In this document: piece by piece, positions 1-64,000 of the stretch
How positions within the stretch are numbered: position 1 is the first letter of the stretch
Layout: every line of letters starts with the position of its first letter
Notes under the pieces: model-generated
Seen by the model: only the letters and a program-made list of their open reading frames with translations
What the model was told of the DNA's origin: nothing
The model's database searches: none
Origin: Candidatus Vondammii sp. HM_W22
Lineage (GTDB): Bacteria > Pseudomonadota > Gammaproteobacteria > Chromatiales > Chromatiaceae
Length of the DNA stretch: 64,000 nucleotides
Assembly (NCBI RefSeq): GCF_022530855.2
Contig: NZ_CP099567.1
Location: forward strand, 434,001 to 498,000
Reading direction: 5' to 3'
Program-made: the position numbers and the translations under genes

Positions 1-2
1 TA

Positions 3-659
3 GCCCAGCGTTCGGTGGATATTGCTGGCAAGGGTGCCGCCACCGTACGCAAAACTATCCGGGGCATGGACACTATCCGGGAGCAGATTCAGGAGACTTC
101 CAAGCGTATCAAGCGCCTGGGCGAGAGTTCCCAGGAGATTGGCGATATTGTTGAGCTGATTGATGACATTGCGGATCAAACCAATATTCTGGCTTTGAAT
201 GCTGCCATGCAGGCGGCAATGGCTGGTGAGGCGGGGCGTGGATTTGCGGTGGTTGCAGATGAGGTGCAGCGGTTGGCTGAGCGGTCAAGTAATGCAACGA
301 AACAGATCGAAGCACTGGTCAAGACCATTCAGGCTGATACCAATGGAGCGGTAAGTTCCATGGAGGCGACCACGACCGAGGTGGTTGCAGGAGCTAAGCT
401 GGCAGAGGATGCCGGCGATGCCCTGAGAGAGATTGAGACGGTTTCCAATAAGATCTCCGACAGAATTCAGTTGGTTTCCAGTGCGGCTCAGCATCAATCA
501 TCTGAAGCCGAACGGGTTAATGACACCATGAATGTTATTCAGGAGATTACTACCCAGACTGCAGATGGAACCAATCAGACGGCTGTGTCAATTGGCTCAC
601 TGGCAGATATGGCTGATGAACTTCAACACTCTGTAGCTGGTTTCCGGCTTCCCGAATAA
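3..659 (+). CDS. pilJ: PilJ-type methyl-accepting chemotaxis protein, 3' end
   Basis: Partial gene: the reading frame is open from base 3 and enters from the left window edge, so the sensor, membrane and HAMP parts are missing. What remains is the cytoplasmic signalling domain, a long coiled-coil hairpin whose tip carries the conserved MCP motif ([10 protein letters not shown], then [18 protein letters not shown]), which contacts CheA-like kinases and CheW-like couplers. The protein ends in a short FRLPE tail without a CheR-docking pentapeptide. It is followed 96 bases later by the ChpA kinase, so it is best read as PilJ, the receptor of the Pil-Chp system that controls type IV pili. An in-frame GTG at 15 is only an internal codon. 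MCP domain certain; the PilJ assignment rests on context. Confidence 0.88.
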
Positions 660-755
660 TATAAGAAAGAGACTTCTGGTCAATATAGAAGTGCAGATCA
701 GAAGTTACAGAAATTGAAAGATATTGGCGAATCTAAGTATGAAGAAAGGCTTGGT

Positions 756-3700
756 ATGAGCGACGTTCAAGATCATAGTGCGCTGAAATGGATCAAAGGT
801 GAGCTTGATCTTTCTGCCGAATCAGCCCGACGCTCCCTGGAGGCGTATGTCAACTCTGCTGATGAGGGTACAATAGATGACTGTATCAACAGCCTTCACC
901 AGATACATGGAACTCTGCAGATGGTTCAGCTCTACGGAGCTGCAATGCTTGCAGAGGAGATGGAATTTGTAGCTCTGGCGCTGAAAGAGGGTTCTACGCG
1001 CAAGCGAATTGAGGCTGCCGAGGCCATGATGCTGGGGCTGATGCAACTACCAGAGTATCTGGAGAAGATCGAATTCGGTGCCAGGGATATGCCCTTGCTT
1101 TTACTCCCTATACTGAATGAGTTGCGGGCCGTACGCGATGCTGCATTGCTGTCTGAGGTGGTCCTATTTGCACCGGAACTAGAAAGCAGGCTTGCTTTAT
1201 CCCGTGTGAATGGTGCAGCTAATCCCGGACTATCGGAGACCGCTCGTCGCCTCAGAATCAAATACCATAAAGCGCTGCTTGGCTGGTACCGGGGGGGGGG
1301 CGATGCCAAGGATGGTATAGAGCGGATAGTCGAGATTTTTTCGCAGTTGACTGACGAATCGGGTACGACCCAGGTGAAGCGTCTATTCGAGGTTGCCCAG
1401 TCTGTAGCAGTGGGAATTGGCGAAGGCAGTATCGATACCGGGGTGGCAACCAAGCTTTTGTTGGGAAAGATTGACCGGGAAATTAAAAAAATCATTGACC
1501 ATGGAGAGTTGCCGGCTGCCGAAGCCCCCGCTAACGATCTTCTGAAGAACCTGCTTTATTATACCGCCTGTGCAGATAGTACTGCTCCGTTGATCCAGAA
1601 GATAAAAGCAGATTTCCTTCTGGAGAGCAGCCTGCTTAGTCAGGCTGACCTGGAGGAGGGGCGTGAAGAGCTGCATGAGCCCGGACAGCAACTCCTTGAA
1701 TCTTTGCGCGGTGCCATAGAGACGAATCTTACTGCTATAAAAGATAGTCTAGATATTTTTATTCGAGGCAAAAGTACGGATTTGGCACGGCTGCAATCGC
1801 TTGAGGAGCCTATTCGTAAGCTTGCGGATACCTTGGGGATGGTCGGCCAGGGTGGGTTGCGACAGAGACTGCAACGGCAGGCGGAGAGAATCGCTGAGGT
1901 AGGCACTGATAACACGCCGTTGTCAGATCAAGACCTGATGGCAATGGCCAGCGATATCCTGTTTATTGAAGTATCGTTGGCCAACCTCTCAGTGGTCCGT
2001 CGGTATCCGGTTCAGAGCAGAAAAGATCACTTATTGCCTGATTTGCCGGATGGCGAGTTTGAACGTCTTATTGACTCTGTGATGCATGAATCGAGAGTTG
2101 ACTTGGCAAGAAATAAAGAAGCCATTATCGGGTTTATCGAGTCTCCTGAGAATAAGGGTCTGTTGGGTGAAGTGCCCATGCGTTTTAAGGGTATCGCCGG
2201 TGCTTTTCGTATCCTTAAACTCCCAGATGCTGCCGGATTGGTTGATTCTTTGGCGGGTTATACTGAGTCTGAATTTCTGGAGCAAGGTGCAGTCCCCTCT
2301 TTCGATATACTCAATTCATTTGCCGATGCGGTGACCGGGATTGAGTGTTTCATGGAGGCGGTGGCTGAGGGGAGAGGGATTCAGCCGGATATTCTGGAAG
2401 TGACCCGCGAAGCGCTGGAGCAGCTCAATGTTCTTGCTGCAGATGAGATCGAGTATATTGAAGCGGCGGTTGCTGGTGGATCCGAGACGGATGCCTATGA
2501 TGAAGCCTTGGAAGCTGAAGCGCCTGAGAGTGTCGAGGTTGTAGAAGAGACGCCTCTCCCGGTTGAATTGCCACCCGAAGAGATAGCCTCTTCAGAAAAG
2601 CTGCCAATGGATGATATCGATCAGGAGATCCTAGATACCTTTCTGGAAGAGGCGAAGGAGGAGCTTGAGGTTATTCAGGAGTATCTGCCACGCTGGCGTC
2701 TGGATCGAAGTGATCAGGATGCAATGGCTACCTTCCGCCGTTCATTCCATACCCTCAAAGGGAGTGGTCGGCTGGTTGGGGCAACGGACATAGGTGAATA
2801 TGCATGGTCAATTGAGAATCTGCTTAACCGGATAATTGATGAGACTGTGGAGGTTTCCCCCGCTATTCTGGAGTTGCTGGACGAGATCCTTGAGGTACTA
2901 CCGGTACTTATAGATGCCCAGGAGTCAGGTCAGTCACTGGCTGTTGGTGTCCAGCCTTTGATGGACCGGGCTTTTGCGTTGACTCGTTCGCCAGAGGCAC
3001 CCGTCAAAGAGACCGCCTATAGCCAGGAGGAGATTGAGCCTCCGGTTTCGGAAGAGGCTATTTCGACAGAGACTCCAGAACTGGAGCCTGAAGATGATAG
3101 TTTCATCAGTGCTGATGTTCTGCCATTTCCCCTCCCTGATGGCGAGCAGGAGGACGACAGTGCTACTGCATTGGAAGAGCCATCTGTCGCAATCAAAATG
3201 GATGAAACACTTCTAAAAATCTTCTCTTCAGAATCGGCCATTCACATCGAAACATTGAAGCAGTTCCATGACGCATGCGAGAAAAATCCGCTGGATTGCC
3301 GGGTGGGTCGTGAGTTGGTTCATGCGCTGCACACACTGCATGGCAGTGCGGATATGGTAGGGGTTAATTCCATTGCAGAAGTAAGCTCCGCGCTCGAGTC
3401 CCTGGTGGGCGATCTACAACACCTTGGCCTCTTGGCAGATCTGCTGGCGCTGGATTTGGTTGAACGCAGCATCCATTTGTTCGAAACCGTATTGAAAGGT
3501 ATCAACGTACCTGAATTCACACTACCCGAGTGGCTGCTGCTGCTGGGCGAGATCAATTTATATCAAGCGATTCCCACGGCGCCTGCAGAAGTGATTGAAA
3601 CAGACGTTTCAGCAGAGGGCAATGCAGAAGTTATTGCGCTGGAGCCGGTAGAAAGCGACTACGAGCCGGAATTGCAAGTAGAGGTTGAAGCAATTGATTC

Positions 3701-6332
3701 AGCATCAGTAGACGCCTTTCAGTTCGATGGTGTTGACAATGATGGCATGCCTCTGTTCGAGTCGGAACTTATTGAAACTCCGGTGGAGATCGAACTAGCC
3801 GAAGAGATCGAGACAATCGAAGACGTTGAAACGGCAGCAGAAGAAGAAACTGTCGAGTTGCCACAGGTTGTGGATGAAGCAGCGGAAGGAGAAGCTATCA
3901 CAATGGTGGAACTGGATGTCGGCGAAGATCTGGTCGATATTTTCCTGGAAGAGGCTCAGGACCTTCGGCATGATCTCGAACAGAGTTTGCAGCGCTGGCG
4001 GGACGATCCCGCTAACGGAGGGGAGGCTGTTGTCGATCTGCAGCGCACCTTGCATACTCTGAAAGGCGGAGCGCGGTTGGTGGGTGCTATACCTATAGGT
4101 GATTTAAGTCATGCCTTTGAATCACTTCTTACGCCAATCGACCAGAAACAGATGCTGGGAGATCGGGGTGTGCTGGTGCTGGCGCAATCTGCGGCAGATT
4201 GCCTGGCGGAACAGATCGAAGATTTGAGGCGTGGACCTCGAATGCGTGCTGCGGATGATCTGATAACTCAATTGAAGCAAGGGTTTAAGCACGAGCTGTC
4301 TCAGCCAGAGCCGATTTTCGTGGAGAAAACGGAAGCACAGGAGAAAAGGGAAGAAAAGGAATCAAAGGCAAAAAAAGGAGAAGGAAAAGAGGTAAAAGTG
4401 GACCGGGCTGAGGAACAGAGCGAGCCAGAGGTCATTATGCAGCGAATGACCACTGGGCAGAAAACAGCCACAGTGCCCGCTCATAGGGAAGGTCGTGAGC
4501 AAGTGCGTGTCCGTTCGGACTTGCTTGGTCGGCTGGTAAACAATGCGGGTGAGATCAGTATCTACCGGGCGCGACTCGAACAGCAGAATAGCGCTCTGGG
4601 ATTCAACCTGATAGAACTTGAGCAGACGGTTGATCGTCTGCGTGGCCAGTTGCGTCAGCTTGAGATTGAAACCGAAGCACAAATCCTGTTTCGTTATGAG
4701 AATGAAAAGGACCAGGATGAGAATGAGTCTTTTGATCCATTGGAGCTCGATCGCTTCTCCAGTATGCAGCAGGTTTCCCGGAGTCTCCTGGAGACGATAA
4801 ACGATCTGGTCAATATTCACACTTTTCTCGATGAGCAGCAGAAAGAGACAGAGACGCTGTTGCTACAGCAATCGCGAGTCTCTACCGATCTCCAGGATGG
4901 TCTTCTCCGTACCCGTATGGTGCCCTTTTCACAGATTGTTCCACGTCTCCGTCGCGTGGTGCGACAGACAAGGAAAGAGCTTGGCAACCAGGCAGAGCTC
5001 TATCTTCATGGGATAGAGGGCGAGATTGATCGTGGCATTCTCGACCGTATGATTGGTCCTCTTGAGCACTTGCTGCGCAATGCGGTGTCCCATGGCATTG
5101 AGATGCCGGCCCGGAGAGAGCGGGCGGGAAAGAGCAGTACAGGAAGTATTGATTTGACCCTTGAACGTGAGGGTAATGACATCCTGATGACTATCTCTGA
5201 TGATGGCGCTGGCATTCGTATCGACGACATTCGTTGTAAAGCGATTGAGAACGGTCTGCTGGATCCCCTAGCAAATATGCCGGACAGTGATGTTTTACAG
5301 TTTGTACTGGAGCATGGTTTCAGTACGGCGGATAAAGTGACTCAGATCGCTGGTCGCGGAGTGGGTATGAATGTGGTGGTCAGTGAGATAAAGCAGTTGG
5401 GCGGATCGCTTGATATTACCTCTCTCCCAGGCAAGGGAGCCAGTTTTATTATCCGCCTGCCCCTGACTCTGGCGATATCCGATGCCTTGTTGGTAGAGCT
5501 GAACGAAGAGATCTACGCTATCCCCCATACTGGCATTGAAGGTGTGGTCAGGGTTTCCAGGCAGGAGTTGCAAGAGTGCTACAGCGGTCGACAGACCAGT
5601 TACACCTATGTCGATCATGACTATCAGGTGCGTTACCTTGGGACCATGCTGGGTAGTGCCCCATTGAGCCTGTCGGAGGGGCGCAAGTGGTATCCCATGC
5701 TGCTGGTACGGGCAGGTGAACGCCGGGTGGCATTGCAGGTGGATGGACTGCTGGGTAACCGTCAGGTTGTGGTGAAATCTGTTGGATTGCAGATTGGTTC
5801 AGTGAGATGGATCGCTGGTGGAACCATTCTGGATGACGGGCGGGCAGCCTTGATTCTGGATGTGATAGCCTTGGTTCGTACGAATCTAGCGCAGACGGTG
5901 ATCGAACCCCTGGAGGTGGTCACGGACGGTCTGGAGCCGGGAGTCGGCAAGATGGTTATGGTGGTGGACGACTCTATTACTGTACGTAAGGTGACTGGAC
6001 GACTGTTGGAACAGAATGGGATGAATGTGGTTGCCGCGAAAGATGGTGTGGATGCGGTGGCCATGTTGCAGGAGCATCGCCCCGATATCATGCTGCTGGA
6101 TATCGAAATGCCAAGAATGGATGGCTACGAAGTGGCTCGTCACATGCGCAATACGGCAGAGCTGAAGGGTATTCCGATCATTATGATAACCTCCAGAACG
6201 AGTGATAAACACCGTAATCTTGCAATAGAGCTGGGTGTTAAACGCTACCTTGGCAAGCCATTCCAGGAGAGTGATCTGTTGAAAAATATATACTCTGTAC
6301 TGAGTGAGGTGACTGATGGCAAAGAAAAGTGA
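756..6332 (+). CDS. chpA: ChpA-like hybrid histidine kinase with several Hpt domains and a receiver
   Basis: CheA-type kinase of the Pil-Chp pathway, about 1858 residues. I take the ATG at 756 because AGAAAGG lies six bases upstream; an in-frame TTG at 714 would add 14 residues. Three recognisable Hpt motifs of the HTLKG type have their histidines near residues 665 (HTLKGSGRLVG), 859 (HTLHGSADMVG) and 1100 (HTLKGGARLVG), separated by very acidic, low-complexity linkers; the N-terminal 550 residues look like further helical Hpt-like repeats without a clear histidine. Then come a CheA dimerisation region, the ATPase (N box near 1438-1443, HLLRNAVSHG; G box GRGVGMNVV), a CheW-like domain, and a C-terminal receiver with VVDDS at 1736 and phosphoacceptor Asp1782 (LLDIEMPRMDG). 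ChpA phosphorylates PilG/PilH-type regulators of twitching motility; those genes are not in the window. Confidence 0.93.
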   Translation: MSDVQDHSALKWIKGELDLSAESARRSLEAYVNSADEGTIDDCINSLHQIHGTLQMVQLYGAAMLAEEMEFVALALKEGSTRKRIEAAEAMMLGLMQLPEYLEKIEFGARDMPLLLLPILNELRAVRDAALLSEVVLFAPELESRLALSRVNGAANPGLSETARRLRIKYHKALLGWYRGGGDAKDGIERIVEIFSQLTDESGTTQVKRLFEVAQSVAVGIGEGSIDTGVATKLLLGKIDREIKKIIDHGELPAAEAPANDLLKNLLYYTACADSTAPLIQKIKADFLLESSLLSQADLEEGREELHEPGQQLLESLRGAIETNLTAIKDSLDIFIRGKSTDLARLQSLEEPIRKLADTLGMVGQGGLRQRLQRQAERIAEVGTDNTPLSDQDLMAMASDILFIEVSLANLSVVRRYPVQSRKDHLLPDLPDGEFERLIDSVMHESRVDLARNKEAIIGFIESPENKGLLGEVPMRFKGIAGAFRILKLPDAAGLVDSLAGYTESEFLEQGAVPSFDILNSFADAVTGIECFMEAVAEGRGIQPDILEVTREALEQLNVLAADEIEYIEAAVAGGSETDAYDEALEAEAPESVEVVEETPLPVELPPEEIASSEKLPMDDIDQEILDTFLEEAKEELEVIQEYLPRWRLDRSDQDAMATFRRSFHTLKGSGRLVGATDIGEYAWSIENLLNRIIDETVEVSPAILELLDEILEVLPVLIDAQESGQSLAVGVQPLMDRAFALTRSPEAPVKETAYSQEEIEPPVSEEAISTETPELEPEDDSFISADVLPFPLPDGEQEDDSATALEEPSVAIKMDETLLKIFSSESAIHIETLKQFHDACEKNPLDCRVGRELVHALHTLHGSADMVGVNSIAEVSSALESLVGDLQHLGLLADLLALDLVERSIHLFETVLKGINVPEFTLPEWLLLLGEINLYQAIPTAPAEVIETDVSAEGNAEVIALEPVESDYEPELQVEVEAIDSASVDAFQFDGVDNDGMPLFESELIETPVEIELAEEIETIEDVETAAEEETVELPQVVDEAAEGEAITMVELDVGEDLVDIFLEEAQDLRHDLEQSLQRWRDDPANGGEAVVDLQRTLHTLKGGARLVGAIPIGDLSHAFESLLTPIDQKQMLGDRGVLVLAQSAADCLAEQIEDLRRGPRMRAADDLITQLKQGFKHELSQPEPIFVEKTEAQEKREEKESKAKKGEGKEVKVDRAEEQSEPEVIMQRMTTGQKTATVPAHREGREQVRVRSDLLGRLVNNAGEISIYRARLEQQNSALGFNLIELEQTVDRLRGQLRQLEIETEAQILFRYENEKDQDENESFDPLELDRFSSMQQVSRSLLETINDLVNIHTFLDEQQKETETLLLQQSRVSTDLQDGLLRTRMVPFSQIVPRLRRVVRQTRKELGNQAELYLHGIEGEIDRGILDRMIGPLEHLLRNAVSHGIEMPARRERAGKSSTGSIDLTLEREGNDILMTISDDGAGIRIDDIRCKAIENGLLDPLANMPDSDVLQFVLEHGFSTADKVTQIAGRGVGMNVVVSEIKQLGGSLDITSLPGKGASFIIRLPLTLAISDALLVELNEEIYAIPHTGIEGVVRVSRQELQECYSGRQTSYTYVDHDYQVRYLGTMLGSAPLSLSEGRKWYPMLLVRAGERRVALQVDGLLGNRQVVVKSVGLQIGSVRWIAGGTILDDGRAALILDVIALVRTNLAQTVIEPLEVVTDGLEPGVGKMVMVVDDSITVRKVTGRLLEQNGMNVVAAKDGVDAVAMLQEHRPDIMLLDIEMPRMDGYEVARHMRNTAELKGIPIIMITSRTSDKHRNLAIELGVKRYLGKPFQESDLLKNIYSVLSEVTDGKEK

Positions 6333-6795
6333 CTCAATAGGGGTTCGTGGTGTACTTCTCCCGTTGCTATCGGGACAGCTGTTGCTACCAAATGTTTCTG
6401 TCTCTGAGATAGTTGGCTATCAGGAACCGGAGCCGTTTCCCGATCACTACCCAGACTGGATGCTGGGTCAACTTGCATGGCGTCGGCAGCCGATCCCCCT
6501 GATTTCTTATGAGCATCTGCTGGGGTTTCCCTTGGAGCGAGTGGAAAACAGGGCACGAGTCGCCATTTGTTGCACGCTCAATGGTAATGTGGAACGTCCT
6601 TATATCGGCATACTGCTGAAATCTGTTCCTCGCCTGGCTCGCGTTAGCGAAGAGACGGTTATCCCTATTAATGACACGGATGATGTCAATGAGATGGTGG
6701 CACAGCGGGTGCGGATTAATGGCCAGGATGCCTGGATTCCTGATCTTGATGCACTGAAATCGGCGATAACCGAGTTGACTCAGTCAGATGTCTGA
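6316..6795 (+). CDS. chpC: ChpC-like CheW-domain protein
   Basis: A 159-residue single CheW-like domain that starts inside the end of the kinase gene (17-base overlap), which implies translational coupling. The sequence has the CheW beta-barrel pattern (LLPLLSGQLLLPNVSVSEIVGY near the start, WRRQPIPLISYEHLLG in the middle) and no second domain. In the Pil-Chp system ChpC is an accessory coupling protein linking additional inputs to ChpA, so the position directly after chpA supports the name. It is the last gene of the operon here: a hairpin and IS remnants follow. Family assignment is strong; exact orthology to ChpC rather than PilI is from gene order. Confidence 0.82.
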   Translation: MAKKSDSIGVRGVLLPLLSGQLLLPNVSVSEIVGYQEPEPFPDHYPDWMLGQLAWRRQPIPLISYEHLLGFPLERVENRARVAICCTLNGNVERPYIGILLKSVPRLARVSEETVIPINDTDDVNEMVAQRVRINGQDAWIPDLDALKSAITELTQSDV

Positions 6796-6946
6796 TCGGC
6801 GGGTAAGTTCTCAAACTTCAGTGCGGTTAAGGTTACGATTTAATGCCTCAGACAATAGACGAGAGCCTACGCGTCAACATATTTTATTTGTACATCGGAA
6901 AACCAAATATCTCGCCACCGCTGGGTTCTTTCTCGGTCGGTTTAGT

Positions 6947-6966
6947 ACCGTGGGAGAAACCACGGT
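6947..6966 (+). other. Short perfect hairpin after chpC
   Basis: ACCGTGG (6947-6953) and CCACGGT (6960-6966) form a 7-bp stem with a six-base loop, about 150 bases after the chpC stop. No T-run follows, so it is not a canonical intrinsic terminator. Between chpC and this hairpin I see no convincing gene. Confidence 0.3.
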
Positions 6967-7044
6967 TGCCTGTAAAAAGCGGGTATTGCCATTAACTGCC
7001 TTGCTGCTGATATTAACCCGGCGGACATTTACATATAATATATG

Positions 7045-7710
7045 CTTGTGTGAAAAAGGATGCACGCAAGTTCAGCACTGAGCAACAAGAACCCCTGGCC
7101 ATCGCGAAGCGAGGACTAAAAAATGTACACCGTTGCCTGATTGAAGCTCAGAAGTAAAAAATCATTGAAGCGATTCGGGATCATATGCCGGGTCAATACA
7201 AACTCGGTTTTTCGCTCTGGACTCGAAGTTTCATTGCTCAGCTTATCAAGCAGTTTTGGGGAATTACATCCCTATGCAGACTATGTCCGGCTACCTTAAA
7301 CGCTGAGGTTTCACACCTCAAAAGCCAGTAAAGCAAGCCTGGGAGAAGATCTCCGGTAAAAATACATGCCTAGTTGAAAGATGAGTATCTTGGCATTAAG
7401 GAACGGATTAAGAATTAGAGAACGCCACTATATTTTGGGGTGATGAAACGGGTATAAAAACACCACGCAGCATGGTCGCGCTGTTATGCTCCGCAAGGAC
7501 AAACGCTAGTACAGCGGCTCTCGGTCAAGCGAGTGTCACTGAATATGATTTCAGCCATTACGAATCAGGGTGAAGTACAGCTTCATGCTGTATGAGTCAT
7601 CCATGAATGCGAAAGTGCTGGCCAAATTCCTAAGGGCACTGCTTGAATCTACACTGGGAAAGGTATTTCTGATACTGGACAACACTACCAGTGCATTACG
7701 CCAAGAAGAT
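7045..7710 (+). pseudogene. Degenerate IS630-family transposase
   Basis: Translating the plus strand across several frames recovers IS630 transposase pieces in order: an HTH-like start near 7050, IRDHMPGQYKLGFSLWTR near 7170, a QHGR/AVMLRKDK-like block near 7465, VKRVSLNMISAITNQGE near 7535 and FLILDNTTSALRQED near 7670, the last being the decayed LDNxxxHHAKK motif. Stops and frameshifts occur throughout, and the C-terminal SPELNPDEY block is missing because the copy is cut at about 7710, where an IS5-type remnant begins. The downstream half of a related element survives at 31127-31436. Dead copy; boundaries approximate. Confidence 0.72.
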
Positions 7711-7883
7711 TGAGAAAGTCGCGAACGGAATAAATCAGCACTGTCATCCGGTTTTTGTGGCTTCATGTTTACAGTGTTTTGATGATGAATAGGAAAACTT
7801 TCCTTACATGACAATTCTATCATAAATAGCTTATTAATTCATACTTATCATCTGGTTATAAATAATTCAGGGGCGACTATTTG
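7711..7883 (-). mobile_element. End fragment of an IS5-type element (type B)
   Basis: Read on the minus strand, this starts with the same end as the fragment at 25719 (CGCCCCTGAATTATT, inverted here at about 7869-7883) and goes on into MKPQKPDDSADLFRSRLSQ, the first residues of an IS5-type transposase. Only the first ~170 bases remain; the junction with the IS630 relic lies at about 7710. A third copy of the end lies at 63856-63900. Confidence 0.7.
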
Positions 7884-7979
7884 GCCAAGATCGTAAAGAG
7901 TGTGCCATTTAAAAATGGAATCGAGATAGATAAATCAGATCACCACTTTTGATAATAATTCTTTGAAAGCCGAATGGAA

Positions 7980-9809
7980 TCAACTCCAGCCAAGCTTCTC
8001 AGCTAACCCTGAACTCCGTTCGACCCGCTTGTTGCAACCTTTGATCAACGCATTGGGGCTTGCATGGATAATGACTTTTTTACTGGCCCGGGTAATTCCC
8101 GTATAGATCAGCTCCCGGCTGAGGATTGCGTTATTTTCGTCGTAGGGTAACACTAGGAGAACCTGCTCGAATTCGGAGCCTTGGGATTTATGCACGGTGA
8201 GTGCCCAGGCGGGCAGATGTTCAGGGAGATTGCGTACCGGAAGATCACGAACCTGATTATCGGCCAGTTTGAAGAAGGCGCGTAGTTCACCGTCCCGGTT
8301 TTTCCACAGTAGACCAACGTCACCGTTGAAGAGTTCAACCTCATAGTCGTTCGCGGTTACCATGACGGGCTTTCCATGGAACTCTTCACTATGGCCGATA
8401 ATGCCTTTTGCCCAAAGGCGCTCGGCTATAAGGCGATTGATTTCACTAATGCCGAAGGGACCGGCATGCAGGGCGCATAGAATTCGTATTTGACCAAAAT
8501 GGGTCAGGGCGTCCCCCACATTGTCGCACTGCAGATATTGGCTGTACTGTTCGACCGCCCATTCAAGGGCTTTCTTGCTGATGCCGTTCTCTTCACTCTC
8601 AATCCATGCCATCTGCTTTGCATTCATATCACGCAGCAGTTCCATGGCACGCTCTCCTTCGCCATTATTGACATATTCAGCCAGTTTTCCGATATCCGGG
8701 ACACCCCTGAAACGGTAGCTGGTGCGGAGTAGGGCGATGGCATCGGATATGGCTGGTGAATCTGCGTTCACCGATAGTTGCTTGGTGCTGATTGCGGTTA
8801 ACTGTTCCAGTAAACGCCCTTGTTCTTTGCTGTAGCTGATGGATTGTCCATGGCCTGTGATATCACCCAGCATGCTACCGGCTTCCACTGAAGCCAGTTG
8901 ATCGCGATCACCCAGAAGAATGATACGTGACTGAACAGGCAGGGCATCAAGCATATGGGCCATTAGCGACAGGTCGATCATTGAGGCTTCATCCACAACC
9001 AGGCAGTTGACCACCAATGGATGGTTGCCGTCATGGCGGAAACGACTGCCGTTGAAGCCCAGCAATCGGTGGATGGTGCTTGCCTGTTCTGGGATCAGTG
9101 CTCGTATACCTTCTTCAATATCGATATCGGCTTTGCGGTTGCGTATGGAGTCGACCATGCGTGCGGCCGCTTTTCCGGTGGGTGCTGCAAGTTTAATGTG
9201 CATCCCCGGGTCTTGCTCAAGTAGCAGTGCCAGCACCTTTACTACCGTTGTGGTCTTGCCTGTGCCGGGGCCGCCTGATATCACAGCGAACCTGCGACTG
9301 ACCGCCAGAGCGGATGCCAGTTTTTGCCAATCGATATCATTGTGGTTGGGGTCTTGTGGAAACAGGCGATTCAATCCGATTTTGAGCCGCTCCTCAGCCA
9401 ACCCGGCAACGGGCCCAAGCCGTGCCTCTATTGCCGTGAAAACCTGCTGTTCAAAAGCCCATAATCTGCCAAGGTAAAGGCGCTTGCCTTCGATTATCAG
9501 TGGCGCAATCTCTCCCGGCTTTCCGACGCATTTTTCATTTCCAAGCCTGGAGGTCCATTCACCTGCTGCAGGTGCTGTCGGGATATCCATCTGTTTATTT
9601 ATCGTGGTTTCAAACAGTGGTTTATTGGCAAATCGGTTGAGATCGACACAAACATCACCCTGTTGACTGCGCTCGCTGACCAGTGCTGCGGTTTGTACCA
9701 AAAGGTTCTCTTCAGGCTGCTTCGACTGCTCTGCAATAAAACGGGCGAAGAAATAGCTTAATGTGGAGATCAGGCCGTTATGCAGGAGTGATTTCAGGGT
9801 GCTTGTCAT
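7980..9809 (-). CDS. recD: RecD, exonuclease V alpha subunit (5'-3' helicase)
   Basis: 609 residues, the same length as the E. coli protein. RecD is the fast 5'-3' motor of the RecBCD complex that processes double-strand ends. SF1 helicase motifs are in order: Walker A GGPGTGKT at 179-186, Walker B VVDEASMID, the GDRDQLASVEAGSML motif III region, and the C-terminal VHKSQGSEF and YTGITRASKK motifs V and VI. The start ATG overlaps the recB stop by four bases (ATGA), as expected for coupled translation. Third gene of the recC-recB-recD unit; 96 bases of plain sequence separate its stop from the neighbouring IS5 remnant. Intact, no missing motif. Confidence 0.97.
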   Translation of the reverse strand: MTSTLKSLLHNGLISTLSYFFARFIAEQSKQPEENLLVQTAALVSERSQQGDVCVDLNRFANKPLFETTINKQMDIPTAPAAGEWTSRLGNEKCVGKPGEIAPLIIEGKRLYLGRLWAFEQQVFTAIEARLGPVAGLAEERLKIGLNRLFPQDPNHNDIDWQKLASALAVSRRFAVISGGPGTGKTTTVVKVLALLLEQDPGMHIKLAAPTGKAAARMVDSIRNRKADIDIEEGIRALIPEQASTIHRLLGFNGSRFRHDGNHPLVVNCLVVDEASMIDLSLMAHMLDALPVQSRIILLGDRDQLASVEAGSMLGDITGHGQSISYSKEQGRLLEQLTAISTKQLSVNADSPAISDAIALLRTSYRFRGVPDIGKLAEYVNNGEGERAMELLRDMNAKQMAWIESEENGISKKALEWAVEQYSQYLQCDNVGDALTHFGQIRILCALHAGPFGISEINRLIAERLWAKGIIGHSEEFHGKPVMVTANDYEVELFNGDVGLLWKNRDGELRAFFKLADNQVRDLPVRNLPEHLPAWALTVHKSQGSEFEQVLLVLPYDENNAILSRELIYTGITRASKKVIIHASPNALIKGCNKRVERSSGLAEKLGWS

Positions 9810-12800
9810 GACGCCGTCCCCGGTATTGCTGTGGTGAAAATCTCCTTATCCAGTGTCTCTATCAGTGCCTTGTCCGGCAGTTCGTGGAACACACCGTATG
9901 CCGGCCCGGTTGCCGGCCGCATGCCGCGCAGGAACAAGTAAAAAATACCACCAAAATGTGTATCGTAGTAATAGTTATCCAGCCGTTGTTTCAGATAACG
10001 ATGCAGTGCCAGTGTGTACAATAGGTATTGCAGGTCGTAGCGGCGGTCGAATACCGCCTGACGCAGGTTTTCCGGCCGGTAGTCATCCAGTACACCACTA
10101 AGAAAGTTGCTTTTGTAGTCGGCAACATAGAACTTTCCATTGTGCTCAAATATCAGGTCGACAATTCCGGTGATAATGCCGCGAAAATTACCGATTCCCA
10201 ATTTTGCCAGTGGTTGCCCGGCAGCCTGTTCCAGCGTTCTGTTCAGGGCTGGGATGTCGACATGTTGAATAGAGAAATCAAATTCCAGTTCATTCAGGCG
10301 TTTCTCCTGGGCGATGTCGTGCAGTGACAGGCCCTGCTGGTTCAGGGATGTAGTCACTATATAGCGCATCCATCGTGCAATGGTCTCCTTGTACCTCTCG
10401 TAATCGACATTGAATCGCGATGCCAGTTGGCTTGCCAGTTCAAAGGTCTGGGTTTCAATATCATCCTGAAAATCAAGCTTCTCCAGAATGAGATGCATAA
10501 ATGAGCCGACATGGCTGCCTGCCGGAAAATTGAGAATGGCATCATCTGTGCCGCGGGGGCTTCCGCCATGGGGAGTCTGATGGATCTCCCGGGTCATTCC
10601 ACTGAAGCTTGTCAGGTGCCAGTCTGTGGCTATTTTGTCGTTGAATTGCTTCGGCTCCTCGATCATGGATTGAGTTTTATCCGTGACTTCTATGGCTGAA
10701 CCGTCAATTTCGGGAAGATCCGACAATGCAATTGTCTGCCCTGCTTTTTCAATCAGTCGATAAAGATCAGCGTCCAGATCGCGATTTGCAATAAACGCAT
10801 TGGGTAGTGTGTGCTCCAGCTCTTCTGGTGTCTGCTCCTCATGAAGGAGGTATGCCATGGCGGTTTTGCCGGATGAATTGACCTCTCCCCATGCCAGATA
10901 AATTTTTGCTTTGGCGCGGGTAAGTGCCACGTAGGCTAGGCGAATGTCTTCTGCCAGCCGCTCTTTTTCTGCCAATTTAAGATGGCTCTCTATCTCATCC
11001 GAGCCGGCATCGAGAAATGCCTGCAGATTGCTCCCATGAAAATCAAGCAGGCCATTATCTGTGTTTCGTGGGCGGCAACCCCATAGAAAGGGGAGGAAAA
11101 CAATGGGATACTCCAAACCTTTGCTGGAGTGGATGGTGACTATCTTTACCAGCTCTTCGTCGCTCTCTAGTCGTAACTCGGCCTCCTCCTCGTCACCATT
11201 TTCTATCTGTTGCTTAAGCCAGCCGAGGAGGGCATCCATTCCGGGATGGATTTTCGAGGCCTGCTGCAACAGTTCTGACAAGTGCAACAAGTTGGTCAGA
11301 CGCCGCTCAGCAAGGTCATTTTCGGCAATCCGCTGGCCAATCCGGAGTTGCTGCTGCATCGCCTGGAACATTGTCATAAAGCCTTTATGTTGCCATAGGC
11401 GGTTGAACTCCTTCAGGCCGTCGATCCACTTCAGCCACCCATTTTCATTAAGTTGAATTCTGGCTATGTCTGTATAGACCAGCCCCAGTAGATTGCTGCT
11501 AAGGGCATTGCGCGCGAATCCACGGTCGTAGTAGTTGAGAATGGCCTCCAGTAAAAGCACCAGTCCCGATGCCTCCTCGCTTTCGAAAACCTTGTCATGT
11601 CCGGCCGTAACGGCATTGATGTTGTAGGCTCGCAGCGCTTGCCGCACCATGACACCTTGATAACCGACGCGAATCAGCACCGCGATATCTCCCGGGACGA
11701 CAGGTTTTTCACCAATCTTTATGCTGCTATCGGAACCTCCCCGGATCAGACGAGCAATTTCCGCTGCGGTTGTCTTGGCCAGAGTATCTTCTGCGGCGCT
11801 TTTACTTTGCGGTTTTCCGTTGCCATTCAGAGGGATTTTCCAGAGTGAGAGCGGAGTAACGGGTTGTTTCTTCTCTAACAGCAGGGCGTGCGGTTTCTGC
11901 TTCTCCTCTTCCGTTGCCGGTTTGACCGGGTGATAATCGATTGCATCAGCGTATATGAAGGGTTTGTCGCGGAAAGTGAACAGAGTGTTTACCGCGCTGA
12001 TTAATCCGGGCACTGACCGCCAGTTGGTATCGAGAGTGTAGCGGGATTGATCCGCATCGGCCTTGGCACGCATATAGGTGAAAATATCACCCCCACGGAA
12101 ACTGTAGATCGCCTGTTTCGGATCCCCGATCATGATGAGGCTAGTCTCCGGGTTAGAGTGATAGAGTTTATGGAATATGCCGTACTGGATGGCATCTGTA
12201 TCTTGAAACTCATCAATCATGGCAACCGGGAAACGCTGGCACAGTTTTTCTGCCAATGCATCTCCCCGGGAACCATGCAGTCCATCATATAGGCGGGTGA
12301 GCTGGTCGTGGAAGGCGATGGTCTGGCTCTGCTGCTTGATCTGTTCCACATGTTCACTGGCATAGCACGTCGCTTGTTTCAGTGCGGCCACACGGAAGTC
12401 GCGTTGTAGCGCTTTTTGTTGCTCTATGATTTTTTGGCAATCGATGAAAAACCCATCTCGCAAGCCGGGGTCTGCGTCTCGCTTTGTTTTTTTACTGTTG
12501 TCGTAGAGGTATTGGGCTGACAGTGCCTTGAAATCACCGGGTATTTCGAGAAGGTTATTCGATGAAAAATAGAGGTCCATCCGGTTTAGAAAATCAGCTA
12601 AGTTAGCTTTATGGTATTCCACTGTTTTTGCGCGGCTCAGTGCGGATGAATTTTGCAGAATTTGGGTAATCTCATCTTTTCGTTGCTGCCAGAGATGGGC
12701 AATGGATGAGAGATTTTCCTTTAAAGTGTGCCAGCGGCTGAATATTGCCGCGAGATCATCTGTGCTCTCCGGTATCAGCCGTTTATTATTGGCTTGGCGC

Positions 12801-13393
12801 AGCGGGGCCTGATATCTGACAAAACTTTCTATGGAATCCAGGGTATTGTTAAACAGCAGGACATCCTGCCGACTCAAACCATAGGCTGTTTTACGCCACC
12901 AGTCCTTTAACGCTTCATTCCATAGATTTGCGTCATTGGTTGTCAGCTCCATATCGAACGATTGGCCGCTGTTAAAGGCGTAATCCGATAGTGCCCTTTG
13001 ACAGAAACCGTGAATAGTATAGATGGCAGCCTCATCCATGCTGCGCACGGCAAGTTTCAGTTGATTGACAGCCAATTCCCGGCCCTCTTCTTTTTCAATC
13101 TGTTGTTGCAGTATTTCCAGAAATCTGTCACTGCTTGGCTGTGGCTCTTGAATCAACTTCAGGGTTTGATACAAGCGTTCTCGGATGCGGCCGCGTAGCT
13201 CTTCTGTTGCTGCATTGGTAAAGGTGACAACCAGAATTTCCGATACCTTTCTGCCTGACAGTATGTATCGCAGATAGAGATTGCTAATAGTATAGGTTTT
13301 ACCGGTGCCGGCACTCGCTTCAATCAGCTTGATGCCATCCAGCGGAAGCCAAAGGGTTGCTTCGGAATCAAGAGCGATCTCTTTATCCTGCAT
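9806..13393 (-). CDS. recB: RecB, exonuclease V beta subunit (3'-5' helicase and nuclease)
   Basis: UvrD-like helicase fused to the only nuclease domain of RecBCD. I choose the ATG at 13393, which overlaps the recC stop as TGATG, giving 1195 residues; an upstream in-frame start at 13411 would add six. Walker A ASAGTGKT is at 26-33, Walker B as MIDEFQDTD, motif III GDPKQAIYSFRGGD, motif V HSSKGLEYPIV and motif VI YVALTRAK. The C-terminal nuclease has HLILEKLDF, GIVDLIFEHN and the catalytic DYKSN motif. All key residues are present, so the complex should be an active helicase-nuclease. No ptrA gene lies between recC and recB, unlike the enteric arrangement. Confidence 0.97.
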   Translation of the reverse strand: MQDKEIALDSEATLWLPLDGIKLIEASAGTGKTYTISNLYLRYILSGRKVSEILVVTFTNAATEELRGRIRERLYQTLKLIQEPQPSSDRFLEILQQQIEKEEGRELAVNQLKLAVRSMDEAAIYTIHGFCQRALSDYAFNSGQSFDMELTTNDANLWNEALKDWWRKTAYGLSRQDVLLFNNTLDSIESFVRYQAPLRQANNKRLIPESTDDLAAIFSRWHTLKENLSSIAHLWQQRKDEITQILQNSSALSRAKTVEYHKANLADFLNRMDLYFSSNNLLEIPGDFKALSAQYLYDNSKKTKRDADPGLRDGFFIDCQKIIEQQKALQRDFRVAALKQATCYASEHVEQIKQQSQTIAFHDQLTRLYDGLHGSRGDALAEKLCQRFPVAMIDEFQDTDAIQYGIFHKLYHSNPETSLIMIGDPKQAIYSFRGGDIFTYMRAKADADQSRYTLDTNWRSVPGLISAVNTLFTFRDKPFIYADAIDYHPVKPATEEEKQKPHALLLEKKQPVTPLSLWKIPLNGNGKPQSKSAAEDTLAKTTAAEIARLIRGGSDSSIKIGEKPVVPGDIAVLIRVGYQGVMVRQALRAYNINAVTAGHDKVFESEEASGLVLLLEAILNYYDRGFARNALSSNLLGLVYTDIARIQLNENGWLKWIDGLKEFNRLWQHKGFMTMFQAMQQQLRIGQRIAENDLAERRLTNLLHLSELLQQASKIHPGMDALLGWLKQQIENGDEEEAELRLESDEELVKIVTIHSSKGLEYPIVFLPFLWGCRPRNTDNGLLDFHGSNLQAFLDAGSDEIESHLKLAEKERLAEDIRLAYVALTRAKAKIYLAWGEVNSSGKTAMAYLLHEEQTPEELEHTLPNAFIANRDLDADLYRLIEKAGQTIALSDLPEIDGSAIEVTDKTQSMIEEPKQFNDKIATDWHLTSFSGMTREIHQTPHGGSPRGTDDAILNFPAGSHVGSFMHLILEKLDFQDDIETQTFELASQLASRFNVDYERYKETIARWMRYIVTTSLNQQGLSLHDIAQEKRLNELEFDFSIQHVDIPALNRTLEQAAGQPLAKLGIGNFRGIITGIVDLIFEHNGKFYVADYKSNFLSGVLDDYRPENLRQAVFDRRYDLQYLLYTLALHRYLKQRLDNYYYDTHFGGIFYLFLRGMRPATGPAYGVFHELPDKALIETLDKEIFTTAIPGTAS

Positions 13394-16300
13394 CAGAGTG
13401 TCTCTCCACACTGCAGCGCTTGTTGATAAAAAATGGCAGAAAGTTCGGTGAATTCAGGATGTTCTACGGGGTTTGTATCGAAACCACGCAGTGCCAGTTG
13501 GATATAGCTGTCATCTTTATCCCCTGGAATATTTCTGAACGGAAAACCATTCCATGCCGTCTCCACTCCAGAGGGTTTGGTTGCCATGAGATAACTGGCA
13601 TTGGGAAACACCGGCAGTGGTCGCTGCAATCCCTCCCAGTAATACTCCAAATACTGCTGCAGACTGGATTTCGCTATATCCGTTGCTATTGTTTGAACCT
13701 GCCAGGTTGTATCGTTGGTAATAAGCGTACTCTTCTCGCCCTCAATGAACTGACCACTGGCGCAGAGGGCCAGGTGATCAAGCCACAGGGCCAATAAATG
13801 TTTACCCTTCAACTTCGATGGCGTGTAGTGGAACACCCCTTTCCCCGGCAGGTAGCGATCAACTTGTCCGCTCAGGCGAAAACCATGGTCAAAGGGGATG
13901 TTAATGAGTATGGGTTGAGCATCGATACCGGCATAATCGGTGAGATTCTCAAGCAGGGGGGCTATATTTTCTTGTATTTCATTGAAGGTGGTTTCGGAGA
14001 AGATCCCATGCGGCAGCATGCCCTTTGCCTGTAACACTTCCAGGCGGGTCTGCCTGCCTTGTAAGTAGTTATCGGAAAACAGCGATTTCAACTGCCAGGA
14101 TTGCAGTCCGTCCAAGGCAAATAACTCTTCATCCTCGCTGACCATCTCATCTTTCAGCCAGACATTCAGGCGGGTATTGAAGAAGAACTTTACCGGGTGC
14201 TGAATGAAGCGGCTCAGGCGTTGCAGTTCAATCTCTCGTGACTTCTGTTCCGGCGGCTCCAGTTTTTCTGACGGCCAGCTCTCCAGACTGGGATTCCGGG
14301 AAGGGTGCGCCAGGGATTTTGCAACTTCGTACCAGTAACGGTCATAGCTTGCTGATTCGTTCTGATAGTTACGCCGGCTGAACGGCTGAAGTGGATGGAG
14401 CGTGGTAATCTGATTGCTGATTTTCCACCTTTCTTTATCGACAGGCGAATACCGGTCATCGATGAAATCCAGCAGTTCGCGCACCAGCACGGATGGCTGT
14501 TGTTCACTGTTGTCTTTCAGGTCGCGGCCTGTGTAGCTGATATAGAGGGTTTGTCGCGTACACAACAGAGTCTCCAGTAGCAGATAGCGGTCTTCATCGC
14601 CTTTGCCTGGGTCTCCAGGGCGCCAGCTATCTGCCATGCGGTCAAATTCTATTGGTCGTTCGCGGCGGGGGAATGCCTGATCGTTCATGCCCAGCAGGCA
14701 GATGATGCGAAACGGCAGGCTTCGCATCGGGCGCATACTGCAGAAAGTCACGCCACCTGAAAAGTAGCGGCCATGTATTGTCTGGTTCCCAAGTTCAGTG
14801 TTCAGCCAATGATGCAAAAGCTCCGGAGACAGCTCATGTCTGGAAGCCTGTTGTTGCAACTCGTCAATGCTGTCCCGGATCTGCTGTAACTTGCCCTCTT
14901 CGTCAGTGCGATCGCTGAAAAAGCTATCCAGTAGCTGGTTGAGCAGTTGCTGCCACTCATCGGCACTCTGGGTTTTACCGAGTCGTTGCCGGTACTCCTG
15001 AAGACGGCTGAACAGCATCCAGAAGGAGCCCAGGCTTTCAGCCTTGGCCCCTTCAGCCTCAGCCAGTGGTGCGATACCATTCCAGTAATCGACATCGCCC
15101 AGGGAATAACCGGCAAACAGGCGTTGTTCGGCCTGTTTCCAGGTGTTTTCGATAATTGCCGGCAGATCCAGTTCTGCTTTGTGAGCACCATCCACTCCCC
15201 AGCGTACATTGGCTTTTTCCAGCAGCGTGCGAACATGGTTGCAGGCCTCATCATTCAGATTAAAACGTGCTGTCAGTTCAGGGACATCCAGATAGGAGAG
15301 TACTTCAGATACGGTGAAACGGCTTTGCGGCAGACTCAATAACTGGAAGAAGATACGAATCAACGGGTGTTCGCCGGAGATGGAGATATCCGACAGATTC
15401 CACGGGATGAAGGGACGTGATTGCGTCTCTTCCTTACGAAACACGGCTTCTATGTAAGGTGCGTAGCGACTGATCTCCGGGACCATGACCAGGGTATCTT
15501 CCGGTTTCAGGCTGGGGTCTTCCTGCAGAATTGTGAGTAACCGGTCATGCAAGACCTGACATTCACGCAAGGCACTGTGGCAGATATGCACTTGTACGGA
15601 ATTATCTGCTGTGGTCTGAAGGGTCTGTTCATTCAGGCTGAAGATATCCTGTTGAACAGAACTCAGGAGAGAGTCAGCTTCAGGTGCCTGATACTCTTCC
15701 CATTCGGCGGAAAACAGCTCGCCATCGTTCAGTAACAAGTCCTGCAGCGCCTGTCCCTGTCGACCCCAGGATGCCAGCAGTTCATTGCCGGTTTCATAGT
15801 AGGTCGCCTCGTCAGGTGTAACGAGGCGTTTTCTCGCTAACTCTTTTTTATTTTTCAGGTCAGCCCAGTATTGATCGGTGGGACTGAACTGATACAGATC
15901 GACCTGGGTATGCTCTGACAAGGCATGTAGTACATCAACAAATAACGGGGGAAGGGTGGAGATCGCGAACAGGCTGATACGCTTGGGTAAAAGCGCTCCT
16001 GATTGACTCCTCCTCAGGGTTTCCAGCAGCCTGTCCAGCACTGCAACCCGATGTGTCTCCTGATGAGCTGTTGCCAACTCACGCCATAAGTGTGCCTGCC
16101 AGTCGTTGTCATCTCCCTGGTCCCACTTCCGGATGAGGTCTGGACGGTAAAATTGATAACGATCGAAGACGTCGGCGATACGGGCGGAGAGTTGCCAGCG
16201 TTTTAAACCCTTGCTGTCATCCTGCAGATAGTGACTCAATGAACTGAATGCTGTTAGCTCAAGCATTCCGGGCAGCAATCCAAAGATTTTCCAGCTGGAT

Positions 16301-16572
16301 GAGTGATGGTCGAGAGGATCTGAATCTGGCACGCCATCCAGCAGGCTGGCAGTAATTTCCCAGATCCAGGATGCGGGCAAAGGATAGTGAATATTGGCTG
16401 CTATACCCTGGTGTTGAGCCAGTTGCAGGTTCACCCAGCGTGCCATTGCCGGACTGGGTGCGATAATTAGTTCTGTGGAAAATGCCGAGGTTAGTCGCGG
16501 ATTGATCAGGCGGTGGGCCAGTTTTTTGACCAGCGACTCCATTTTATTTGAGCTGATTAGCTGCAATCCCAT
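13393..16572 (-). CDS. recC: RecC, exonuclease V gamma subunit
   Basis: 1059 residues, slightly shorter than the E. coli protein (about 1120). RecC lacks helicase activity; it holds RecB and RecD together and scans for Chi. Recognisable family blocks are the N-terminal MARWVNLQLAQHQGIAANI followed by YPLPASWIWEI, the FSISTLPP-type stretch, and the QAFPRRERPIEFDRM segment in the middle. First gene of the operon, with the stop overlapping the recB start. Its ATG at 16572 opens with a GLQLISSNK sequence matching the YHSNR start of the family. Upstream the nearest feature is an IS256 scrap, so the promoter must lie in roughly 16573-16650; I see no clear consensus there. Confidence 0.96.
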   Translation of the reverse strand: MGLQLISSNKMESLVKKLAHRLINPRLTSAFSTELIIAPSPAMARWVNLQLAQHQGIAANIHYPLPASWIWEITASLLDGVPDSDPLDHHSSSWKIFGLLPGMLELTAFSSLSHYLQDDSKGLKRWQLSARIADVFDRYQFYRPDLIRKWDQGDDNDWQAHLWRELATAHQETHRVAVLDRLLETLRRSQSGALLPKRISLFAISTLPPLFVDVLHALSEHTQVDLYQFSPTDQYWADLKNKKELARKRLVTPDEATYYETGNELLASWGRQGQALQDLLLNDGELFSAEWEEYQAPEADSLLSSVQQDIFSLNEQTLQTTADNSVQVHICHSALRECQVLHDRLLTILQEDPSLKPEDTLVMVPEISRYAPYIEAVFRKEETQSRPFIPWNLSDISISGEHPLIRIFFQLLSLPQSRFTVSEVLSYLDVPELTARFNLNDEACNHVRTLLEKANVRWGVDGAHKAELDLPAIIENTWKQAEQRLFAGYSLGDVDYWNGIAPLAEAEGAKAESLGSFWMLFSRLQEYRQRLGKTQSADEWQQLLNQLLDSFFSDRTDEEGKLQQIRDSIDELQQQASRHELSPELLHHWLNTELGNQTIHGRYFSGGVTFCSMRPMRSLPFRIICLLGMNDQAFPRRERPIEFDRMADSWRPGDPGKGDEDRYLLLETLLCTRQTLYISYTGRDLKDNSEQQPSVLVRELLDFIDDRYSPVDKERWKISNQITTLHPLQPFSRRNYQNESASYDRYWYEVAKSLAHPSRNPSLESWPSEKLEPPEQKSREIELQRLSRFIQHPVKFFFNTRLNVWLKDEMVSEDEELFALDGLQSWQLKSLFSDNYLQGRQTRLEVLQAKGMLPHGIFSETTFNEIQENIAPLLENLTDYAGIDAQPILINIPFDHGFRLSGQVDRYLPGKGVFHYTPSKLKGKHLLALWLDHLALCASGQFIEGEKSTLITNDTTWQVQTIATDIAKSSLQQYLEYYWEGLQRPLPVFPNASYLMATKPSGVETAWNGFPFRNIPGDKDDSYIQLALRGFDTNPVEHPEFTELSAIFYQQALQCGETL

Positions 16573-16649
16573 ATTTGTCTGTCTCTATTTCTATCTAGTG
16601 CCCGTCCATAAACGGTCCAGTTTCTCTCGCAAAGACGCAAGGCGAATTC

Positions 16650-16926
16650 AGATTGTAAGCCCACCACCTGTACTTTTCATAATTTGGGGCCCGATCATGG
16701 GGAGTATTCAGGTCGATACGGCCCTCGCTTGTTTCAAATGTCTTTCGGGACTTGCCGTTCTTGCGATTGGGCACCACATCATCAGCAATATGGCTCTCTA
16801 CTCGGCTTCAAGAGTGGCCTCGGTGAGCTGCCTTAACAGCGGGGTCAAAACACCATTTTTCCCGCTAATGGCCTGCCTTGACTGAATAGCCTTAAGGGCT
16901 TTATCAAAATCAAATGGTTCTGTCAT
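16650..16926 (-). pseudogene. IS256-family transposase N-terminal remnant
   Basis: On the minus strand an ATG at 16926 opens MTEPFDFDKALKAIQ, then KNGVLTPLLRQLTEA, typical of the first residues of IS256 transposases. A frameshift near 16805 is needed to continue into DDVVPNRKNGKSRKTFETS and GRIDLNTPHDR, after which homology stops. The catalytic part is gone. It differs from the two IS256 types found elsewhere in the window. The 194 bases between it and the next gene (16927-17120) contain nothing I can name. Confidence 0.7.
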
Positions 16927-17120
16927 AATCAATTCTCCGTACAGCATTATGTTGCAAATTAAAGAATTGACACAAAATTTCTAATACTCCCTCCAAGCTT
17001 GACAAATTGGATGTTGTTTTCAAGTTCTTTATTTATTTTGCATCAGTCGCCGGCGCATTGATTTAGTGTTAACAGGCCCTAGCAGTGCGACCTTGGTTAC
17101 AGGAATTGTGCTTGGCTCGA

Positions 17121-18927
17121 TTACCTGTTGTAAAACTGATCAATATTGTTACAGCAGTGTTTCATCACTTGCTTGCGTTTTATTTTAAGGGTTGGGGTTA
17201 GAAAACCATTCTCCACGGTCCATGGTTCTTTTAGTAGCACCACTTGCCGAACCTGGGCATAACCGGGGAATTGATGGAGAAGTCGACTAATCCGCTTGGT
17301 GATTCGATCCAGCACAGCTTCATTTTTGTATGAGTCAGCGTCATCCGGGTCGAGCCCAAACCCTTCTGCCAGGTTTTTCCAGTGTTCCGCATCAGGCACT
17401 ATCAAGGCGCAGAGATAGGGATGCCCTCCACCGATTATCATCACTTGTTCCACCAGTGCATCCATGGAGATGGCGAGTTCCATATCCGCAGGGGAGACGT
17501 TTTCACCATTGGATAAAATAATAATGTCTTTGATTCGCCCAGTGATATAGACGTGGCCCTCATTGTCGATTTCAGCAATATCACCTGTGTGCAGCCATCC
17601 ATCCTGATCAATGACTTTTGCTGTCTCTTTTGGGTTATTCCAGAAGCCGAGCATGACAGTGGGCCCCTTGGCCAGGAGTTCTCCTCCTTCTCCTATGGCC
17701 AGCTTAACGCTGGGGAGTGCTTTTCCCACACTCTCGGGAATATTGTCATCCACCAGACTGACAGCCAGCACCGGGCTGGTTTCTGTCAGTCCGTAGCCTT
17801 GTAACAGAGGAATTCCTAGGGCTAAAAAAGTGCGTGCAACTTCTGGTGGTAACGGGGCACCACCACTGACGGCTGTGCGCAGTCTGCCGCCCAGACGGCT
17901 GGCGATCTTACTGGCCACCAGTTTGTCCAGCAGTGGCCAGAGGAGTAATGAGGGCGACCAGTTTCCCCGGCCCTGCTGATAGAGAAATCTTCTCCAGCCG
18001 ATATTCACTGCCAGATTAAACAGCTTGCGAGCAACCGCTGGTTTTGCTGTCAGACCCTCCTGGATCTTTGCAAAAACCCGCTCATAGATTCGCGGGACAC
18101 TGATCAACAGGGTAGGGCGAATGGTTTGAAGATCTTCACCCAACAGTGGAATGGAGCGGGCGTAGGCCACCAGAGCACCTCCCATCATTGGTAGGTAATA
18201 GCCTCCAGTCCTCTCCAGCATATGAGAGAGGGGCAGGAAAGAGAGCATGATGTCATCTTTCGTGGCGTGGGTTGTCAGTAGTGACTCAATAGGTGTTGCT
18301 GAGAATATTGCTATGGCTGAGCATCACCCCTTTGGGGTGTCCGGTGGTGCCTGATGTATAGACCACAGTGGCTAATCCGTGGGGATCCAGGTCATCCCTG
18401 AGTTGATAACCATCACTGCTTTTCGGCAGCCACTCTTCGATCAGCTGCAACCGGTCATCATGGGTCAGGCCATCCAGAGAGGTCAGACTTATAATGTTAT
18501 GGATGGTGGTGAGATCATCTCTGACCGGGATCAGGCTCTCCCACTGTTCCGGACCCTGGATTACAAGCAGTTTTATCCCAGCATCTTCTGCAATATAGGT
18601 AACATTCCCGCCACGATCGTTATAGAAGAGTGGAACAGTGATGAGTCCAAGGCCCAAAGCTGCCTGGTCGAACATGACCCACTCCCGGCAATTGGGCATC
18701 ATGATTCCAATACGATTGTCGGGTTTTAATTCTTCTTTGAGCAGGGCGGCCTGCCAGCGACCTGTCTCCTGCGCCATTTCAGACCAGGTGGTATCCACCC
18801 ATTGATCCGTGTTGGCATTGAAATGGCGATAGGCTGCCTGGTCAGGTGTTTTTGCTATACGGGCATGAAACAGTCCGGCCAGTGTTCCTGCTTCTTCGGG
18901 GGTTATTTCATTATTGTTCCGTCCCAT
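17121..18927 (-). pseudogene. Long-chain acyl-CoA synthetase (AMP-forming), single frameshift
   Basis: Long-chain fatty acid to acyl-CoA activation. The gene is complete except for one frame break: frame one runs from ATG 18927 (GGAGAG upstream; an in-frame start at 18966 has no better site) through the nucleotide-binding loop YTSGTTGHPKG to a stop at 18286; frame two continues as SLLTTHATKDDIMLSFLPLSHMLERTGG-like sequence through YGLTETSP, GWLHTGDIA, GRIKDIIILSNGENVSP and the C-terminal catalytic lysine region LTPTLKIKR. The two frames meet around 18288-18305 with almost no residues missing, so a single-base indel explains it. Either a recent mutation or a sequence error; there is no homopolymer at the break. 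No operon partner is visible. Confidence 0.88.
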
Positions 18928-19192
18928 GGTTATCTCTCCTGCCGGGTTGCATTCAGTCGCTGGCATCCGGATCTGCTTTTTTGTCGGGAGGGCCGGTGCT
19001 CTTGTTGTTTTATTTAGCAGCTGCTGGACATTATCGTAAAGTATAGGAAGATCTAAGAATTAGGTATTAGAAAATAAGAAATTTTTCTGCATTCTCTCGG
19101 AGATCTCTGTGTCCCCCCTGACCTTTCCCCCAGAAATAGAGCCATGACAAGGATGAGATTTCCAATTAGTCTGTGTATTAGGAGATCTCAAG

Positions 19193-19459
19193 ATGAAGAA
19201 GAAGCGTTACAGAGAAGAGCAAATTATTGGTGCCATCAAGCAGCATGAGTCAGGGGTAAAAGTTGATGATATTTGTCGTCAGTTCGGCATTTCAACCGGG
19301 TGCTTTTATAACTGGCGAAGCAAATACGCCGGGATGGATGTCTCAGAAGCCAAACGGCTCAAAGAGCTTGAAAGCGAAAACAACAAGCTTAAGAAGTTAC
19401 TTGCCGAGAAAATGCTTGAAGCTGAGGCGATGAAGGATGTGCTCTCAAAAAAGTGGTAA
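19193..19459 (+). CDS. IS3-family OrfA
   Basis: 88 residues. N-terminal helix-turn-helix of the IS3 type (EEQIIGAIKQHESG, VDDICRQFGIS, CFYNWRSKYAGMD) followed by a leucine-rich heptad region (LKELESENNKLKKLLAEKML) that mediates dimerisation. It binds the inverted repeats and, fused to OrfB by frameshift, makes the transposase. ATG at 19193 has AGGAGAT upstream. Confidence 0.93.
   Translation: MKKKRYREEQIIGAIKQHESGVKVDDICRQFGISTGCFYNWRSKYAGMDVSEAKRLKELESENNKLKKLLAEKMLEAEAMKDVLSKKW
19447..19453 (+). other. Programmed -1 frameshift site A_AAA_AAG
   Basis: Near the end of orfA the zero-frame codons read TCA AAA AAG, so the canonical slippery heptamer A AAA AAG sits six bases before the orfA stop (TAA 19457-19459). 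Slipping by -1 leads straight into orfB. This is the known IS3-family mechanism for making the OrfAB transposase. Confidence 0.85.
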
Positions 19460-20271
19460 AGCCTGCTGATAGAAAACAAATCGTGAACTACCTTAAGTCG
19501 CGGTTCAAATTAAGTGAGCGTAGAGCTTGCCAATTAGTAGGCTTAAGTAGAACCGCTTTTCGGTACGTTACTCAATGGGTAAAAGATGAGCCTCTACGCA
19601 AACGGTTACTTGAGCTGGCAAAAAAGCATCCGAGTTATGGTTATTTGTTTTTACATGGCCTCCTGAGAGGAGAGGGGCTTGTGAAAAACAAGAAGCGGAC
19701 CTACCGAGTCTATAACGAAGAAGGTCTTCAAGTGAGGACTAAAAAACGCAAGAAGATAATACGACCAAGAATGCCAACGATTATGCCCATTGGTAAAAAT
19801 ATACGCTGGTCAATGGATTTTGTCAGTGATCAGTTGGCTAATGGTCGCCGCTTTCGAGTATTTAATGTGATTGATGATTACTCAAGAGAAGTTATTGGCC
19901 AGCTCTCTGACTTCTCGATCAATGGTCACCAGGTCGCTCGTTTTTTAACTCAGGTGATTGAGCTAAGGAGCGCTCCGGATCAAATAATCTGCGACAACGG
20001 TACTGAGTTTACTAGCAAGGCGATGTTCTACTGGCAAAAAGAAAGTGGCGTTAAGCTAGGTTTTATTCAGCCAGGTAAGCCTACTCAGAATGCGTTTGTA
20101 GAAAGCTTAAACGGTAAATTCAGAAATGAATGCTTAAATCAGCATTGGTTCAGGTCCATTGATGACGCTAGACATGAAATTGATCAATGGCGAGAGCACT
20201 ACAATCACGTGCGGCCTCATAGCGCATTAAATTATTTGTCACCTGTGGCCTTTGTGAATAGGGCCGCTTAG
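19453..20271 (+). CDS. IS3-family OrfB, DDE transposase catalytic part
   Basis: 272 residues with an rve integrase core. Catalytic acidic residues are visible in MDFVSDQL (first D), CDNGTEF (second D) and FVESLNGKFRNECL (E), plus the NHVRPHSAL C-terminal signature. It probably is made mainly as a fusion with OrfA through the heptamer at 19447; the GTG at 19453 is only the formal start of the open frame. Intact. Confidence 0.93.
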   Translation: MVKPADRKQIVNYLKSRFKLSERRACQLVGLSRTAFRYVTQWVKDEPLRKRLLELAKKHPSYGYLFLHGLLRGEGLVKNKKRTYRVYNEEGLQVRTKKRKKIIRPRMPTIMPIGKNIRWSMDFVSDQLANGRRFRVFNVIDDYSREVIGQLSDFSINGHQVARFLTQVIELRSAPDQIICDNGTEFTSKAMFYWQKESGVKLGFIQPGKPTQNAFVESLNGKFRNECLNQHWFRSIDDARHEIDQWREHYNHVRPHSALNYLSPVAFVNRAA

Positions 20272-20540
20272 AATGAATTATCTCATCCAAGTCTTGGTAT
20301 TAAGATGGGGGGAAGGTCACCCCTTTACTTCGTTTCAGAACAGGTACTATTTTTATAATAGGCACAAAAATAGGACTTAATGTCTCTTCAGCGCTTCTGG
20401 GTGTGGAACCCATGGTGAAAATTTCCTTGTGAAAAGCCACCTTATTAATTCAGGCAAAATTGAAAAACTCTTCTACTATTGTCTGCATACTGTTTTTTTA
20501 GGTGCGGTTCCATTACATTTTTTTCACCGGGAGTTAAAAA

Positions 20541-20792
20541 ATGTACGCTGAGGTAATAGGTACAACTTACGATAAACTACTCGATGTCAGCGGTTTGAAC
20601 TGTCCGCTTCCGGTACTCAAAGCCAAAGCTGCACTCGCGTCAATGTCGGTGGGTGAAGTGCTGAAAGTGATTGCCACTCATCCTGATTCCCTGCGTGAAT
20701 TCCCCTCGTTCTGCCGGCTTGCTGAATACGACCTGCTGGAGACAGATGAACAGGACGGCAGTTATCTCTATTGGATCAAGAAGGTTTTGTAG
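20541..20792 (+). CDS. TusA-family sulfur carrier protein
   Basis: 83 residues, full length for the SirA/TusA fold. The sulfur-accepting cysteine is Cys21 in the CPLP motif (CPxP) after the LDVSGLNCP lead, which is the family signature. TusA-like proteins carry persulfide sulfur to tRNA thiolation or, in sulfur oxidisers, to cytoplasmic sulfane-sulfur oxidation; which applies cannot be decided because neither tusBCDE nor dsr/hdr genes are adjacent. GGGAG lies upstream of the ATG. The 220 bases between the IS3 element and this gene hold no other gene. Next gene is the GloC-like hydrolase 213 bases away. Confidence 0.88.
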   Translation: MYAEVIGTTYDKLLDVSGLNCPLPVLKAKAALASMSVGEVLKVIATHPDSLREFPSFCRLAEYDLLETDEQDGSYLYWIKKVL

Positions 20793-21005
20793 TTTTATTT
20801 GCCGATCGAGCTAAAAAATATGGGAAAGCAGAGAAAAGCTGATATTTTCCACTAGTAGGAACAGCATGCGCCCTGCGTTTCCAGGGCACTGAACTGAAAA
20901 TTTTTCAATGAGTTTCGGGGTTGCCGCGCTATTTTATAATGGCAATACCTACATCCAGATTGCAATCCATTATACTGCTGTTTTAACCCTCTGAATGGAC
21001 CTTCC

Positions 21006-21665
21006 ATGCACTTCACTATCATTCCTGTCACGCCCTTTGAACAGAACTGCACCCTGTTGTGGTGTAAAGACAGCCACAGGGCAGTGGTGGTGGATCCAGG
21101 AGGTGATCTGGATATTATTCTTGCTGAAGTCAAGAAGCGGGGAGTGGAGCTGGAGAAGATTCTTCTCACCCATGCCCATATCGACCATGCGGGTGGGGCG
21201 GGCGAACTCGCCCGGAAATTGGGTTTGCCCATAGAAGGGCCTCAGCGCGAGGATAAATTCTGGATCGATATCATGCCCAGCCAGAGCCAGATGTTTGGAT
21301 TTCCACCGGTAGAGACCTTTGAGCCGGACCGTTGGCTGGGGCAGGGGGACCGCGTTCAGGTGGGCAATGAGGAGTTGGAAGTGCGTCACTGTCCTGGTCA
21401 TACACCCGGCCATGTTATTTTCTTTCATCCAGAGGAGAGGATCGCTCTGGTGGGGGATGTGCTGTTTAAAGGCTCTATTGGCCGTAGCGATTTCCCAAAA
21501 AGTGATCATCAAACCTTGATCAACTCTATCCGTGAGCAACTTTTGACCCTGGGCGATGATGTGGAGTTTATTCCGGGGCATGGTTCCACCTCCACCATTG
21601 GCCATGAGAGGCTGACCAATCCATTTCTTAAGGAGCCTCTGATTAATTCTGGATCGGATGGATGA
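21006..21665 (+). CDS. gloC: GloC/YcbL-like metallo-beta-lactamase-fold hydrolase
   Basis: 219 residues, close to E. coli YcbL (GloC, about 215), a type II glyoxalase that hydrolyses S-lactoylglutathione-like thioesters. Zinc ligands are clear: T-H56-A-H58-I-D60-H61 in the HxHxDH motif, His in CPGHTPGH, Asp in LVGDVLFKGSIGRSDF, and His in PGHGSTS. The family ends with GHERxTNPF, seen here at the same place. After that, the last nine residues (EPLINSGSDG region) and the TGA at 21663 come from a MITE that starts at about 21631. So the insertion fell at or near the natural stop and gave the protein a short foreign tail; the catalytic domain is intact. Confidence 0.88.
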   Translation: MHFTIIPVTPFEQNCTLLWCKDSHRAVVVDPGGDLDIILAEVKKRGVELEKILLTHAHIDHAGGAGELARKLGLPIEGPQREDKFWIDIMPSQSQMFGFPPVETFEPDRWLGQGDRVQVGNEELEVRHCPGHTPGHVIFFHPEERIALVGDVLFKGSIGRSDFPKSDHQTLINSIREQLLTLGDDVEFIPGHGSTSTIGHERLTNPFLKEPLINSGSDG

Positions 21666-21791
21666 CGAGTTGAAATCTTCTGGATCAAGGCGAAAATCGC
21701 CGATAATAGCTGGCTATTGCCAAGATTCTTAACGCAGAGTCGGGAGATTCCAGCCGTCAGACACCGATTCATGAATTGATCAGAGGCTCCC
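21631..21791. mobile_element. MITE-like miniature inverted-repeat element, copy 1
   Basis: About 160 bp with near-perfect terminal inverted repeats: GGAGCCTCTGATTAATTC (21632-21649) and its complement at 21773-21790 (one mismatch in 18). No coding capacity of its own. A second copy in opposite internal orientation is at 63693-63854. The outermost bases (AGGGAGCCTCT) resemble the ends of the IS5 type A copies here (AGGGAACCTCT), so that transposase may have moved it. It overlaps the 3' end of the GloC-like gene. Confidence 0.8.
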
Positions 21792-21965
21792 TAGAGTTCA
21801 ATAAAACGATGGCGCATAAACCAGCTATCCACTAGAACTCTTACTTTTACCTCCTGAAATAAGCGGTAAACAGCCCAAACCAACGTATTTGCCACTACCA
21901 ATTGCTCTGTATTGCCTGTACTCGGCATCAGACGGGACAATAGGGGAAGTGCTATTGTCTCACCT
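21792..21965 (-). pseudogene. Transposase fragment (IS4-like?)
   Basis: The minus strand encodes, as the tail of an ORF, ETIALPLLSRLMPSTGN and VRVLVDSWFMRHRFIEL, which resembles the DDE region of an IS4-like transposase (LxDSWFMR). Both sides are cut: by the MITE at 21791 and by the IS5 type A end at 21966. Identity is tentative. Confidence 0.45.
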
Positions 21966-23140
21966 AGGGAACCTCTAAAGAACCAACAAAGGCTAATAGT
22001 CTCTAGCAAATGCCGGAAAGTCCGGTATCTTCATACTCATTTTTTTGGCAACATCCATATCCATACCTCGCTTCAACCGGCCAGCCACACCAATCGACGC
22101 ATGTTGTACATCAAATTCATCATATCAATCTTCACACCGACCCTGCCTTGGCCGATGCTACGCACTAGTTGATTGGCCTGCTGGGCAAACACGTGCTCAA
22201 CTCGAGCCCGAACTCTTGATCGTTTTCGGTTTGCCTCTTGCTCCCGTTCATTCAAAGGGCGTTTGCCTGTTGACTTGCGATGAATCTGACTGTGGTAATG
22301 CGCACCCGATAAAGCAGCTTCCCGTTTTATACTGCCGTAAGCAGAATTGGTCCAGACACTGCCATTACTGTTGTTCTCATCCAGACGTTCCTCGAAGACC
22401 TAGCTACCACGAACTTCATCTGATGTGATGGCATACTTGCGAATGACCTTGTGCTTCCGGTCTATGCTGATGTGGTTTTTGTACCCATAGTGGGTTTTGC
22501 CATGCTTCATGGTCCAGCGGGCTTCAACATCCTTTTGGCGGCGTTTGTTATCACCCCATGCCTCAGGGTTGTCCCCCATATTTGATTTGCCTATTTTCCT
22601 CTCGCGTATTGTGTTGCCTGGGTACTGGAACGATAATGGCATCTACAATCTATCCCTTGCGAGCACTGAAGCCTGCTGCATCAATCTGGATCAACAGCTC
22701 TGAAAAGAGTTTATCAACAAGGCCCCGTTCTTTCAGGCACTCACGATATACCCAAACCGTTTTGGCATCGGGTACCTTACCCTCCGGGCTCAGCCCAGGA
22801 AAACGACAAAAGCTATAGCGATCCCGTATTTGGAGCTCTCTTTTATCATCGGACAGATTGAACAAATGCTGTAGGACCAACACCTGAACATCAGTACTGC
22901 ATCGTAAGGTGGGCGCCCACCTTTACTGGGACCACTGTTTTTATAAATTGAGCCCAGCAACGCCCGAAAAACCTCCTAGTCTACGGTCCTTTCCAGCTTT
23001 GGCAGCGAGTCTCCCTGTTGCTCAAGGTGTTCAAGTTGGTCTTGATGATCAAAAAAGCTCGGTTGCATGGCTTTTATCAATGGTTGGTTGAGTTGATTAC
23101 TACCTTATCGCTGGTTTTGGAAGGTTTTTAGAAGTTTCCA
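21966..23140 (-). mobile_element. IS5-family element type A, copy 1 (dead)
   Basis: About 1175 bp, ends AGGGAACCTCTAAAG (left) and the inverted TTTTTAGAAGTTTCC (right). The transposase reads on the minus strand from ATG 23068 (MQPSFFDHQDQLEHL) to the C-terminal MMNLMYNMRRLVWLAG ending at 22073. It has a stop early (TVD-stop-EVF), a frameshift near 22890, a stop near 22650 and another near 22400. Motifs: NLSDDKRELQIRDRYSFCRF, VPDAKTVW, QKDVEARWTMKHGKTHYGYKNH, RARVEHVF. Other copies: 40003-41162 (nearly full), fragments at 27405, 62012 and 63901. Confidence 0.87.
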
Positions 23141-23231
23141 TAAGCATATGGCGTTCTTTTGTACTAGAGTGGTGATAAGGGATGATTTATGCTACTCCTC
23201 AATGAATATATTGATGGTGTCATTGAGTTAT

Positions 23232-24395
23232 CTACTCCGACTCGTTAATTATTAATGCTGTGAGGCGTTTAATGCCTTGCTGTATCTGTTCGCTGTCACT
23301 GTTCGAAAAATTGAACCGTAGACAATTCTTGCTGCCGCCATCGATATGGAATGCCTCTCCCGGAACAAAGGCCACTCCCTGTTTAATCGCTTTTCGAAAC
23401 AGCTTCATCGTATCTGCTGTTTCAGACAACTCAGTCCAGATGAACATACCGCCATCGGGTTTTGATAGTTTCACCGTCTCCGGAAGTTGACTGCTCAATG
23501 TGTTGAACATAATTTTCAGCCGTTCACCATAGACTTGCTTCAGCTGTTCAAGATGAGCTGGCAGGGAGCCTTGCCGAAGAAATTCCAGAACGAGATGCTG
23601 ATCATAGCCACTCGAATGCAGATCGGCACACTGCTTCATCTTTTCAACGATTTTGATCACTGGTTGTGGTGCACTGATCCATCCAAGACGCAGAGCGGGG
23701 GCGATGATTTTGGAGAAGGAGCCGAAACGGATCACTCTCTCAGGTGATAGTGATTGCAGACTGGGAAGCGTCTCTCCCCGATAGCGTAACTCTCTGTAGG
23801 GTGCATCTTCCATGATCCAGAAATCATATCTTTCTGCCAGTGCGACCAGTGCCTTGCGCCGTTGCAGCAAGTAGCTTGTCCCCTTGGGGTTTTGAAAATC
23901 CGGTACGGTGTAGAAACAACTTATGCGTTCCTGTTCCAAATAGTGCTCAAGTGCATCCAAGTCCGGCCCTTCATCGTCTATCGGAATGGCGCTGAGACTT
24001 GCCTGATTGGCGGTGAAAACCTGTAAAGCACCCAGATAGGATGGGGCCTCAACAATGATTTTGTCTCCGGGGTTGATCAGACAACGGGTAGTCAGGTCCA
24101 GTCCCTGCTGAGATCCGGTAGTGATGATGATCTCCTCTTTTGATCCCGGCGTATCATAGTGATCTGCAATCCACTGGCGAAAGTCAGGAATGCCTGCAGT
24201 TTCGCTGTACTGATAGAGATCACCTCCATATTGGTTGTGAATGCCACGGGCCGCTTTCGCCAGTTCTGCTTTAGGAAAAAGCGTGGGGTCAGGCAAGCCG
24301 CCTGCGAATGAGATGATGCCGGGCTGTTGAGTAACCGCGAGAATATCCCGGATAAAAGAGCTGTTCAGATGGTGTGTGCATTTGGCGAACATGTT
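23232..24395 (-). CDS. PLP-dependent class I/II aminotransferase
   Basis: About 387 residues from ATG 24395, which has AGGA seven bases upstream; an in-frame TTG at 24419 would add eight residues. Fold type I aminotransferase of the 2-aminoadipate/MocR-like group: ISFAGGLPDP near the N-terminus, the TTGSQQGLDL cofactor loop, ISCFYTVPDFQNPKG, and the Schiff-base lysine in FGSFSKIIAPALRLGW; Arg in NCLRFNFS binds the substrate carboxylate. Substrate unknown: close relatives act on aromatic, branched-chain or aminoadipate amino groups. It is divergent from the AraC-GyrI regulator and about 110 bases from it, so that regulator may control it. Intact. Confidence 0.9.
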   Translation of the reverse strand, partial: NMFAKCTHHLNSSFIRDILAVTQQPGIISFAGGLPDPTLFPKAELAKAARGIHNQYGGDLYQYSETAGIPDFRQWIADHYDTPGSKEEIIITTGSQQGLDLTTRCLINPGDKIIVEAPSYLGALQVFTANQASLSAIPIDDEGPDLDALEHYLEQERISCFYTVPDFQNPKGTSYLLQRRKALVALAERYDFWIMEDAPYRELRYRGETLPSLQSLSPERVIRFGSFSKIIAPALRLGWISAPQPVIKIVEKMKQCADLHSSGYDQHLVLEFLRQGSLPAHLEQLKQVYGERLKIMFNTLSSQLPETVKLSKPDGGMFIWTELSETADTMKLFRKAIKQGVAFVPGEAFHIDGGSKNCLRFNFSNSDSEQIQQGIKRLTALIINESE

Positions 24396-24507
24396 CCATT
24401 CCTGATCGGTTATTTTCAAGTCATCAAAGCGTACATCAGTAAATGAGTGCGGCCTTTGTCTGAATGTGGCAATCTCTTTGTCGAAATGTGCGATTTTTCC
24501 CGGCCCG

Positions 24508-25524
24508 AATATGGCGTTACGAAAACAGACAAATCAGGAGCATCAGGAGCGTATTAACCAGGTACTCCATGCTATTCACGCCGATCTATCCGAGGATCTC
24601 AGGGTAAACAGACTAGCGCGGATTGCTTGCCATTCACCTTTTCACTTTCAGCGTATTTTCCGGCAACTGACCGGTGAAAGTGTCCATGATTATATTCGCC
24701 GCTCTCGCCTTGGGTGGGCGGCAAACCTCCTGATCTTCAATCCTGATGCATCGATAATGGCGGTGGCAACCGAATGTGGTTTTCACTCCAATGCCTCATT
24801 CAGTCACGCGTTTAAAGACCAGTTTAAATCTGCTCCCATGGCTTGGCGTCAGGGTGGGTATGAGCAGAGAAGCCAGGAGTTGAAGTCTCTTTGGACTGAG
24901 TCTGATGACAGCCCTTATCCTCTCTACTATAAGGAGACGCTGACGGATGGGGATAAACCACTAGCGGATATCCATATTGAACGGCAGGAAGATATACGAG
25001 TGGCCTATCTTAGGCATAGAGGCTATGACAGGAACATTGGAGGAGTATGGAACCGGTTGCTGGTTTGGGCCGCTGAGCAGGAGGTGGATGTCGATGCAGA
25101 ACAGATGATTGGGTTGTATCACAGTAATCCTGATTTGATCCCATATGACCAGTGCCGCTATGTTGCCTGTCTGACCTTGCCTGAAACTGTCTATAGCACC
25201 AGAGGGGTTGGAGTGATGTCGATACCCGGAGGCTTGTATGCCACCTGCGAAGTCGAAGGGGCATTTGGTGAGTTGCTCTACCTGATGCATAGCCTCTATC
25301 ATAAATGGCTGCCACTGAGCGACTATGAAGCGCGTAATATACCGCCCCATGCGCTCTATTTGAAGAATCATTTCATCAATCAGAGCGGCCGATTCCAGGT
25401 ACATTTGGGGTTAAGGTATTGCGGCAGTACCGAGGCGCAATTTTTTTCTGAAAATGTGAATGGAATGAGAGGGAGGGCGGTCATAAGGATTGAACCTGCC
25501 AGCAGAACATCTGGTCGTCCTTGA
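24508..25524 (+). CDS. AraC-family regulator with GyrI-like effector domain
   Basis: About 338 residues from the ATG at 24508; a GTG at 24466 would add 14, and neither has a strong ribosome site. The N-terminal 100 residues hold two helix-turn-helix units of the AraC type (LARIACHSPFHFQRIFRQLTG, then IMAVATECGFHSNASFSHAFKDQF). The C-terminal half (from IHIERQEDIRVAYLRHRGYD to FQVHLGLRYCG-type end) is a GyrI/SOUL-like small-molecule binding domain, the Rob/BmrR-type arrangement used for sensing lipophilic or cationic compounds. Divergent transcription from the aminotransferase suggests local control. 25525-25718 downstream holds no gene I can support. Confidence 0.88.
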   Translation, partial: NMALRKQTNQEHQERINQVLHAIHADLSEDLRVNRLARIACHSPFHFQRIFRQLTGESVHDYIRRSRLGWAANLLIFNPDASIMAVATECGFHSNASFSHAFKDQFKSAPMAWRQGGYEQRSQELKSLWTESDDSPYPLYYKETLTDGDKPLADIHIERQEDIRVAYLRHRGYDRNIGGVWNRLLVWAAEQEVDVDAEQMIGLYHSNPDLIPYDQCRYVACLTLPETVYSTRGVGVMSIPGGLYATCEVEGAFGELLYLMHSLYHKWLPLSDYEARNIPPHALYLKNHFINQSGRFQVHLGLRYCGSTEAQFFSENVNGMRGRAVIRIEPASRTSGRP

Positions 25525-25718
25525 AGTATCAGGCCAGAAGATCTGGTTCTTTGAACCTTTTAGAGATGGTCTGGAAAATTGAAGTTTTTCACTTCACTTC
25601 ACTTGCCATCCAATCTCAAATATTTGTCAAAACAATCTGCTTTATTCTCGGATTTGACCTTGATTTTCTCCATTCCGGATTTTTCAGGCGTAACTTGCCT
25701 ATAAAGTGGCTAATAAGT

Positions 25719-26230
25719 CGCCCCTGAATTATTCATAACCACATGATAAATATGAATTAATAATCTATTTATGATAGAGCGGTTTGCAAGAAAAGCCTCC
25801 TTGCATCATCAAAACCTTGCAAATATGAAACCACAAAGCCCGGATAACAGTGCTGGTCTATTCCGTTCGCAACTTTCTCAGATCTTAAATCTCTCGCACT
25901 TATTGGTGCGGTTATCCGTGAAGATGAACGGGGAAAACTTGAGGCTGGCATTGATGTTACTTACAGCGAAGGTGCTGGCCAGCCTCCGTTACCCACTCGT
26001 TTTACTGGTGGACCTGCATTGCCTCAAGTACATCTTTAATGAGAGCGATTAAAGCGTTGTGAAACGCTGGGTTAAGAACCCATATTGGCCGTACTTTTAT
26101 GGATTCCAATACCTGCAACACAAATTTCCCTTACACTCCTCCAGCCTAGTTCGTTGGCGCAACCGAGTCGGTAGTAAACTTGACGCGTTGTTGAAGCAAA
26201 CCATCGAGCTAGCGCTGAATTGAAATGCCC
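25719..26230 (+). pseudogene. IS5-type B transposase, 5' part, degenerate
   Basis: Starts with the terminal sequence CGCCCCTGAATTATT also found inverted near 7870 and at 63856. An ORF begins MKPQSPDNSAGLFRSQLSQ, then LVRLSVKMN and, after a frameshift near 25930, TYSEGAGQPPLPTRFTGG. From 26045 the sequence gives VVKRWVKNPYWPYFYGFQYL, FPLHSSSLVRWRNRVG and LLKQTIELA, the next conserved block. It ends about 20 bases before the IS3-family element at 26252; the catalytic half is lost. Dead. Confidence 0.75.
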
Positions 26231-26253
26231 CCATTCTATGGCCACTTGGCGTG

Positions 26254-27090
26254 TTAGGTTCTCCGCATTTCACGTAATCCAAAATACGCCATCTCCGGCG
26301 TGACGTAGTGTTGTGAACTGTGGGGTCGCCGCTCATTATATCGGCAACGCCACTGTTCAATAACAACTCTGGCTTCGGTCAGGCTACCAAATATCTCTGC
26401 ATTTAAACACTCCTTGCGGAAAATGCCGTTGAAGCTTTCATTGCTGCCATTTTGCCAGGGTTTTCCCGGTTCAATATTGGCTAGCTTAATATCATCCTTT
26501 TCCAGTTCCTCGCGCAGTACGAGGGCCAACAGCTCAGCTCCGTTGTCGCTGCGAATGGCTCGGGGAATTCCGTAGCGAATGATTAATTCACGTAGCACCG
26601 CTTTCACGTGTTGACTCTGTAGGTATCGACCAGTTTTGATTGCCAGACAATAACCGGTTGCTTTGTCCTTGACCGTCAAGCACCGCAGAGGCTCTGCGTC
26701 ATGATAGCGGTCATGTACGAAATCCCATGCCCACACATCATTCCGTCGTAGCGCCAATCCCTCCAGTTTTACCCCAGTGCGAATCTTCCGTCGAGGGCGA
26801 TAAGGCGGCAAACACAGGCCATTAAGCCGCCAGAGTCGATATACGCGTTTGTTGTTTACCTGCCAACCTCTGAGCCGCAGATAGGCGTCTGCTAAACGAT
26901 AGCCCCAACTGGGATCCTCCCGCACCACTACACGCAACGTGGCCGACAGATGCCGGTCACGACGTTCTCGTTTTGAACTATAGTGAAGCCCCGATCGCGG
27001 TGTCGTACAAAGCCAGCTTGCTCGCCTTTGGCTAAGGCCCCGTTCAATAGCAAACAATGCCATGGCGCGCTTCGCGCGGGGGCTCACCAC
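26254..27090 (-). CDS. IS3-family OrfB, DDE transposase
   Basis: 278 residues. Integrase core with DVWAWDFVHDRYHDA (first D), IRSDNGAELLA (second D) and NGSNESFNGIFRKECLN (E), then RCRYNERRPHSSQHY. HTH-21-like N-terminal half (SQRRASWLCTTPRSGLHY, DPSWGYRLADAYLR). Translated by -1 frameshift from OrfA at GAA AAA AAG; the GTG at 27090 is the formal start. Intact. Confidence 0.92.
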   Translation of the reverse strand: MVSPRAKRAMALFAIERGLSQRRASWLCTTPRSGLHYSSKRERRDRHLSATLRVVVREDPSWGYRLADAYLRLRGWQVNNKRVYRLWRLNGLCLPPYRPRRKIRTGVKLEGLALRRNDVWAWDFVHDRYHDAEPLRCLTVKDKATGYCLAIKTGRYLQSQHVKAVLRELIIRYGIPRAIRSDNGAELLALVLREELEKDDIKLANIEPGKPWQNGSNESFNGIFRKECLNAEIFGSLTEARVVIEQWRCRYNERRPHSSQHYVTPEMAYFGLREMRRT

Positions 27091-27347
27091 TTTTTTTCTT
27101 GTATCTCCTTCATGACCTCTACTTCCAGGTCACGTTCTGCTAGCAGCTTTTTGAGCCGCATGTTCTCATCCTTGACTCGCTTTAGCTCCCGCACATCTGA
27201 AACTTCCATCCCGGCATACTTGTTGCGCCAACGGTAGATCGATTGCTCCGATACGCCGTGTTTGCGTGCTGCCGCTACGGCCGTTGTTGCCTCTGCATCG
27301 CGCAGTACAGCCACGATCTGCTCATCTGAAAAATGTCCCTTCTTCAT
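27084..27347 (-). CDS. IS3-family OrfA
   Basis: 87 residues: HTH (DEQIVAVLRDAEATT, AARKHGVSEQSIYRWRNKY) and leucine-rich tail (LKRVKDENMRLKKLLAERDLE). Ends in EKKW-stop, with the last sense codons GAA AAA AAG TGG giving the heptamer for -1 frameshifting into OrfB. ATG at 27347 has AGGAGAA-like sequence upstream. Intact. Confidence 0.92.
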   Translation of the reverse strand: MKKGHFSDEQIVAVLRDAEATTAVAAARKHGVSEQSIYRWRNKYAGMEVSDVRELKRVKDENMRLKKLLAERDLEVEVMKEIQEKKW

Positions 27348-27404
27348 CCTGGTTCTCCTCAGGTAGAGGAAAACCTAACATACCACTGGTCTAGTGTTCG
27401 GGGG

Positions 27405-27483
27405 GCAATCCACCCGGAGGGTAAGGTCCCCGGTTTGGGTATATCATGAGCGCCTGAAAGAATAGGGCCTTGTTGATAAACTT
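27405..27483 (+). mobile_element. Short IS5 type A fragment
   Basis: About 80 bases nearly identical to 40345-40435 inside IS5 type A copy 2, coding the VPDAKTVWVYRERLKE region with changes. Cut at both sides, between the IS3 element and the IS1595 relic. Confidence 0.65.
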
Positions 27484-27489
27484 TCCTGA

Positions 27490-28271
27490 TTACCCATAAA
27501 CCTCAGCCGTCCTCAGGAGACGATAAGGCATCGGTGGTGTACGTAACGCGACGCAGAGCAATCGTTCAATCATAGCCGGAAGATTAAACCGGCGATTAAA
27601 GCGATATTCAAACTCGGCGAGATAACGAGGTACGTGTTTTTTACGAATAGCATGAAAGGTTCTCTGCAAAGCATTCTTGATATTACTAGGCATGGTATTT
27701 AGCCATTTAAAGGTGGAGAGCTGGGTACACTTTCGCCCACCGCCAGTGACGATAGGCATATGATCACATCCAGCATCTGTAACTGCTCTGAAGCAGTAGA
27801 GCCCATCAGCACGCTTTCCCGGTTTCTCACCACCAATACAGGCATCATCCATCTCGATGCGACCAGCCAGTTTTTTTGACTCTGACGTTCCATCATCACC
27901 TGCATCAGTTTGTGCTTGAGCTTCCAGGCTGTATTGTAGTTCACACCAATTTCACGGGACAGTTGCAAGGCAGAAGTACTTTTTTTACGCTGAGTCAACA
28001 AATAGATGGCCAGAAACCACTTCTTCAACGGCAGCTTGGTGCCGTGAAAGATGGTGCCAGCAGTCAGGGAGCTTTGGTGGTGGCATTTGTGGCACTGATA
28101 TACCTTACGGCTTTTGAGTTCACAACCTGTTGTGTTGCCACACTCAGGACATATATATCCGGTAGGCCAACGCAGTTGGTACAATGCTTGTTGACATTGC
28201 TCTTCAGAACCATATTTTTCAATAAATTTGTGTAAACCAAGACCTTTTTGAAACTGCACTGTATTTTTCGG
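27490..28271 (-). pseudogene. IS1595-family transposase, frameshifted
   Basis: Frame one, from ATG 28271, has the IS1595 zinc-ribbon start (YICPECGNTTG, YQCHKCHHQSSLTAGTIFHGTKLPLKKWF) and the KLKHKLMQVMMERQ helix. A frameshift near 27850 passes to frame two, MDDACIGGEKPGKRADG, the D-x-A-Y/C-x-GG block, then the C-terminal HAIRKKHVPRYLAEFEYRFNRRF that ends at 27490. A central piece between these blocks is missing. Dead copy. Confidence 0.82.
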
Positions 28272-28350
28272 CATGATAGAAAACACTATATAATTCAGTA
28301 GGTTATGTTATGCAATGACCACTGGCTCAATAGCTGAGCCTAGCAGGTAA

Positions 28351-29529
28351 TCAGGTAAAGTTTTCTGTGTAATAGCCAAGGTTAAATATACACCGCTAAG
28401 CGTTCTTCGAACTCAATCATAAATCTATTCAGTGCTGGGTTCCCAATGACGGATCGGCATTGTCCACTTTTTCGATGCGGCCTGGATTGCTAGGTGGATT
28501 ACCTTCTTCGCCGAGTCATCGGTTGGAAACAACTTCCGCTTTTTGATCGCTTTGCGAATGATGCTGTTCAGCGACTCAATGGCGCTGGTCGTGTAGATCA
28601 CTTTTCGTTTGTCCTCCGGGTAGTTGAACAGCGTGTTGAGATTCTGCCAATGGGCACTCCAGGAGCGGCTGATCCGGGGGTGTTTGTTGTCCCATCGGTC
28701 AGAGAATTTATCCTGCGCCGGTAAAGCTTCTTCCTCGGTGATGGACTGGTAACTCTTTTTCAAATCAGCCGCCACAGGCTTGTAGTCTTTCCAGGGCAGC
28801 TACTTCATCGAGTTCCGTAGCATATGCACAATTATAGAGCTGGATATTCGGGAAAGCCGGGTTGATGGTATCAGGAAAGCCTTTTAAGCTATCGACACAG
28901 GCAATCAAAATATCCTTCACCCCGCGGTTTTGAAGCTCTGTCAGCAGGTTCAGCCAGAATTTGGCACCCTCATTCTCCGACAGCCACATCCCCAATAATT
29001 CCTTGTGGCCTTCCAGGTTGACGCTCAGAGCGAAATAAATCACTTTTTTGTCTTGCCGGATTTTAACGACAATGCTGTCCAGATAAACAATAGGGTAAAT
29101 CGTATCCAGGGGGCGAGATTACCATTCGTCAACCTGCTCGATAACCGCATCAGTAACTTTGGGTATGAGTGTGGCGGAGACATCGGCTCCGTACATTTCC
29201 TTGAATGTCGTGACGATTTCGCGGGTCGTCATACCCTGAGCATACAAGAAGAGGATCTTGTCATGCATTGAGGTAAATTGACGCTGGTGCTTTTTAACCA
29301 GTCGGGGTTTAAAGCTGCCCGCTCTTTCTCGTGGAGTATCCAGTTCAACGTTGAGTGCTGCATCGGCCGTGATTCTGGGCAGCATTGGCCGAAACTCGTT
29401 GAGATTTTCTTCAGTTTTGATGTTATTAGCGACCGCCTGGGCTATCGCCTGGAGCTCTTTCTTGTCGATCATCTGCCTATCCTCTCCCTTGTCTGGGCTT
29501 AATGACAGGCAGTTACACAGAATTTAGGT
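28351..29529 (-). pseudogene. IS256-family element type 1, copy A (dead)
   Basis: Ends match the other type 1 copies: GTAAAGTTTTCTGTGTAA on the left, inverted TTCTGTGTAACTG on the right. Minus-strand frames give MIDKKELQAIAQAVANNIK from ATG 29472, then RAGSFKPRLVKKHQRQF, GMTTREIVTTFKEMYGADV, a stop after [22 protein letters not shown], a frameshift near 28800 and finally VIYTTSAIESLNSIIRKAIKKRKLFP. Part of the N-terminal region present in copies B and D (LQTEDGQFELDTPRDR) is deleted. Unable to make an active transposase. Confidence 0.85.
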
Positions 29530-29559
29530 CTGTCTCAATCGTGTCAGCATCCATGATCG

Positions 29560-29673
29560 TCCGTGAGTATTGGCAATCGTCGTCGCTTTGGCCACAGGCA
29601 TGAATGTTTACTTTGCTGACCCTTATTCCTCCTGGCAACTGGGCATCAATGAAAATACCAATGGGTTGCTACG
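29560..29673 (+). pseudogene. IS30-family transposase, left piece
   Basis: Plus-strand translation near 29600 gives NVYFADPYSSWQLGINENTNGLLR, the conserved IS30 DDE block with its E in GxNENTNG, interrupted exactly there by an IS4-family insertion. The right piece is at 30949-31126. Confidence 0.75.
29665..29673 (+). repeat. Target-site duplication GTTGCTACG, left copy
   Basis: GTTGCTACG here and again at 30949-30957, flanking the IS4-family element. Nine identical bases (ten if the shared G is counted), in the range usual for IS4. The sequence belongs to the interrupted IS30 gene (codons GLLR). Confidence 0.85.
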
Positions 29674-30948
29674 CACTGCTGTCCCGCTTTGCAGGCAATA
29701 AAAAGGCCTTGAATATCAACAAGTTATTACAATGAAGGTGCGAAGAAACACTGTAATAACAATGAGGATTTAAGCCTTGTCTCATCATAACACTGTGTTC
29801 TCTCAAATCCTAAAACTGCTCCCTAGACATGAGTTTTCAGTACTTGCCAAGAAGCACGATGGACAGCGCCGCTGTGATGCGATGAATCGCTGGACGCAAT
29901 TTGTTGCTATGGCCACAGCCCAGCTAAACCGGACGCGCCAGTCTCCGTGATATTGAATCCGCCCTGGCAAGCCAAAAGCATTTGACGTATCACTTGGGAA
30001 GCGGGTCAATCAAGCGAACAACCCTGAGTCGAGCCAATCAAAATCTTTCTTCCGGTTTTTATGAAGAGCTCTTTGGGAAGTTATACGCACGCTGTCAAAG
30101 CGGCTCCCCCAGCCATAAATTCCGTTTTAAGAAGAAACTGTTTTCACTGGATGCTTCATTGCTTGATGTGTCGCTCAAGGTATTTCCTCAGGCTGAATAC
30201 AATAAAATGAAAGGCGCCTACAAATTGCATATTGGGCTTGATCATGACGGTTTGATTCCAGCATTTGCAGCCGTTACTTTGGGTAAAACTGGTGACTAAA
30301 CACAGGCTAAACTCACGAGTTTCCCTAAAGGCAGTGTGCTCGTCTTCGACAAGGGGTATGCCGACTACACCTGGCATAACCAGTTGACTGAAAAAGGAAT
30401 ATTTTTTGTCACACGAATTCGGAGCAATGCAAAATACCGTGTACTGGAACGACGAACAGTGAATAAATCACAGGGAATTACCAGCGACCAAATTATAGTA
30501 CACTTCTGATCGGTCTAGAAAAAACAACCTGATGGCGGTCAGACGAGTCGGTTTTTATGATGCCAAAACCAATAAGCATTATGTCTTCATTACCAACCAC
30601 CTTGACTGGTCAGCAAAGATTATTGCCGATATTTACAAGCAACGCTGGCAGGTTGAGTTGTTCTTTAAATGGATTAAGCAGAATCTCAAGATCAAAGCCT
30701 TTATGGGTAACACGGATAATGCTGTCATGACGCAGGTTTGGGTGGTGCTATGTGTTTACCTGATACTGGCGTACTTAAAATTCCAGGCAAGAATCAGCCA
30801 AAGTCTTCAGCAGATGAGTCGACTGATCCATCTGGATTTATTTGCTAAGCGAGACTTGATACAGCTGTTTAGGCCCCGCCGGATCTGCAGATAGCCTCGC
30901 CTCAATTAGGGTTATTGTTTTCGCTGAAAATTAAGTGGGACAGCAGTG
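29674..30948 (+). mobile_element. IS4-family element inserted in IS30 (dead)
   Basis: 1275 bp with inverted ends CACTGCTGTCCC(G/A)CTT and a 9-bp target duplication. The transposase begins MSHHNTVFSQILKLLPRHEF near 29777, changes frame near 29930, runs as KHLTYHLGSGSIKRTTLSR and FSLDASLLDVSLKVFPQAEY, stops at 30297, and resumes as SVLVFDKGYADYTWHNQL. After another break near 30510 comes the IS4 signature YKQRWQVELFFKWIKQNLKIK. Several stops and frameshifts: not active. Confidence 0.87.
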
Positions 30949-31126
30949 GTTGCTACGTCATTGTTTTCTTAAAGGAATCGATTGGCGAAAAGATCACCGA
31001 TCTAATGTTTGCAACGGTGGTGGAAAAGTTCAACAATCGACCTCAGAAATACCTCAGTTATCAGACACCCAACGAAGCCTTTCTGAAAGAGTACAGGTGA
31101 TGCACTTGCAACTTGAATCCACAATC
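30949..31126 (+). pseudogene. IS30-family transposase, right piece
   Basis: Continues the block interrupted at 29673: LLRHCFLKGIDWRK then, in another frame, ITDLMFATVVEKFNNRPQKYLSY and TPNEAFLKEYR, the usual IS30 C-terminus. A frameshift lies near 31000. It ends around 31126 where an IS630 piece begins. Confidence 0.75.
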
Positions 31127-31436
31127 TACACAGGGAAAGGTATTTCTGATACTGGACAACCTACGGGTGCATCACGCCAAGAAGGTGAAGCACTGGTTAT
31201 CTAACTGGACCGTAAAACGCTATCTGGGAGTCTTTTTCTTGCCGGCCTATTCACCGGAACTGAACCCTGACGAGTATATGAATTGTGATCTGAAAAGCAT
31301 GCTTCATAGCGGAGAGGCGATTCATTCTGTGAACGATCTGAAAAAGAGAGCACGATCCTGCACGCGAACTGTGCAAAAAAGGTCTGAACGAGCGAAAAGT
31401 CACTTCAATGCGACACGCATAAAGTACTCTGCCTGA
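31127..31436 (+). pseudogene. IS630-family transposase, C-terminal piece
   Basis: In one frame: KVFLILDNLRVHHAKKVKHWLSN, FFLPAYSPELNPDEYMNCDLK and a basic tail ending SAstop at 31434. These are the LDNxxxHHAKK and SPELNPxE motifs of IS630. Only the last third of the gene is left. Complements the 5' part seen at 7045-7710, but from another copy. Confidence 0.8.
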
Positions 31437-31445
31437 TTAATGAGA

Positions 31446-31485
31446 TTGGGACGCAGAGGGCGAGAAAAATCTCTCTGCGTCCCAA
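31446..31485. other. Perfect 13-bp hairpin downstream of hisG
   Basis: TTGGGACGCAGAG (31446-31458) and its exact complement at 31473-31485, with a 14-base loop. It is 33 bases past the hisG stop on the minus strand. No T-run follows on that side, so it may act as a processing barrier, a Rho-assisted terminator, or be a leftover end of the neighbouring IS630. Confidence 0.5.
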
Positions 31486-31517
31486 CAAGGAAAATGAAGC
31501 ATAAATCGGAACTCGAT

Positions 31518-32390
31518 TCAGACCATTTTTCGTAGTTCATACTCCAGTATCCCTTCAGCACCCGCTTCCATCAGTTGAGGGATCAGGTTACGCACTTCCT
31601 TGCTGTTGACGATGGTCTCTAAAGCAAACCACTTCGGGTCGAACAGGTGGCTGACCGTCGGCGCATGAAGGCTTGGTAGCATCTTGACCAGTTCATCCAG
31701 CCGGTCGGCGGGAATGTTCATCTTTAGAGCCACTTTTTGTCGGGCTTTTAGGGAAGCCTGTAGCAATGTAGCGATCTGATTAATTTTTTTGCGTTTGACC
31801 GGATTATTCACGGCCGTCTTGCTGGCAATCAGTCGTGTCTCTGTGTGCAGTAGATCACATACGATGCGGAGGCCGTGCGCCTTGATCGTGCTGCCTGTTT
31901 CGGTAATCTCGACCACCGCATCCACCAATCCTTCAACCACCTTGGCCTCGGTAGCTCCCCAGGAGAACTCCACCTTCGCATTGATCCCTTTTTTTACCAG
32001 ATGTCGCTTGGTGAATTCAACCAATTCAGTTGAGATTGTCTTCCCTTCCAGATCTTCAATCCGTTGAATAGGCGAATCTTGAGGTACAACTAGGACCCAG
32101 CGACAAGGCTGGTCGGAGCTTTTCGAATAGGTTAATTCGCAAATTTCTTCTACATCCGCCTGGGTTTCAAGAATCCAGTCATGTCCGGTAAGTCCCAGGT
32201 CGAGAGTGCCATTGGCGACGTAGGGCGCCATTTCCTGGGAGCGCACCAGGGCGCAGCTGATGTCAGGATCATCGATGAAGGGGAAGTAGTTCCTTGAGCG
32301 GGAGGTGATATTCCAGCCTGCCTGCTGAAATAGGGAGATGGTGGCTTTTTCCAGGCTGCCCTTGGGGATTCCGAGTTTCAATTGTTGCAT
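31518..32390 (-). CDS. hisG: ATP phosphoribosyltransferase, long form
   Basis: 290 residues: first step of histidine synthesis, ATP plus PRPP to phosphoribosyl-ATP. Long HisG type: the catalytic part (MQQLKLGIPKGSLEKAT start, GLTGHDWILE, and the PRPP-binding DAVVEITETGSTIKAHGL near 170-190) is followed by a C-terminal ACT-like domain of about 75 residues (ending GAEGILEYELRKMV) that senses histidine, so no HisZ partner is expected. It stands alone; no other his gene is in the window. Ribosome site before ATG 32390 is weak. Upstream lies a small YdcH gene in the same direction; downstream are IS remnants and a perfect hairpin. Confidence 0.95.
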   Translation of the reverse strand: MQQLKLGIPKGSLEKATISLFQQAGWNITSRSRNYFPFIDDPDISCALVRSQEMAPYVANGTLDLGLTGHDWILETQADVEEICELTYSKSSDQPCRWVLVVPQDSPIQRIEDLEGKTISTELVEFTKRHLVKKGINAKVEFSWGATEAKVVEGLVDAVVEITETGSTIKAHGLRIVCDLLHTETRLIASKTAVNNPVKRKKINQIATLLQASLKARQKVALKMNIPADRLDELVKMLPSLHAPTVSHLFDPKWFALETIVNSKEVRNLIPQLMEAGAEGILEYELRKMV

Positions 32391-32526
32391 GGGTTTGGAT
32401 TCTTAGTGTTGAACGGGGGGGACGATATTACTGTGTTCCGGGGCTATAGAAAACCCCGGAGAGCTACAGACGCAGATTAGGGTGCAGAAAGAAGTCCTGC
32501 ATCCTCGTTGATTAGTTTAAGCCCTG

Positions 32527-32697
32527 TTACGCTAGCGGGCGCAGGATGCCATAAATCTGGTCTTTCAGCAGCGCACGCTTTTTCTTGAGATCCTCCATGC
32601 GGACATCAGAGGTGGGTTGGTCGTGCTCTTCTAGGTCGTGGATTTTGTCTTCAAGAGTGGGGAACTCATGAAGGATATCGTGCATTTTTCCAAGCAT
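32527..32697 (-). CDS. Small YdcH/DUF465-family protein
   Basis: 56-residue ORF: MLGKMHDILHEFPTLEDKI, then charged helix ending KKKRALLKDQIYGILRPLA. The EFPTLEDKIHDLEE and DLKKKRALLKDQI helices match the YdcH/DUF465 family, short two-helix proteins of unknown function common in Proteobacteria. AGGA lies nine bases upstream of the ATG. It precedes hisG by 136 bases on the same strand, and may share its transcript, but no functional link is known. Confidence 0.85.
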   Translation of the reverse strand: MLGKMHDILHEFPTLEDKIHDLEEHDQPTSDVRMEDLKKKRALLKDQIYGILRPLA

Positions 32698-32869
32698 GAT
32701 AATGATCCTGTGATGTGTCCGGTAATGAACATTTATCCACCAACTTCCTCATTACTTGACCGCCATTATAAGGAGTCATTTGTGTAACAGGCTTTGACAC
32801 AATGCAACTGAATTTGAAATCAACCCTGCCAACCCTACCGGCGATGGAGAGATAATTGGACTCCCCTCA

Positions 32870-33900
32870 CCCTAAAACAGAAACTGGTTGCCCTTAAAGC
32901 AAAGCATAATGGGAGCCCAATAAACGAAGAAAACGACTACAGGTGTAGATTTAGCCAAAAAAGTTATCCAGGTGTGCGTTGTCAAGGGACCTGAGATAGT
33001 TACCAATGATGAAATGGCATCAGGGGAATTTGCATCCTGTCTGGTCATGGCTAAACTAGCGATTACCGTGTTCGAACCTTGTGCGATTTCCAACTACTGG
33101 AAGCAAGTGGCTAAGGACAATGGTCATGATGCCCGCATTATATCAGCCAAGCTTGTTTCTCAGATAAGGTAAAATCAAAAGGCCGATAAAAATGATGCCT
33201 TGGCCATCGTACAGGCTAGTCAGCTTGTTGATATTAAATTCATCAATGGCAAGACTTTTGAGCAACAAGAGCAGTCCATCATGAGAATGTACGTGTGTCA
33301 TCAAGAAGAGGTGGATTAGGTGGCACAGTTCAAGGGGTGCTTGAAGACGCAGAGAGAAGGTTTTGCATGCAGTTTCGCCAGGCATTGAATGCAATATGGA
33401 GACTTTACTTACCGACGGTTAAAAACATAGCGGAAAAGGATAGGCTATTGGCACAGGCCATCAAGGCACACCCGGAATGTGAGAAGTTGCGGGCGGCACT
33501 AGAGGTTGTGTCTACGATAAATGCTGTTAATCTCTATATTGCGATAGGCTGCGGTGAAGCTGGTACATTTAAAATGGGAAGGGATGCATCAGCATGCATC
33601 GGATTGACGAGGCTTCAGTATTCCAGTGGTGGAAAACAAATTTTGGTACTATCGGGAGATTGACGAAGAATATTGCCCTGAGGAGTTATCTTGTGAATGG
33701 TGCGATGTCCGTTATCAACCATGTTGACAAACGAGAACCGCAAACAAAACGGTCAGGACGGCATTTGCCCTATTGACGGAAGGTACAGAATATAAAGCTG
33801 AGCCGTTATTGGCTTAAGCGTAACAATCACTAACAAAAAGCTTCTTAACGTAGATGACAAATCAACTGTAAGAGTCAGTGCTTCGCACAGAGCAAACAAA
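32870..33900 (+). pseudogene. IS110-family transposase relic
   Basis: Plus-strand frames give GVDLAKKVIQVCVVKGPE, ITVFEPCAISNYWKQVAKDNGHDARIISAKLV, a stop after SQIR, KADKNDALAIVQASQLVDIKFINGK, a frameshift near 33290, then VQGVLEDAERRF, LRAALEVVSTINAVNLYIAIG and GLTRLQYSSGGKxNFGTIGRLTKNIALRSYLVNGA. These are the DEDD N-terminal and Transposase_20 C-terminal domains of IS110. Start codon lost, at least three frame breaks. Boundaries approximate. Confidence 0.82.
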
Positions 33901-34039
33901 CTTGCTGGAGAGATTTAACCATACAGTTCGCGTAAAAATCATTGGGCCTGGGTTAGCTGCCAAAATTAGAGTTCGCACATAAGCACGCATTTATTTTATT
34001 ATCCTATATTTTAATCATTTCGTTGTTGACAGAGGGGAG

Positions 34040-34252
34040 TCCACATAAGCGAAGCGAAGGCTGGTAGTCCCCGGTAGCGGTGAGGCCGCACTGCTTACCC
34101 GACGTGCGATAGCGCAAGAGGGGAGGCAAAGTAGGCTGCCGACACGGCGTCCAGCCATTTGAGGGAGTGCTGCGTAGCCTGCGCCGAGTGAAACGATGGT
34201 GTGGCGAAGCGGCGCGTACGTACCACAAGAGCGAAGATACACTTGAGTGTTT
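34040..34252 (-). repeat. Dispersed intergenic repeat, copy 1
   Basis: The complement of this stretch is about three-quarters identical to 44614-44885, with shared blocks such as CGCCGCTTCGCCACACCATC, ACTCGGCGCAGGCT, AAATGGCTGG and CTACCGGGGACTACC. Relative to the other copy it lacks about 75 bases near 34228. No convincing coding frame; it lies just after the 3' end of comF. I do not recognise the element. Confidence 0.7.
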
Positions 34253-34286
34253 TTTGACAAAAAATCTGGCTAAAATTGTGTTGTTT

Positions 34287-34994
34287 TCACCAAGTCCTGG
34301 CTACCGCCCAAACATCCACTTGCTTGGCGCCGGCCCGCTTAAACTCCCGCGCCAGCTCAGAGACCGTACTGCCTGTTGTCACCACATCATCGACCAGAAC
34401 AATATGGGTGTCCTGAAATCGGACGGTCACCTCAAAGGCACCTCGGATATTTCTCCTGCGCTCGCCTCTTTCAAGGTCTGATTGAGGCGCTGTGAGTTTT
34501 ACCCGCCGGCAGCAGGCGTAATTTAACGGGATATTAAGCCGGCGGCTGAGTGGCCTTGCCAGTTCCAGGGATTGATTGTATCCCCGCTGACGTAGGCGGG
34601 TGCTGTGCAACGGCACGGGAGTGATGAGTTCAGGCAGTCTGGACTGCTGCTGCAGGATAAAATTTCCCAGCAACGAGGAGAGCAGTCTGCCGATATGCAG
34701 TTTTCCATTGAATTTAAACCGGCTGATAAGCAGGTCGACTGGAGCAGCATAATGGAAGGGTGACAAGATGCGATTGTAAACCGGTGTTTGCTTTTGGCAT
34801 TGGCCACAGAGGGTTTGCCGATGATTGGCGGCTGTCAGTGGAAGAGCGCATTGCGGGCAGTGATTTCTGTTGTATGGGAGCTCGTGGTGACAATCTCGGC
34901 AGATAGTGTGCGCTTCTCCTGCTTTGGCACCACACAGCAGGCAGTCACTGGGGTATAGGGTAGATAGTATGGAATTAATACAATTGTTAACCAT
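34287..34994 (-). CDS. comF: ComF family phosphoribosyltransferase-like protein
   Basis: 235 residues. N-terminal zinc-ribbon with CLLCGAKAGEAH, CRDCHHELPY and CPQC plus CGQC cysteine pairs, then a PRT domain with PVPLHSTRLRQRGYNQSLELAR and the PRPP loop VLVDDVVTTGSTVSELAR. ComF/GntX proteins act in DNA uptake or nucleotide salvage of DNA ends; the biochemical role is not settled. ATG 34994 has AAAGGA upstream. Divergent from the biotin operon, an arrangement seen in many gammaproteobacteria; a BirA-like operator overlaps its first codon. Confidence 0.92.
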   Translation of the reverse strand: MVNNCINSILSTLYPSDCLLCGAKAGEAHTICRDCHHELPYNRNHCPQCALPLTAANHRQTLCGQCQKQTPVYNRILSPFHYAAPVDLLISRFKFNGKLHIGRLLSSLLGNFILQQQSRLPELITPVPLHSTRLRQRGYNQSLELARPLSRRLNIPLNYACCRRVKLTAPQSDLERGERRRNIRGAFEVTVRFQDTHIVLVDDVVTTGSTVSELAREFKRAGAKQVDVWAVARTW

Positions 34995-35016
34995 TGGATT
35001 CCTTTCCGGTTGACAG
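34984..35016 (+). promoter_or_regulatory. BirA-type biotin operator
   Basis: TTGTTAACC (34984-34992), exactly 15 bases, then GGTTGACAG (35008-35016). The known BirA operator consensus is TTGTAAACC-N15-GGTTTACAA; the match is 8 of 9 and 7 of 9 with the right spacing. It overlaps the comF start codon (34992-34994) and the -35 box of the candidate bioB promoter, so holo-BirA-biotinoyl-AMP binding would block both directions. birA itself is not in the window. Confidence 0.72.
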
Positions 35017-35037
35017 ATGATGAGCTTTCCTTACTAT
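35010..35037 (+). promoter_or_regulatory. Candidate sigma-70 promoter of the biotin operon
   Basis: TTGACA at 35010-35015 and TACTAT at 35032-35037, 16 bases apart, upstream of bioB. The -35 is a perfect consensus, the -10 matches four of six. Overlap with the BirA operator supports it. Confidence 0.5.
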
Positions 35038-35112
35038 TGGCACCCCATTATCCGTCATTCCTGTTAAGCACCACAAGGCATGACCGTTACGGCAATACAG
35101 GAACAAAAACGC

Positions 35113-36144
35113 ATGAACGACATCAGTTTACGGCACGACTGGGCGATAGAAGAGATTGAAGCCCTGCTGGATCTTCCATTCAATGATCTGATGTTCCGCG
35201 CGCAGTCGGTTCACAGATCGCATTTTGATCCCAATAAGGTACAGGTCAGCACGCTGTTGAGTATCAAAACCGGTGCCTGTTCAGAGGATTGTGGCTACTG
35301 TTCCCAGAGCGCCAAATATAATACGGACCTGGAGAAGGAGAAGCTGTTGCCGGTGGAAGAGGTGATCAAGGCGGCTGAGGCAGCCAAGGATAAGGGGGCG
35401 ACCCGCTTCTGCATGGGCGCGGCCTGGCGTAACCCCACGGACAAGAATCTGCAGCGCGTGATTGAGATGATTCAAGCGGTGCATGACCTGGGAATGCAGA
35501 CCTGCGTCACCCTAGGCATGTTGACCGGGGATCAGGCAAAAAGTCTAAAAGATGCCGGGCTGGATTACTACAATCACAATCTGGACACTTCACCGGAATT
35601 TTACGGCAATGTGGTTACTACCCGTACCTTCAAAGATCGACTGGATACGCTGAAAAGCGTACGTGAACAGGGCATCAACGTGTGCAGCGGCGGTATTCTC
35701 GGCATGGGTGAATCCCGCCGGGATCGTGCTTCCATGCTGCGTGAATTGGTTAATCTGCCAAAACATCCGGAGTCGGTGCCGATTAACATGCTGGTTCAGG
35801 TAGAGGGCACCCCCCTGTACGGTGCCGATGAGATCGACAGCCTGGAGTTTGTCCGCACGATTGCAGTGGCACGAATCCTGATGCCGCTCTCCTACGTTCG
35901 ACTCTCTGCCGGTCGCACAGAGATGAACGATGAAACCCAGGCTCTCTGCTTTATGGCTGGTGCCAACTCCATGTTCTATGGTGACAGACTGCTGACCACC
36001 GATAACCCGGATGCAGATGCCGATATCAAACTGTTCAGACGTCTCGGTCTCAAATTCGAAGAGAGCGTGGAACTCCAGGCCACCGAGGCACAGTGCGAAA
36101 ACAGGAAAAAGGCCAAGGATTTCAGTGAAACCGCTTCAGCCTGA
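35113..36144 (+). CDS. bioB: Biotin synthase
   Basis: Radical SAM enzyme that inserts sulfur into dethiobiotin, last step of biotin synthesis. About 343 residues from ATG 35113, which has AGGA at good spacing; an in-frame ATG at 35080 has no usable site. The [4Fe-4S] cysteines are CxxxCxxC in [13 protein letters not shown] (residues 56, 60 and 63). Other conserved blocks: [51 protein letters not shown] and [21 protein letters not shown]. First gene of bioBFHCD; its end overlaps the bioF start by 20 bases. Confidence 0.97.
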
Positions 36145-37288
36145 ACTGAACCGACGCCGCAAGGAACATCTCTACCGTTCCCGTAGAGTCTCAGAAGGAC
36201 CCCAGGGCCCTGAGTTGAAGATGGATGGGCACCCATTGCTCAGCTTCTGCAGTAATGATTACCTGGGCCTAGCCAATCATCCTGATGTGGTGGCAGCTAT
36301 GCAGCGGGGTACGGAAATCTACGGTGTCGGGAGCGGGTCGGCTCATCTGGTGAATGGCCACAGCCAGGCTCATCATGCCCTAGAGGAAGAGCTGGCAGCG
36401 TTCACGGGCCGTCCAAGGGCGTTGCTGTTTTCCACAGGCTACATGGCCAATCAAGGTGTTATCGCTGCACTTGCCGGTCGGAATGACACCCTCTATCAGG
36501 ATCGGCTCAATCACGCATCGCTGATCGATGGCGGCCTCCTGTCACGGGCGCGCATGAAGCGTTTTGCTCATGGTGATACCGCGGCGCTTCAGGCGCAGAT
36601 GGCAAGCCAGGAGCGAGGTGAGGCGCTGGTGGCCGTTGATGGGGTCTTCAGTATGGATGGCGATCTTGCGCCACTGCGGTCACTTGCCGCTCTTTGTCGT
36701 GGGCGCGGCGCCTGGCTGCTGGTGGATGATGCCCACGGCTTGGGAGTTCTGGGTTCCGAGGGACGGGGTTCGACGGATCACTTTGGCCTCGGTCTGGATG
36801 ATGTCCCTATCCTGATGGGCGCATTAGGTAAGGCATTTGGCACCTTTGGAGCGTTTGTCGCCGGTTCTGATGAGCTGATAGAGACACTGATTCAACAGGC
36901 CCGCAGTTATATTTTTACCACGGCACTGCCACCCGCTGTCGCCGAGGCGGCCCGTGCCAGCTTGCGACTGGTTCGCAGTGAAGAGTGGCGGCGTGAGCAT
37001 CTGCGGGAGCTGGTGAAAAAATTCCGTAGCGGAGCAGAGCAACTGGGTCTGTCGCTGATGCTGTCAGAGACGCCGATTCAGCCTATTGTTGCAGGTTCAT
37101 CGGTACAGGCACTCTCCTGGAGCCGCACTTTGGAAGCCCAGGGCATTCTGGTCAGTGCCATTCGTCCTCCCACCGTGCCTGAGGGGGGTGCGCGATTGCG
37201 GGTCACCCTCTCGGCCAACCACTCTTTTCAACATCTTGACCGGCTGCTGACCGCGCTGGAACAGCTGAAGATCCAAGAGGTTCCATGA
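36125..37288 (+). CDS. bioF: 8-amino-7-oxononanoate synthase
   Basis: PLP enzyme joining pimeloyl-ACP and alanine. I choose the GTG at 36125 (AAGGA five bases upstream), giving 387 residues, the usual BioF length; the frame stays open back to 36011 but that part only reads through bioB. Markers: [52 protein letters not shown], and the cofactor lysine in [13 protein letters not shown]. Stop overlaps the bioH ATG by four bases (ATGA). Intact. Confidence 0.96.
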
Positions 37289-38061
37289 AGCTGTATGCAG
37301 AATCAACCGGCAGCGGTCCCGATCTGGTGTTGCTTCACGGCTGGGGTATGAATAGTGCCGTCTGGTCATCTGTACGAAAACAGCTTGCAGCACACTTCAG
37401 GATCACCCTGATTGAGCTGCCGGGACACGGTGGCAGTGAGTATGAAGCTGATGCATCCTCGCTCGATGACTGGGCCAATGCCTGCCTGCAAGCCGCACCG
37501 GAGAGATCTGCCTGGATAGGCTGGTCCCTGGGTGGTCATCTGGCGTTGCAGGCTGCTTTAGTGGCACCGGAGCGGATTGAAAAGCTGGTGTTGGTCAGCG
37601 GTAGTCCGCGTTTTGTCGAGGGGGCGGATTGGCCTCATGCCATGTCGCTAAACACCCTGACACAGTTTGCCAAGACCCTGGCAAAAAATCATAAACAGAC
37701 ACTGGCGCGGTTTTTTTCGCTTCAGGTGAGAGGGGATGAGGATGCGAGGCAGACGCTGCGTCTATTGCGTCAGAATATTGCCGGCCGATCCGATCACAAC
37801 GACCTGGCCCTGGAGCATGGGCTCAATCTGCTGTTGACCGTAGACCTGAGGGATCAGCTGCAGCAGTTGAACTGCCCCACGCTCTGGTTGCTTGGCGAAC
37901 GGGATACCCTGGTGCCGGTGGAGGTGGCTCATGCTTTGGGGTCGCTTATGCCGGAAGCAGAAATTCTGACTCTAAGCGGCTCTGCCCATGCCCCGTTTCT
38001 CTCTCACCCCAAGCGGTGCCTGGAAGCATTGATTCATTTTCTGGAAGATGCAGATGAGTGA
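37285..38061 (+). CDS. bioH: Pimeloyl-ACP methyl ester carboxylesterase
   Basis: 258-residue alpha/beta hydrolase that removes the methyl group from pimeloyl-ACP methyl ester, ending the BioC-started route. Nucleophile Ser81 in GWSLGG, acid Asp in GERDTLVP, base His in SAHAPFLSHP, and the HGWGMNSAVW oxyanion region near the start. Overlaps bioF by four bases and bioC by a few, so the operon is tightly coupled. Confidence 0.95.
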   Translation: MKLYAESTGSGPDLVLLHGWGMNSAVWSSVRKQLAAHFRITLIELPGHGGSEYEADASSLDDWANACLQAAPERSAWIGWSLGGHLALQAALVAPERIEKLVLVSGSPRFVEGADWPHAMSLNTLTQFAKTLAKNHKQTLARFFSLQVRGDEDARQTLRLLRQNIAGRSDHNDLALEHGLNLLLTVDLRDQLQQLNCPTLWLLGERDTLVPVEVAHALGSLMPEAEILTLSGSAHAPFLSHPKRCLEALIHFLEDADE

Positions 38062-38914
38062 CCCGTTGCACCGCATCGACAAGCAGCAGGCGCGCCGCGC
38101 CTTCTCCCGTGCCGCCGAACGTTACGATGAAGTGGCGATGCTGCAACGGGAGATAGGTCAGCGCATGATCGAGCGGCTGGAGGTTGTCAAACTGCAGCCA
38201 GGGGTGATTCTGGATATTGGTTCAGGTACTGGCGTTGCCACTGCCGAGCTCTCCCGCCGATATAAAAAGTCGCAGATGATTGCCCTGGATTTTGCCCTGC
38301 CGATGCTGCAGCAGACCCGTAAGCGCAGCTCCTGGCTGCGGCGGCCTCGCTGTGTCTGCGCTGACCTGGAGCAGTTGCCGCTGGCAGATCAGAGTGTTGA
38401 TCTTATTTATTCCAATGCGGCCATTCAGTGGTGCAATGATCTGGACAGCACGTTTCAGGAGTTCCTGCGGGTGTTGAAGCTCGGCGGCTTGCTGATGTTC
38501 AGCACCTTTGGTCCCGATACGCTTAAAGAGCTGCGCTCTGCCTGGTCGGACGCCGATGGGCGCACCCATGTTAGTACATTCATCGACATGCACGATGTGG
38601 GCGATGCCCTGATGCGGGCGGGCTTTTCCGACCCGGTGATGGATGTGGACCGAATGACCCTGACGTATCAAGAGGTCTCCGGGGTGATGCGCGACCTGAA
38701 AGTGCTCGGCGCCCACAATGTCACCAGTAACCGCCAGCGGGGACTGACCGGCAAGGGCAAATTCAAGGCAATGCAGGCAGCTTACGAAAAATTCCGCAGT
38801 GATGGTCTTCTTCCTGCCAGCTACGAAGTGGTCTACGGCCACGCTTGGGCACCATTACAGCGGGAGCAGGATGGCGTGGTAACGGTGCCGCTCAGCCAGA
38901 TTAGCCGGGTTTGA
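38054..38914 (+). CDS. bioC: Malonyl-ACP O-methyltransferase
   Basis: SAM-dependent methyltransferase that methylates malonyl-ACP to start pimelate assembly on the fatty acid machinery. About 286 residues from ATG 38054 (GGAAG upstream, inside the bioH end); an ATG at 38048 is also possible. Class I motifs: DIGSGTGVATAELS (motif I), VCADLEQLPLADQSVDLIYSNAAIQW (motifs II-III), and LMFSTFGPDTLKELRSAW, which is characteristic of BioC. The RRAFSRAAERYDEVA start is typical too. Intact. Confidence 0.95.
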   Translation: MSDPLHRIDKQQARRAFSRAAERYDEVAMLQREIGQRMIERLEVVKLQPGVILDIGSGTGVATAELSRRYKKSQMIALDFALPMLQQTRKRSSWLRRPRCVCADLEQLPLADQSVDLIYSNAAIQWCNDLDSTFQEFLRVLKLGGLLMFSTFGPDTLKELRSAWSDADGRTHVSTFIDMHDVGDALMRAGFSDPVMDVDRMTLTYQEVSGVMRDLKVLGAHNVTSNRQRGLTGKGKFKAMQAAYEKFRSDGLLPASYEVVYGHAWAPLQREQDGVVTVPLSQISRV

Positions 38915-38950
38915 TCTGCCGACTCTCTGTCCAAGAAAGGATAAATCAAA

Positions 38951-39622
38951 ATGCCCAAAGGCTATTTCATCACCGGAACAGACACTGATTGCGGCAAAAC
39001 CGAAATCACCCTGGGCCTGATGCATCTGCTCCAGTCTCAGGGGCACTCGGTGCTGGGAATGAAGCCTGTGGCGTCAGGAGCTGTGCCGTCCCAGGCCGGT
39101 TTGCGTAATGAAGATGCACAGCGCATCCGGCAGCAGGGGTCCCATCAAGTTGATTATCAGCGGATAAATCCCTTCGCCCATGAACCGCCTATTGCACCTC
39201 ATCTGGCGGCAGAGCAGGCAGGGATGAGTATTGATTTTGACCGCATCAGCAGTTGCTATAAGGGTCTGGCAGCTGAAGCTGATATGGTTCTGGTTGAGGG
39301 TGTTGGCGGCTGGAGGGTGCCTTTGGGTCCAGAACGGGATCTCTCAGATCTGGCTGTGAAATTGGCTCTGCCAGTGATTCTGGTTGTCGGCCTGAAACTG
39401 GGCTGTATCAATCACGCGCTGCTGAGTGCGGAGTCGATACTCTCATCCGATGTAAAACTGGCCGGCTGGGTTGCCAACGTAGTAGACCCCTGGATGCTGG
39501 AGCCGGAGGCCAACCTGGAGAGTTTGAAGCAGCGTTTACAGATTCCCTTTCTGGGATTGGTGCCGCGCACGACTCGACCCACCCCGGAGGCGGTAGCTGC
39601 TTGTCTGACACTCAAGAACTAG
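38951..39622 (+). CDS. bioD: Dethiobiotin synthetase
   Basis: ATP-dependent ring closure of 7,8-diaminopelargonic acid with CO2. 223 residues. P-loop GTDTDCGKT at 9-17, KPVASGA substrate loop, and VEGVGGWRVPL. AAAGG precedes the ATG by ten bases. Last gene of the operon; the aminotransferase BioA (or BioK) needed for the step between BioF and BioD is absent here and must be elsewhere. A long palindrome begins immediately after the TAG. Confidence 0.95.
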   Translation: MPKGYFITGTDTDCGKTEITLGLMHLLQSQGHSVLGMKPVASGAVPSQAGLRNEDAQRIRQQGSHQVDYQRINPFAHEPPIAPHLAAEQAGMSIDFDRISSCYKGLAAEADMVLVEGVGGWRVPLGPERDLSDLAVKLALPVILVVGLKLGCINHALLSAESILSSDVKLAGWVANVVDPWMLEPEANLESLKQRLQIPFLGLVPRTTRPTPEAVAACLTLKN

Positions 39623-39727
39623 TGTGGTGTAACGTATAAAGGGCACATATCAGCGTGGCGAGAAGCCATTAGCCGCAAGGCGCGCCCTTTACAAAAGACG
39701 TAACACCACAGATGATGGCTTTTCGCC
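39623..39727. repeat. Complex palindrome directly after bioD
   Basis: Outer arms TGTGGTGTAACGT (39623-39635) and ACGTAACACCACA (39698-39710), perfect over 13 bp; inner arms AAAGGGC (39638-39644) and GCCCTTT (39684-39690); a further pair GGCGAGAAGCCAT (39657-39669) and ATGGCTTTTCGCC (39715-39727), one mismatch, which is incompatible with the outer pairing. Could be the operon end structure or a small mobile repeat. It starts one base after the bioD stop. Confidence 0.65.
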
Positions 39728-39739
39728 GCGCCCACAGGG

Positions 39740-39837
39740 AGGCCTACAAATGATCCAATCCTGCGTTGCAGTCCTTGTTAAGAGGGGGGCAGCCACTAAC
39801 TGCGGACCGCGCCTTGTCTTGAATCATTTGTGGGCCT
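39740..39837. repeat. Second palindrome, downstream of the first
   Basis: Arms AGGCCTACAAATGATCCAA (39740-39758) and TTGAATCATTTGTGGGCCT (39819-39837), paired at 17 of 19 positions with a 60-base loop. No coding frame. From 39838 to 40002 I see nothing recognisable. Confidence 0.65.
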
Positions 39838-40002
39838 CTGATACGTAAAGTCTGCTCAGTAGCCAGACTGCCACCGTTTGACATAAAATACCTCCACCGA
39901 CCGTATGCACCGGTTGATGACAGAGCAGCGCCTTCTCAATTCGCAATAACGACAATAGAACGGCTGTAACGCGCTTCTTACAAAGTGCAAAAAAGATCCT
40001 TA

Positions 40003-41162
40003 AGGGAGTCTCTAAAAACCTTCCCAAATCAGTGATACAACCAACCGTTGATAAAAGCCATGCAGCCAAGTTTTTTGATCATCAAGACCGACCTGAACTC
40101 CTTGAGCAACGGGGAGGCCCGCTGCCAAAGCAGGAAAGGACCGTGGACTGGGAGGCTTTTCGGGTATTGTTGGCTCTGTTTATAAAAACAGCGATCTCAG
40201 TAAAGGTGGGCGTCCATCTTACGATGCGGTACTGATGCTCAAGGTGTTGGTCCTACAGCATTTGTTCAATCTGTCCGATGATCAAACAGAGTTCCAAATA
40301 CCGGATCGCTATAGTTTTTGTCGTTTTCTTGGGCTGAGCCCGGGGAGGATAAGGTACCCGATGCTAAAACGGTTTGGGTGTATCGTGAGCGCCTGAAAGA
40401 ATAGGGCCTTGTCGGTAAACTCGTTTCAGAACTGTTGACCCAGATTAATGTAGCAGACTCCAGTGCTCGCAAGGGACAGATTGTAGATGCCGCTATCGCT
40501 CCAGTACCCAGGCAACGTAATAGACGAGAGGAAAATAGGCAGATCAAAGCCGGGAATAGCCCTGAGGCATGGAGTGATAACAAACGCCGCCAGAAGGATG
40601 TTGAAGCCCGCTGGATCATGGAGCATGGCAAAATCCACTATGGGTACAAAAAAACCACCGGCATAGACCGGAAGCACAAGGCCATTCACAAGTACGCCAT
40701 CACATCAGCAGAAGTTCACGATAGCTAGGTCTTCAAGGAACTGCTGGATGAGAACAATAGTAATGGCAGTGCCTGGGCCGATTCCGCTTACGGTAGTGCA
40801 GAGCGGGAGTCTGCTTTACCAGATGCAAATTACCGCAGTCATATTCATCGCAAGTCGACACGCAAACGCCCTTTGAATGAACGGGAGCAAGAGGCAAACC
40901 GAAAACGATCAAGAGTTCGGGCTCGAGTTGAGCACGTGTTTGCCCAGCAGGCTAATCGACTGGTGCGTAGCATCGGGCAAGTCAGGGCCGGCGTGAAGGT
41001 GGATATGATGAATTTGGTGTACAACATGCGTCGATTGGTGTGGCTGGCCGGATGAAGCGAGGTATGGGTATGGCTGTTGCCAGAAAAATGGGCGTGAAGA
41101 TACTGGGCTTTCCCGATTTGCTAGAGACTGTTGACCTTTGTAGAGTTCTTAGAGGTTCCAAA
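40003..41162 (+). mobile_element. IS5-family element type A, copy 2 (dead)
   Basis: About 1160 bp from AAGGGAGTCTCTAAAAACC to TTCTTAGAGGTTCCA. Transposase frame from ATG 40060 (MQPSxFFDHQDRPELLEQ) to TGA 41055 (MMNLVYNMRRLVWLAG). Breaks: frameshift near 40210-40240, in-frame TAG at about 40401 (YRERLKEstop), stop at 40726. Motifs as in copy 1: NLSDDQTEFQIPDRYSF, GQIVDAAIAPVPRQRNRREENRQIK, RKHKAIHKYAITS, RARVEHVFAQQANRLVRSIGQ. Its right end is a few bases from IS256 copy B. Confidence 0.87.
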
Positions 41163-41167
41163 GCAGA

Positions 41168-42445
41168 GACAGCCCTAAATTCTGTGTAACTGCCTATCAT
41201 TAAACCTAAACAAGGGGACGATCGACAAGAAAGAGCTCCAGGCGATAGCCCAGGCGGCCGCTAAAAACATCAAAACTGAAGAAGATCACAGCGAGTTTCG
41301 GCCAATGCAGCCCTCAACGTTGAACCGGATGATCACCTTGGTTTTGCCAAACATGAACAGTCCGAAGCGAGTAATAGCCGCAACGGCACGACCAGCAAGA
41401 CCTTGCAAACGGAAGATGGCCAGTTTGAACTGGATACCCCGCGAGATAGAGCGGGCAGCTTTGAACCTCAGCTAGTTAAGAAGCACCAGCGTCGATTTAC
41501 CTCAATGGATGACAAGATCCTCTTCTTGTATGCCCAAGGTATGACAACCCGCGAAATCGTCATGACATTCAAGGAGATGATGTATGGGGCCGATGTCTCT
41601 GCCACACTCATATCCAAAGTCACTGATGCAGTTATCGAACAGGTTGTTGAATGGCAATCTCGCCCCCTGGATGCGATTTATCCTATTGTTTATCTGGACT
41701 GCATTGTCGTTAAAATCAGGCAAGACAAGAAAATGATCAACAAAGCGATTTACCTCGCTCTGGGCGTTAACCTGGAAGGCCACAAGGAATTATTAGGGAT
41801 GTGGCTATCGGAGAATGAGGGGGCCAAATTCTAGCTGAACGTGTTGACAGCGCTTCAAAGCCGCGGTGTGAAGGATATTTTGATTGCCTGTGTCGAAGGC
41901 TTAAAAGGCTTTCCTGATGCCATCAACACGGCCTTTCCGGATACCCAGATCCAGCTCTGTATCGTGCATATGGTACGGAACTCGATGAAGTAGGTGCCTT
42001 GGAAAGACTACAAGCCTATCACGGCTGATTTGAAAAAGATTTACCAGTCCATCACCGAGGAAGAAGCCTTATTGGCGCTGGATAAATTCTCTGACCGATG
42101 GGATAATAAGTGCCCCCGGATCAGCCGCTCCTGGCGTGCCCATTGGGAGAACCTGAACACGCTGTTCAACTACCCGGAGGACATACGAAAGGTGATCTAC
42201 ACGACCAACGCCACTGAGTCACTGAACAGCGTCATTCGCAAAGTGATCAAAAAGCGGAAGTTGTTTCCAACCGATGATTCGGCGAAGAAGGTCATCCACC
42301 TAGCAATCCAGGCCGCATCGAAGAAGTGGACAATGCCGATCCGTCATTGGAAACCAGCACTGAATAGATTTATGATTGAGTTCGTAGAACGCTTAGCGGT
42401 ATATACTTAACCCCGGCTGTTACACAGAAAACTTTACAGGCTCCG
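41168..42445 (+). pseudogene. IS256-family element type 1, copy B (dead)
   Basis: Bounded by CTAAATTCTGTGTAACTG and GTTACACAGAAAACTTTACAGG. The start codon is damaged (ATCGACAAGAAAGAGCTCCAG) and the N-terminal part is frameshifted; from 41403 the frame reads [50 protein letters not shown] and LGMWLSENEGAKF-stop (41832). After LNVLTALQSRGVKDILIACVEGLKGFPDAI a second stop (41990) precedes VPWKDYKPITADLKK and the C-terminal half to 42410. Highly similar to copies A, C and D. Confidence 0.87.
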
Positions 42446-42564
42446 AAAAAGCCGCATATTTTCTGGAGAAAAGTGTTTTGCCAGTGTTAGGAGGAATACC
42501 TTTAGGGCTTTTCACCTTAGTCGAGCGGGTAAGTATCACCTAACCACTCCCTCAGGACAAAGAT

Positions 42565-43528
42565 TCAGCCCTCCAAGGTGGAAGTGGTTGCATTGGCAAA
42601 CCGGCCCTTGTTGCGGAAACCTCTGTTACGCACCTTGATCATCTTGATTCGGCTGTTGAGACTTTCTGCCGGACCATTACTTACTTCCAAAGCAACAGCG
42701 TTCAATATTCCCCACAGGTGATCCTTGATTGTTCCCGCCACTTTCTTGATTGGCTCCAGGCCACTGCGCACTGCCCATGACAACCACCACTCCTAGCCTT
42801 TCTTTCCCCATGTCTTGCTGGCATAGTGCCAGAGTGACATGACAAACTCTTTAGACCGCCCAGGGCACGGGCAGTCTTCAGCGTGCTGTCACGTAGCGCC
42901 TTGAACCGCAATTTCAGTCTGCGCGTCACATTCTCCGGGTTGTAGAGCCAGTCATACTGGCTGCCTTTAGGGTCTTCATAGCCTTCAGCCATCAGCGCTT
43001 TGTGCTCTTGGCAGCCTACCTTGTCTACTGCCTCACCGAGGTACTTGGCGATATGGAATTTATCAAAGGCAATCTTCTCTTCAACCCTAGGCAAGCTTTT
43101 CAGTGTGGCATTGATAAAGGCTTGGCCATATATCCATAGAGATACTTCCTATCGCTTTTCGCTGCTCTTCTGCCAGACTTTTCCTACCATGCCTTGAGCA
43201 TCGCCTTTTTGCGGTCACTGCCCACGTGTAGCACTGTGCCTGCATCCTGGTCTGATAAGGCTGTTACGTAATCATGGCGTTTCTTGAAGACCGTCTTATT
43301 AACACTAATACGTGTTGGGCTAATCTCTGTTCTACGTGCCAGTCCTCGCTTAACCGCTCGCTGCATAATTCCACCAATGGCATTCCAACTTAGCTCCATC
43401 AATCGGGAGACTGCCGAGATGGACGCCTCTTTCAACCAGTCGATCACCAGCGCCTCAAACATTGCAGTAAATCCAGAGCTCGGTTCCGCCCAGGGAACTG
43501 ACACGGTGACTACCCCCATGTTCTTCAC
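42565..43528 (-). pseudogene. ISL3-family transposase, broken
   Basis: Minus-strand pieces in order: VPWAEPSSGFTAMFEALVID, SISAVSRLMELSWNAIGGIM and DYVTALSDQDAGTVLHVG from 43528; then after a break near 43185 IAFDKFHIAKYLGEAVDKVG and YNPENVTRRLKLRFKALRDS; then after another near 42780 SGLEPIKKVAGTIKDHLWGI and AESLNSRIKMIKVRNRGFRNKGRF to 42565. This is the ISL3 DDE domain with its HIAKxL and NGPAESLNSRIK motifs. At least two frameshifts; the N-terminal zinc finger is missing. 42446-42564 is probably its left end. Confidence 0.83.
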
Positions 43529-43586
43529 ACTTCACTTTCCATGGACGGTCGGCGGCAACGGCTCATTCCCGCGTTCTGTATGGGAG

Positions 43587-43991
43587 TCAGGGCCTTGAGT
43601 ATGTACAGAGAAATATCTGTGTTTTCAGTTCCAGGTTTTGTACCGATAAATTACGTAATCGTCCCTGTCCTGGGAATAGACCACGATCATCGATATATCG
43701 GTAAGTGATGGAGTTCAATCGTTCACTCTCTTCACTATAAACGAGCTCTAATTGCCATATCTCTTTTTCAGTGGGGTTGTGACGATAGAATTCAAAACCC
43801 TTGATGTCTGCCAGAGTGGTGGTAGAATCCCTCCCTGTTACAACCGCTATCTCTTCACGTGACATTCCTATCTTTACTTTTGCCCATGCATCCGGGAAAC
43901 AGGGCCGCTTTAGGGCAATGGTATAAAAGCCGAACTCAATGGCCAGAGTGGCGAGAAGAAGCGCTGTTACAGCCAATAACTGCCTATTCAT
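43587..43991 (-). CDS. Small membrane-anchored protein, unknown function
   Basis: 134 residues from ATG 43991; the frame is open to 44063 but the extra residues look non-coding. A hydrophobic segment near residues 4-26 (LLAVTALLLATLAIEFGFYTI) anchors the protein. The rest is soluble and has IGMSREEIAVVTG, reminiscent of the BamE/SmpA helix pair, followed by strands (FYRHNPTEKEIWQLELVY). I cannot name it. The C-terminus runs to within 60 bases of the ISL3 remnant and may have been altered by it. Co-directional with the lipoprotein gene 59 bases upstream. Confidence 0.55.
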   Translation of the reverse strand: MNRQLLAVTALLLATLAIEFGFYTIALKRPCFPDAWAKVKIGMSREEIAVVTGRDSTTTLADIKGFEFYRHNPTEKEIWQLELVYSEESERLNSITYRYIDDRGLFPGQGRLRNLSVQNLELKTQIFLCTYSRP

Positions 43992-44050
43992 CTTTTTCTT
44001 GATGAAATGTAAATCTGTCCATTCCCCAGTTTGAACAATCTCTAAGATGG

Positions 44051-44413
44051 TTAGTCTTTGCAACGATAGTAGTGCCCCATTCTTTTTTGATGCTCAAAGC
44101 TGAAACCGGCAAACCCGCTGCTTGAAACCAAGTTAAAGTAGATGTAATCGGCATCTAGCTTATCGGCAAAAGGGGATAACTTTTTAATGCAGACTCCCAG
44201 CGCTCCTTGCAGGTCAAAATTTGCTTCGACCAATCCCAGATGACACTCTTTTGAAGCTATTAACGAGCAGTGTAACTCCGGGCTAGGTTTAAACTGCGAT
44301 ACAATAATTTTTCTGCCTGATTTGGTCTGGAGGTGTTGTTTGTTAGCCTCTTTAATTGTGCTACAACCAGATATGATGGCGGCGGCTACTATTAATAAAA
44401 TGGTAATTTTCAT
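44051..44413 (-). CDS. Small lipoprotein, unknown function
   Basis: 120 residues with a clear lipoprotein signal: MKITILLIVAAAIISGC, cysteine 17 as the lipidated residue (lipobox ISGC). The mature part contains four more cysteines (SPELHCSL, KECHLG, GVCIKK, YYRC) and a region DKLDADYIYFNLVSS resembling the DUF4156-type fold, but the similarity is weak. Probably outer-membrane or periplasmic. Likely co-transcribed with the membrane-anchored protein downstream. Ribosome site weak. Confidence 0.62.
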   Translation of the reverse strand: MKITILLIVAAAIISGCSTIKEANKQHLQTKSGRKIIVSQFKPSPELHCSLIASKECHLGLVEANFDLQGALGVCIKKLSPFADKLDADYIYFNLVSSSGFAGFSFEHQKRMGHYYRCKD

Positions 44414-44582
44414 GATGTTATCTGCTTCACGAGGTCGGTGGCGGCGCTGTAAAGAAATTGATTCCTAATTCTAACGGAAAATTGATTTTTGTCCATTCCA
44501 CGTAGTTGTCAGTTAGAAATCCCCTTTTGTTGTGAATAATAAGTGGGATTTGAATAAAATCAGTCTATTACTATTTTAGAAT

Positions 44583-44602
44583 GCTCAGATGGGTTTCTGA
44601 GC
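44583..44602. other. Short perfect hairpin
   Basis: GCTCAGA (44583-44589) and TCTGAGC (44596-44602), six-base loop, no T-run on either side. In the 490-base space between the lipoprotein gene and rph; the rest of that space is the repeat at 44614 and AT-rich sequence without genes. Confidence 0.3.
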
Positions 44603-44613
44603 GGGGTCGTTCG

Positions 44614-44885
44614 ATTATTTCAAGTGTGTCTTCGATCTCGTGATGCGTTTTGGGACGTTCCCAATCCCCAAAAACGCACTCGATCTTCGACAGCCTGCTA
44701 TTGCCCCAGCCGCTCTGCGTACGCGCCGCTTCGCCACACCATCGTTTTACTCGGCGCAGGCTCTACGCAGCACCCACAAATGGCTGGCCCCGTGTTCGGA
44801 AGCCTGCTTTGCTTCTCCTATTGCGCTATCGAGCGCGGCTTCATGGCTACCGGGGACTACCGGCCTTTGCTTCGTTCTCCATGGC
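44614..44885 (+). repeat. Dispersed intergenic repeat, copy 2
   Basis: Related to the complement of 34040-34252, sharing TCAAGTGT and TCTTCG at the left and CTACCGGGGACTACCGGCC at the right. This copy has about 75 extra bases (about 44637-44710) that form an imperfect hairpin around TGCGTTTTGGGACGTTCCC and CCCCAAAAACGCA. It ends about 20 bases before the rph stop. Confidence 0.7.
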
Positions 44886-44903
44886 CGGCAGAATTTAAAC
44901 GCT

Positions 44904-45626
44904 TTATGCTTTTTCGGCCAGAGCGGCCTGTTGTGTGGTCATAATCTGTTGAATGCCCTGTTTGGCCAAGTCCAGCATCGACTGAAGCTCATCCATGTGA
45001 AAGGCGTGACCCTCGGCAGTGCCCTGGACTTCAACGAATGCATTGGCGTCATTCATTACAACATTCATATCTGTTTCGGCATTGGAGTCTTCAGCATAAT
45101 CCAGATCAAGCACCGGAGTGCTTTGATAGATACCTACGGAAACAGATGCAAGTTGTCCGTGAATCGGATATTGACTCAGTTTTCCTGTTTCCAACAGGCC
45201 ATTGGCTGCATCACATAAGGCCACATAAGCACCTGAAATGGATGCAGTGCGGGTACCGCCATCGGCTTGTATGACGTCACAATCGAGGGTGATGGTACGT
45301 TCGCCAAGCGCGTTGAGATTAACCGCTGCCCGCAGGCTTCGGCCGATCAGGCGTTGGATTTCCAGGGTTCGTCCACCCTGTTTTCCCCGGCTTGCCTCTC
45401 GTCCCATGCGGCTACCCGTGGAACGGGGCAGCATACCGTACTCAGCAGTGATCCAACCCTGGTCGGCACCTTTGAGAAACCTGGGTACCTGCTCTTCTAC
45501 CGAGGCAGTGCAGATGACTTTGGTGTCGCCGAATGCTACCAGCACGGAGCCTTCGGCGTGTTTGGTGAAGCTTCGCGTGAAACTGATAGGACGCATCTGG
45601 TCCGGCTTACGGCCACTTGGTCTCAT
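44904..45626 (-). CDS. rph: Ribonuclease PH
   Basis: 240 residues, full length. Phosphorolytic 3'-5' exoribonuclease trimming tRNA 3' ends. Conserved blocks: [87 protein letters not shown] and [17 protein letters not shown]. Unlike the frameshifted rph of E. coli K-12, it is intact. Its ATG overlaps the phosphatase stop by four bases, so it is the third gene of a kinase-phosphatase-rph operon. yicC is divergent upstream, a gene pair conserved in gammaproteobacteria. Confidence 0.96.
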
Positions 45627-46516
45627 TCTTTCTCCTGTTGATTATCTGTTTCATAAATTCCGATGGCGTTTTCCAGATTGGAAATGGCCCGACCCAGTTC
45701 TGTCTGTTTATCGGCGCGTTTTATGGCTTGTTGCTTGGAGGAAGAGGTTTTTTCCGTTGCATCGGTTATCTGTATAGCAAGAAGGGTGACGTTATCACTA
45801 TCAGGAAAACCTCTCTGTGTCGCCTCCTCTGCCAGGGAGCTGACTGCCTCGTTGATACTCATGTCACTGAATAGAGCATCCTCTATGAAACCTTCATCGA
45901 GATTACCCCAGAGGCCGTCACTGCAGAGCATTAGGACATCGTCTGGCTCAAGCTCCTGCTTCTCGATGGGAATGTTGGGTGCCACCGCTGTACCGCCGAC
46001 GCAACGTGTTACATAGTTGCGCTGGGGGTGCATCTCTTGCTCCCGGGCTGAGATTATGCCCTGCTGGTGAAGGCACTCAACATACGAGTGATCTATGGTT
46101 CTCTCATACACTTTGTGCTCGCGGAGCAGGTAAAACCGGCTGTCACCGGCATGAGCCCAATAGGCCGTATCGTTTTGAATCAGGACGACAACGGCCGTCG
46201 TTCTGGGGTCAATGGGTGGGTGCTGTTTTTTGCCGTAGTCGATGATGTTATCATGCACTTTATGCAGCAGGCGAACAAGAAAGCTCCCGGGATTTCGGAT
46301 GGGCTGGGGAGTGGAGTGCAGTACCTGCTCGCAAGTGTCGATTAATATTTGGGCTGCCATTTCACCCTGGGGGTGCCCACCCATGCCGTCGGCGAGTCCA
46401 AGTAGCGTACATCTAATGCCCTCTACCAGTATGCAGCGATCCTGATTGGTCTTTCTATCGCCTATCAGACTCTGTTTTGCCACTTTTCCAGGGATCGTGG
46501 TCAATTGCGGTTTCAT
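45623..46516 (-). CDS. PP2C-type Ser/Thr protein phosphatase
   Basis: 297 residues. PP2C metal-binding motifs: [12 protein letters not shown] (first Asp), [12 protein letters not shown] (DGMGG at 43-47), [21 protein letters not shown] and [13 protein letters not shown]. Soluble, with a C-terminal charged coiled tail ([20 protein letters not shown]). It would dephosphorylate targets of the kinase encoded immediately upstream; both junctions in the operon are 4-base ATGA overlaps. Resembles Stp1/PppA-type phosphatases; targets unknown. Confidence 0.92.
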
Positions 46517-47472
46517 ATTCCCCCCTTGGCTGCGAAATTGCCGTCGCTTGTATCATTTGACCATCCTGTTCCCTTGGTCAGGGCCTCCAGCATGGTTCCG
46601 GCATTTTGTGGCCTCAGCAGAGGGTCAACCTCCATTGCCCAATCGATGAGCTCCAGCAGATATTTTGGGTATCGCCTTCTGAACAGACCAGCTATCGGTT
46701 TCATTGTGTCATTGGCATGCCGCTCGATAGCCGATGGTGGCGGCTTTCCTTCGATACAGGCACGCATGGTTGCACCCATGGCATAAACATCGCTCCAGGG
46801 TCCGACATAGCCTGATGGATAGTACTGCTCGACCGGTGCAAATCCCGGGGTAACCACTTGTGATGATTGTTTACTGCGAGTGGTGGCAAATTGATGAACC
46901 GCGCCAAAGTCAAGCAGCAGTGGTGTACCACCGGGGCGCAGATGTATGTTACTTGGCTTGATGTCCAGATGGAGTTGGCCTTCGGAGTGAATCAGGTTGA
47001 GTGCATCGAGCACCGCCGGAAATACGGTCAACAGGAAGGTGGTGCTGAGTTTGCCTTTGTGCTGCTTGATATACCGACCGAGATTTTTCCCGTGCTCATA
47101 ATCCATTACCAAATAAGCAGTATTGTTGGCGAGAAAAAAAGTACGGATGTTGACTATATTTGGGTGTCGCAGTGTGGCCAGCGCGCGGGCTTCCTGGTAG
47201 AACAGTTTGCGTCCATTGTGAAACGTATCTTCCTTTGCCCGGCCATTTACCTCGATCCGGCTGTTGCTGCCTCTGAGCGCCAGTTTTTTGGGCAGGTATT
47301 CTTTGATGACAACATGGTCCTGTGTATCTTCATCTTCCGCTAGATAAATGAGGCTGAAGCCGCCGCTACCGATCAATTTAATGATAGAGTAGCAGTCGAT
47401 GACAGTGCCGGGTGGCAGGCTGTCCCGTTTTTGTTCCGCAAATGAAGAGATGGTTCGCTCCAGATAATCCAA
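46513..47472 (-). CDS. Hanks-type Ser/Thr protein kinase
   Basis: 319 residues, a kinase domain with no membrane segment or sensor domain. Gly-rich loop GSGGFSLIY at 35-43, Lys57 (VVIKEYLP), catalytic HLDIKPSN at 168-175 (HRD variant HLD), DFG at 188-190, and the APVEQY substrate loop with GPWSDVYAMGATM. All key residues are present. The lack of extra domains suggests a cytosolic kinase whose input comes from partners. First gene of the operon with PP2C and rph; the 51 bases to yicC contain the divergent promoters. Confidence 0.92.
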   Translation of the reverse strand: MDYLERTISSFAEQKRDSLPPGTVIDCYSIIKLIGSGGFSLIYLAEDEDTQDHVVIKEYLPKKLALRGSNSRIEVNGRAKEDTFHNGRKLFYQEARALATLRHPNIVNIRTFFLANNTAYLVMDYEHGKNLGRYIKQHKGKLSTTFLLTVFPAVLDALNLIHSEGQLHLDIKPSNIHLRPGGTPLLLDFGAVHQFATTRSKQSSQVVTPGFAPVEQYYPSGYVGPWSDVYAMGATMRACIEGKPPPSAIERHANDTMKPIAGLFRRRYPKYLLELIDWAMEVDPLLRPQNAGTMLEALTKGTGWSNDTSDGNFAAKGGI

Positions 47473-47523
47473 GTCTGAAGCTTTTTATCATACACTACCC
47501 AGATAACAAATCAGGTGGGCTCA

Positions 47524-48390
47524 ATGACAAGTAGTATGACGGCGTTCTCAAGGATCGAGCATCGTGACGAGCAGGGCGAGCTGATTTGCGAGCTACGTTC
47601 GGTGAACCATCGTTATCTGGAGCTTTCCGTCCGCGTGTCCGAGGAGCTGCGCAGTCTTGAACCACTAGTTCGTGAACGTCTGAATAAGCGGCTGGGCCGG
47701 GGCAAGGTGGATTGTTCTTTTCGCTTTTCCCCTTCGGCAAATGCGGCAGCTAATATGGTGGTAAATGAGCGTCTGGCGCAGCAAATTATCCAGGCTGCCT
47801 ACCAGATTGGAGCTTTGCTGCATGAGTCGGTTTCCCCAAAGGCGATGGAAATCATGCATTGGCCTAGGGTGCTGGAAGTAGAAAAACAGGATATGACGCC
47901 AATCCATGGTAAGGCTGCAGCGCTTCTGGATGAGGCGATAGACAGCCTGATTGAGTCTCGCATAAGGGAGGGAAGGCGATTGGCTGAATTGGTTGCCCAA
48001 CGCACCAGTGCTATGCGAATAGAGGTGGAGAAGGTCAAGCTGTTGATGCCCCGCGTGCTGGAGTCCGTGCGAAACCGCCTGAAGGCACGGTTGGCCGAGA
48101 TGAGCGAAGATCTGGATGAGGGGCGGCTGGAGCAGGAGATGGCCCTGCTGGCTCAGCGTCTGGATGTCGATGAAGAGATGGACCGGCTACAGACTCATCT
48201 GGATGAGGTAGACAGCGTCCTAGGGCGGGACGACCCCGTGGGACGACGGCTGGATTTTCTTATGCAGGAACTCAACCGTGAGGCGAATACACTGGCCTCT
48301 AAATCCAATGATGTGGAGTTGACCCGTGTGGCAGTTGAGCTGAAAGTTCTGATTGAGCAGATTAGAGAGCAGATTCAAAATTTAGAGTAA
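47524..48390 (+). CDS. yicC: YicC family endoribonuclease-like protein
   Basis: 288 residues from ATG 47524 (MTSSMTAFSRIEHRD, matching the MIRSMTAF start of the family); a GTG at 47515 is unlikely. YicC_N domain (ICELRSVNHRYLELSVRV) and C-terminal DUF1732 (DRLQTHLDEVDSVL, GRRLDFLMQELNREANTLASKSND). E. coli YicC is reported as an RNase affecting small RNA turnover. Divergent from the kinase-phosphatase-rph operon. An IS256 end begins about 34 bases after the stop, where gmk is usual in relatives. Confidence 0.94.
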   Translation: MTSSMTAFSRIEHRDEQGELICELRSVNHRYLELSVRVSEELRSLEPLVRERLNKRLGRGKVDCSFRFSPSANAAANMVVNERLAQQIIQAAYQIGALLHESVSPKAMEIMHWPRVLEVEKQDMTPIHGKAAALLDEAIDSLIESRIREGRRLAELVAQRTSAMRIEVEKVKLLMPRVLESVRNRLKARLAEMSEDLDEGRLEQEMALLAQRLDVDEEMDRLQTHLDEVDSVLGRDDPVGRRLDFLMQELNREANTLASKSNDVELTRVAVELKVLIEQIREQIQNLE

Positions 48391-48423
48391 ATCGCCAGCC
48401 TTTCGGCTATGCCGGAGATTGAG

Positions 48424-50815
48424 CCTGTAAAGTTTTCTGTGTAACTGCCTGGGTTAAATATATCCTGCTAAGCGTTCTTCGAACTCAATCATAAATCTAT
48501 TCAGTGCTGGTTTCCAATTACGGATCGGCATTGTCTGCTTTTTCGATGCGGCCTGGATTGCCAGATAGATTACCTTCTTTGCCGAGTCATCGGTTGGAAA
48601 TAATTTCCGTTTTTTGATCACTTTGCGAATGATACTGTTCAGTGACTCAATGGCGTTGATCGTGTAGATCACCTTTCGTATATCCTCCGGGTAGTTGAAC
48701 AGCGTGTTCAGGTTCTCCCAATGGGCACGCCAGGAGTGGCTGATCCGGGGGTACTTGTTGTCCCATCGGTCAGAGAATTTATCCAGCGCCAATAAGGCTT
48801 CTTCCTCGGTGATGGACTGGTAAATATTTTTCAAATCAGCCGTGACAGGCTTGTAGTCTTTCCAAGGCACGTACTTCATCGAGTTCCGTACCATATGCAC
48901 GATACAGAGCTGGATCTGGGTATCCGGAAAGGCCGTGTTGATGGCATCAGGAAAGCCTTTTAAGCCTTCGACACAGGCAATCAAAATATCCTTCACACCG
49001 CGGTTTTGAAGCTCTGTCAACACGTTCAGCCAGAATTTGGCCCCCCCTCGTTCTCCGATAGCCACATCCCCAATAATTTCTTGTGGCCTTCCAGGTTAAC
49101 GCCCAGAGCGAGATAAATCACTTTCTTGTCTTGCCGGATTTTAACGACAATGCAGTCCAGATGTAATCCCCCCATTGACCTTTCCCCCCCCAAATAGAGC
49201 CATGACAAGGATGAGGTTTCCAATTAGTTTGTATATTAGGAGATCTCAAGATGAAGAAGAAGCGTTACAGAGAAGAGTAAATTATTGGTGTCATCAAGCA
49301 GCATGAGTCAGGGGTAAAAGTTGATGACATTTGTCGTCAGTTCGGCATTTCAACCGGGTGTTTTTATAACTGGCGAAGCAAGTACGCCGGCATGGATGTC
49401 TCAGAAGCCAAACGGCTCAAAGAGCTTGAAAGCGAAAACAACAAGCTTAAGAAGTTACTTACCGAGAAAATGCTTGAAGCTGAGGCGATGAAGGATGTGC
49501 TCTCAAAAAAATGGTAAAGCCTGCTGATAGAAAACAAATCGTGATCTACCTTAAGTCACGATTCAAATTAAGTGGGCGTAGAGCTTGCCAATTAGTAGGC
49601 TTAAGTAGAACCGCTTTTCGGTACGTTATTCAATGGGGAAAAGATGAGCCTCTACGCAAACGGTTACTTGAGTTAGCAAAGAAGTATCCGAGTTATGGTT
49701 ATTTGTTTTTACATGGCCTCCTGAGAGGTGAGAGGCTTGTGAAAAACAAGAAGCGGACCTACCGAGTCTATAACGAAGAAGGTCTTCAAGTGAGGACTAA
49801 AAAACGCAAGAAGATAATACGACCAAGAATGCCAATGATTGTGCCCATTGGTAAAAACATACGCTGGTCAATGGATTTTGTCAGTGATCAGTTGGCTAAT
49901 GGTCGCCGCTTTCGAGTATTTAATGTGATTGATGATTACTCAAGAGAAGTTATTGGCCAGCTCTCTGACTTCTCGATCAATGGTCACCAGGTCGCTCGTT
50001 TTTTAACTCAGGTGATTGAGCTAAGGAGCGCTCCGGATCAAATAATCTGCGACAACGGTACTGAGTTTACTAGCAAGGCGATGTTCTACTGGCAAAAAGA
50101 AAGTGGCGTTAAGCTAGGTTTTATTCAGCCAGGTAAGCCTACTCAGAATGCGTTTGTAGAAAGCTTAAACGGTAAATTCAGAAATGAATGATTAAATCAG
50201 CATTGGTTCAGGTCCATTGATGACGCTAGACATGAAATTGATCAATGGCGAGAGCACTACAATCACGTGCGGCCTCATAGCGCATTAAATTATTTGTCAC
50301 CTGTGGCCTTTGTGAATAGGGCCGCTTGGAATGAATTATCTCATCCAAGTCTTGGTATTAAGATGGGGGGAAGGTCAATTGCCATTCGTCAACCTGCTCG
50401 ATAACCGCACATTTTCTTGAATGTCGTGACGATTTCGCGGGTCGTCATACCCTGAGCATACAAGAAGAGGATCTTGTCATCCGTTGAGGTAAATCGACGC
50501 TGGTGCTTTTTAACCAGTCGGGGTTTAAAGCTGCCCGCTCTATCTCGTGGAGTATCCAGTTTAAACTGGCCATCTTCCGTTTGCAAGGTCTTGCTGGTAG
50601 TGCCGTTGCGGCTATTACTCGCTTCGGACTGTTCATGTTTGGCAAAGCCAGGATGATCATCCAGTTCAACGTTGAGCGCTGTCTCGACCGTGATTTTTGG
50701 CAGCATTTGCCGAAACTCGTTGAGATCTTCTTCAGTTTTGATGTTATTAGCGACCGCCTGGAGCTCTTTCTTATCGATCGGCTGCCTACCCTCTCCCTTG
50801 TTTGGGTTTAATGAA
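48424..50815 (-). pseudogene. IS256-family element type 1, copy C, split by an IS3 insertion
   Basis: Left end CCTGTAAAGTTTTCTGTGTAAC at about 48424, right end near 50815. The C-terminal half on the minus strand (48454-49065, then VYLDC-like [14 protein letters not shown] up to 49163) includes AIESLNSIIRKVIKKRKLFP. An IS3-family element fills 49176-50377. The N-terminal half continues at 50382 (GMTTREIVTTFKK, LQTEDGQFKLDTPRDRAG). About 100 bases of the IS256 gene at the junction (SATLISKVTDAVIEQ and SRPLDAIYPI) are missing or scrambled. Confidence 0.83.
49176..50377 (+). mobile_element. IS3-family element (IS407-like), copy 2 (dead)
   Basis: Close copy of 19119-20319, same ends. OrfA has a stop after KKKRYREE (49277-49279, TAA for the Gln codon); OrfB starts at 49511 and stops at 50191 (TGA where the intact copy reads CL in FRNECLNQHW), losing the last 45 residues. 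The frameshift heptamer is kept as AAAAAAATGG. No target duplication can be seen. Inserted in IS256 copy C. Confidence 0.9.
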
Positions 50816-50821
50816 CAGAAT

Positions 50822-51590
50822 TCAGGACAGTCTCCACATTCACAAACGGCTCCAAGGCTTTCTCTGCATTATCCCGGGTATCGGCGGCTTGCTAGGTATC
50901 GTGCAACACCTGCTTGGCTTTTGGCTGTAATGACTTGGGCAAGGTATTGAGCACATGACCCGTTTTATGCATCCAGCAGCGTGCTGACGGGTTTCCGGGT
51001 AGGTCTCCTCTGAGGCGCGGCCCAGAAAACCCATGGCACCACCTCTATCGCCAGAAAATACTTCTCACCCCGTTTATTGACACCAATAATAACTAATGCG
51101 CAGAGTTTTACCTGTTCAGCTCTCAGGCCACTGTAGATGCCGTCTAGATGTATACCCAGAGAGCTTTGTCCAATCTGGTGGCACACCAATCCCGATACTC
51201 CTCTGCCCATACCTGCTTCAATCGGGAAACCGTACTGGCAGACAGCTCTTTTGCTTCCGGGCCTGTCCACACCTTGAGTGCTTCCCCCATCTCACCGCGG
51301 CTTACACTCTTGAGATACAGCCAGGAAATCGCGGCTTCCAGCGAACGGGTTTTACGAATATAGGGGGGGCCGACGCAGCGTGGAAAGTGATCGGGTCTCC
51401 AGATCTAGAACGTACCTTGGGTACCTTCACGGTCACTGGACCTATGCCCGTCTGGATGACTCGTTACCGGCAGGTAACCATTGCCTACGACAGCAGCATG
51501 ACCACACTTGGTTTGTTGTCCGGCAACTAGGATAACAAGGCTTGCAACTTCGTTTCTATCGCTTGTTCAATCAGCTTTCAGGCTACCATT
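50822..51590 (-). pseudogene. IS256-family type 2, degenerate copy E
   Basis: Minus strand, scattered frames: GNGYLP-like start near 51480, YIRKTRSLEAAISWLYLKS near 51330, LGIHLDGIYSGLRAEQVKLCALVIIGVNKRGEK near 51100, EETYPETRQ near 50980 and the CIKRVMCS region after it. Same type as the copy at 51590-52985, in opposite orientation and heavily decayed. Only pieces recognisable; boundaries approximate. Confidence 0.7.
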
Positions 51591-52985
51591 CTGGAATTAT
51601 AACTAAAAGTGTTGTTTGAAAGGAATTGAAAAAGAGCGGGGTATCTGGTTGATTTGTTGTTGCGAGACATCAAAACAACCATTGGAGATACGCCACCATG
51701 AGTAAGAATAACGTTGTTAAGCTGGCAGTTCGAGATACGATTATCGATCCGCTGACAGAGTTGCCGAGAAGCGGTGCGGAGCAGTTGATCTACTAGGCGG
51801 TGGAAGCCGAGCTGCTGGAGCTGTTGGCGGAGCACGTCGAGCGACGGACAGAGGATGGCAAGGCGGGTGTGGTGCGTAATGGTCACCTGCCAGCTCGTAA
51901 ACTGCAGACAGGATTAGGGCCGGTCACGGTCAAGATCCCCAAAGTTCGCGCGAAGATCGGCGAGCCGGTAACGTTCCGATCAGCTCTGGTGCCGCCGTAT
52001 GTACGCAAGACGAAGTCACTGGAAACGGCGCTGCCGTGGCTCTACCTGAAGGGGATTTCCAGTGGAGAGATGGGTGAAGCCCTGAAAGTGCTGGTGGTTC
52101 CGGATGCAACAGGCTTGTCGGCGGGCAGGGTATCGCGTCTGAAGCAGGTCTGGGCAGAAGAATATCGGAGCTGGTGCGAGGAGCGCCTGGATAAGGGCCA
52201 TTGGGTGTATGTGTGGGCAGACGGTGTCTACAGCGGACAGAGAGCAGAGCAGACGAAGCTGTGTGCCCTGGTGGTGATCGGCGTGAATGAGCGTGGTGAG
52301 AAGCATTTTCTGGCAATTGAGGATGGTGTACGGGAGTCCACACAGAGCTGGCGGGAGGTACTGTTGAAACTGAAGTCACGCGGGCTGACCCCGCCAAAAT
52401 TGGCGATCGGAGACGGTGCTATGGGATTCTGGGCTGCGCTGGAGGAAGTGTATCCGGAGACGCGCCAGCAGCGCTGCTGGATGCACAAGACCATGAACGT
52501 GCTGAACTGCCTGCCAAGGTCAGCTCAGCCGAAAGCGAAGCAGGCACTGCATAACATCTGGCAGGCGGAGACCCAGGCCGATGCGGAAAAGGCCTTTGAT
52601 CTGTTTATCAAAACGTATGAGCCAAAGTATCCGAAGGCTGCCATCTGTCTGCACAAAGACCGAGAGGAACTGATGGCTTTCTATCAATTTTCTGCGCAGC
52701 ACTGGCAGAGAGCATTCGGACCAGCAATCTGATTGAATCCACCTTCGGGACAATCCGCCATCGAACCAAGCGTTCCAAGGGCTGCCTATCGCGTGATGGT
52801 ATGTTACACATGATGTTCAAACTCGGCCTGTGTGCCGAGAAGACGTGGAGACGATTACGGGGTTTCGATTATCTGGCGAAGGTGATAACCGGAATCAAAT
52901 TTAAAGAGGGTCTTGAGGTAGCAGGAGTCGATCAGGTAACCGCTTAATTCAACTGGCTAAACACTAGATTTGACTATAACTCCCC
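51590..52985 (+). pseudogene. IS256-family type 2 element, copy F (two disabling mutations)
   Basis: Transposase from ATG 51699 (MSKNNVVKLAVRDTIIDPL) to TAA 52947 (VAGVDQVTA). Motifs of IS256: VKIPKVRAKIGEPV, LYLKGISSGEMGEALKVLVV, VYVWADGVYSGQRAEQ with the first Asp, PKLAIGDGAMGFWAAL, RCWMHKTMNVLNCLP. An in-frame TAG at 51794-51796 and an AG dinucleotide duplication near 52708 (CAGAGAGC for CAGAGC) are the only breaks; without them the frame reads on into SIRTSNLIESTFGTIRHRTK. So it died recently. Ends resemble GGAGTTATAGTCAAATC in inverted form. Confidence 0.85.
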
Positions 52986-53165
52986 ATGAACCGGGCAACT
53001 CTGTCAGTGGATCAGCGATCTGCTCTCGATCTTCGATCGAAACAATTGTATTCTTATTCATGGTGGCGTATCTCATTGGTTGTTTGATTACTTTGCAGTT
53101 TCAAATCAACCAGATACGCTGCTTTTTTCGGTGCCTATCAAACACCACTTTCAATCATACCTCTC
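52986..53165 (-). pseudogene. IS256-family type 2, N-terminal stub (copy G)
   Basis: Minus-strand ATG at 53062 opens [19 protein letters not shown], the counterpart of MSKNNVVKLAVRDTIIDPL in copy F, with the same upstream GATACGCCACC. Only the terminal region and about 27 codons remain. It abuts the glgP remnant on the right and copy F on the left, tail to head. Confidence 0.72.
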
Positions 53166-53169
53166 TGAA

Positions 53170-53732
53170 GATGGTGTTTATTCCAAACTATGACGTCAGT
53201 ATGGCGATGGAGATTGTCCCGGCAGCGGATTTATCTGAGCAGATATCGACGGCCGACATGGAGACTTCGGGCACGGTAAATATGAAGCTATCACTGAACT
53301 GAATGGTGCCATGACTGTCAGCACCCTCGATTGTGCCAATATTGAGATTCGCCAAGAGGTGTGAGAAGAGAACTTCTCCCTGTTTGGCGTGACGGCAGAA
53401 GGGGTGGGGCAATGGAAGCGCAACGGCTACAATCCAGCAGGTTATTACCGCGAAAACAGTGAGCTGGAACAGACTATCGACCAAATAGCCAGCGGTTTCT
53501 TTTCACCAGAGGTGCCGGCCGTTACCATTCGCTAGTGGATTAGCTGATCAATCACGATCCCTTTATGGTGTTGGCCGACCATGCTGACTATATCCGTTGT
53601 CAGGAAGAGGTGGAGCAATTGTTCCGTGATCAGGACTGCCGAGCTATTCTCAATCTGGCCTGCATGGGGAAATTCTCCAGCGACAGAACGGTGTAGAAGT
53701 ATGCCGACAAAGTCTGGCAGCTGGATTGATCC
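53170..53732 (+). pseudogene. glgP: Glycogen phosphorylase, C-terminal remnant
   Basis: Plus-strand frames give [39 protein letters not shown], then [21 protein letters not shown] and EENFSLFGVTAEGVGQW, GYNPAGYYRENSELEQTIDQIASGFFSPEVPA, and, shifted, HDPFMVLADHADYIRCQEEV and ILNLACMGKFSSDRTV. This is the PLP-domain end of glycogen or maltodextrin phosphorylase, where the active enzyme reads SEQISTAGxEASGTGNMKF; the G-to-D change and others are visible. One frame break near 53285, stops at 53363, 53533 and 53546. The first four-fifths of the gene are gone. It ends 20-odd bases from the uvrA stop. Confidence 0.85.
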
Positions 53733-56555
53733 CTAGGACAATACTTTCTTGAGATAGCGGCCGGTGTAGGACCCCTTGCTTTTCGCCACCTCTTCAGGCG
53801 TTCCCTGAGCGATAATCCGTCCGCCGTTATCACCGCCTTCGGGTCCCAGATCCACGATCCAATCCGCAGTCTTGATGACATCCAGATTGTGTTCTATCAC
53901 CACCACGGTGTTACCATGATCCCTCAGCTTGTGCAGCACCGCCAGAAGCTGTTTCACGTCATGGAAGTGGAGGCCGGTGGTGGGTTCGTCAAGTATATAA
54001 AGGGTGTTGCCGGTATCACGCTTGGAGAGTTCTCTCGACAGCTTTACCCGCTGTGCTTCACCACCGGACAGGGTGGTGGCATTCTGTCCGAGTTTGACAT
54101 AAGAGAGTCCGACATCCATTAACGTCTGCAGTTTTCTCTTCAGAGCCGGTATGGCATCGAAGAAAACAACCGCATCTTCAATGGTCAGGCCGAGTACCTG
54201 ATCAATGCTCTTTCCCTTGTATTTGATCTCCTGGGTTTCACGGTTGTAACGTTTGCTCTTGCAGACATCGCACTGCACATAGATATCAGGTAGAAAATGC
54301 ATCTCCACTTTGATTACACCGTCGCCCCGGCACGCCTCGCAGCGACCGCCCTTCACATTGAAGCTGAAGCGCCCGGGTGTATAGCCCCTAGAGCGTGCTT
54401 CATGGGTGCCGGAAAAGAGCTCACGTATCGGTGTGAAAATGCCGGTATACGTAGCCGGATTGGAGCGGGGAGTGCGGCCAATCGGGCTCTGGTCTATATC
54501 CACCACCTTGTCGAAATGCTCAAGCCCGAGGACCTCCTCATAAGGGGCAGCATCCTTGTTTGCATTGTTCATACTGACGGCGGCAATGGGGTAGAGGGTG
54601 TCGTTTATCAGTGTCGATTTACCGGAGCCGGAGACGCCGGTGATACAGGTAAAGAGGCCTATAGGCAGTTCCAGTTCGACATTTTTAAGATTGTTCCCGC
54701 TGGCACCATGGATGGAGAGTGTACGGTTTGGGTCCCTCTTTGTCCGGTTTTTAGGAATCTCAATGGCAAGCTTGCCGCAGAGGTACTGGCCGGTGAGAGA
54801 CTCCACCTCAACAGCGATATCATCCGCTGTTCCCTGGGCAATCACTTTACCGCCGTGAATCCCGGCACCAGGGCCTATATCCACCACGTGATCGGCGCTG
54901 CGGATCGCCTCTTCGTCATGTTCCACCACGATGACGGTATTGCCAAGGTCACGGAGGTAGGTGAGGGTCTTCAGCAGACGGTCATTGTCCCGCTGATGCA
55001 GCCCGATTGAGGGCTCATCCAGAATATACATGACACCCACCAGACCGGCACCGATCTGGCTGGCCAAGCGAATACGTTGTGCCTCACCGCCGGAAAGTGT
55101 ATCGGCGCTACGCTCAAGTGTCAGGTAATCCAGGCCAACGTTAACCAGAAACTGGAGTCGCTGGGAAACCTCTTTTACTATTTTTTCTGCGATTTTCCCC
55201 CGCTTTCCCGGAAGATTCATCTGCTGGAAAAACGCCAGAGCCCGGCCTACCGGCAGTGTGGTGATGGACGGAAGATTGTGTTCTGCAACAAACACATGGC
55301 GGGCAGCCTCATTCAGCCTAGCCCCTTTACACTTTGGACAAGGATGGGTGGAGATATAACGGGAAAGCTCCTCTCTCACGGCATTGGATTCAGTTTCCCG
55401 ATAGCGCCGCTCCATATTGCAAATAATCCCTTCGAAAGGGTGAGTTTTGGTGTGCCGTCCACCGCGCTCGTTGAAATAACTGAAGCGGACACTCTCTTTG
55501 CCACTGCCGTAGAGAATGACTTTCTGGATCTTTTTCGGCAGCTCTTCCCAGTGACACTCCACATCAAAATCGTAATGCTTGCCAAGGGAGGTGATCAGCT
55601 GAAAATAATAGGCGTTGCGTCGGTCCCAGCCTCTTACTGCTCCTGCCGCCAGACTCAGGTGGGGATGGGCAACCACCCGATCCGGATCGAAGAACTGCTC
55701 AACCCCCAAACCATCACAGGTGGGGCAGGCGCCACCCGGGTTGTTGAAGGAGAAGAGCCGGGGCTCCAGCTCCTCCAGGCTATAGCCGCAGATGGGGCAG
55801 GCGAAGTTGGCAGAAAACAGCAGATCTTCGGCCTCTGGGTCATCCATCCAGGCGACCCGAACCAGGCCGCTGGAGAGATGGAGTGCTGTCTCAAAGGATT
55901 CGGCCAGCCGCAGGCCTAGGTCATCCCGTACATTGAACCGGTCCACTACCGCTTCAATGGTATGTTTTTTATGCAGCTCCAGGTCTGGCGGATCATCCAG
56001 TTCGTAGATTTCACCGTCGACTCGGGCGCGGATAAAGCCCTGGGCATTCAGCTCCTGAAGGAGTTTATGGTGTTCGCCCTTGCGCTCGGAGATCATCGGC
56101 GCAAGCAGCATCAATCTACTGCCGGCGGGCAGTGCGAGAATCTGGTCAACCATCTGGCTGACTGTCTGTGCCTCTAGGGGGGTGCCGTGTTCGGGGCATT
56201 GGGGCGTGCCTGCACGGGCGAACAACAGACGCAGATAGTCGTAGATCTCGGTGATGGTACCCACTGTGGAGCGGGGATTATGGAATGTCGTCTTCTGCTC
56301 GATGGAGATGGCTGGAGATAACCCCTCGATATGATCGATATCCGGTTTCTCCATCACCGAGAGAAACTGTCTGGCATAAGCTGAAAGGGATTCGACATAA
56401 CGCCTCTGCCCTTCAGCATAAATGGTGTCGAAGGCGAGGGACGATTTGCCAGAACCGGAAAGCCCGGTGATGACAATCAACTTGTTCCTGGGCAAATCCA
56501 GATCGATGTTTTTTAAATTGTGGGTGCGGGCACCCCGCAGCTGGATAGTGTCCAT
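53733..56555 (-). CDS. uvrA: Excinuclease ABC subunit A
   Basis: 940 residues, same size as E. coli UvrA. Damage-recognition ATPase of nucleotide excision repair. First Walker [15 protein letters not shown] (about 31-44), zinc module [19 protein letters not shown] then CPTC, ABC signature [16 protein letters not shown], second Walker [16 protein letters not shown], second zinc module [19 protein letters not shown] then CDVC, second signature [16 protein letters not shown], and LDEPTTGLH Walker B. Intact. Transcribed away from yajR. No convincing LexA box in front of it. Confidence 0.98.
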
Positions 56556-56932
56556 CAGCTTACCAGTAATTGAGCGAACCTGATACTATACGCTGTCTTG
56601 TTGGTCTGAGCCAAAGCAATCATCGCCAAAACAGAGAGGGTTAGTTCTTAGAAAGTTTGTGCAGCCGGGGTTAATAAGCATTCACTGACAGAGGCGTTGT
56701 GAATACATCCCTGTACGATTGAAGGCGACGCCCCTGCCGCCAACACTCTTGAAAGTGAAGACTCCATACCCTCTCGGAAAGATTCATATGATTGTGATTG
56801 AGGGCTTATTGGAGATGGGTATAACCCATTCAACTGTCAGAGTTTTATGGGATTGGCAATTGCGTCCTTGTCTGCGGTGGTCCCATCTTTAACTGCGGAT
56901 GGACTGGGTTGCTAGAGTAAGTGGGAGATAAA
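56556..56932. other. uvrA-yajR intergenic region, no gene
   Basis: 377 bases with divergent genes at each side. No credible ORF. 56690-56765 (GAATACATCCCTGTACG, then GGCGACGCCCCTGCCGCC) looks like a short extragenic repeat type I recall from other gammaproteobacterial genomes; not verifiable here. Promoters for both genes must lie here. Confidence 0.4.
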
Positions 56933-58321
56933 GTGAGTAGTAACAAAAAACAACAAAAGGGTTTGTCACCTATAGAGTCACGCGCCGCAATATCACTGGC
57001 GGGTATCTTCTCACTGAGGATGCTGGGACTCTTTATGATCCTCCCTGTTTTCGCCCTTTATGCGGAAGAGCTCCAAGGAGTGACACCTGTGCTGGTGGGT
57101 GTCGCCATCGGTGCTTACGGCCTGACGCAGGCGTTCTTGCAGATTCCATTTGGCATGCTCTCCGATCGCATAGGCCGAAAACCGGTCATTATTGGTGGCC
57201 TGATCATCTTTGCCGTGGGCAGTGTGGTGGCCGCACAGGCAGATACCATCTGGGGTGTTATCTTTGGGCGTGCGGTTCAGGGTAGTGGCGCCATAGCCGC
57301 TGCGGTTATGGCTTTAGCGGCTGACCTTACCCGGGAACAGGTCCGTATGCGGGTGATGGCGGTCATCGGCATGAGTATCGGGTTTGCTTTTGCCATCTCA
57401 CTGGTGCTGGGGCCTATGCTCGACTCCCTGATCGGCGTTCAGGGTATATTCTGGCTTACCTCAGTATTGGCGCTGGGAGGTATAGCCATCGTGGTTTTCT
57501 ATGTACCGAATCCCGAAGAGAGTCATTTTCACCGGGATACTGAGCCGGTAGCAGGGCAGTTTGGGCGGGTGCTTACCGACCCGGATCTGCTGCGGCTGGA
57601 CACCGGCATCATGCTCCTGCACATGATTCTTACCTCTGTGTTCATTGCTATCCCACTGACCCTGCGGGATTCGATTGGAGTGGAGAGCAGCAGTCACTGG
57701 ATGCTCTACCTGCCGGTCGTGGTACTTGCCATGGGACTGATGATTCCCCTGGTAGTAATCGCGGAGAACCGGCGGAAAATGAAACCAGTCTTCCTCTCTG
57801 CCATTGCCGGGCTGATTGTCGCTCAACTGGGGTTTTGGAAATTTCAGGATTCGCTGTATGGCACTGCCTTCGCCATGCTACTTTTCTTTACCGCGTTCAA
57901 TCTGCTAGAAGCGACACTTCCCTCTCTGATTGCCAAGACAGCACCGGTGGTGAGCAAAGGGACAGCAATGGGGGTCTACTCTACGTCCCAGTTTATCGGC
58001 GCCTTTCTTGGAGGACTGATAGGCGGTTGGATACATGCCCATTTTGGTTTGGGCGGAGTATTTTTGTTCGGAGGCGCGGCGGCCACGATCTGGTTACTGG
58101 CGGCCTCAGGCATGGCACCCCCAAATTACCACAGCAATTATCTGCTGAAAGTGTGCTCAATGGATGAAGCCCAGGCGGCGGAGCTGCAGGCTGAACTGAT
58201 GGATATTGAGGGGGTTGGCGATGCCGTAGTAGTGGCGACAGATGGTGTTGCTTATCTGAAGGTGGATACTTGGGTGGTGGACGAGTCGGTTCTGGAGACC
58301 TATTCCAGAGCGGAAACATAG
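56933..58321 (+). CDS. yajR: YajR-like MFS transporter with C-terminal YAM domain
   Basis: About 462 residues from GTG 56933 (GGGAG six bases upstream); a GTG at 56921 would add four. Twelve-helix major facilitator with the motif A GMLSDRIGRKPV between helices 2 and 3, and the motif D1-like LRMLGLFMILPVF start typical of YajR. The last 65 residues after the final helix (SNYLLKVCSMDEAQAAEL to YLKVDTWVVD) form the ferredoxin-like YAM domain. Substrate unknown; YajR is a proton-driven transporter. The order uvrA-yajR-ssb is common in gammaproteobacteria; here ssb lies 4.6 kb downstream behind IS insertions. Confidence 0.92.
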   Translation: MSSNKKQQKGLSPIESRAAISLAGIFSLRMLGLFMILPVFALYAEELQGVTPVLVGVAIGAYGLTQAFLQIPFGMLSDRIGRKPVIIGGLIIFAVGSVVAAQADTIWGVIFGRAVQGSGAIAAAVMALAADLTREQVRMRVMAVIGMSIGFAFAISLVLGPMLDSLIGVQGIFWLTSVLALGGIAIVVFYVPNPEESHFHRDTEPVAGQFGRVLTDPDLLRLDTGIMLLHMILTSVFIAIPLTLRDSIGVESSSHWMLYLPVVVLAMGLMIPLVVIAENRRKMKPVFLSAIAGLIVAQLGFWKFQDSLYGTAFAMLLFFTAFNLLEATLPSLIAKTAPVVSKGTAMGVYSTSQFIGAFLGGLIGGWIHAHFGLGGVFLFGGAAATIWLLAASGMAPPNYHSNYLLKVCSMDEAQAAELQAELMDIEGVGDAVVVATDGVAYLKVDTWVVDESVLETYSRAET

Positions 58322-58324
58322 TTT

Positions 58325-58346
58325 CTTGAACTTGCGGCTGTTCAAG
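58325..58346 (+). terminator. Hairpin after yajR (possible terminator)
   Basis: CTTGAAC (58325-58331) and GTTCAAG (58340-58346), 7-bp stem, right after the yajR stop. No T-run, so weak as an intrinsic terminator. Confidence 0.35.
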
Positions 58347-58380
58347 TATCAATCAATGCGATGGATAGTGATTTTTGCTG

Positions 58381-58409
58381 CTGGGTATTCCGCTAGTCAA
58401 AATACCCAG
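58381..58409 (+). other. Second hairpin after yajR
   Basis: CTGGGTATT (58381-58389) and AATACCCAG (58401-58409), perfect 9-bp stem, 11-base loop. 58410-58560 holds no recognisable gene. Confidence 0.35.
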
Positions 58410-58559
58410 GCTCTAAATCGCCGATGCCGTGGGTGCCCACATTGATGTGAACATAGCCAACCATCCTCGTCCGGTGAGCTCCGGTACCGCCACAAATAGG
58501 GCTGGGGATATTGTCGCAAAGTTCGTCATTGGGTTGCTGCCCGCGTCATAACCTGACGA

Positions 58560-58635
58560 CATGTGTGTCGCATTGAAGTAATTTTTCACTCGCTCAGGCC
58601 TCTTTTGCAAGGTTCGCATACAGGATCGTGCTCCG
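58560..58635 (-). pseudogene. IS630-family C-terminal fragment
   Basis: Minus strand: MRTLQKRPERVKNYFNATHM, matching RTVQKRSERAKSHFNATRI at the end of the piece at 31127-31436; the DNA upstream of the Met (GAGCACGATCCTG) matches too. Truncated by the IS4-family element at 58636. Confidence 0.7.
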
Positions 58636-60133
58636 AATGCTACTTACTTAAGCAATAACCTGCTGATATAACGAATAAAAAAAGGCTGGTTCAGGTGATA
58701 AGATGCTAGTCACCAAACCATCAACCAGGGAAGCAGCCTTAATGCATCCTGATCAACGCGCCTGCATACATCAACAAAAAGGTATCACAACCTACGCTAC
58801 AGCCAGTGATTCCTATGCTTTCTTTAATCGGCTAACCGGCCCAGAGTTTCTCAATCAAGTCGAATCATTGCTACCGGAACATCGGGAAAGGTTGTTTCCG
58901 CCAACAGAGACGCTATCGATGTTTCTGGCTCAAGCAATGAGTGCTGATCGTTCTTGCCAGAACATAGTTGATGCTGCTGCAGTCAAGCGATTGATGGGTG
59001 AGCTGCCAATCTGTAGTACGCATACGGGAGCATACTGTCGCGCACGGAAACGGCTGCCATTGGACATGGTCTCTACGCTAGCCCGTTACACGGGGCGTAT
59101 GATGACTGAGCACACCCCAGATTCCTGGCACTGGCGGGGGCGGACCGGTCAGACTGGTGGATGGCGCTACCGTTACGTTGCCCGATACAGAAGAGAACCA
59201 GACTGTCTATCCTCAACCCCGTAGCCAACAACCCGGATTGGGTTTCCCTCTTTGCCGGGTGGTTGGTATCGTCTGCCTCGCCAGCGGTGCTGTACTTGAT
59301 GCAGCATTGGGACCTTGTCGCGGAAAAGGAAGCGATGAGCAGTCATTGCTTAGAGCCATGCTTAGTACCTTGGACGCTGGTGATCTCCTTCTGGGGGATG
59401 CTTTTTATGCCACCTATTTTCTGTTGTGTGCTCTTCAGGCCAAAGGAGTGGATGGCGTTTTCGAGCAATATGGTTCACGGCGGCGCAGCACGGATTTTCG
59501 CCAAGGAGAGCGTCTGGGCCCGCGAGATCATCTTATCGAAATAGACAAGCCAAAAGTCAAACCCGCCTGGATAAGTCAGGCAGAGTATGATCAAACCCCC
59601 GATAGATTGAAAGTGCGGGAGTTGCGTGCTGGCGGTAAGATCCTGGTGACAACACTACTTTGCTCAAAAAGTACGAGCAAAGCCGCCCTAAAGGCACTCT
59701 ATCGGAACCGTTGGCAGGTAGAGTTAGATATACGCAACATCAAGACCACTCTGGGAATGGAAACATTAAGTTGTCGCACACCGGAAATGGCGGAAAAAGA
59801 GCTGTGGGTCTATCTTTTGGCTTACAACTTGATCCGTTTACTGATGGCTCAGGCGGCATTACTGGCTGACATCATTCCTCGATAACTTAGCTTCAAGCAT
59901 ACTTTGCAGCTATGGATTGTGTGGCAAAAAAGCGGTCGTTACGACATCGATAAAATTGAGGGCCTTTTTATCCTCATTGCACCGTAGCAGGTTGGAAAAC
60001 AACCGGGACGTATGGAGCCGCGAGCTATAAAACGAAGACCCAGACAATTCCCGCTACTTACCAAACCAAGGGCTATTGCACGAGAGAATATTCGGAAAAA
60101 TGGCCAACCCAAAAAACTTAAGTAAGTAGCATT
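58636..60133 (+). mobile_element. IS4-family element, second type (dead)
   Basis: 1498 bp with perfect 17-bp inverted ends AATGCTACTTACTTAAG (58636-58652 and complement at 60117-60133). The left flank is IS630, the right flank IS3, so it probably inserted in or joined an existing mosaic; no clear target duplication. Confidence 0.9.
58742..60125 (+). pseudogene. IS4-family transposase (frameshift and two stops)
   Basis: Frame one from ATG 58742 (MHPDQRACIHQQKGITTYA) to about 59150 gives LSMFLAQAMSADRSCQNIV and YCRARKRLPLDMVSTLARYTG. A frameshift leads to DGATVTLPDTEENQ (first Asp), LGDAFYATYFLLCALQAKGVDGV (second Asp) and LYRNRWQVELDIRNIKTTLGME (YxxRWxxE). In-frame TAA at 59883 and TAG near 59985 precede GRMEPRAIKRRPRQFPLLTKPRA and the true end at 60125. 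Not active. Confidence 0.87.
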
Positions 60134-60778
60134 CGCGCCAGATGGGTATTGCAGCACTGTATCCAAAGAAAAATACCAGTAAGCCCGGTAAAGGGCACAA
60201 AATTTATCCTTACTTGCTGAAGGTCCTGGAAATTAATCGGCCCAACCAGGTTTTCTGTTCGGATATCACGTATATCCCAATGGCCAAAGGATTTGTTTAC
60301 CTGGCGGTCATTATGGACTGGTATAGTCGCAAAGTGCTGTCCTGTCGAATATCCAACACCATGGACAGCGACTTTTGTGTTGATGCACTGGAAGAAGCGA
60401 TAGAACGTTATGGTGCCCCCGAAATCTTTAATACAGACCAGGGCGCACAATTTACCAGTGAAGCTTTTACTGGAACATTGAAAGCAGCCAATATAAAAAT
60501 CAGCATGGACGGTAAGGGGCGCTGGGTGGATAATATTTTTGTTGAACGCCTGTGGCGCAGCGTCAAGTATGAGGAAGTTTATCTCAAAGCTTATGATTCG
60601 GTTGTCGAAGCACGTTCAGGCATTGGTAAATATTTAAAATTCTACAATACTGAGCGAAAACATCAGGGGCTTGGCAAGACGCCAGATCAGGCGTATTTTG
60701 GTGAAATCACGTGGCAGGAAGCGGCGTAAGCAATGAGGATGGAAGTCATTTAACCGACTGTCCAAATTGTGGGGTCCA
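60134..60778 (+). pseudogene. IS3-family OrfB, 5' truncated
   Basis: In-frame from the IS4 end: RQMGIAALYPKKNTSKPGKGH, then DITYIPMAKGFVYLAVIMDWYSRKVL (first D), NTDQGAQFTSEAF (second D), RWVDNIFVERLWRSVKYEEVYLKAY (E) and NTERKHQGLGKTPDQAYFG to TAA 60729. The catalytic core is intact but the N-terminal HTH part and orfA are cut off. The element end TGTCCAAATTGTGGGGTCCA lies at 60759-60778. From 60779 to 60936 nothing is recognised. Confidence 0.85.
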
Positions 60779-60936
60779 TTTCTGAGTTCCTGAATTATGG
60801 AATGCATCAATTAGAAAATTGGTAAAATCAGTTAATCAGTACTTTTTGAATACCGGAAAAACAGAATACTGGAATACTTTTATTCAAAATCCAAAAATCC
60901 CAAATATCTTAATTTGGCTGTAGGAAGCCGAGGGTG

Positions 60937-61771
60937 TCCTGAATTCTGTGTAACTGTCTATCATTAAACCCAAGCATGGTTGAGGATAGGCACTATGAAC
61001 AAGAAAGAACTACAGGCGATAGTCCAGGCGGACGCTAATGACACCAAAACTGAAGAAAAACTCAACGAGTTTCGGCCAATGCTGGCCAAAATCACGGTCG
61101 ATGCGGCACTCAACGTCGAACCGGATGATCATCTTAGCTTTGCCAAATATGAACAGTCCGAAGCGAGTAATAGCCGCAACGGCACTACTGGCAAGACCTT
61201 GCAAACGGAGGATGGCCAGTTTGAACAGGATACTCCACGAGATAGAGCGGGCAGCTTTAAACCCCGACTGGTTAAAAAGCACCAGCGTCGATTTACCTCA
61301 ATGGATGACAAGATCCTCTTCTTGTATGCTCAGGGTATGACGACCCGCGAAATCGTCACGACATTCAAGGAAATGTACGGAGCCGATGTCTCCGCCACAC
61401 TCATATCCAAAGTTACTGATGTGGTTATCGAGCAGGTTGTCGAATGGCAATCTCGCCCCCTGGATGCGATTTAGCCTATTGTTTATCTGGACAGCATTGT
61501 CGTTAAAATCCGGCAAGACAAGAAAGTGATCAATAAAGCGATTTATCTCGCTCTGGGCGTCAACCTGGAAGGCCACAAGGAATTATCGGGGCTCTGGCTG
61601 TCGGAGATGAGGGTGCCAAGTTCTGGCTAAACCTGCTGACAGAGCTTCAGAATCGTGGTGTGAAGGATATTTTGATTGCCTGTGTCGATGGCTTAAAGGG
61701 CTTTCCTGATGCAATCAACACGGCTTTTCCGAATATCCAGCTGTGTATTGTGCATATGGTATGGAATTCGA
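60937..61771 (+). pseudogene. IS256-family element type 1, copy D, truncated
   Basis: Left end CCTGAATTCTGTGTAACTG, ATG at 60995 (MNKKELQAIVQADANDTK). Good frame through DHLSFAKYEQSEASNSRNGTTG, LQTEDGQFEQDTPRDRAG and FKEMYGADVSATLISKVTD to a TAG at 61472 (LDAI-stop, Tyr codon lost). After this [15 protein letters not shown] continues, a frameshift lies near 61605, and the copy stops at 61771 in IQLCIVHMVWNS, cut by an IS3 fragment. Best preserved N-terminus of this type. Confidence 0.85.
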
Positions 61772-61971
61772 TACCGTTTGTTCTCTGAGGCCAGAGCATC
61801 TTGGTCTGATCGTTGTGTTTGAGGTGTTTTAAAACGGTTTACTCGGTTGTAGAGCGTTTTATCTGAGATACCTAGATGCTTGGCCACTTCTTTGATCGGG
61901 TAACCCCGCTCGATGACTTGATTGGTGGCTTCTTGTTTAAACTCTTCTGTAAATTGACGACGTTTATTCAT
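61772..61971 (-). pseudogene. IS3-family OrfA fragment
   Basis: Minus-strand ATG 61971 with a strong GGAGGA site: MNKRRQFTEEFKQEATNQV, then YPIKEVAKHLGISDKTLYNRV and LASENKRYRI, after which IS256 sequence begins. HTH of the IS3 type, 65 residues left. The upstream TGACTGTAGACACTCC (to about 62022) is probably its element end. Confidence 0.78.
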
Positions 61972-62011
61972 AACTTCCTCCGAGGGTTCATTTTTACCAT
62001 ACGGAGTGTCT

Positions 62012-62425
62012 ACAGTCATGGGGGCTATTCACAACAGTAATGGCAGTGCCTGGGCCGATTCCGCCTACGGTAGTGCAGAGCGGGAGTCTGCTTTACCAGA
62101 TGCAAATTACCGCAGTCATATTCATCGCAAGTCGACACGCAAACGCCCTTTGAATGAACGGGGGCAAGAGGCAAACCGAAAACGATCAAGAGTTCGGGCT
62201 CGAGTTTGCCTAGCAGGCCAATCGATTGGTGCGTAGCATCGGGCAAGGCAGGCCCGGCGTGAAGATTGGTATGATGATTTGGTGTACAACATGCGTCGAT
62301 TGGCATGGCTGGCCGGATGAAGCGAGGTATGGATATGGATGTTGCCAGAAAAATAAGCGTAATATACTGGGCTCTCCGGATTTGCTAGAGACTATTGGCC
62401 TTTGTCGGATTTTTAGAAGTTCCCT
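62012..62425 (+). pseudogene. IS5-family type A, copy 3 (3' part only)
   Basis: Matches 40750-41162: NNSNGSAWADSAYGSAERES, SHIHRKSTRKRPLNERGQEANRKRSRVRARV, then a deletion of about ten bases (EHVFAQQ lost) and a frameshift in VRSIGQGRPGVKIGMM. Right end TTTTTAGAAGTTCCC at about 62425. Confidence 0.8.
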
Positions 62426-62870
62426 TATCTTTCTGTCCTGCATAGGCAGAATCTCCCCGTACGCGGGTTTCGTTTCCATGCAACAGGTCTTCCAATACCT
62501 ACGAGTCATGAATATTGGCCGGTGTCACAGCAATTGAGTGGATCAGTTTGGTTTTGCTGTCCACACCAATATGGGCCTTCATGCCAAAGTACCATATGGT
62601 TGCCTTTGCGGGTTTGATGCATATCCGGATCACGGCTTTTTTCTTTTTTCTTTGTTCTTCGTTGAGCTTGGCGCATTGATGACCGTGGCATCAATAAGGG
62701 TTCCCCGGTTGAGCTTCATACCATTCTCAGCCAGGTAAACATTGACCAAACGAAACAGCTTATCCCCAAGATTATTCCTTTCCATCAGATGGCGAAAATT
62801 GCCGATGGTTGTTTCATCCGGTACCGGATTAGTATGAGTATCGATTTTTTCGTAACCGGAGGGTAGACTT
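62426..62870 (-). pseudogene. IS5-family transposase, third type, fragment
   Basis: Minus-strand frames: [22 protein letters not shown] and [44 protein letters not shown], a break near 62640, [13 protein letters not shown] and [13 protein letters not shown] in another frame, and YGEILPMQDRK near the end. IS5 family (IS1031/IS903-like DATxIxAPSS). Both ends cut. It lies upstream of ssb, which may use a promoter after it. Confidence 0.8.
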
Positions 62871-62930
62871 AGCGTGCCGTCGACATCCTGTATTCAGGGA
62901 AGAGACAGAACTAATAATTTAGGAGGAAAT

Positions 62931-63392
62931 ATGGCCACTAGAGGCGTAAATAAAGTTATTTTAATCGGTAATCTTGGGCAGGAACCAGAGGTTCGTTATA
63001 TGCCGAATGGCAATGCAGTGGCGAATGTCACTATTGCTACATCCGAGAGCTGGAAGGACAAAAATACCGGTGAAAACCAGGAGCGCACTGAGTGGCACCG
63101 TGTGGTTTTTTTTCGTCGGCTGGCGGAGATTGTCGGTGAATACCTTAAAAAAGGTTCCAAGGTCTATATAGAAGGGAAACTACAGACCCGCAAGTGGCAG
63201 GACCAGGGTGGTCAGGACCGCTATACCACTGAAATTGTCGCCGATCAGATGCAGATGCTGGATAGCCGGGGTGGTGGCAGTGCCGAGTTTGGCGCAGGTC
63301 AGACCGCATCTGCTCCGCGGCAGCAACAGCAACAATCTGTGCCTGCGGCGCCCATGCCTGATAATGGCTTTGACGACGATATACCCTTCTGA
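62931..63392 (+). CDS. ssb: Single-stranded DNA-binding protein
   Basis: 153 residues from ATG 62931, which has AGGAGGAAAT directly upstream; the longer in-frame start at 62874 falls in IS sequence. OB fold: [78 protein letters not shown]. Then a Gly/Gln-rich linker ([11 protein letters not shown]) and the acidic tip [10 protein letters not shown] that binds partner proteins such as exonuclease I, PriA and RecO. Binds ssDNA in replication and repair. Intact despite the IS block upstream. Confidence 0.97.
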
Positions 63393-63692
63393 CGTCAAAC
63401 TGGAGTATTAGGTGATAAAAGCCGCTGCAGGGAACGCTGAAAGGTTGCAGTGATGATGATCTGGATTTTGTCGGGTTTCTCGATTGATGTAACATCGGTC
63501 TTTGTCAGCACTATTAAAAGTGATCTGCCGGATTATGTCTCGGAGCGTCAGATCTCCTTTCAAGACACCACTGGTTGGGGTCGTCCAGCGGGGTTAACTA
63601 AAAGTGGACGGAGCGGCAAAAATGCTCAATCCGCAATTTTTCTATAAACACCCATCCATCCAACTTTTCCGGGTAGTAGGCGTTGTATTTTA
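63393..63692. other. Region after ssb without a supported gene
   Basis: 300 bases. The longest frames (63450-63647) show no family resemblance and no ribosome site I trust. Possibly decayed IS sequence. Confidence 0.4.
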
Positions 63693-63854
63693 AGGAGCCA
63701 TCTGATCAATTCATGAATTGGTGTCTGACGGCTGAAATCTCCCAGTTCTGCGTTGAAATTCCTGGCAATAGCCAGCTATTACCAGGAATTTTCGCCTTGA
63801 TCCGGAAGATTTCAACTCGTCATCCATCTGATCCAGAATTAATTAGAGGTTCCT
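63693..63854. mobile_element. MITE-like element, copy 2
   Basis: About 162 bp, complement of the element at 21631-21791 in interior sequence (shared blocks: TGGATGACGAGTTGAAATCTT, ATCAAGGCGAAAAT, AATAGCTGGCTATTGCCA). Terminal repeats AGGAGCCATCTGATCAATTC and AGGAACCTCTAATTAATTC (read inward). Ends within two bases of an IS5 type B end. Confidence 0.78.
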
Positions 63855-63855
63855 T

Positions 63856-63900
63856 AGTCGTCCCTGAATTATTTATAACTAGATGATTAAGTATGAATTA
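63856..63900 (+). mobile_element. IS5 type B terminal fragment
   Basis: AGTCGTCCCTGAATTATTTATAAC and on to GTATGAATTA: same end as 25719-25770 and (inverted) 7830-7883. About 45 bases remain, immediately followed by an IS5 type A end. Confidence 0.68.
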
Positions 63901-64000
63901 AGGGAACCCCTAAAAACCCGACAAAGGCAATATAGTCTCTAGCAAACCAGGAGAACCCGGTATCTTCACGCTCATTTTGCTGGCAACATCCATACCCACA
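63901..64000 (-). mobile_element. IS5-family type A, copy 4 (cut by window edge)
   Basis: Same as 21966-22065: AGGGAACCCCTAAAAACC, then TCTCTAGCAAA and GGCAACATCCATA. The transposase 3' end should follow beyond the window on the minus strand; whether it is intact cannot be seen. Confidence 0.78.

Follow-up and report, generated by a model that had tools for sequence, protein, structure and literature searches.

A predicted BirA operator upstream of bioBFHCD overlaps the start of the divergent comF gene

The bifunctional biotin ligase and repressor BirA of E. coli dimerises with bound biotinyl-5'-AMP and binds its operator, and unmodified (apo) acceptor protein drains the adenylate and so frees the operator (PMC5438404). 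The published BirA consensus is TTGTAAACC-[N14/15]-GGTTTACAA, its delta-proteobacterial variants include TTGTtAACC and GGTTgACAg, and one predicted site lies at +6 of bioB (PMC545781). A BirA operator before bioB is in itself already known biology (PMC5343134). In Pseudomonas, bioA is scattered and is said to be exempt from BirA control (PMC9894557), and in E. coli and its relatives a comF-type gene, yhgH, stands beside bioH (PMC5438404).

Here we describe a predicted BirA operator between comF and bioB in the window, by which we mean the whole 64,000-nucleotide stretch of the Candidatus Vondammii sp. HM_W22 genome that was analysed. At 34984-35016 the sequence reads TTGTTAACC-N15-GGTTGACAG and matches the consensus TTGTAAACC-N15-GGTTTACAA at 15 of 18 positions, and its three departures are of the same kind as the variants given in PMC545781; rereading the sequence and scanning it with the consensus returned the motif, coordinates, spacing and score of the preliminary description. 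As a control, the same scan recovered bioO between bioA and bioB of E. coli (NC_000913.3) as TTGTAAACC-N16-GGTTTACAA, at 18/18. The two operators are alike in the type of their half-sites and in their position between divergent genes, whereas bioO is a perfect palindrome with a 16-base spacer and its left half stays clear of bioA, starting 8 bases outside the start codon of that gene, in contrast to the half-site of the window, which lies inside comF. In the window comF thus occupies the place that bioA has in E. coli, and the genome's own bioA lies elsewhere. Control of this bioA by the same motif was rejected, as no site of at least 11/18 was found in the stretch scanned around its start (positions 1001-1700 of locus L204), in agreement with what PMC9894557 says of Pseudomonas bioA. 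The order of the biotin genes is that of Pseudomonas bioBFHCD, for which the accessible part of PMC9894557 describes no overlap with comF, unlike the window; nor is such an overlap mentioned for the delta- and gamma-proteobacterial sites in the accessible parts of PMC545781 and PMC5343134. At bioH-yhgH of E. coli a comF-type gene also diverges from a biotin gene (PMC5438404), but the 120 bases scanned there held no site above 12/18. We found no account of an operator overlapping the comF coding sequence in the literature searched, a scope that left out subscription journals and RegPrecise.

The five biotin genes all lie 3' of the operator on the forward strand, with comF divergent from them (Table 1). 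The comF product carries the double zinc ribbon (PF18912) and the phosphoribosyltransferase domain (PF00156) that together define the ComF/GntX family, and its matches to the NCBIfam GntX and comF models (TIGR00201, NF008616) fall below their cut-offs. From the stop upstream to the cysteines of the zinc ribbon, no in-frame ATG, GTG or TTG occurs other than its ATG at 34994. The bioB start is probably at 35113 rather than 35080, because the closest relatives match from residue 12.

Table 1. Features of the comF-bioBFHCD region, in positions of the window
Feature	Position	Strand	Evidence
comF (ComF/GntX-type: double zinc ribbon and phosphoribosyltransferase), 235 aa, start MVNNC	34287..34994	-	Pfam DZR_2 (PF18912) and Pribosyltran (PF00156) over cut-off
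Left half-site of predicted BirA operator, TTGTTAACC	34984..34992	+	read from sequence, consensus scan
Operator spacer, 15 bases	34993..35007	+	read from sequence
Right half-site, GGTTGACAG, encloses predicted bioB -35 hexamer	35008..35016	+	read from sequence, consensus and promoter scans
Predicted bioB promoter: -35 TTGACA 35010-35015, 16-base spacer, -10 TACTAT 35032-35037	35010..35037	+	consensus scan, 10/12
bioB, biotin synthase	35080..36144 (ORF)	+	TIGR00433 over cut-off
bioF open frame (stretch tested 36140-37285)	36011..37288	+	TIGR00858 over cut-off
bioH	37285..38061	+	TIGR01738 over cut-off
bioC	38048..38914	+	TIGR02072 over cut-off
bioD	38951..39622	+	TIGR00347 over cut-off

Read on the reverse strand, the left half-site is nucleotides +3 to +11 of comF (the G of ATG, then GTT, AAC and AA), and so runs from the last base of the start codon across codons 2 and 3 to the second base of codon 4. 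The spacer opens with the other two letters of the ATG, A and T, and also contains the likely comF Shine-Dalgarno sequence, AAGGA (reverse strand, 35000-35004). The preliminary description had the operator covering the first codon of comF; the overlap with the comF start is real, but the half-site itself takes in only the G. It had also placed the operator over the -35 box of a candidate bioB promoter, and the right half-site does enclose the TTGACA of the sole promoter-like site in 34900-35200 (301 bases). Since shuffles of this 301-base stretch are expected to yield 0.5 such promoters, the bioB promoter is no more than a prediction.

A birA gene with an N-terminal helix-turn-helix (HTH), which the preliminary description had asked to be sought, is present in the genome by Pfam, by NCBIfam and by alignment. 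It encodes a 326-aa protein with HTH_11 (PF08279), BPL (PF03099) and BPL_C (PF02237) domains, all over cut-off, and the N-terminal HTH fused to the catalytic and C-terminal ligase domains makes it a Group II biotin protein ligase. The protein exceeds the cut-offs of the BirA equivalog models NF008848 and NF008847, and its alignment with E. coli BirA (4wf2, 1bia) starts at residue 6 and thereby takes in the HTH. Its score against TIGR00122 is 54 bits for a cut-off of 70, a model that likewise gives no over-cut-off match in 171 of 184 sample genomes. The locus therefore combines the features of an operator of the bioO type, namely inverted half-sites, a spacer of 14-16 bases, a position at the promoter of a biotin gene and an HTH-bearing BirA in the same genome.

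Conservation was assessed in 184 genomes drawn evenly from the class, each scored for ligase and HTH, with bioB upstream regions taken from the best 120 of the 166 genomes that had a match (the window's own left out), and in a named set of the best 80 bioB relatives among the matches listed. A site scoring 13/18 or better was found no more than 350 bp upstream of bioB in 42 of the 71 genomes whose BirA carries the HTH (HTH-positive, although in G096 and G032 it was not evident from the matches that HTH and ligase share one place) and in none of 21 genomes whose BirA lacks it (HTH-negative, including G140 and G064, where the ligase alignment starts at residues 36 and 40, inside the HTH). The same scan gave 0/7 for genomes with an aligned ligase N-terminus but no match to the HTH model, 1/15 for those with a weak ligase hit and 1/6 for those with no ligase hit (2/28 for these genomes of unclear status together), and letter-shuffled HTH-positive upstream stretches gave 4/355. 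By Fisher's test, presence of the operator differs with a probability of 3e-7 between HTH-positive and HTH-negative genomes and of 1e-10 between HTH-positive genomes and all 49 others, where loci within orders are not independent. When the range was widened to 900 bp, at least 14/18 was reached in 37/71 HTH-positive genomes against 1/49 of the others, and at 13/18 or better 4 of those 49 also score. In the named set, where again loci within orders are not independent, 58 of the best 80 listed reach 13/18 or better somewhere in the 400 bp upstream of bioB; G166 and L017 share their sequence, as do L058 and L059, and G039 and L024 may be one record.

The spacing is conserved as well. Among the HTH-positive genomes that reach 14/18 or better within 900 bp, the spacer is N14, N15 and N16 in 6, 18 and 15 cases, and the remaining spacers in the range tested (N8-N24) yielded one site at N23 and two at N24. 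In Sedimenticola-like and Methylococcales alignments the two half-sites and the CAT form a conserved island of the intergenic region, and in the named relatives TTGACA has conserved neighbours, GG and A/G. Conservation is incomplete: 29 of the 71 HTH-positive genomes lack a site reaching 13/18 within 350 bp; 15 of them gain one within 900 bp and 14 do not, and several of these 15 farther sites lie beside comF where a further gene separates it from bioB. The three Ectothiorhodospira loci (L018, L022, L041) score no higher than 11/18 within 400 bp of bioB and have no site at comF. Of the genomes with no ligase hit, G145 carries a site of 16/18 and G019 shows the comF overlap; perhaps the ligase is missing from both through incomplete assembly. 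The comparison of comF-bioB regions that the preliminary description had called for thus finds half-sites and spacing conserved and tracking an HTH-bearing BirA. Two outcomes named beforehand as refuting the proposal, a genome with no HTH-bearing BirA and half-sites that are not conserved in relatives, were both checked for and neither was found.

Two further arrangements were seen in these surveys. A family of small hydrophobic proteins of ∼140-155 aa, with the signature NRHHPNxKVGHYTQxAAYRFYGxxG, has its gene immediately before bioB in 34 of the 241 stretches searched, which include more than one from some genomes, and is absent from the window; in L084, L085, L091, L097, L111, L113, L116, L133 and others it lies between comF and bioB. 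Pfam gave nothing over cut-off for two members, and NCBIfam gave no match for one. Because a BirA site precedes it in several HTH-positive genomes, this family may be a new gene of the biotin operon. Separately, in L207-L219 (genomes G179, G065, G057, G176, G070, G181, G111, G154, G171, G033 and G019) comF is divergent from a gene ∼34-37% identical to bioB of the window, and several of these loci keep a BirA-like site at comF.

By chance such a match would be rare in the window, at 0.02 on average per shuffled window in 100 dinucleotide shuffles. Across the whole genome of 3.35 Mb there is one N15 site with no more than three mismatches, and a reversed control pattern likewise gave one; at N16 the scan returned one unrelated site and at N14 none. 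The motif alone is therefore not significant genome-wide, and it is the position before bioB together with the conservation that carries the weight. A chance match was rejected on the window shuffles, the class-wide HTH comparison and the preference in spacer length. A perfect TTGTAAACC also occurs inside comF at 34774-34782 with no matching partner half, and is probably due to chance. Taking this evidence together, we consider it very probable that 34984-35016 is the operator through which BirA controls bioBFHCD. By analogy with E. coli, when biotin is plentiful BirA and biotinyl-5'-AMP would dimerise on the site, cover the bioB -35 and shut off bioBFHCD, and unmodified acceptor protein would drain the adenylate, freeing the operator.

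The overlap with comF was surveyed at 201 loci (120 from the class, 80 named and the window), 157 of which have a divergent comF. The left half-site coincides exactly with comF nucleotides +3 to +11 (an offset of -10 to the start codon) in 64 of these 157, made up of 22/59 loci in HTH-positive genomes, 40/73 named loci, the window and 1/4 from genomes without a ligase hit. In the other groups, the 11 loci with comF from HTH-negative genomes, 4 of unclear status and 5 with a weak ligase hit, none had a site of even 12/18 at comF. One comF frame is shared by 57 of 62 comF-overlapping sites in HTH-positive genomes, so that where comF starts have moved, codons must have been gained or lost in threes.

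The bound dimer would sit on the ribosome-binding site and start codon of comF, downstream of any promoter further upstream, and for this reason we propose that it would also lower comF transcription as a roadblock to RNA polymerase. We regard such repression of comF as plausible, with about an even chance of being correct. The chief competing explanation is that the predicted operator serves bioB only and overlaps comF as a by-product of gene crowding, with comF expression unchanged, and to this we give a chance only just short of even. The overlap is not universal, since of the 48 HTH-positive loci that score 13/18 or better near comF, 8 have their site at the comF start or upstream of it (these starts being predicted), and where an extra gene separates comF from bioB the operator is simply found at the divergent promoters. 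The consensus scan predicted no promoter on the comF strand in 34900-35200, and ComF is not known to need biotin control. Against a role confined to bioB stand the register, which is held over many families, and the likelihood that a protein bound over a ribosome-binding site and start codon hinders polymerase.

A different and very improbable explanation is coincidence, in which comF codons (MVYNW or MVNNW) happen to make the left half and a -35 hexamer the right. The left half is indeed comF coding sequence, through which ComF begins with a V-[YN]-[NK]-like peptide, and the right half does contain TTGACA. However, when searched for as [VIL][YNDH][NKSRDEHQ][WCRSA], the peptide is carried by 44 of the 79 comF genes that adjoin bioB in HTH-positive genomes, compared with 3/25 adjacent ones in other genomes (Fisher, 1.5e-4) and 2/18 HTH-positive comF genes with no bioB nearby (6e-4), the 18 being a chosen subset rather than every such genome. 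Two of the three carriers in other genomes are G145 and G019, which have the operator but no ligase hit, and the comF genes of G031 and G012, 1.5 and 3.4 kb from bioB, were not counted as adjacent. The 2/18 are G151, at a contig end, and G094 (L225), whose comF starts MVYKW with the left half intact and the right half poor, while bioB and a 16/18 site lie on another contig; this is perhaps a relic of a separated comF-bioB pair or an assembly break. In G059, also without bioB near comF, a 14/18 site is in register with an Ala codon replacing Val.

Codon usage points the same way as the peptide distribution. Codon 3 was examined in genes chosen by their protein peptide only, with any match lying ahead of the expected comF start left out, and its wobble base is C in 102/102, as against ∼40-45% elsewhere in the same genes. 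By set, C occurs in 47/47 from HTH-positive class genomes (46/46 without G019), 1/1 and 54/54 (named loci and the window), where later Tyr, Asn, Asp and His codons of the same genes have a C share of 44.5%, 62% and 39.6%, respectively; the bias has p values of 3e-17 for the 47/47 and 2e-22 for the 54/54, ignoring kinship. At Val codon 2 the wobble base, a position that is variable in operators, can be T, A, G or C. The wobble base of codon 4, just outside the nine-base half-site, is C in 71/80 (T in the window, in AAT at about 34983-34985), so that part of the codon 3 bias may have another cause, but codon 3 is the more extreme (101/101 vs 71/80, Fisher 5e-4). The constant C of codon 3 indicates that the operator is kept at the DNA level inside comF. 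On the peptide distribution and the codon 3 wobble we rejected comF codons and a -35 hexamer as sufficient explanation, and the conserved flanks of TTGACA and the preference for spacers of 14-16 bases also speak against it. Finally, that the palindrome belongs to a different regulator of the biotin genes or comF is highly unlikely given the fit to the published consensus and its variants (PMC545781) and the dependence of the site on the BirA HTH.

The site in comF is thus doubly used, kept as DNA for BirA and fixing residues 2-4 of ComF. More broadly, we tentatively suggest, at somewhat less than an even chance, that in much of the Gammaproteobacteria one BirA operator silences both the biotin genes and the divergent comF, the latter by a roadblock at its start codon, and that selection on the operator wrote V-[YN]-[NK]-[WC] onto ComF, a sequence mostly gone from genomes with an HTH-less BirA and from comF genes that have moved away. 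The predicted operator is in itself an ordinary one for BirA, but across many families its half-site has been taken up into the adjacent gene. On a practical level, the MV[YN][NK]W with which ComF begins should not be taken for a functional motif. An operator that doubles as the start of a coding gene, with the register fixed over many families, offers a clear example from nature of how regulatory DNA can shape a protein sequence, and the overlap makes a testable link between the supply of a vitamin and comF, a gene of DNA use.
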